From a virus: a stretch of DNA of 26,990 bases. Under the pieces are notes generated by a model that was not told the DNA's origin, did not search any database, and was given only the letters and a program-made list of their open reading frames with translations. The stretch is taken from positions 1 through 26,990 of IMG/VR virus record IMGVR_UViG_3300006751_000101; one strand, given 5' to 3'. Numbering within the stretch: the stretch's first letter is position 1; every line of letters starts with the position of its first letter. A program made the position numbers and the translations under genes. This document shows, in pieces, positions 1 to 26,990 of this stretch.

Positions 1-2
1 AT

Positions 3-92
3 CCCAAGGTTAAACAAAGTGTTTATCTTGAAAATGACTGGTTACACATTTATAAATGGTCGCCGGAAACTACGGAGTCGTGGTTAAAATGA
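3..92 (+). CDS. 3' end of an upstream protein (partial)
   Basis: Frame 3 is open from the window edge to a TGA at 90-92 and encodes the last 29 residues of a protein, with the composition of a real C-terminus (for example YLENDWLHIYKW). The stop overlaps the next gene's ATG in an ATGA arrangement, the coupling style used elsewhere in this window. Too little is present to name a family. Being upstream of and coupled to a glycosyltransferase-like gene suggests it belongs to the same cassette. Confidence 0.6.
   Translation, partial: PKVKQSVYLENDWLHIYKWSPETTESWLK
74..77 (+). promoter_or_regulatory. Shine-Dalgarno (GGAG) setting the start at 89
   Basis: GGAG lies 11 bases before the ATG at 89. 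Together with the ATGA overlap with the preceding stop, it favours 89 over the in-frame ATG at 56, which lies inside the upstream coding sequence and would add 11 unlikely residues. Confidence 0.5.
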
Positions 93-796
93 AGTATCTT
101 ATTAATTATGCAGATTTAGGATTTTACAACTCTAGAACAGCTAATTCTATATCAGGCATTCAGGCCGGTTTTGATGCAGTAATTCAGTATAAAAAAGAAG
201 ATATTGATTCTTTGTTCTATGAAAAAAATAAACATATTTTATCTCAAAGAAGAGGCGCGGGTTATTGGTTGTGGAAACCATACATTATTTATAAGACCCT
301 TAAGAGGGTCGATGAGGGAGACGTTGTATTTTATTCTGATGCTGGTTCAAGATTTATTAAGAAGATCGATTCCATTTTTGAGGCTATAGAGAATGAAGAA
401 TTTGGGGTTATTGCTTTTGAAATGGCAGGTAGTCATAAAGAAAATGAATATTGTAGAAAGTCGGTGGTAAAGAAAATTTTAGGGGAAGTTGAGTCGGTTT
501 ACAACACAGATCAAAGAATGGCTAGTTTCGTTGTTACGCGGAAGTGTGATTCTTCTTTAAAAAAAATAGAAACTTGGTTAAACCTCTGCCAAGAAACTGA
601 TATAATATTAGACAAGCCCTTAGAAGATCAAGAGTTTAAAGAGTTTAAAGACCACAGGCACGACCAAGCGATCTGGAGCTTGTTAACAAAGAAATTGAAT
701 ATTTTAACCCTACCAGATCCCACACAATGGGGCATCGCACATGGACAGACAAAAGAGAGTGATTTTTTTATTGAACATCACCGAAAAAAAATATAG
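89..796 (+). CDS. Glycosyltransferase-like protein (GT-A type candidate)
   Basis: The protein is 235 aa from the ATG at 89. Residues 56-66 contain G-x-GYWLWKP, followed by hydrophobic DVVFYSDAG (about 78-86), and an HDQ near 191-193 in HRHDQAIW. A W-KP helix, then a strand ending in an acidic D-x-G/D-x-D-like turn, then a distal HDQ is the layout of small GT-A-fold transferases found in capsule/LPS loci and in phage cassettes. The acidic turn would bind the metal and sugar nucleotide. The usual DxD appears here as SDAG. There is no signal peptide or membrane segment, so it is probably cytosolic. It is coupled to the upstream gene by ATGA and followed 12 bases later by a methyltransferase. Family assignment is by motif resemblance; donor and acceptor are unknown. 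Confidence 0.55.
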   Translation: MKYLINYADLGFYNSRTANSISGIQAGFDAVIQYKKEDIDSLFYEKNKHILSQRRGAGYWLWKPYIIYKTLKRVDEGDVVFYSDAGSRFIKKIDSIFEAIENEEFGVIAFEMAGSHKENEYCRKSVVKKILGEVESVYNTDQRMASFVVTRKCDSSLKKIETWLNLCQETDIILDKPLEDQEFKEFKDHRHDQAIWSLLTKKLNILTLPDPTQWGIAHGQTKESDFFIEHHRKKI

Positions 797-808
797 GAGT
801 ATTTGATA

Positions 809-1609
809 ATGAATCTACAAGATGTGATATTATTTAACAGATCTGCACTTAGCAAGATTGATAAGTTTGTAGATGATTCTGATTATAATGAAAGTCCAGA
901 CAATTACGGGCTTCCACACCATGTTAGACATCTAATTGATCTACCGGTGGGCCCACAACCAACATACGTTGATTTGTTGATGTTTTTGCAAACACACTTT
1001 GCCAAAGATGATATAAAATATGTAGAGATAGGGGTATCTGTTTTAAAAACGTTTTACCAAGTTTCAAATTTTTTGAAAAATTCTCATCTATATGCCTTTG
1101 ACATTAATAGGATTAATCCAACAATGGAAAAACGTTTTACGCGCACACATCCGACCGTTAACAACTTAAACCAGTATAAACTCGATTCGAACAATATATC
1201 CTATTTTCAAGGCGATGTATATAATCAGTCAGATTTTTCAAATTTTAAAGAACATGTTGGAGGCCCCGTCAATATTGTGTTTTCTGATGCGCATCATACT
1301 TCTTTAGGGCTGGCATCGGAATTTAATCAATATATTAGAGATTCTTTAGATGAGGAGTTTATTTTGTTTTATGATGATTTAGAGCGCCCATCAATGCAAG
1401 GGGTATTTGTCGACATTGCCGAGAACATTTCAAAGAGAAGGGCCGGTATTGAGGCTATGTTTTTAAAAGTGAATGGTTGGCTTGGTGAACATGAACATGC
1501 TCACACAACCGGAATTGTTTCTTCTTTGAATCTTGCAGGAATTTTTGCAGAAAATAATATTCAAATACCCATCGCCCGAATATCATTATCGGGTTTGGAG
1601 AAAAAATAA
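809..1609 (+). CDS. Class I SAM-dependent methyltransferase-like protein
   Basis: The protein is 266 aa. ATG 809 is preferred over the upstream in-frame TTG at 803 because AGGAG (795-799) stands 9 bases before it. It shows a Rossmann-type methyltransferase pattern: motif I VEIGVS at 72-77, an acidic end of strand 2 in YAFDI (95-99), GDV at 135-137, then FSDAHH (158-163) and FYDDLE (187-192) at later strand ends, where such enzymes hold acidic or metal-binding residues. This resembles small-molecule and sugar O-methyltransferases more than DNA methyltransferases, since I see no DPPY-type motif. Within a sugar cassette, methylation of a glycan is the natural guess. Motif I lacks the usual later glycines, so the cofactor site may be atypical. 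Confidence 0.6.
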   Translation: MNLQDVILFNRSALSKIDKFVDDSDYNESPDNYGLPHHVRHLIDLPVGPQPTYVDLLMFLQTHFAKDDIKYVEIGVSVLKTFYQVSNFLKNSHLYAFDINRINPTMEKRFTRTHPTVNNLNQYKLDSNNISYFQGDVYNQSDFSNFKEHVGGPVNIVFSDAHHTSLGLASEFNQYIRDSLDEEFILFYDDLERPSMQGVFVDIAENISKRRAGIEAMFLKVNGWLGEHEHAHTTGIVSSLNLAGIFAENNIQIPIARISLSGLEKK

Positions 1610-1636
1610 ATATATATGGAAAACAAGGAGTAATAA

Positions 1637-1885
1637 ATGGGTGTGATACAGAAAATACTTTCAGTTGCGGAAGTAGGTGAAAAACGAGGATTACAAATTG
1701 AATTTGAATTAAACGAAAATAATCACTCTTCTGTTCCAAAAGTAAATGGATTGGGGGGCATTATTCATATTCAAAATAATATTTGGAGAATTGAAATGTT
1801 TCTTCCTGAATTTATAGAGTTTGCCACATGTTGTGTTGAGGCAGGCCAAAAATTGAAAAAAAATAAGAATATAACAAATGAATAA
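1637..1885 (+). CDS. Small protein of unknown function, related to the N-terminus of the 2528-3484 protein
   Basis: The protein is 82 aa with a strong ribosome site (AGGAG at 1625-1629) before ATG 1637. I do not recognise a named family. Residues about 43-74 (IIHIQNN...RIE...E...ATCC...A...L) line up without gaps with residues about 29-60 of the protein starting at 2528 (GIHIHYNN...RLD...E...ATAC...A...L), with about 11 identities in 32 positions by eye. The pattern is two beta strands followed by an amphipathic helix. The gene overlaps the next one by 8 bases, so the two are probably translationally coupled. It may be a stand-alone regulatory or partner domain for the kinase-like protein; that is inference. 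Confidence 0.6.
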   Translation: MGVIQKILSVAEVGEKRGLQIEFELNENNHSSVPKVNGLGGIIHIQNNIWRIEMFLPEFIEFATCCVEAGQKLKKNKNITNE

Positions 1886-2507
1886 AATTCAACTAATAGA
1901 GCAGACATTTAGCGAAATAGATAAACAGTTCCAATTTATTACTTTAAGGAATTTTCATTTAATTCCTGCGCAGTCCTCTAAAAAAAATGATATAGACATA
2001 TTAATATCAAAAGCTGACTCTAAAAAACTAATGAAACTTATGTCGGACATGGATTACCAAGTATTTTATGATTGGAATACAGAATATCTTTATGGCGCCA
2101 ATAGTCATATTCATTGTGTAAATGATAAAATTGATGTACATTTTGATGTAGTCCCCGGACTTTATTATAGAAGTTTGCAACAAAGAAATTTATTTATAGG
2201 CGGATATGAAAAGCTAGAACAAAGTATGTGGGAAAACAAGAAATGTGTTGCTGAATGTTATCGATATATCCCCGCCACAGAAGATTTATTAACTCATCTT
2301 TGTTGTCATTCTATTTTTGATAAGATGGAAATAACGCAGACTTATAATGAAATGATAGAAAAATTATATGCCGACGCAGACAAGAAAAAACTAAAAGAAT
2401 TATTTTCTATAGCTTTTCATAAAGTGGCGGATCATCTAATATCTGTTGTGGAATCAGGGGATATATCACAATTAGTTAGGGAATATACTCAATACAGTGA
2501 TTATTAA
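1878..2507 (+). CDS. Nucleotidyltransferase-fold protein (NTP_transf_5-like)
   Basis: The protein is 209 aa. The N-terminal third reads as a minimal nucleotidyltransferase: ITLRN at 21-25, then NDIDILI at 37-43 supplying the paired acids D38 and D40, and IDVHFD at 85-90 supplying a third acid. An alpha-helical C-terminal part holds HLCCHSIFDK and charged helices. This order matches the uncharacterised NTP_transf_5/MNT-like families that move an NMP group onto a protein or small molecule. The gene starts 8 bases before the previous stop and has no clear Shine-Dalgarno, so coupling is likely. Neighbours suggest substrate activation in glycan synthesis. A minimal nucleotidyltransferase next to a kinase-like gene could also be a defence or toxin module, which I consider less likely here. 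Confidence 0.55.
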   Translation: MNKIQLIEQTFSEIDKQFQFITLRNFHLIPAQSSKKNDIDILISKADSKKLMKLMSDMDYQVFYDWNTEYLYGANSHIHCVNDKIDVHFDVVPGLYYRSLQQRNLFIGGYEKLEQSMWENKKCVAECYRYIPATEDLLTHLCCHSIFDKMEITQTYNEMIEKLYADADKKKLKELFSIAFHKVADHLISVVESGDISQLVREYTQYSDY

Positions 2508-2527
2508 AAAGTAAAAAAGGAGAAAAA

Positions 2528-3484
2528 ATGAGTACCAATACGGGTGTAATTCTTTTGGCGTCGAGGTCTAAAGGAGATTATAGGCTTGATATAGAAGATA
2601 ATATTGGAGAGGGGATTCATATCCATTATAATAATATTAGGCTTGATTACAGCACTAAAGAGTTGTTAAGCCTTGCAACTGCATGTCAGAAAGCTTTAGA
2701 AGAGTTAGGTTTCAATCAGGTGACAAATAAAAAACAAAAACTTTCAGTCTTTATTTCTGGTCAAGGCTATGTTGAAAAAGAATTTGTGGTAGAAAAATCA
2801 CGAACTATATGGTCCCCTGGTCCATCATTATCAAAAAGAACTTATGAAATTTGGAAGGATTTGGACAATAATAAATATTGGGCTTTGATAAATCAACAAA
2901 TAGACGCCAGAGTTACTGATAATAAAGAAGTCAATGAGGCTATATTAGAATATTCACAACAAAACAATTGGGTTGTAGAAACCTATAGGCTAGCATCAGA
3001 TTATACTTTAACAAAATATTATGATGGATATTATCCTGTTGTTATTAACGAGCCAAGTACTTGGTTTTATGACGCCAAAGAGTATCAAGAGCGCGTTATT
3101 TCACATTATTATACATTTGGCAATCCATATAGAGCTGTGCATTGTAATGACAATGGCGCAGATAAAGAGTTACCGAAATCAGAACATGCACTAGAAAATA
3201 GGACAAAGTTTTATAATGAGGCAGTTGAACAACACCAGCAATTTTCTGATGCGACAGGTTGCTTCTTTGGAGATATACAACCAAATAATTTTTTAGCTAA
3301 TCATGATTTTAGTGACATTAAAATTATTGATGCTTGCTCAATTGAAGTCGGACACATTAAAGATTTTGTATGTCGCGGTGGAGAAGGAAAATGGCCCCTA
3401 CCAGAAAGTCGGTTCGTTGGGCCTAAATCGGACGATCATCTTTATAGAAACAAATATCACGCGCCTCTGCCCAGGCCACGATAA
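2528..3484 (+). CDS. Two-part protein: small N-terminal domain plus kinase-like (APH-type) phosphotransferase
   Basis: The protein is 318 aa with an AAGGAG-type site just upstream. Residues about 1-62 form the small domain also encoded alone at 1637-1885. Residues about 72-280 look like a protein-kinase/aminoglycoside-phosphotransferase fold: a catalytic loop FFGDIQPNNFL at 246-256 (D249 as base, N254 as metal ligand, compare HGDxxxxN) and IIDA at 266-269, with D268 in the place of the DFG/IDxE aspartate. Upstream segments around 80-170 would form the small lobe. Such folds phosphorylate sugars, lipids or antibiotics (APH, WaaP and KdkA types) as well as proteins. In this locus a sugar or lipid-A-type acceptor is plausible. 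The H before GD is F here, which is unusual. Substrate is unknown. Confidence 0.55.
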   Translation: MSTNTGVILLASRSKGDYRLDIEDNIGEGIHIHYNNIRLDYSTKELLSLATACQKALEELGFNQVTNKKQKLSVFISGQGYVEKEFVVEKSRTIWSPGPSLSKRTYEIWKDLDNNKYWALINQQIDARVTDNKEVNEAILEYSQQNNWVVETYRLASDYTLTKYYDGYYPVVINEPSTWFYDAKEYQERVISHYYTFGNPYRAVHCNDNGADKELPKSEHALENRTKFYNEAVEQHQQFSDATGCFFGDIQPNNFLANHDFSDIKIIDACSIEVGHIKDFVCRGGEGKWPLPESRFVGPKSDDHLYRNKYHAPLPRPR

Positions 3485-3501
3485 AAATACGGTGATATAA
3501 A

Positions 3502-4173
3502 ATGAAAGAATTATGTATACATCATCATTTAGGTTTAGGTGATCATTTTGTTTGTAATGGTTTGGTACATGAAATTTCTAAAAAATATTCTAAAATTCAT
3601 CTTCCGGCAAAAAAACACAATTTTGATACTGTAGATTGCTTATATAAAGATTGGGACAATATTTTTGTTTTCGAGGTGACTGATGAATATAAAGATGTGG
3701 CAGCGCATTGCTTAAAAAACAACATACCAGTTTTAAAAGTTGGTTTTGATTATTTAAATATTTGTGCTGATTTTGGGAATGTTTGTTTTTATAAGCAACT
3801 AGGACTTGACTTTTCAATAAGATATACAAATTTTAAATTACCCAATGAAATTGCAAACGCAGATATTCTTTATGATAAATTAGCACCACCTACAGAAGAA
3901 TATTGCCTAGTACATCAGCAGTCCAGTGTAGAAAATTTTCAGATAAATATTCAATCTGATTTGCCCATTATAGAAATAAAACCCGGATTCACGAACAATT
4001 TGCTTGATTATGTAAAAATTATTAAAAACGCAACTGAAATACACTGTATTGATAGTAGTGTGATTAATTTAGTTGATGGGATGGCGCTTGAAACTGATAA
4101 ATTATTTTTCCACGAAATTAAGACTTGTCCATGGAAAATATCGGACAAGTGGAATAAAATAAAGTATCGATAA
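3502..4173 (+). CDS. GT9/heptosyltransferase-like protein, short form
   Basis: The protein is 223 aa, well short of the roughly 320-350 aa of full heptosyltransferases. The N-terminus has CIHHHLGLGDHFVCNGLV (residues 5-22), which resembles the Gly-Asp loop that opens GT-B/GT9 enzymes. The C-terminal part has KNATEIHCIDSSVINLVD, which resembles the GT9 donor-site stretch (D-T/S-G-x-x-H-L). A GGTGAT site (3491-3496) precedes ATG 3502. It would transfer a sugar from a nucleotide donor in the cytosol. The middle is compressed, so either the acceptor domain is reduced or the protein is a related non-catalytic fold. It lies 17 bases downstream of the kinase-like gene in the same run. Confidence 0.5.
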   Translation: MKELCIHHHLGLGDHFVCNGLVHEISKKYSKIHLPAKKHNFDTVDCLYKDWDNIFVFEVTDEYKDVAAHCLKNNIPVLKVGFDYLNICADFGNVCFYKQLGLDFSIRYTNFKLPNEIANADILYDKLAPPTEEYCLVHQQSSVENFQINIQSDLPIIEIKPGFTNNLLDYVKIIKNATEIHCIDSSVINLVDGMALETDKLFFHEIKTCPWKISDKWNKIKYR

Positions 4174-4199
4174 TCATAAGATTATAAAAGGAGATAAAT

Positions 4200-4574
4200 A
4201 TGAAGATGCCCATATCAGAAATAATTGATAGATATACGATAACACTATTAAAGTCAGAAAGAACCACTGAAGATGTAGGTGAGGAACTGAGTTGTTATAA
4301 AGCAGAAATTGCCACATATGAGGAAGAGAGAGATGTTTCTTTATATGTGCAAAAAATGTATGAAATAAATGGCAAAATTTGGGACACTGAGGGAGAAATT
4401 CGTAAAGGAACAGAACTACCATTAGAAACTGTCGGACGGCTAGCACTAAAGGTTAGAGACTTAAACAGAGCAAGAAACGGCATTAAAGCAGAAATTGTTA
4501 ATGAATTCTGTGAAGGTTTTAAAGAATTGAAAATAAACTATACTAAAGTGGACTATGGTCGTACAAATAATTAA
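4200..4574 (+). CDS. DUF6165-like helical protein of unknown function
   Basis: The protein is 124 aa, with a textbook AAGGAG (4188-4193) 6 bases before ATG 4200. The N-terminus PISEIIDRYTITLLKSER resembles the start of DUF6165-type proteins (S-x-x-E-L-x-D-K-I-T-I-L-x-I-K-x-E-R), which occur in LPS/glycan loci. The rest is mostly charged helix (YEINGKIWDTEGEIRKG, VRDLNRARNGIKAEI) with coiled-coil character and no membrane segment. No enzyme motif is visible. It is the last gene before a 95-base gap and hairpin. A partner or scaffold role in sugar transfer is a guess from context. Confidence 0.45.
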   Translation: MKMPISEIIDRYTITLLKSERTTEDVGEELSCYKAEIATYEEERDVSLYVQKMYEINGKIWDTEGEIRKGTELPLETVGRLALKVRDLNRARNGIKAEIVNEFCEGFKELKINYTKVDYGRTNN

Positions 4575-4600
4575 TATTAGTTTTGAAAAATTAACATTAA
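4571..4600 (+). terminator. AT-only hairpin at the end of the first gene run (possible weak terminator or RNA-processing signal)
   Basis: The two 15-base halves are complementary at 12 positions, with one G-U pair, one A-C mismatch near the base and a tight loop. The left arm includes the stop codon of the preceding gene. The stem has no G-C pair and no T-run follows, so it is not a canonical intrinsic terminator. It sits in the only gap of more than 30 bases with no gene in the window. Beyond it, 4601-4669 holds nothing I can name except the ribosome site for the epimerase. Confidence 0.35.
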
Positions 4601-4653
4601 GTTATTGGACGGATAAAATTTTAAAATGCGCAGAATAGTGCGATAAATCAAAC

Positions 4654-4660
4654 GAAGGAG
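4654..4660 (+). promoter_or_regulatory. Strong Shine-Dalgarno fixing a GTG start
   Basis: GAAGGAG lies 9 bases before GTG 4670. No ATG start is available near the N-terminal MKCLVTGHKGYIG nucleotide-binding motif, so GTG is the true start. Confidence 0.7.
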
Positions 4661-4669
4661 TGACAGGCA

Positions 4670-5494
4670 GTGAAGTGTTTAGTAACCGGTCATAAAGGGT
4701 ATATTGGAAACAAAATGTATAAAAGGTTGTTAGAATTAGGTCATAATATACGCGGCATTGACTTAAAAGAAGGCGAAAATATTATATCTTGTCTTCCTGA
4801 CGAACACTTTGATTATGTTTTTCATTTTGCAGCTTTGCCAAGAGTGGAATATTCGGTTGAAAATCCAAGTTATACAATGAAACAAAATGTTTTATCAACG
4901 TCTATTCTTCTTGAGTGGGCAAAAAAACATAATGTAAAGAGAGTAATATTTTCATCTTCTTCTGCGACCATAGGAGATGGTTTTGGCCCAAAATCGCCAT
5001 ATGGTCTTCAAAAACTAATATCAGAGATGGAATGTAAATTATATTCACAATTGTATAAACTAGATACAGTTTCCTTGAGATATTTTAATGTTTTTTCGGA
5101 AGATCAAGAATATGGCGGCGCGTATTCAACTGTTATCTGTGCTTGGATAGAGATGTTAAAAAAAGATCAAAGAATAACAATAGAAGGAGATGGCACCCAA
5201 ACGAGAGATTTTGTGCATGTCAACGACATAATTGATGTAAATTTATTTTGTATGGATTATGAAGAAAGCTTTAATGGAATAAATTATGAAGTAGGGACTG
5301 GAGTTTCTATTTCTATTAATGTGATTAAAGACATTGTTAACAAATACCACACTGTTGATTGGGCAGTTAAGCCGGCAAGAAAAGGAGACGTTAAACGCAC
5401 ATTGGCCGATATAAGTAAATTAAAAAATATTGGATGGTGTGCTAAAATAGACCCTATCACAGAAATAATTAATTGTTTTAAAACAAAGGAGTAA
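4670..5494 (+). CDS. NAD-dependent sugar epimerase/dehydratase (extended SDR, UDP-hexose 4-epimerase type)
   Basis: The protein is 274 aa from GTG. Residues 5-13 give the Rossmann dinucleotide motif TGHKGYIG (GxxGxxG), with D31 after strand 2 for NAD ribose. HFAALPRVEYS (52-62), the catalytic serine region FSSSSAT (94-100), YGLQK (111-115: the Y-x-x-x-K pair) and GDGTQTRDFVHVNDI (173-187) are the standard extended-SDR landmarks. It would interconvert or dehydrate a nucleotide sugar in the cytosol. UDP-GlcNAc/Glc 4-epimerase is the closest type. It is somewhat shorter than the usual 310-340 aa, with the C-terminal substrate domain compressed. It supplies the logical donor-making step for the glycosyltransferases upstream. 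Enzyme class is confident; exact sugar is not. Confidence 0.85.
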   Translation: MKCLVTGHKGYIGNKMYKRLLELGHNIRGIDLKEGENIISCLPDEHFDYVFHFAALPRVEYSVENPSYTMKQNVLSTSILLEWAKKHNVKRVIFSSSSATIGDGFGPKSPYGLQKLISEMECKLYSQLYKLDTVSLRYFNVFSEDQEYGGAYSTVICAWIEMLKKDQRITIEGDGTQTRDFVHVNDIIDVNLFCMDYEESFNGINYEVGTGVSISINVIKDIVNKYHTVDWAVKPARKGDVKRTLADISKLKNIGWCAKIDPITEIINCFKTKE

Positions 5495-5497
5495 GAC

Positions 5498-5746
5498 ATG
5501 ACAGAAAGAATTCAAGAAGTTGATTACACAAACCTATCTAAGCAAGCAGTAGGAGCGCTCATGATGGCTCTTCAAAAATCTTTACTAGAGCAAAGCGACA
5601 TTGTCCCAGTGTTGGAGGGCTTTAAAATGGTCGAATCATCAGAAGGCCTAGTAGTGCTAAATCCGCCACTGGTAAAGTTTAACGAAGAAACTCAAATGAA
5701 TTTTGACTTTGACGGCGCCTCTGATGCAACAGACGCAACAGAATAA
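5498..5746 (+). CDS. Small phage protein of unknown function
   Basis: The protein is 82 aa, with AAAGGAG (5485-5491) before ATG 5498. The N-terminal half is helical (LSKQAVGALMMALQKSLLEQ, about 13-32), the middle has VLEGFKMVESSEGLVVLNPP, and the tail is acidic and alanine/threonine-rich. I recognise no domain. Its stop overlaps the next ATG (TAATG), so it is co-translated with the zinc-ribbon gene. It marks the change from the sugar cassette to the transcription/assembly genes. Confidence 0.6.
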   Translation: MTERIQEVDYTNLSKQAVGALMMALQKSLLEQSDIVPVLEGFKMVESSEGLVVLNPPLVKFNEETQMNFDFDGASDATDATE

Positions 5747-5994
5747 TGCCAATATACGTTTACGAATGTAATAATTGCCTAGGTGAATGGAAGATAAGTC
5801 ACTCTATGACTGAAACCGAAGAAGAATGCACTTGGTGTCAGTCAAGAAACATTTATAGAAAACCATCCAGTTTTGTTAATTTATCTAAAAAAACAGAAGC
5901 TAAACGAAAAGTTGGCGATTTAACAGGCGAATTTATAGAAAACTCAAGGCATGATTTACAAAAACAGAAAGAGGAACTAAATAAACAAAGATGA
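5746..5994 (+). CDS. FmdB-type zinc-ribbon protein
   Basis: The protein is 82 aa. Residues 1-31 are MPIYVYEC..C followed by C..C: C8, C11, C28 and C31 form a four-cysteine zinc knuckle typical of the FmdB/CxxC regulatory family (consensus start MPxYxYxCxxC). A basic helical tail ending in QKQKEELNKQR follows. FmdB proteins are small putative transcription-linked factors, and the closeness to a late sigma factor (6262) fits such a role, though no target is known. It overlaps genes on both sides by 1 and 4 bases. Confidence 0.8.
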   Translation: MPIYVYECNNCLGEWKISHSMTETEEECTWCQSRNIYRKPSSFVNLSKKTEAKRKVGDLTGEFIENSRHDLQKQKEELNKQR

Positions 5995-6290
5995 CGAATA
6001 TATTGTTTGCCTTTTCTATTATTATTAATATATTTTTAATTTGGTATATTGTACAACTTTTGCGCCGCTTTTTGGCCTTTCAAAGTGATTTGGATGAGTT
6101 TGTCTTAAAGCTAGAAGAATACGAAGGACACATAGAAATAGTCCATAATCTGGAAAGATTTTATGGTGATGAGACATTGTCTAATCTTCTTCGGCACTCA
6201 AAAGATGTAGCTCAAGAATGCAAGCAATTTCAAAACGTCATACTAAATCAAGAGGAAGAATATGGCGAGGAAGAAGAGCAAGAGCACTAA
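5991..6290 (+). CDS. Single-pass membrane protein of unknown function
   Basis: The protein is 99 aa. Residues about 4-24 are one strongly hydrophobic segment (ILFAFSIIINIFLIWYIVQL) followed by RR, so an N-out, C-in signal-anchor orientation is likely by the positive-inside rule. The rest is a charged helical cytoplasmic domain with FYGDETLSNLLRHSKDV and an acidic tail (EEEYGEEEEQEH). It starts by an ATGA overlap with the zinc-ribbon gene, and its last 29 bases overlap the sigma factor start, so all three are translated together. No named family recognised. Confidence 0.65.
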   Translation: MTNILFAFSIIINIFLIWYIVQLLRRFLAFQSDLDEFVLKLEEYEGHIEIVHNLERFYGDETLSNLLRHSKDVAQECKQFQNVILNQEEEYGEEEEQEH

Positions 6291-6975
6291 AAATCATTAT
6301 TTCACTAAAGTTCACGAAAATGCGATAATTGCGTATTGTAATACTCAAGATAGTAAAACTCGTAATGATCTGTATAAAGAATTCATTGGCCCCGTCTTTG
6401 ACGAGATGGTCGATAAAATAGTTTATACATACAAGTTTACCAATCTCCCAAATATCGATGTTCTTAGAGAAGATTGTAAAAACTGGCTGATAACTGTGTT
6501 AAACAAGTTTGACCCTTCTAAGGGTTCCAAAGCTTTTACCTATTTCAGTGTGGTATCTAAAAACTGGTTTATCGCGGAGGTCAAAAAAACATCGAAGAGG
6601 GTAAAAAGAGAAATACATATAGAAGATTATTATTTTTCAGATAACAATGAAAGATCCCAACAAAAAAATGGACTTCGACAACTTATTATATACAATACCT
6701 ATTACGAAGACCGAAACCAAAAAGAGTTTCTAGCCCATTTTCATAAAGAGGTCACCTCTTGGAAAAAAATGCCTCTGCGACCCAACGAACGAAAAACCAT
6801 TCAAGCTGTAGAAATACTCTTCAATGAAGCCCAAAACATAGAAATTTTTAATAAAAAAGCTATTTACTTATACATCAGAGAGATTACGGGTTTGAATACT
6901 AAACAAGTTGTAAGTTCTCTAAATAAAATAAGAAAGAAATACGCAGAGTTTAAAAAACAATGGGACGATCAATAA
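6262..6975 (+). CDS. Late-transcription sigma factor, gp55-like
   Basis: The protein is 237 aa, with AGAGGAAG (6251-6258) before ATG 6262. Residues about 67-109 resemble sigma region 2: a helix with DCKNWLITVL, then FDPSKGSKAFTYFS and KNWFIAEVKK, the K-G-x-x-F-x-T/S-Y-F pattern of small phage and ECF sigmas. The C-terminal part (about 195-230: KAIYLYIREITGLNTKQVV, SLNKIRKK) looks like a helix-turn-helix-type end. T4 gp55 is 185 aa and directs RNA polymerase to late (structural) promoters; this is likely its counterpart and would drive the baseplate genes downstream. I see no obvious sliding-clamp peptide at the C-terminus. It overlaps the following gene by 16 bases. Confidence 0.7.
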   Translation: MARKKSKSTKNHYFTKVHENAIIAYCNTQDSKTRNDLYKEFIGPVFDEMVDKIVYTYKFTNLPNIDVLREDCKNWLITVLNKFDPSKGSKAFTYFSVVSKNWFIAEVKKTSKRVKREIHIEDYYFSDNNERSQQKNGLRQLIIYNTYYEDRNQKEFLAHFHKEVTSWKKMPLRPNERKTIQAVEILFNEAQNIEIFNKKAIYLYIREITGLNTKQVVSSLNKIRKKYAEFKKQWDDQ

Positions 6976-7265
6976 AAAATCTAAATGGCTACATTGAAGA
7001 AGCGATTAAAAATATCAGAGACGACAGAGATATTACATCTACTCTCTTAACTAAGATCTTCATAGAAATCAATAAGTCAAGCGACTCACAATCTCACAAA
7101 GATTTGGGTTTCATTGCCGCTAAATATGTAGAAACCTTACAACGTTCGAACGAACAACTAGTAAAACTTACATCTATTTTATCCAAAAAAACAGACAATT
7201 CTGTATCACTTACAGAAGACGATAAGAAAGAACTCTTTGATGTAATTCAGGGAGAAAAGCAGTAG
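6960..7265 (+). CDS. Small helical phage protein of unknown function, coupled to the sigma factor
   Basis: The protein is 101 aa. The ATG at 6960 lies inside the sigma gene's 3' end and has no clear Shine-Dalgarno, so it depends on coupling. It is predicted all-helical: NGYIEEAIKNIRDDRDIT, LTKIFIEINK, AAKYVETLQRSNEQLVKLTS, then a tail with DDKKELFDVI. The tail resembles the short hydrophobic/acidic clamp-binding peptides of T4 late-transcription proteins gp33 and gp55, and the length is close to gp33 (about 112 aa). The helical repeat-like core could also suit a small terminase or scaffold. I cannot choose between these from sequence alone. Confidence 0.5.
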   Translation: MGRSIKNLNGYIEEAIKNIRDDRDITSTLLTKIFIEINKSSDSQSHKDLGFIAAKYVETLQRSNEQLVKLTSILSKKTDNSVSLTEDDKKELFDVIQGEKQ

Positions 7266-8750
7266 ATGGCCGATAGAAGCATATTTAACAATACTATAAC
7301 TCCAGGTTTTGTCGATCCAATCGAAGACCGAGACAGCATTGATCTGTTGAAAAGTGCGGAGGCACAGCTTAGAGAAACAATGCTAGCAAAATACGAACCT
7401 AACAAACTAGACAAGCAAACGGATTTTAATGCTATATGCTTAAGTCAGTTGTCAAACGTTTTGGTGGGTGATAAATCATTAGTTAGAATAAAAGCTCGTA
7501 TACCGGAATTACATAATTTATTACCTGTGCCTAAAAATGCGAATGATTTACAAGCCATAAGTTTGTATCCTACTTTTAAAGCCTCTAAAAGTGATTTCAG
7601 CCCTCAGCCAACCAACAATTCGATTGTTCCCGGCACTCACGTGGTTGTTGGTTTTGATAACGTTGGAAACTTTGCCGATGGTTCTATAAAAAAGATATTT
7701 CATATTAAATCTGCTTCTGACGCGGCAGCAATAACCGCAAAGAAAGCTAAAGAAGCAGCGGAGCGGCCCACAAAATCACCAGCAGGAACAGGAACGAAAA
7801 AAGGCCGGCAAGAAGAAGCTCCAGAAAAATTAGAATTCACTCAATATAAAGATAATGAACCAACGGTTCAAGAAGCGATGAAAGCCGTTATAGCAGCCGA
7901 ACTCAAGCTAGTGAAAGCGACCGTCAGCTCCGGTCCCGGCAAAATCGAATCACTGGGCCCAGCCACATACCCCAAACCCAAAAAAGGCCAAAAGAAATGG
8001 AAATACCCCAAGCGCAGCGGCGGCTGGAGGGGCAGATGTTTACAATATGCTAGTATACTAGCCAATTTAGTGAATGAGGAAGTCGACAAACCATATGGCG
8101 ATTTGAGCATTTGGAAGAAAAATAAGAGAGCCGGGGCCATGTGGAAGAAAAAAGACATCAATGAACACGTATATCAGTGGATCACGAGTCAAAACACACG
8201 CCCGAAAAAAGTTATAACTTCATCTGGTGAGTTTTTTGGGAGAGGATGTAACCTTAGAGACTTATCACAATTAGGCATACTGCCTGGAATGGTGGTGCAT
8301 ATTGACGCGGCTTGGGATAAAAAACCTGCGGCGACGTACCCGCTCGCGCATTCGTTTCATCATTGGTTGATATATGTGGGAGAATCTAACGGCGTGCATT
8401 ACTATTGTGATGGCAAAGGCTTCAAGGTAGCCGCTAGTATGGATGCCTGGTCTCGGGGCTGGTTTGGCGGCCGCCGAGGCCTTAAGAAGCGGGGTCTGAC
8501 TAAAAAGAAAGTAGACAAACTAAACAAAAAAATCCCCCGAAGCGATGGGCTACTGCGGGACGCGAAGAAATTCGTTTTAAAAACGGAGGAGCCTGAGACA
8601 CATGAGTTTAAGGTTGGAGATCGATATTTTAGACAATTTATAGAATATCTAGAATCAAAAGGCCACATAGACGATATAGAAAAAGACATAAAAAACTACA
8701 GCAAACAGCCATTGGTTCGTCATGTATATACATTATGGGATTTAAACTAA
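7266..8750 (+). CDS. Spike/hub protein: gp5-like OB domain fused to NlpC/P60-like cysteine hydrolase
   Basis: The protein is 494 aa and its ATG directly follows the previous TAG, with GGGAG at 7250-7254. Residues about 65-148 read as an OB-fold of the gp5/VgrG hub type (LVRIKARIPELHN, then PGTHVVVGFDNVGNFADGS), after a helical N-terminus. An alanine/lysine-rich linker covers about 150-190. Residues about 250-390 look like an NlpC/P60 or CHAP-type hydrolase: GRCLQYA with C258 as nucleophile, LPGMVVHI (compare PGDLVFF), SFHHWLIYVG with H365/H366, and NGVHYY with H378 in the third catalytic position. It would cut peptidoglycan peptides during tail puncture, replacing the lysozyme of T4 gp5. The hydrolase half is GC-richer than the OB half. 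Related genes at 8755 and 9350 repeat the two halves separately. Confidence 0.65.
   Translation: MADRSIFNNTITPGFVDPIEDRDSIDLLKSAEAQLRETMLAKYEPNKLDKQTDFNAICLSQLSNVLVGDKSLVRIKARIPELHNLLPVPKNANDLQAISLYPTFKASKSDFSPQPTNNSIVPGTHVVVGFDNVGNFADGSIKKIFHIKSASDAAAITAKKAKEAAERPTKSPAGTGTKKGRQEEAPEKLEFTQYKDNEPTVQEAMKAVIAAELKLVKATVSSGPGKIESLGPATYPKPKKGQKKWKYPKRSGGWRGRCLQYASILANLVNEEVDKPYGDLSIWKKNKRAGAMWKKKDINEHVYQWITSQNTRPKKVITSSGEFFGRGCNLRDLSQLGILPGMVVHIDAAWDKKPAATYPLAHSFHHWLIYVGESNGVHYYCDGKGFKVAASMDAWSRGWFGGRRGLKKRGLTKKKVDKLNKKIPRSDGLLRDAKKFVLKTEEPETHEFKVGDRYFRQFIEYLESKGHIDDIEKDIKNYSKQPLVRHVYTLWDLN
7284..7715 (+). repeat. Direct repeat, copy 1 (OB-domain coding unit)
   Basis: These 432 bases align without gaps to 8764-9195 (offset 1480). 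The encoded 144 residues differ at about 22 positions by eye, roughly 85% identity, and many base changes are synonymous. This is a tandem gene duplication, not a mobile element. Confidence 0.85.
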
Positions 8751-8754
8751 ACAA

Positions 8755-9348
8755 ATGTCTTTATTTAACAACACCATAACTCCAGGCTTTATCGATCCAA
8801 TCGAAGACCGAGACAGTATTGATCTGTTGAAAAGCGCAGAAGCGCAACTTAGAGAAACAATGCTAGCAAAATATGAACCTAACAAGCTAGCTAAACAAAC
8901 TGATTTTAACGCCATATGTTTAAATCAACTATCAAATGAATTAGTAGGTGATAAATTGTTGATCAAAGTAAAAGCTCGTATACCAGAATTGCATAATTTA
9001 TTGCCTGTGCCTAAAGATGCGAATGACTTACAAGCCATAAGCTTGTATCCTACTTTTAAGGCATCAATCACAGATATAAACCCACAACCAACTAACGGCT
9101 CAATTACTCCCGGCACTCATTTAGTAGTTAGTTTTGATAACGTTGGAAACTTTGCCGATGGCTCCTTGAAAAAAGTTTTTAATATTAGAACTGCTCCAAC
9201 CACAGCCGCAGCAGATCCTCAAAACCAAGATTTACAAACGGCGGCATTAGGAAGGTCTCAAAAAGATATGCCGCTTAAGGCGATCGGGGCAAAGGGAAGA
9301 CAAACAGCGGCATCTGAAAATCTATTTAGCGACACGGAGATAGCTTAA
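8755..9348 (+). CDS. Stand-alone gp5-like OB-domain spike/hub protein (second copy)
   Basis: The protein is 197 aa, with ATG 8755 four bases after the previous stop and only a weak GGGA upstream. Residues 4-147 repeat residues 7-150 of the preceding spike protein at about 85% identity, including KARIPELHNLLPVP and FDNVGNFADGS. After the OB domain there is a 50-residue alanine/glutamine-rich tail in place of the hydrolase, ending at TAA 9348. It would sit in the central hub or spike ring without enzyme activity. The hydrolase half of this duplicated unit is encoded by the next gene in another frame. It may assemble with the fused copy. Confidence 0.7.
   Translation: MSLFNNTITPGFIDPIEDRDSIDLLKSAEAQLRETMLAKYEPNKLAKQTDFNAICLNQLSNELVGDKLLIKVKARIPELHNLLPVPKDANDLQAISLYPTFKASITDINPQPTNGSITPGTHLVVSFDNVGNFADGSLKKVFNIRTAPTTAAADPQNQDLQTAALGRSQKDMPLKAIGAKGRQTAASENLFSDTEIA
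8764..9195 (+). repeat. Direct repeat, copy 2 (OB-domain coding unit)
   Basis: Second member of the 432-base duplicated block; see 7284-7715. The gap-free alignment shows strong constraint on length. Confidence 0.85.
9336..9339 (+). promoter_or_regulatory. Shine-Dalgarno (GGAG) for the separated hydrolase gene
   Basis: GGAG lies 10 bases before ATG 9350, inside the end of the OB-domain gene. It shows that the downstream half has its own initiation site, so the split is a working arrangement and not simply a frameshift error. Confidence 0.55.
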
Positions 9349-9349
9349 A

Positions 9350-10321
9350 ATGGCGGATTTTAGCGCTTTGAAAGAAGACCGTATCCCATATGGTCATTAT
9401 AAAGACAATATTATCAAAACGCAAGATGTAACTCAAGCGGTCGTAAAGGCTTGGTATCAGTTAGTGTTAGAACTCACACGCACACCAACTGGCCAGCATC
9501 TAACTTGGAAAGGATCCACACAAAATAAAAAAGACTTAGTTTGGCCAGCACCCGCGCAGAGATGGGCCCGCAGCCCGCATCCAAAAGGAGTACCTAAAAG
9601 TGTATGGAAATGGCCACCCGCGACATCTCGCGGTGGTAAGCCGAAAAAAGGTTGGCTTGGTTCGTGTTGGCAATTTGCCGCGAAATTAATACAACTTATG
9701 GACATGAATCTGGCGGGTGTGCCCACCGTCCCGTTTCCGGACGATGCAATCACGGCGAGCAGGCTTTCCAGAAAAGGCGGTACGTCGAAATATCGAACTC
9801 AATATGCCACAGATAAGAAAAAAGACAATTTCATATCCCCAGCCCTAACATTTGGGTATTGTTCTCTCTTGGAAAAAGTACGCACCTCTAATGGTAAGTT
9901 ATTCGGTGCTGGAAATAACATTAAGGATTTATCAAAATTGGGCATATTACCAGGCATGGCTGTTCATGTATGCATGGATTGGGATAACAAGCTTCCTGAT
10001 GACCAAAGAAAGTATACTTTAACAAATTCCTTTCATCATTGGATTGTTTACGTAGGACAAAAAAATGGAACTCATTATTATGCTGATAGTTTTGGAATAA
10101 GAAGCGCTGAAAAGTGTGATCAATGGCTGAAGAAGTGGGCCACTGGACGCCGTAAACCGAATTATAATAAACCCAAATTTGAAAAATTACGTAAATATTT
10201 TTTAAAAAAATATGATAATAAACTCGCTGGTAAGAACAATGCAAAAACATTAAGAGAAATAGACAAATATTCAGCGCAACCATTAGTGCGTTGGGTAGGC
10301 ACTCCTTACCCAATAAGTTAG
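9350..10321 (+). CDS. Stand-alone NlpC/P60-like cysteine hydrolase (tail-associated)
   Basis: The protein is 323 aa and starts one base after the previous TAA. It matches the C-terminal half of the 7266-8750 protein from its YKDN segment onward: GSCWQFA with C106 as nucleophile, the shared LGILPGM, SFHHWIVYVG with H229/H230, NGTHYY with H242, and a common ending (YSxQPLVRxV). Identity is about 40% in the best core and lower elsewhere, against about 85% for the OB halves. It is tryptophan- and lysine-rich before the cysteine. No signal peptide is seen, so it is most likely carried in the tail and not secreted as an endolysin. Residues conserved between the copies support both being active. Cleavage specificity is unknown. 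Confidence 0.6.
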   Translation: MADFSALKEDRIPYGHYKDNIIKTQDVTQAVVKAWYQLVLELTRTPTGQHLTWKGSTQNKKDLVWPAPAQRWARSPHPKGVPKSVWKWPPATSRGGKPKKGWLGSCWQFAAKLIQLMDMNLAGVPTVPFPDDAITASRLSRKGGTSKYRTQYATDKKKDNFISPALTFGYCSLLEKVRTSNGKLFGAGNNIKDLSKLGILPGMAVHVCMDWDNKLPDDQRKYTLTNSFHHWIVYVGQKNGTHYYADSFGIRSAEKCDQWLKKWATGRRKPNYNKPKFEKLRKYFLKKYDNKLAGKNNAKTLREIDKYSAQPLVRWVGTPYPIS

Positions 10322-10330
10322 GATAATTAT

Positions 10331-11950
10331 ATGATAACTTTACAAGCATATGCAGAAAAAAATAATAATGATTTTGAAATTACACTAAAGATAATCAAAG
10401 ATCTAAGTAGTATTTCAAAAATGTCTTTTGTGCTTCCAAAAGAGAAGTCTTCGTTCATTAATTTAACAGAAAATCTTTATAATAGTGGCGATAAGCCCAC
10501 ATACCAAACAAAAAAAGAGTTTAAAGAAGACTTTATTGATTATACTTTAAGTCAAAATTTTGATTTGATTTCTGCACAACAATTAACTGACCACTATAAT
10601 GGCGTTTTTAAGCTTGATCTGGCCGAGGCCATAGATTTAATCAGTAAGCAGGATGATAAATTAGAGGAAGTCTTGGATTCAATTCAAAATCAAAATGAAG
10701 AATTAATAAGTAAATACAATGCCTCACAACCATCTGAAGAAGAAGAAGAAGACGAAGAAGACGATGATAGTGATGATTCAGATTTTCCGGAGACAGTCCC
10801 AGATCCATATGATTGGGACGATGGAAATGCTGCAGCCGAGCCTCCTCCCGCATTTCCGGTTCACAATGATACTCAAAATATAGTCAAAGAGGCAAATAGC
10901 GGTGATGCACCTGGAACAACACCGGTTAAACCCAAAACAGCCAATACTGCTCCAGTCGTAGATTTAAAAGGTTTAGACAATGCTAGCGTAGCAACATTAA
11001 CCACTTTACCTGCAGATATCACAGCAACGCTTAAAGGATGTCTGGGAGATAGATTGATAGAGGCCGTGCCTGCCCTGGTAAAATTTCCAGGCGGTGCATA
11101 TCTTGAGGGCGAAAATAATGCGGCAATTATGTGCAGTCGCGACGAGTTATATGGCCTCAAAGCGCATACTAAATCCGGCGCGGTATATGTAGTTGCAGGA
11201 AGAAGCCCAAACAACATTAAAACAGAGGTAAAAAACAAACCAGGCCAAACTGGGCCGCTTTCCAATACTGCATTAGAAAAACCAAATGATTTGGTGCGAG
11301 ATTCGGCATATTTATATTTGTCTCAAAAGTCAGATCCGCACACATTATTAAGGTGCGCCGGCGGCACTTATGCAAAAAAGTATAATGGCCCAAGCACTAC
11401 TCCGCGAGCTGGATTATCTTTAGCCGCTATTAAAGCTGACGATGTTGTTATAATGGCCAGAGAATCCGGAATAAGATTAATTACAGGAACTGACGCAACT
11501 AATAGTAGTGGCGGCGACCTTACCGCAAAGTTTGGTATAGAACTGATTGCAGGAAACGATGATAGTGATTTACAGCCGCTGGTTAAGGGCGATAATTTAA
11601 AGGAATATTTAGTAACTATGTCCGAGGTAATAAAAAATTTAAGATCGGTATTATATAATTTTATAACTAGCCAATTAGAATATAACGCAACACTGGCTGC
11701 ACACGAGCATTTTGACCCTTTTTCTATATTTATAGGAACTTTGGCTACGGGAAATCCACTTCAGCTTAATGGAGGCAAAGGGTATATATCATCAGAAGTT
11801 GCAACAGCAGGCCTTAAGGCAGTACTCGCTAATGCGCAACAACAGGCCAATGCAATATTGGTGATGCAAAAAAGAATTAATAATGATAATAACGCTTTTG
11901 GTCCTTTAGGTAGTTATAAAATTAAAAGCGAAAAGAATAAAACAAACTAA
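10331..11950 (+). CDS. Spike/needle-like virion protein with acidic linker (gp5 C-terminal-like)
   Basis: The protein is 539 aa, with AGGA overlapping the previous stop. Residues 1-130 are helical. About 134-155 is a near-continuous Glu/Asp/Ser tract, followed by a Pro/Ala linker to about 205. The C-terminal part has short beta-rich repeats (AYLYLSQKSDPHTLLR, DVVIMARESGIRLITGTD, KFGIELIAGND), then KGDNLKEYLVTMSEVIKN and a helix ending in AAHEHFDP. This order, beta-helical strands then a KGDNL helix then an H-x-H segment, occurs in gp5-type needle and related structural proteins of T4-like phages. It probably trimerises as the piercing spike beneath the OB-hydrolase proteins, giving across several genes what T4 packs into one gp5 chain. 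Confidence 0.5.
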   Translation: MITLQAYAEKNNNDFEITLKIIKDLSSISKMSFVLPKEKSSFINLTENLYNSGDKPTYQTKKEFKEDFIDYTLSQNFDLISAQQLTDHYNGVFKLDLAEAIDLISKQDDKLEEVLDSIQNQNEELISKYNASQPSEEEEEDEEDDDSDDSDFPETVPDPYDWDDGNAAAEPPPAFPVHNDTQNIVKEANSGDAPGTTPVKPKTANTAPVVDLKGLDNASVATLTTLPADITATLKGCLGDRLIEAVPALVKFPGGAYLEGENNAAIMCSRDELYGLKAHTKSGAVYVVAGRSPNNIKTEVKNKPGQTGPLSNTALEKPNDLVRDSAYLYLSQKSDPHTLLRCAGGTYAKKYNGPSTTPRAGLSLAAIKADDVVIMARESGIRLITGTDATNSSGGDLTAKFGIELIAGNDDSDLQPLVKGDNLKEYLVTMSEVIKNLRSVLYNFITSQLEYNATLAAHEHFDPFSIFIGTLATGNPLQLNGGKGYISSEVATAGLKAVLANAQQQANAILVMQKRINNDNNAFGPLGSYKIKSEKNKTN

Positions 11951-11962
11951 TAGGTATTTGTT

Positions 11963-14900
11963 ATGTCAAATAAGATAATTAATGAGCTTGCTGGCGGCTT
12001 CAGCGATTGTGCGGATATAATCGCCAAATACAAACAATCAGGCACCGGTGGTGAGATTACACTCGGCCCGTCGTTTTTTAAAAAGTTTAATCCAAGCGTT
12101 ATATGGTTTTTTAGTAAAGTTGAAAGTCAAAGCAAACCTTCTGACGACAAAATTAAAGATGACGCTATATCCACTTTAATTAAAGACGGATATTGTAGCT
12201 CCGCGGAGAAGCCTGGCCATGCTTCAATGAAAATTGGTTGGTGTGGCCAAATAGCGGCGGGAGACGATTCCAATTGGTATTATATTTTAACAACCACAAA
12301 AGCCAGCGTTCTTCAATATTGGAATAAAGAAGTTAATTTTGTAGACTCTACAGGCAAAAAGATAAAAACCAAGACACCACCACCATCAAAAAAGCAAGCA
12401 AATCCTAATCCTAAAAACATAAGCATGACAACGGCAAATGGGTATAATAAGGTTGAAATGGTTTTGGGGGATATTGGAATATATGCCGATGTCGCTTCAA
12501 TTATATTTAAAGCAATGCAGGAGAGAATCGACTTTTTTGATATTCAATTTGATCGGCCGTTTAGCGCAGAAGAATATGCTCTAAAAATAAAATTTTTAAA
12601 CACGCAGATAAGAGGATTGCTACCAGACAATGCGGATAACAAGAAAAAAATTAAATTAATCTTTACACCAGATTTTAAATCTTTAGAACAATTGTGGCTT
12701 TACAACGGCTCGAACTATAAAAAAATATATGAGCGCACCGGAGACGAAACTAGCAAGTTCTCCGATCAAACCTACAACTCACTGGTTTTTAACCTAATAA
12801 GAATATATAATAAGTATAATCAAAGCTTTCAGTATCATCACGCAAGCAGTCGTGTGTTTATTTCAGAAGACGAAGTTAGAACGTTTATGAACAGATATCT
12901 TGTTCCTAAATTTTCTGTTGTTACTTCTAATCTTACGCGCGGCATATTAGATAAATTCGTTTTAGGAGATGCGCGATTAATAGATGATGAATTTTATGAA
13001 GCATATAAAGTATCGCGAGAAGATATTCCTTTTGCTTTTAAAGCCAATTTAACTCAACAAGTTTCACAACAATATGAATATATTGGAGATTTTCTAGGAG
13101 ATAAATGGCTTCAGGGTGCTTTTAAAGAAATCACCAGTCCAGAAGACCTCTATGAAGATTTGTTAAATTACATTAGCATTCCGGACTTGATTAAACTATC
13201 GGCTCGTTGCTTGTTAAAGATGATCCCACTTAAAGAATTGCTAGATTCTATATGTCAGCCCGTATTAGACGAATACGATAAGCACAAAGAAGCCATTATT
13301 CAAGAATTAGAAAGTATGGATGATGGGATTGCTAAAAATCTAGCGCAAGAACTGAAAGAATTATATTTTTCCACCATTGATGAAGGCTTAGATTTTGTAG
13401 GACAAATAGCATCGGAAGGAGTTGCAAACTATTCTGGTGATTTATGGGATCTCACTTTCGGGTATTCAAACTCTCAATGGAACAACAAGTCTAAACTAGT
13501 GAATTTAATTACCGACAATAAAAACAGTATTAGGACAAAAACTAATCTTCTTATAAAAGATAACAATTCGATCGGTATGAAGCTTGCGGGAGTGGAAAAG
13601 CAGATAAAGGATCTTGAGAGCGAAAGGGATAAAATAAGTTCAAAATTGCTCGTTTTCAATAATGTTAATCCACCAGAACATTTAACATCGAATCAAAAAT
13701 ATTATGATGACGAAATTGTTAAACTTGGATTGAGAAAACAAAAACTAGAAGCGGTATATAAAAACTTAATTAAACAAATAAGATTACATAATAGTCTTTA
13801 TGCATATAATTTTGGAGATGTAGCAGGAGATGAAGATCTAACAGTGGCGGCTCTTTTGGGTCATTTTTGGGACGAATTAGGAGATGTAGAAACAGATAAA
13901 TCCAAGAGCATTATACCACATCTAATCAATTTAGATCCGTATATAACTGAAGAGGATAAAACAAGTCTTTTTGATACAATGAAGCTGGCCAAGCCGACAC
14001 CGACCGCGTCAATAAAGATTTTAGCAGACATTAAGTTTCCTATTGCCCCAGTCACACTTAATGATAATACGTATGGTGAAGGTTTCGAATTTATATTTGG
14101 AGGATACAGTGGTTCTCAAAAGGGCAAAAAAGATATTTTTGATCTGAATTTAACTAAAAACGTCAAAGACATATTTAAAGCTATAGAAGCTCTTAATGAT
14201 CCAAGCAGCGACGGCGCGCCGCCAAGCGTACTTAAATCTCTTGCAAATTTCGGCCAGAAAACAACACAATCAGCGCTAGATGAAATATTTGCAGATGATA
14301 CAAAAAGATATCAGCTCTGTTTGGCGATTTATAGCTCCAGTTTGGCAGCTGGTTATTTAATATATCAATTGATTGATGATCCAGCCGCTGTGGGAGATTA
14401 TTTTGCCGATCAAGGCAAGGCGATTTATAAAGGTCTCAAAAGGAGACTAGAGATATTCTCAAGAACAGATTATCCGGTGGTAGATATATTAGCAGAATTG
14501 GGTGAATCCTTGCTTCAGATTGGAATTAATCTAGGAAGAGATTTATTAATAAATGGTATTATGTTGGTATTAAATGGATTGAACGAGTTGTGTTCCGATG
14601 AAGATAAGGTCAATCCACCTTATAATCCAATCGGCGCCGTAGATCTATCATCGTTTATGAAAGATTCAAAGACGGATCCGTCGACTTCATCACCAGCTGG
14701 TAATATAGAGAACACGGATTCTTTTAAACAAATATATTCTATCAGTCCCGATATCACAGGCGAACAATTTAGTACCATTTTAGCTAGTTTGTCTGAAAGT
14801 TTTACGATTAAAGAAACATGTGGTCTTTTGAGTGGAAATATTAGTGATGAAGTGTATTTAAAGGCTATTAGTGTTTTAGAGAAGCTGGATTTCCTCAAGG

Positions 14901-17900
14901 ATACAAAGTTTTATGACTTTTACGTAGGAGCTGGCTTATTCGGAATCAAAAAGTTCTTTAAATTAATATCGCGCGACATTGAGCCGGCATTTTGTGCGCA
15001 AGCCCTCGCTAATTTTGAAAAAGAAAAGTCGGCATTATTAGAAATATGTTTTGGTAGAGATGATAGCGTGTTAGAAAGTATGCTATGCGAAGATCTTACA
15101 CCAGAAGAGTGTCTGCAGCTTTTAGCAACAAAGGCTAACGTACCGAGTGCTTTGGTTGGAAAATTGGTCGCCGGCATGGGAAGCTTATTTACGGATAATA
15201 CTCTTCCAGATCCATGTTCCGATATATCTGGTAGCGGTATATTTGATGATTCGCAAAAATTTGGTGCAGATAAAATTGGAGATTCAACGTTTGGGGCCAT
15301 TGAAAAATCCTTTGAGGCAGATATAAGTAAAATAAAGGATATCTATTCAGATACTTTCATAACTCTCCAGAATAATCCATTTTTCACAAATTACTCAAAC
15401 AATCCTATGAAAAAAGTTGTGCATGCCGCTCTTGTTGGAACCGGAGAAGAAAAAGAAAGTTTAAAAAACGGCGCTATAAATGATTATACTCCGAATAAAG
15501 ACTTTGTAGCTACAAAAATACTTAATGAAGTCGCAAAGTCAACATTCGGTTTAGATCCGAAGACTAACTGGCAGGCAGTATATTCTGGCGATGAGATCAG
15601 TAAGATTGGATATGTATATACGCTTGATACCGTTTCTGGCGAGCATCTTGAATTCTCGTTTGATCCTACAAAAGATATTGAGAAAACTACGAATTGGAAT
15701 ACTAGCTTAGAAGTTTATAAATTTCCCGAGCAGTCGAAAGAGGATGACAAAGTAAAAGATATTTTAGTTTCCAAAAGGACAATCAATTTTAATGATTATA
15801 AGAGACAAACAGAAGAAGATGGTATTATAACAACAACTGTTCGTCCTCCTGATAATATCTTGTTCCGCCTCGAATCTGACGGGAAACCCGGCGTATTTCC
15901 ATTTCCAGGTCTGATATCTCCAGGTATAGCAGTATTACAACCAGGCTATAACACATCTTTAGGTACTAACATAGGCGGATATGCCATGGCCAATAGGCAT
16001 TATAAACGATTGATGGATAGTATATTAAGAGATTTACTTGCTACATCTTTTAAAGAGGGTTTATATAACAAGAGCGTATTTAACAATTTAAATTTAAACA
16101 AGTCAATCAGCTTAGAACAGTGTTTTCTTGGATTTATGAATAAAAGAGTTCTTAATAAACAAATGCAGCAATTAGCAGAAAAGCTAACTTGTTTTAATCC
16201 CGAAGATCCAGCAGTCGGGCCTGTTAATATTGCTATGATAAAATTCTCTTTAGACTGTGTAGTGAGAATCATCGCAATTAAAGAGTTAATGAAATCTTTA
16301 TTTGTATATGGCATTTTTCCAACTGAACTTGCGACAGATAATCAATATTCTTTTTATGATGATTTAATTATTGCCGAAATAGAGCGTTCTATTCCTAAAA
16401 TGATTGGTAGTAGATTTTCAGGCACCTCATATGAGAACTTTTATAACGAGGTCGTAAAAGCTTTTATAACTGATATTATGAAAGTTCTATATCAAGATAA
16501 TACTATAGAACATCAAGAAGCGTTTAAAAGACTGATCTCTGTTCAAGTTAATTTTGCTAAACAGCAAATGAAAAATACCATATCAGGTTCGAATCCAAAT
16601 CTTGCGGGATCTATAACAAAGCCCTCCGAATATCAATTAATTGAATCCGCTTTAAAACCGAAAGATGGAAATAACGATCCGTATCAGAGCTACGAGAATA
16701 TCAATATGCTTGATAAGGTTCAAGCACTGCAGAATGATTATTTTACATTCTTCAATGATACATATAATACGCCTGGAACCGATCCCACATCTGTGGAGTT
16801 TTCCAAAGATGAACCGCTTATACCATTATATGTAAGGAAATCACAAAATACACCAATTAACTATTTTGATCACAAAACACTTCATCTTACATCTTCTACG
16901 TCATTAAAAGACGTCCTTCAAAAAAATGATGAAGGAATTGTTTTTGAGAAAATGATTGAAATTGATTATAACTCATCATTATTAAGCCAAAAAGATAAGG
17001 ATAAATTACGTAGCTTTTTTTCTGCAATAGGCAATTCGCTTATAATGACCAGCAACGATGTAAAACCAATTGCCCCAAATGACGTAGAGGTACCGCCAGA
17101 CATATTTGGGAATTTTCATCCAAGAAAGTTAGTAAAACGCATGCTATATGAAACAAAACTAATAATGTTTTTTCCTCAACTTAAGAGTATTGTTGATAGT
17201 TTTGATGAGGATGAAGGCATATGGAAAAGCCATTTAGATGAAAAAAATGGTAATTTTAATTTATTCAGGCAAATGTTTGATTACAACTTTAATACAATGA
17301 ACAATAATGTTTACGCTGTTCAAGATGTTTTGAACACGATTGATAATATGATTAGGCCGGAATTTCAAGAAGATTTAGATTGGGCGTTTACCGGTAAGTT
17401 TTTTATAAATGACCTTGAAGACTTAATAAACAATCTTGCTTATCCTTTTTGGGTAGATGGCAAAGAATACAATCAAAATCCAGCACTTTTTGACTTACCG
17501 CATAAAAAGGATTTCGGTAGCACATTAGAAGAACAAATTAAGAAAAGATATAGTAAAGAAATGTTTGATACCGCTCAGCACTGGAAAAAATACATAGTCA
17601 ACACATCATTGCATTCTTTGTATATATGGACACATATAATGTATGCACCAGGCAAGAAGCCCTCTTATCCTGAAGACTGGGACTTCCCTGAGGATGCTCC
17701 GGAGCCGGATGATATTATAGAATGGTACAATAAAGTTGATACGTATCAAAACGTCATCGGCATTAATGCGCTTACTGAAGATTCTTGGCTAGATGGATCC
17801 GATGAAAACTTTTTTCAATGGCTGATGTCGACTCCTTTAAATAATGTATTAAAAATAAAACCAGTTTTACGCTTAAGTTCATATATTAAGCGCGAAGAGA

Positions 17901-19648
17901 ATCCTAATAAGGAGCTTGAGCTTCCTCAAAAATCGCTTTTTGGTTCGGCTACAAAAATTGAGACTAAGCAGACTTTAGATCATCATAAAGAGCTAATAGA
18001 AAACAAAATTGGTAATTATATTTTTACGAGTGAAGATGGCGATAGTGATACCTATTTTGGGATGCCTTTATTCTCTTCGCAAAAGGAGATTCCAGATACC
18101 ATAACCTGGCTAGACATGTTTATGAAAATAAATAAAGATGTGGCTATAGACATTGACGGATTTTACAACTCTTTTAGTAATAGCCAAAATAAGAAGCTTA
18201 ACGATTTATTGTTTTCCACCGAGAACGTTGAGGGCGCCCAGAAAGATATTTTTAATTTTATGCACGCATTTAATGCTATTACGCCTTTTTCTATAGAACA
18301 ACAAAAAAAGATATTTGTATACAAATACAAATCTACGCAATGGTTCAATATTCGTAATCGTTCTGTATCAAAAGAAATGATTTTAGAACATGTTGCTTTG
18401 GGTTTAGATGTCGCAAAACACACGTCATTAGATGGAATTCTTGCCGGAGCCGGCTTTGTTAAGTTTGATTTTGTCAAAGAGGAATATGATAACAATCCAT
18501 ACGCTTATTTAACTCCGGAATCTCTTGCATCGTTAACTGAAGATGCAGAGTTTTTTATTGATCCTGAAACTAACGAATACAGACATGATATACCATCTCA
18601 TACATATGCGGCAGGAGGTTTCTCGACAATGTACAATGACTCGGATGCCAGCGTCTATTGGGCCAAGTCAATACCTCTTATCAAGGATAGCCTTAAATGT
18701 AAAGTTGGCGAGTGGGATATTGTGAGCCCGACTACCGGAGATATAATAGTGGAAAAAGCAGATAAATTTATCTCTATTAGAGCATCCTATGAGAATTCTG
18801 AAGGTGTCTTCAGGTGGATAGATTATGGCTGGTTCATGTTTCCCAAAGGCGGCGAGGCCGCTAATCATTTCAATAAAATATATCCTGGTGCTGCATTCGA
18901 AACAAATGCCTCGGATTACGCTCCTAAATGGTTCGACCCTCACCTGTCGCACGCGCCGATGCCGCCGTCGAAGCACATGAATCATGACGATCTCTCCGCC
19001 GCGCTGAAGAACGGCTTTAGGGCCGGCTTTTGTCAAGGAGGTTTGGTAAGTCCTGAAAAAACATTAGAAGCTCTGGATATCGATACAGATAGTTCTGCAT
19101 ATATTGTGTTTGCAAATATGTTGGATGATGCTAATAAACAGACACTAATCGATTTATTAAAAGTGTTTTTCATCAAAGAACAAACTACTATGGTTGCCGT
19201 TATTAATAAACTTTTGGCCGAAAAGTATTATCCTCAAATTGAAACAAACTTTAATAGCACTTTATATTTAGCTTTCGAATCTCTACTAGCAGCAGTCGCA
19301 TCAGCTAATAATGACTGGCAACATACATCCGAAGTTAATTCCACTGCAGCAGCGGGAGATTCAACAGGAGGCCTAGATCTTGGAGCTATATCTGGACAAA
19401 TCTTAAAAATGTTTTTTGGCGCCATGGCTAATACAGTTGACCCGACTTGGAAAACTGAATGGTTCGCGCCTGGTCCTTTTACGCCATTTGGTATAGTGGC
19501 CAAATTGCTAGATGAATATGGCGATGTTTTTAAGGGAGATATAAAAACATCCGGACAAACCAAAGACCCTGCTTTGCCTCCTTATTGCGATGATGCATAT
19601 GATAACCAAGTTAAAGCTCTTAATGAGATTATAAAAAATGAAAAGTAA
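11963..19648 (+). CDS. Giant baseplate/virion structural protein (2561 aa), function unknown
   Basis: This is the largest gene of the window, about 290 kDa, placed between the needle-like gene and gene 25. I see no enzyme domain. A coiled coil of about 90 residues lies near 515-605 (VEKQIKDLESERDKISSK and LRKQKLEAVYKNLIKQI). Hydrophobic helices occur near 785-806 (AIYSSSLAAGYLIYQLI) and 840-870. A cysteine-containing patch lies near 1025-1095 (LLEICFG, MLCEDLTPEECLQLL, PDPCSD). The rest is mixed alpha/beta and rich in Trp, Asn and Asp, with no obvious internal repeats. Position argues for a baseplate hub, wedge or tail-tip component. A tape measure is less likely, since the protein is not uniformly helical. 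Bases about 18900-19030 are clearly GC-richer than the rest. Confidence 0.55.
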   Translation: MSNKIINELAGGFSDCADIIAKYKQSGTGGEITLGPSFFKKFNPSVIWFFSKVESQSKPSDDKIKDDAISTLIKDGYCSSAEKPGHASMKIGWCGQIAAGDDSNWYYILTTTKASVLQYWNKEVNFVDSTGKKIKTKTPPPSKKQANPNPKNISMTTANGYNKVEMVLGDIGIYADVASIIFKAMQERIDFFDIQFDRPFSAEEYALKIKFLNTQIRGLLPDNADNKKKIKLIFTPDFKSLEQLWLYNGSNYKKIYERTGDETSKFSDQTYNSLVFNLIRIYNKYNQSFQYHHASSRVFISEDEVRTFMNRYLVPKFSVVTSNLTRGILDKFVLGDARLIDDEFYEAYKVSREDIPFAFKANLTQQVSQQYEYIGDFLGDKWLQGAFKEITSPEDLYEDLLNYISIPDLIKLSARCLLKMIPLKELLDSICQPVLDEYDKHKEAIIQELESMDDGIAKNLAQELKELYFSTIDEGLDFVGQIASEGVANYSGDLWDLTFGYSNSQWNNKSKLVNLITDNKNSIRTKTNLLIKDNNSIGMKLAGVEKQIKDLESERDKISSKLLVFNNVNPPEHLTSNQKYYDDEIVKLGLRKQKLEAVYKNLIKQIRLHNSLYAYNFGDVAGDEDLTVAALLGHFWDELGDVETDKSKSIIPHLINLDPYITEEDKTSLFDTMKLAKPTPTASIKILADIKFPIAPVTLNDNTYGEGFEFIFGGYSGSQKGKKDIFDLNLTKNVKDIFKAIEALNDPSSDGAPPSVLKSLANFGQKTTQSALDEIFADDTKRYQLCLAIYSSSLAAGYLIYQLIDDPAAVGDYFADQGKAIYKGLKRRLEIFSRTDYPVVDILAELGESLLQIGINLGRDLLINGIMLVLNGLNELCSDEDKVNPPYNPIGAVDLSSFMKDSKTDPSTSSPAGNIENTDSFKQIYSISPDITGEQFSTILASLSESFTIKETCGLLSGNISDEVYLKAISVLEKLDFLKDTKFYDFYVGAGLFGIKKFFKLISRDIEPAFCAQALANFEKEKSALLEICFGRDDSVLESMLCEDLTPEECLQLLATKANVPSALVGKLVAGMGSLFTDNTLPDPCSDISGSGIFDDSQKFGADKIGDSTFGAIEKSFEADISKIKDIYSDTFITLQNNPFFTNYSNNPMKKVVHAALVGTGEEKESLKNGAINDYTPNKDFVATKILNEVAKSTFGLDPKTNWQAVYSGDEISKIGYVYTLDTVSGEHLEFSFDPTKDIEKTTNWNTSLEVYKFPEQSKEDDKVKDILVSKRTINFNDYKRQTEEDGIITTTVRPPDNILFRLESDGKPGVFPFPGLISPGIAVLQPGYNTSLGTNIGGYAMANRHYKRLMDSILRDLLATSFKEGLYNKSVFNNLNLNKSISLEQCFLGFMNKRVLNKQMQQLAEKLTCFNPEDPAVGPVNIAMIKFSLDCVVRIIAIKELMKSLFVYGIFPTELATDNQYSFYDDLIIAEIERSIPKMIGSRFSGTSYENFYNEVVKAFITDIMKVLYQDNTIEHQEAFKRLISVQVNFAKQQMKNTISGSNPNLAGSITKPSEYQLIESALKPKDGNNDPYQSYENINMLDKVQALQNDYFTFFNDTYNTPGTDPTSVEFSKDEPLIPLYVRKSQNTPINYFDHKTLHLTSSTSLKDVLQKNDEGIVFEKMIEIDYNSSLLSQKDKDKLRSFFSAIGNSLIMTSNDVKPIAPNDVEVPPDIFGNFHPRKLVKRMLYETKLIMFFPQLKSIVDSFDEDEGIWKSHLDEKNGNFNLFRQMFDYNFNTMNNNVYAVQDVLNTIDNMIRPEFQEDLDWAFTGKFFINDLEDLINNLAYPFWVDGKEYNQNPALFDLPHKKDFGSTLEEQIKKRYSKEMFDTAQHWKKYIVNTSLHSLYIWTHIMYAPGKKPSYPEDWDFPEDAPEPDDIIEWYNKVDTYQNVIGINALTEDSWLDGSDENFFQWLMSTPLNNVLKIKPVLRLSSYIKREENPNKELELPQKSLFGSATKIETKQTLDHHKELIENKIGNYIFTSEDGDSDTYFGMPLFSSQKEIPDTITWLDMFMKINKDVAIDIDGFYNSFSNSQNKKLNDLLFSTENVEGAQKDIFNFMHAFNAITPFSIEQQKKIFVYKYKSTQWFNIRNRSVSKEMILEHVALGLDVAKHTSLDGILAGAGFVKFDFVKEEYDNNPYAYLTPESLASLTEDAEFFIDPETNEYRHDIPSHTYAAGGFSTMYNDSDASVYWAKSIPLIKDSLKCKVGEWDIVSPTTGDIIVEKADKFISIRASYENSEGVFRWIDYGWFMFPKGGEAANHFNKIYPGAAFETNASDYAPKWFDPHLSHAPMPPSKHMNHDDLSAALKNGFRAGFCQGGLVSPEKTLEALDIDTDSSAYIVFANMLDDANKQTLIDLLKVFFIKEQTTMVAVINKLLAEKYYPQIETNFNSTLYLAFESLLAAVASANNDWQHTSEVNSTAAAGDSTGGLDLGAISGQILKMFFGAMANTVDPTWKTEWFAPGPFTPFGIVAKLLDEYGDVFKGDIKTSGQTKDPALPPYCDDAYDNQVKALNEIIKNEK

Positions 19649-19674
19649 TCTAATTATTACAAAGAGGAATAAAC

Positions 19675-20073
19675 ATGTCTTACGGATACTCGCCGGTAAT
19701 ACCTTTACAACGAAACGCAGAAGATGGGTTTTATGTCCTAACCAAAACAATAGCTCAAAACATACAACAGAATTTTAAAAACCTATTGTTAACGTCGCCG
19801 GGCGAAAGAGTCATGATTCCCGATTTTGGAGTTGGTCTGCGCGCTTACTTGTTTGAAAATTTATCTTTTGAGGTACAAAGCAATATAACTGAAAGGATAG
19901 AAAATCAAGTTTCCGAGTTTATGCCATTCCTAAATATTGATGAAATGGAATTTTTTGACCACAAAGATGCGATGACCGGCCTAACTGAAAATGCATTAGC
20001 GATAAGGATTTTTTATTCCATCCCATCACAAGGAATAAGTGACATGTTAACAATTTCCAAAGATATTATTTGA
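19675..20073 (+). CDS. 25: Baseplate wedge protein gp25-like
   Basis: The protein is 132 aa, the same length as T4 gp25, with AGAGGA (19663-19668) before ATG 19675. The GPW/gp25 signature is clear: a helix IAQNIQQNFKNLLLT, then SPGERVMIPDFGVGLRAYLFE (about 42-62), then a long helix with ERIENQVSEFMPFLNI and a beta hairpin. gp25 joins gp6 and gp53 in the inner wedge, where it helps start sheath assembly. It is directly followed by the gp6-like gene, as in T4. Confidence 0.9.
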   Translation: MSYGYSPVIPLQRNAEDGFYVLTKTIAQNIQQNFKNLLLTSPGERVMIPDFGVGLRAYLFENLSFEVQSNITERIENQVSEFMPFLNIDEMEFFDHKDAMTGLTENALAIRIFYSIPSQGISDMLTISKDII

Positions 20074-20090
20074 ATATGGAACTAAAATAA

Positions 20091-21887
20091 ATGCCGAAAA
20101 TCAAGAATCCTATTATAAATTACACTGCTCGCGATTTTTCTTCTATCAAGAATGAATTGGTCAATTATGCTCAAAAATACTATCCTGAAACTTTTAGAGA
20201 TTTTAATGAAGCTTCATTTGGGTCTTTAATGTTGGACTTGGTATCCTATATTGGCGATATCACATCTTTTTATACAGATTATCAGGCAAATGAGTCTTTT
20301 CTTGATACTGCACTGGAATTTAAAAACGTTCTTAAGTTGTCTAAACAACTGGGATATAAATATCGACCCAATGCCTCATCTTTTGGAGAAGTAAGTTTCT
20401 TTATTACCATACCTGCTTTATCAAATGCTACGGCACCAGATTATTCATACGCACCGGTATTAAAGAAAGGATCTACTTTTTCCAGTACTGGTGGAGTGCT
20501 TTTTACCCTAGTCGAAGATGTCGATTTCAGAAACTCTCCGGATGAAATTCTGGTGGCCTCTACAAACACCGGCGGCACTTCGCCAACCAACTTTGCAATA
20601 AAAGCCAAAGGATTAGTGATATCAGGTGAACTTTTGTTTGAAGATTTCTTTGTTGAAGATTACAAGAAATTTCTAAAATTAGAGATTTTTGATAAAAACC
20701 TAACAGAAGTGGTATCTGTTACCGATTTAGAAGGCAACATCTATTATGAAGTAGAACATTTATCTCAAGATGTAATCTATGTCCCGGTTCTGAATACCAA
20801 TGCAAATAAAGAATTTGCGAAAAACATTTTAAAACCAATAGCAGTCCCTCGCAGATTTACAACAGAACACGGTATGCTTTCCACAACGATACAATTTGGT
20901 TATGGTACCGAAGACAATGAAGACAAAGTTTTGGATCCGACTAATGTTTTACTAGATATTCACGGAAAAAACTATATCACTGATAAATCTTTTGATCCAC
21001 ATGTGCTGACTAAAACAACAAAACTGGGCGTCGTTCCTTCTAGTACAGTGGTTAATGTATTATATAGGAGAAATTCGGTTTCCGATGTTAATGTTCCTGT
21101 CGATGTATTGACTAACAAAGTTAATCCTATTTTTAAATTTTTGAATCAAGGCTCATTAAATCCTTCTCTAGTAGTTCAGACGGCCAACAGTTTAGAATTG
21201 ACCAATGAGGAAAATATTGGAGGGGCAGTAGTAGATATGTCCAGCGAGGAACTTAAAATTAGAGCTAAAGGGGCATATTTTTCTCAAAACAGGGCTGTTA
21301 CAAAAGAAGATTATATTAGCTTATGTTATAATTTACCTTCAAATTTCGGGCAAGTTAAGAGAGCGACTTTGATGCGAGATGAAACAAGCTTTAATGGTAA
21401 AAATTTGAATTTGTATGTTATATCAGAAGATTCTGTTGGCAGATTGGTATCAACTAATGATATTATTAAGCAAAATTTAAAGACATGGATTGGCCAATAT
21501 AAAATGATAGGCGACACAATCGATATATTAGACGCTAGAATAATAAATCTTAAAATCAACTTTTCAGTTGTTGGTTTTAACAACATTGGTAAGTTTGATG
21601 TTCTTTCTGACTGTATTGCGACTTTAAGTAATTACTATGTAAGCAATTATTATGATATAGGAGAACCATTTAAAATTAGTGATGTATATAAAATTTTAAA
21701 CGGCGTGCCTTCTGTTGTGGATACAAAGATGGTTGAAGTAGTCCCGATACAGAATACGGGATATTCTAGTTTTCAAATCGCCTTAGAAGATCTGATTTCA
21801 GATGATGGTAGATATTTAATTCCACCAGAGAATGCTGTGTTCGAAATTAAGTTTCCGCTAACAGACATTATTGGAGAAATCGTTTAA
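20091..21887 (+). CDS. 6: Baseplate wedge protein gp6-like (baseplate J family)
   Basis: The protein is 598 aa (T4 gp6 is about 660), with a weak GGA 10 bases before ATG 20091. The N-terminus carries the family hallmark: INYTARDFSSIKNELVNYA, then EASFGSLMLDLVSYIGD, and a helix with YQANESFLDTA (about 8-80). A baseplate_J-type core follows near 370-480 (EELKIRAKGAYFSQNRAVTKEDY, a typical sequence before the last beta domain). gp6 dimers form the inner ring around the hub and bind gp25 and gp7. Its TAA overlaps the next ATG (TAATG). Confidence 0.9.
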   Translation: MPKIKNPIINYTARDFSSIKNELVNYAQKYYPETFRDFNEASFGSLMLDLVSYIGDITSFYTDYQANESFLDTALEFKNVLKLSKQLGYKYRPNASSFGEVSFFITIPALSNATAPDYSYAPVLKKGSTFSSTGGVLFTLVEDVDFRNSPDEILVASTNTGGTSPTNFAIKAKGLVISGELLFEDFFVEDYKKFLKLEIFDKNLTEVVSVTDLEGNIYYEVEHLSQDVIYVPVLNTNANKEFAKNILKPIAVPRRFTTEHGMLSTTIQFGYGTEDNEDKVLDPTNVLLDIHGKNYITDKSFDPHVLTKTTKLGVVPSSTVVNVLYRRNSVSDVNVPVDVLTNKVNPIFKFLNQGSLNPSLVVQTANSLELTNEENIGGAVVDMSSEELKIRAKGAYFSQNRAVTKEDYISLCYNLPSNFGQVKRATLMRDETSFNGKNLNLYVISEDSVGRLVSTNDIIKQNLKTWIGQYKMIGDTIDILDARIINLKINFSVVGFNNIGKFDVLSDCIATLSNYYVSNYYDIGEPFKISDVYKILNGVPSVVDTKMVEVVPIQNTGYSSFQIALEDLISDDGRYLIPPENAVFEIKFPLTDIIGEIV

Positions 21888-23380
21888 TGGCCATCAAAAG
21901 ATATTATGCCACAAAAGACAATACAATCACAAACGCTTATAAGTCCAACTTGTCGACGCGCGGCGTTAGCGGTAATATGGGGCAGTCTGATATTTTAGAA
22001 ATCTTCCACATTTATGGACAAGCATCTTCCACTTCTTCAGAAAATTCTAGAGTCCTTATTCAATTTGATACATCTGCAATTTCTACGGATCGAACAAATA
22101 GTGATATTCCAGCATCAGGTAGTGTGAGCTTTTATCTAACCATGTACAATGCAGAACACTCTCAGACCACTCCAAAAGATTTTACATTAGTAGCATCGGC
22201 CATATCGCAGTCATGGGACGAGGGCTTGGGTTTGGATATGGAAAATTATTCAGATCTTGATTCTTCTAACTGGCTTAGTGGTAGCGGTGCAACCAGATGG
22301 GCGGATTATGCCGGAACAGAACTTACCGGCGGAAGTTACATTACGGGATCTGATGCTTCACCATTGGAGTATACTTTCACACAAGATTTTGATACGGGTT
22401 TTGAAAATTTAGAAATTGATGTTAGTCATCTTGTTGAAGACTGGATTAGCGAGACGGCGCCCGTAGATAATAATTATGGATTTGGTATTCAATTAACAAG
22501 CACTTTAGAAACGACAACCGATTCTTATTATACAAAAATGTTCTTTGGCCGCGGCTCTCAATATTTCTTCAAAAGACCAGTTTTAGAAGCAAGATGGGAC
22601 GATAGCAAAAAAGACAATAGAGATAATTTTTACTTAAGTTCTTCGCTTGTCCCGGCTTCTGATAACTTAATGAAATTATATCTTTACAATGTTGTAAGGG
22701 GAAATCTAACAAACATTCCAGCTGTTGGAACCGGTGAAATAGAGGTAAGCATTTATTCTGGATCAGCCACTAATGCTGCTCCAAGCGGTTCAAAACTTTA
22801 TTTACCAATTGGCGGCGGAACTGTTGCTACCGGACATACCAATACTACAGCTTCATATGTCGAAGCGGGGATATATTCATGTTCATTTGCGTATGTATCA
22901 TCATCAATAACTACCATTTTTGATGTATGGCACAGCGGGGGCGTCGAATATCATACCGGCTCAGCTATTGCCGTTAATACGTTCGATAGTCAGAATTACA
23001 ATTTCGACCAAAAATATGTTTCAAAGGTCACCAATTTGAGAGCAGTGTATTCTACTAATGAAACAGTCAGGTTTAGACTTTATGTTAGACAAAAAGATTG
23101 GTCTCCAACTATTTATACAGTAGCATCGACAGCGATTGAAACTTCAACGATTGAGGACGCTTACTATAAAATAGCTAGAGTTTCTGATAATTTAGAAGTT
23201 ATTCCTTTTGGGACCGGTTCTTTAAATCATACGTTACTTTCGTATGATGCTAGTGGAAGCTACTTTGATTTAAAAATGAATTTATTCGATACTGATACTG
23301 CTTACGAATTGAGCTTTGCATACGTAATCAATGGCAGCTACGTTGAGCAACCTGAAAGATTCAGATTTAGAGTGGAATAA
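21887..23380 (+). CDS. Baseplate-associated beta-sandwich protein, CBM96/DNRLRE-like N-terminus
   Basis: The protein is 497 aa and is coupled to gp6 by TAATG. Residues 1-60 (YYATKDNTITNAY..., then SDILEIFHIYG) and ENSRVLIQFDTSAI are the hallmark of DNRLRE/CBM96-type domains: a D-x-x-I start and an R-x-L-I-x-F-D strand. The domain runs to about 235 and includes DVSHLVEDWISE and GFGIQL. The second half (about 250-497) is another beta-rich region with repeated short strands (VEVSIYSGSA-like, VRFRLYVRQKDW, PERFRFRVE) that looks like one or two fibronectin/Ig-like sandwiches. These modules may bind glycans or serve only as virion architecture. It occupies the place of gp7/gp8-type wedge parts in T4 order, but I see no direct similarity. 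Confidence 0.6.
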   Translation: MAIKRYYATKDNTITNAYKSNLSTRGVSGNMGQSDILEIFHIYGQASSTSSENSRVLIQFDTSAISTDRTNSDIPASGSVSFYLTMYNAEHSQTTPKDFTLVASAISQSWDEGLGLDMENYSDLDSSNWLSGSGATRWADYAGTELTGGSYITGSDASPLEYTFTQDFDTGFENLEIDVSHLVEDWISETAPVDNNYGFGIQLTSTLETTTDSYYTKMFFGRGSQYFFKRPVLEARWDDSKKDNRDNFYLSSSLVPASDNLMKLYLYNVVRGNLTNIPAVGTGEIEVSIYSGSATNAAPSGSKLYLPIGGGTVATGHTNTTASYVEAGIYSCSFAYVSSSITTIFDVWHSGGVEYHTGSAIAVNTFDSQNYNFDQKYVSKVTNLRAVYSTNETVRFRLYVRQKDWSPTIYTVASTAIETSTIEDAYYKIARVSDNLEVIPFGTGSLNHTLLSYDASGSYFDLKMNLFDTDTAYELSFAYVINGSYVEQPERFRFRVE

Positions 23381-23383
23381 TAT

Positions 23384-26300
23384 ATGGCCTTAAAAGATTT
23401 ATTTTTAGACAATAATTTAAAATCAACTAAACCTCTTTCAAAACAGGATTTTAAAGACGAAACAGAATCGTTTGATTATGCTTTAGCGATAAAAGACAGA
23501 GATGCAAGATTTTTAGCTACTGAAAATTTTGACGATCCTTCTGTGTTTGCTAGATACGGCTCCGCTGAAAAGTATTATGAAGATTCTATATCTAAAATTT
23601 ATAATACCTATCCTTATGATGGTTCATTAAAAGAGAAAATACTTTGGGAATTATCTTCTTCTCTGGTAGATCTTTATCTTTTCGAGAATGGATATCCTCG
23701 CACAACGGGCTATGCTAATTTTGTAATAGATCCGGGTACTTCGGGTGGAGATTCTGGATATTTTCCTTCTAGTGGCGACGATGAATATATTTTAACTAAG
23801 GGCGGGCCACACGCCGGCACAGGCAACAACCTTTATTACAATCAGGTTTCTGATGAAGTTGTTTATCGCAAAGACGCGAATATCTATGATCTTTCAGAAA
23901 ATAGAGAAAATAATTTATTAATTGACGGAGAAAAAGGTAACACAGTTGAATTCTGGCTAAAGAAAGCAGAGTTTGTGAACCAAAAAGAAACAATATTTGA
24001 TGTTTCAGCAACCGGCACTCTTTCTAGCTCTGCAGATTATGCGCGTTTAACTGTAGGCCTAGACACATCTTCGGCTGATGCTGGAACTGGGCCTTTCGAA
24101 ATTACTTATCAATCCGGTACCGATGGCCTTAAAGTGGCCAATATTGGTACTTCTCTAACTAAAGCCAATATTGCCGATAGTAGTTGGCATCATTATTCCA
24201 TTAGAATGAAAAACACTGGTAGTAATATATTAGTTGATCTTTTTGTTGATGGCGAGCACAATGAACGTATTACTGGCGGTACAACGATAGATTATGTAAG
24301 TGGCGCATTGGTATCCACTCTTGGCGCTTTAAGCGATACTCCTTCTGGAAGTTTTACCACTACTCCGGAACGGGGCTGGGCTAAGCTATCAGGCTCTATT
24401 GACGAATTCAGATATTGGAAAACCTTTAGAAGCTCTAAAAAGATACAAAGATATTGGTTTGACCAAGTCGGCGGCGGCACTAATACTGATCTTTCTAATA
24501 CCCATTTGGGCGTTTATTACAAATTTAATGAAGGCATAACACAAACAACTTCTATTGATTCTACAGTGTTAGATTATTCTGGAAGAATTTCAAATGGTAC
24601 TTGGGTTGGATATTCTACTGATTCTAGAAATACCAATTCGGCCATTAACGATAGCACGTCTACTAATTTTTCTGGAAGTGAGTTTCAGGATCCGATAATT
24701 TATTCTTCTCATCCAGATGTCGACACTTACTTGACTAATATGAGAGCTAGCGGAAGTGTATATGATGATACTAATACAAACTCTATGCTTTCTTATATTC
24801 CAGATTGGATGCTTAGCGAGAACGCGACCGACTCAAGTATAAAAAACAAAAATTATCTTTGGAACCTTATACAAATTATTTCGAGTTATTTTGATGAAGC
24901 AACTTTATTAATTGAAAAGTTGCCTCAATTAGCACAACAAAAATATTATTCCGGAGTCGCTAATCCGCCTCCGTTTAATAAGAAAGCACTAGATTCGTTA
25001 AACTTTGTTGTTCCGGAATTATTTATAAACGCGGACATTTTGGAAAAATTTGAAGATCGCGATGATAAATTAAAATTTAAAAGCACCATACAAGAAGTTA
25101 AGAATACGATTTATCAAAACATTTACAATAACTTAAATTATATCTATAAATCTAAAGGAACTCAAAAAGCATTTAGAAACTTATTTCATTGCTTTGGATT
25201 GGGGGATGAAATATTAAAGTTCAATCTTTACGGCAACAATGTAGTTTATAAGCTCGAAGATAACTTAAAATTTACCTCAAGGGTAAAAAATTATATTAAC
25301 TTTAATGATATTGCGAGTAGCGATGCCAGTGTTTATCAATATAAAATAGACAGTGGCGCCACCTCCTATATTTCAGGAACTTCTGCTACAGATGGAACAT
25401 ATGAAAACGCGGGACTGGCCTTTACTTTAGAATCCAATATAGTTCTCCCAAATCGCGTAACAATAGCAGATTACCACACAGTTAAAGAAAGCTATGAAGG
25501 TAAAATCGCAAATGTTTATCCTTTGATAAAGCAATCATCTCTTTTTGGAATACATACTGCTAATGGTACTGAAAATGATTTAACTTGGGCAACTAATGAT
25601 TATGCTAATTTCCAAGTTACCACGGTCAAAGATGATAAATTTTCTTCTAATACTTATTTCAAATTAACTGGTACCATTGGCGGATATATCCCAGAATTAA
25701 CTTCTTCATTATTTGAAGATGCATATGATGATCAGTTGTGGACGATTGCCGTCACCGTTGAGCCAACAAAATATCCATTAGTTAATCAAGTTTCAGGCAC
25801 AGATGATTCCACTTATACGGTTAGGTTTTATGGCGTTAACTATATTGCCGATTATAAAGCACAAGAATTTTTAGTCACCGGAACGATGACTAACGCACAA
25901 GGTCGCCAATTTCTCTCAAGTCATAAAAGAGTGTATACCGGCGCACATCGAACAAACTTCACTGGCTCAGTTCTTGATTTTGCAGATACAAAGATCAATT
26001 CTTGCAAAGCCTGGATGACTAGCGTGTCTACTGAAACAATAGACAATCATAACTTAAAAATAGGAAATTATGGCTCTAATTCGCCTACACAAAACGCCTT
26101 CCTATACCAGGATAGTATTAATCATTTAAATGTACCAGAGATACAAACTCTTGCATTATTGTGGGACTTTACAACCATCACTGGTTCTGATGCTAATGGT
26201 CAATTTTCCGTAGAAGATGAAACTTCGGGTAGTGCTTCTGAAAGTCGTTATGGCTGGTTTAGCGATGTAGTGTCCAGAAGACACACAGCTAGTGGAAGTT

Positions 26301-26990
26301 TCTTTGATGCATCATCAACAGACGTAGTTCAATCGTTAGATCGCGGCACTTATCAAGCACAAGTTCCTGAAGTTTTACTTGATTCCAATTTAACCAGAAT
26401 ACTCTCCGAAGATGATGAATATTTTAATAGAAATACTCGACCAATTACATATCACATGTCAGTCGAAAAGAATTTATTTCAAGACATTTCAGAAGAGATG
26501 CTAAACATGTTTGGTTCAGTAGTCTGGTTTAACAATATGATTGGTAATCCTGTTAATATTTATCGCGGTGAATATAAAGAACTGAAGAAAGCAGCAGATT
26601 TATTTTTTGAAAAAGTCGGCAATGATTATGATTTTGATAAGTATGTAGAATATTTTAAATTCATTGATTATGCAGTGTCCAAATATGTTTCCCAATTGAT
26701 CCCAGCTTCTATGCTAACTTTTGAAGATGGAATATCTACGGTTATAGAAAATTTTGTTTTAGGAGATAGGAGCAAGTTTCAAGGTAAATATCCGATTATT
26801 AAAGATGTTAAACCGCAAGAGATTATTGGTGAAGCATTGGGGATTAATGAACTTCTTTATGATTGGAAACATGGCCATGCCCCGATTTCAGATGAACAGA
26901 ACGACAGTTGTGTTTGGTGGAAGGAGCGCGCCGAAAGAAGCAATTCCGTTATTTCATCTGGTGACACAGCTGCTGACACAGACAAACAAC
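23384..26990 (+). CDS. Large baseplate/tail structural protein with LamG-like domain (3' truncated by window)
   Basis: The frame is open from ATG 23384 to the window end, giving at least 1202 residues and no stop. Residues about 170-365 look like a concanavalin/LamG-type jelly roll: NTVEFWLKKAEF, SWHHYSIRM, ILVDLFVDGE, GSIDEFRYWKTFRS, all in the canonical order (E-x-W, W-H-H, D-G, I-D-E-x-R). Around 495-610 a helical segment (LIQIISSYFDEATLLIEKL) leads to IYKSKGTQKAFRNLFHCFG, a motif I associate with large baseplate proteins of T4-like phages. It is followed by beta-rich regions and a helical end. It begins three bases after the previous stop, so it belongs to the same operon. It is likely a peripheral wedge component that can contact host glycans through its LamG insert. 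Confidence 0.6.
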   Translation, partial: MALKDLFLDNNLKSTKPLSKQDFKDETESFDYALAIKDRDARFLATENFDDPSVFARYGSAEKYYEDSISKIYNTYPYDGSLKEKILWELSSSLVDLYLFENGYPRTTGYANFVIDPGTSGGDSGYFPSSGDDEYILTKGGPHAGTGNNLYYNQVSDEVVYRKDANIYDLSENRENNLLIDGEKGNTVEFWLKKAEFVNQKETIFDVSATGTLSSSADYARLTVGLDTSSADAGTGPFEITYQSGTDGLKVANIGTSLTKANIADSSWHHYSIRMKNTGSNILVDLFVDGEHNERITGGTTIDYVSGALVSTLGALSDTPSGSFTTTPERGWAKLSGSIDEFRYWKTFRSSKKIQRYWFDQVGGGTNTDLSNTHLGVYYKFNEGITQTTSIDSTVLDYSGRISNGTWVGYSTDSRNTNSAINDSTSTNFSGSEFQDPIIYSSHPDVDTYLTNMRASGSVYDDTNTNSMLSYIPDWMLSENATDSSIKNKNYLWNLIQIISSYFDEATLLIEKLPQLAQQKYYSGVANPPPFNKKALDSLNFVVPELFINADILEKFEDRDDKLKFKSTIQEVKNTIYQNIYNNLNYIYKSKGTQKAFRNLFHCFGLGDEILKFNLYGNNVVYKLEDNLKFTSRVKNYINFNDIASSDASVYQYKIDSGATSYISGTSATDGTYENAGLAFTLESNIVLPNRVTIADYHTVKESYEGKIANVYPLIKQSSLFGIHTANGTENDLTWATNDYANFQVTTVKDDKFSSNTYFKLTGTIGGYIPELTSSLFEDAYDDQLWTIAVTVEPTKYPLVNQVSGTDDSTYTVRFYGVNYIADYKAQEFLVTGTMTNAQGRQFLSSHKRVYTGAHRTNFTGSVLDFADTKINSCKAWMTSVSTETIDNHNLKIGNYGSNSPTQNAFLYQDSINHLNVPEIQTLALLWDFTTITGSDANGQFSVEDETSGSASESRYGWFSDVVSRRHTASGSFFDASSTDVVQSLDRGTYQAQVPEVLLDSNLTRILSEDDEYFNRNTRPITYHMSVEKNLFQDISEEMLNMFGSVVWFNNMIGNPVNIYRGEYKELKKAADLFFEKVGNDYDFDKYVEYFKFIDYAVSKYVSQLIPASMLTFEDGISTVIENFVLGDRSKFQGKYPIIKDVKPQEIIGEALGINELLYDWKHGHAPISDEQNDSCVWWKERAERSNSVISSGDTAADTDKQ

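What the first reader, a model, noticed from the sequence alone, without database searches (positions are those of the whole stretch)
7266..10321. Duplicated spike gene whose second copy is split into separate OB and hydrolase genes
One fused gene (OB domain plus cysteine hydrolase) is followed by two genes that encode the same two halves separately, in different frames, with a Shine-Dalgarno before the second half. T4 gp5 keeps OB, lysozyme and needle on one chain. Here they are spread over up to four genes (7266, 8755, 9350, 10331). This suggests a mixed spike or hub in which only some subunits carry the enzyme.
Basis: partly seen in the sequence, partly recalled or inferred. Interest (0 to 1): 0.75.

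Follow-up and report, generated by a model that had tools for sequence, protein, structure and literature searches.

The report
Marine phage spike with mixed subunits
An uncultured virus of bacteria carries two versions of the collar protein of its cell-piercing spike, one joined to a probable wall-cutting enzyme and one without it, plus a loose second enzyme, which suggests that (as in some bacterial toxin syringes) the three-part spike may be assembled from different subunits.

Summary
Intact ORFs lie at 7266-8750 (OB + hydrolase), 8755-9348 (OB alone) and 9350-10321 (hydrolase alone), followed by a needle gene at 10331-11950. The OB fold is supported by a confident model whose best matches include phage and eCIS spike OB domains. 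The hydrolase is probably papain-like (C-H-D), but only weakly supported.

The copies are not one event: the OB halves are 85% identical and under strong purifying selection (dN/dS about 0.09), while the hydrolases are only about 39% identical. And a separate needle gene is normal in this clade.

About 60 related uncultured-virus loci share the order sigma - gp33-like - OB-enzyme - needle - giant gene. Most have one OB-enzyme gene, whose enzyme varies. Several lineages have exactly three tandem OB genes carrying three unrelated C-termini; others have two, or a single bare OB. The window's closest relative has one OB fused to a different enzyme.

Best reading: a gp5-like spike divided into a "gp5*" gene (OB + enzyme) and a "gp5C" gene (needle), which would let the OB ring be heteromeric, like V. 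cholerae VgrG1/2/3. Mixed trimers are inferred, not shown. An indel artefact at the split cannot be excluded.

The parts
6262..6975 (+). late sigma factor gp55-like gene; anchor of the conserved operon
   Evidence: phrog_234 E 1.3e-5; relatives in 80 viral contigs
6960..7265 (+). gp33-like small gene (name inferred from position and clade conservation)
   Evidence: conserved between sigma and OB gene in nearly all loci of the clade; no Pfam family
7266..7700 (+). OB1: N-terminal OB domain of the fused gene
   Evidence: 85% identical to OB2; OB HMM E 1.4e-29; fold from the OB2 model
7701..7844 (+). low-complexity linker of the fused protein
   Evidence: identity between copies drops here; the equivalent OB2 tail has pLDDT below 65
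7845..8750 (+). hydrolase 1, probable papain-like thiol hydrolase; candidate triad C258, H365/H366, D382
   Evidence: LRAT (NlpC/P60-like) E 0.0016, below gathering; invariant C, H, H, D shared with hydrolase 2
8755..9348 (+). OB2: stand-alone OB protein, 197 aa, no enzyme domain
   Evidence: AF2 pLDDT 85 or more in blocks 51-140; structural matches to P1, Mu, A-1(L) and eCIS spike chains; dN/dS 0.089 against OB1
9336..9339 (+). GGAG Shine-Dalgarno-like motif before the stand-alone hydrolase
   Evidence: sequence, 10 nt before ATG 9350
9350..10321 (+). hydrolase 2: stand-alone relative of hydrolase 1; candidate triad C106, H229/H230, D246
   Evidence: about 39% identity to hydrolase 1; weak model whose structural neighbours are nearly all papain-like or NlpC/P60
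10331..11950 (+). separate central needle (gp5C-like beta-structured spike) gene
   Evidence: needle profile matches the C-terminal part of spikes of related phages that have a longer N-terminal region on the same chain: L073 E 6e-43, hhalign E 4e-12; 61 related ORFs in the fetched loci

Best explanation
This is the central-spike operon of a distantly T4-like, uncultured phage. The three-chain collar of OB domains that joins hub to needle is encoded separately from the needle, as T4 gp5* is separated from gp5C after cleavage. Because the needle (which drives trimerisation in T4) is on its own gene, the OB positions can be filled by different chains. Here OB1 carries a papain-like, probably peptidoglycan-cutting, hydrolase and OB2 carries none, so mixed OB trimers would put one or two enzymes instead of three at the tip. 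The stand-alone hydrolase 2 is either docked non-covalently to the spike or baseplate or delivered free. Shown here: gene anatomy, homology, OB fold, purifying selection on OB1/OB2, clade-wide separation of OB-enzyme and needle, and other lineages with two or three OB paralogues bearing unrelated C-termini. Inferred: mixed trimer assembly, enzyme activity, location of hydrolase 2.
For: OB fold: pLDDT 85 or more in residue blocks 51-140; VIA-align Z 8.2 to phage P1 baseplate chain 9vzk_q, 7.3 to Mu 9ki1_V, 7.1 to A-1(L) 8kea_D, 6.3-6.7 to eCIS spikes, mixed with other OB proteins such as IF1; BFVD hits include a Gp5/T6SS Vgr OB-fold protein and a cyanophage baseplate hub + tail lysozyme. Synteny: sigma - gp33-like - OB gene - needle - giant gene, then gp25 and gp6 where the contig reaches; OB profile found in 58 genes of the related loci plus the window pair, in none of 1055 shuffled proteins. 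Needle homologous to the C-terminal part of longer spikes outside the clade. Enzyme modules on the OB gene elsewhere: VanY, SLT, M74, M23, phage lysozyme, muramidase + VanY. Arrays of exactly three OB genes between gp33 and needle in L030, L050, L089, L090, L091/L092, C-termini without mutual similarity within each array, array positions grouping across four lineages. OB1/OB2: dS 0.96, dN 0.085, ratio 0.089, so both copies are maintained. Precedents: T4 (gp27-gp5*-gp5C)3, with gp5C responsible for trimerisation (PMC3004832); V. cholerae heterotrimeric VgrG with enzyme-less VgrG2 the most important member (PMC8668125).
Against: No complex was modelled; trimer composition is inferred from gene number and precedent. 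PMC8668125 itself concludes for Aeromonas that multiple effectors, not a VgrG heterotrimer as such, are required. Most relatives have one OB gene, so mixing is not a requirement. One locus has two OB genes, so three is not universal. Hydrolase fold and activity rest on a low-confidence model and sub-threshold Pfam hits. OB similarity between this clade and the one-chain spikes is weak (best full-sequence E 5.5e-4 in a small set).
Confidence: 0.5

Rival explanations
1. Two homotrimers: OB1 and OB2 each assemble only with themselves, so virions are a mixture of enzyme-bearing and enzyme-less spikes, or only one type is packaged.
For: Single-OB relatives show that one kind of OB chain suffices; L025/L026/L028 show that a bare OB protein can be the only one.
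Against: OB cores are 85% identical and constrained, so interfaces that exclude each other are unlikely; three-gene arrays retained in several lineages with three different C-termini fit co-assembly better.
Confidence: 0.17
2. Sequence or assembly error: OB2 and hydrolase 2 are really one fused gene, and the window has two full OB-hydrolase paralogues, like the two-gene locus L069.
For: The two frames are one base apart and meet within about 8 nt at the linker; every other multi-copy locus has complete fused genes.
Against: Other genes of the window, including a 2561-aa ORF, are unbroken; the hydrolase start has its own GGAG and TAA-A-ATG spacing; the split region carries extra residues relative to the fused linker. 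No second record across the junction was found, so it is not independently tested.
Confidence: 0.15
3. Evolutionary transit: the second copy is decaying after a module swap and has no lasting role.
For: Hydrolase modules are richer in GC (0.447 and 0.412) than neighbours (about 0.33-0.38), pointing to acquired modules; the OB2 branch is longer than OB1 (0.11 v 0.037).
Against: OB1/OB2 dN/dS 0.089 with dS about 1, full-length ORFs, and retained C/H/D residues in hydrolase 2.
Confidence: 0.1
4. Hydrolase 2 is a soluble lysis or entry enzyme unrelated to the spike, and OB2 is simply a small spike subunit.
For: It has no OB domain and its own ribosome-binding site.
Against: It lies inside the spike operon and is the relative of the spike-fused hydrolase 1.
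Confidence: 0.08

Closest known systems
T4 gp5 (gp5* + gp5C), tail lysozyme and needle
   Same: N-terminal OB domain followed by a cell-wall enzyme; beta-structured needle; late-gene and baseplate neighbours
   Different: In T4 one chain cleaved after assembly (PMC3004832); here OB-enzyme and needle are separate genes, the enzyme is a different type, and there are two OB paralogues, one bare
VgrG1/VgrG2/VgrG3 spike of Vibrio cholerae T6SS
   Same: Several spike paralogues, some with C-terminal effector domains and one without, reported to work as a heterotrimer (PMC8668125)
   Different: VgrG carries hub, OB and needle on one chain (own knowledge); here the OB protein is apart from the needle, and the system is a phage
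Central spikes of Anabaena phage A-1(L), phage Mu and phage P1
   Same: OB fold of the spike (structural matches Z 7.1-8.2)
   Different: The A-1(L) spike is one trimeric protein with OB and beta-strand parts, and its hydrolytic activities are on the hub, not on the spike (PMC10966104)
Relatives L030, L050, L089-L092 (uncultured viral contigs)
   Same: Same operon; several tandem OB genes before a separate needle gene
   Different: Each OB gene there has its own, mutually unrelated C-terminal domain; none is bare or split
Papain-like / NlpC-P60 hydrolases
   Same: C then H then D order; weak LRAT match; structural neighbours of the model
   Different: No match above a curated threshold; low-confidence model

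Membership tests
gp5-type spike protein (OB + enzyme + needle) | N-terminal OB fold like that of contractile-tail spikes | tested here: met
   confident barrel; matches to P1, Mu, A-1(L) and eCIS spike chains, Z 6.3-8.2
gp5-type spike protein (OB + enzyme + needle) | cell-wall hydrolase domain after the OB domain | tested here: inconclusive
   fused domain present; fold only weakly indicated; relatives carry recognised peptidoglycan hydrolases in that place
gp5-type spike protein (OB + enzyme + needle) | needle on the same chain | tested here: not met
   needle is a separate gene at 10331-11950 in the window and across the clade
gp5-type spike protein (OB + enzyme + needle) | trimeric assembly on the hub | not testable with these tools
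   no complex prediction available
Heterotrimeric VgrG-like spike | several spike paralogues in one genome, with different or absent C-terminal domains | tested here: met
   window: OB + hydrolase and OB alone; triple arrays in relatives
Heterotrimeric VgrG-like spike | paralogues physically assemble in one trimer | not testable with these tools
   would need co-purification or cryo-EM
Heterotrimeric VgrG-like spike | VgrG sequence family | tested here: inconclusive
   no Pfam or NCBIfam VgrG match in the window proteins at the thresholds used; only fold-level similarity of the OB domain
Papain-like / NlpC-P60 thiol hydrolase | catalytic Cys-His-polar triad in that order | tested here: inconclusive
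   invariant C, HH and D in both copies in the right order; catalysis untested
Papain-like / NlpC-P60 thiol hydrolase | papain-like fold or curated family score | tested here: inconclusive
   LRAT below gathering; neighbours nearly all papain-like but Z at most 4.8 and mean pLDDT 40.8

The most novel reading that the evidence does not exclude
A large uncultured clade of T4-like phages has uncoupled the OB-enzyme collar from the needle and thereby evolved heteromeric spikes: in several lineages three OB chains, each with a different C-terminal domain, make one spike tip; in this phage enzyme-bearing and enzyme-less OB chains mix, with an extra free hydrolase.
Probability: 0.42. Interest if true: 0.78.

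Novelty: new variant of a known kind. Interest (0 to 1): 0.6.

Why it matters
Phage spikes are usually treated as homotrimers with three identical enzymes. A phage group that encodes two or three different OB platforms before one shared needle would show how spikes can carry several different wall-cutting activities at once, and would give a phage counterpart to the heteromeric VgrG spikes of type VI secretion. It also offers a ready comparison set (one, two or three platforms; bare or armed) for testing what the tip enzyme contributes.

Tried and rejected
Close relatives of the fused protein: none in phage records (tblastn) or by peptide scans of viral contigs. Hydrolase relatives: none in the phage records, viral contigs, PDB sequences or genome contigs, so its donor is unknown and its alignment has only two members, which probably explains the poor model.

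A joint alignment with the stand-alone hydrolase misplaced it, so the two domains were modelled apart. Plain Foldseek of the hydrolase model gave no significant hit. NCBIfam gave nothing for the window proteins and the seven array members tested, and PHROGs nothing convincing for the OB and hydrolase proteins. A search of 'relatives' is not possible for a virus record. Literature searches for heteromeric phage spikes, or for OB modules with varied enzymes, found no such report in the held library; most subscription papers are not held.

Rejected: recent simple duplication followed by a frameshift (different divergence of the halves); pseudogene OB2 (dN/dS 0.089).

Full report
Observation. The window holds an unbroken run of genes of a distantly T4-like phage. 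OB1 (7266) and OB2 (8755) are 85% identical over about 140 residues; the hydrolase halves are about 39% identical. OB2 ends at 9348, the stand-alone hydrolase starts at 9350 with GGAG 10 nt upstream, and the hydrolase frame has its own stop just upstream, at 9341-9343.

Age of the pieces. The OB cores have dS 0.96 and dN 0.085 (ratio 0.089), so both have been kept by selection for a long time. Synonymous difference is 0.54 in OB and 0.76 (saturating) in the hydrolase (Fisher p 0.0008). The two halves therefore do not share one duplication history: either the OB parts were duplicated or homogenised later, or one hydrolase was exchanged. The hydrolase modules are also richer in GC (0.447 and 0.412) than their neighbours, as expected of acquired modules; this is inference.

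What the domains are. An AlphaFold2 model of OB2 from 31 sequences has a confident barrel. Its best structural matches are the P1 baseplate chain 9vzk_q (Z 8.2), Mu (7.3), cyanophage A-1(L) (7.1) and eCIS spikes (6.3-6.7), among other OB-fold proteins such as IF1; viral-model matches include a Gp5/Vgr OB protein and cyanophage tail-lysozyme hubs. The Z values alone are middling, but OB fold plus position in the operon make a spike collar the natural reading. The hydrolase has conserved C, HH and D in papain order (C258, H365/366, D382; C106, H229/230, D246), sub-threshold LRAT hits in both copies, and a poor model (pLDDT 40.8) whose structural neighbours are nearly all papain-like, including NlpC/P60 wall peptidases such as MepS and LytE, at Z no higher than 4.8. 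It is a probable, not proven, thiol hydrolase.

Relatives. An alignment of the gp55-like sigma factor brought in 80 loci from IMG/VR. Most share the order sigma - gp33-like - OB gene - needle - giant gene, followed by gp25 and gp6 where the contig reaches. An iterated OB profile matches 58 of the related genes plus the window pair and no shuffled protein; the E-values are for a small set, so the shared synteny is part of the evidence. The needle gene matches the C-terminal part of longer spikes in more distant relatives (L073: E 6e-43; hhalign E 4e-12), whose N-terminal part on the same chain matches the OB profile only weakly (E 5.5e-4). So in this clade the OB-enzyme part and the needle are separate genes, which corresponds to the products of T4 gp5 maturation cleavage, gp5* and gp5C (PMC3004832).

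Varied enzymes and arrays. The C-terminal part of the OB gene differs from phage to phage: VanY, SLT, M74, M23, phage lysozyme, muramidase plus VanY, and a phosphatase-like domain (several of these matches are below Pfam's gathering score). Of 58 non-redundant sigma-anchored loci, 53 have one gene between gp33 and needle, and L009 also has one that overlaps the needle ORF; L030 and L050 have three, L069 has two, and L038 one large gene plus a small ORF. A further scan seeded with the L030 OB domains, hence a biased sample, added L089, L090 and L091/L092 with exactly three, each array running from gp33 to needle. Within each triple array the OB domains are 47-67% identical while the C-termini show no mutual similarity. 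The three positions group by position across L030, L089, L090 and L091, well supported for position 1 and less for positions 2 and 3; the three L050 copies group together, apart from these. Enzyme modules also move between positions (for example L030 third and L089 first). L025/L026/L028 have one bare 197-aa OB gene. The closest relative of the window, L007, has one OB gene fused to an M74-type peptidase.

Mechanism. In T4 the C-terminal needle drives trimerisation of gp5 (PMC3004832), which ties three identical OB-enzyme chains to one needle. If the needle is separate, the OB ring can be mixed. Three tandem OB genes, each with a different C-terminus, retained in several lineages, fit a 1:1:1 ring; the window fits a ring of enzyme-bearing and bare chains. 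V. cholerae provides the working precedent: a heterotrimeric VgrG requirement with an enzyme-less VgrG2 that seems the most important member; the same paper argues that in Aeromonas the requirement lies in the effectors, not in VgrG itself (PMC8668125). Shown: sequences, homology, fold of OB, selection, arrays. Inferred: trimer composition, activity, and where hydrolase 2 goes.

Limits. Even if OB2 and hydrolase 2 were one gene, the window would still have two OB paralogues, like L069. That the phage is marine is an inference from its relatives and is not tested here.

Verdict. A new variant of a known kind (gp5/VgrG-type spikes).

Noticed in passing
L025:10977-11570 (same in L026, L028): A single bare OB gene of 197 aa directly before the needle gene; no enzyme found next to it and none by Pfam in the following 2411-aa gene.
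   Followed up: partly
L030:10961-12295, L091:3196-4665: OB proteins whose C-terminal part matches dual-specificity/tyrosine phosphatase families (below gathering), a surprising activity for a spike; L090:3457-4758 is a 49% relative of the L030 one.
   Followed up: partly
L053:10965-13193 and L064:10992-13445: Two peptidoglycan enzymes (muramidase and VanY) on one OB chain.
   Followed up: no
window 11963-19648: A giant 2561-aa ORF between needle and gp25; its first 999 residues have no match in phage records; large ORFs lie at the same place in the relatives.
   Followed up: no
window 10331-10960: An N-terminal extension of about 210 aa with an acidic stretch on the needle protein; L007 has a needle of similar length (525 aa), other needles are about 300-400 aa.
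   Followed up: no
window 7950-8550 and 9450-9750: GC rises to 0.45-0.50 over the hydrolase modules against about 0.33-0.38 around them.
   Followed up: partly
L107: A 6.3 kb contig filed under an Actinomycetes MAG carries the sigma gene followed by ORFs of gp33, OB-gene and needle size; probably a phage contig binned with the MAG, so not host evidence by itself.
   Followed up: no
BFVD A0A1B1IUR3, A0A1B1IUR4, A0A1B1IUT8: Top viral structure matches of OB2 have near-consecutive accessions and sizes of 440-472 aa, possibly another tandem array.
   Followed up: no
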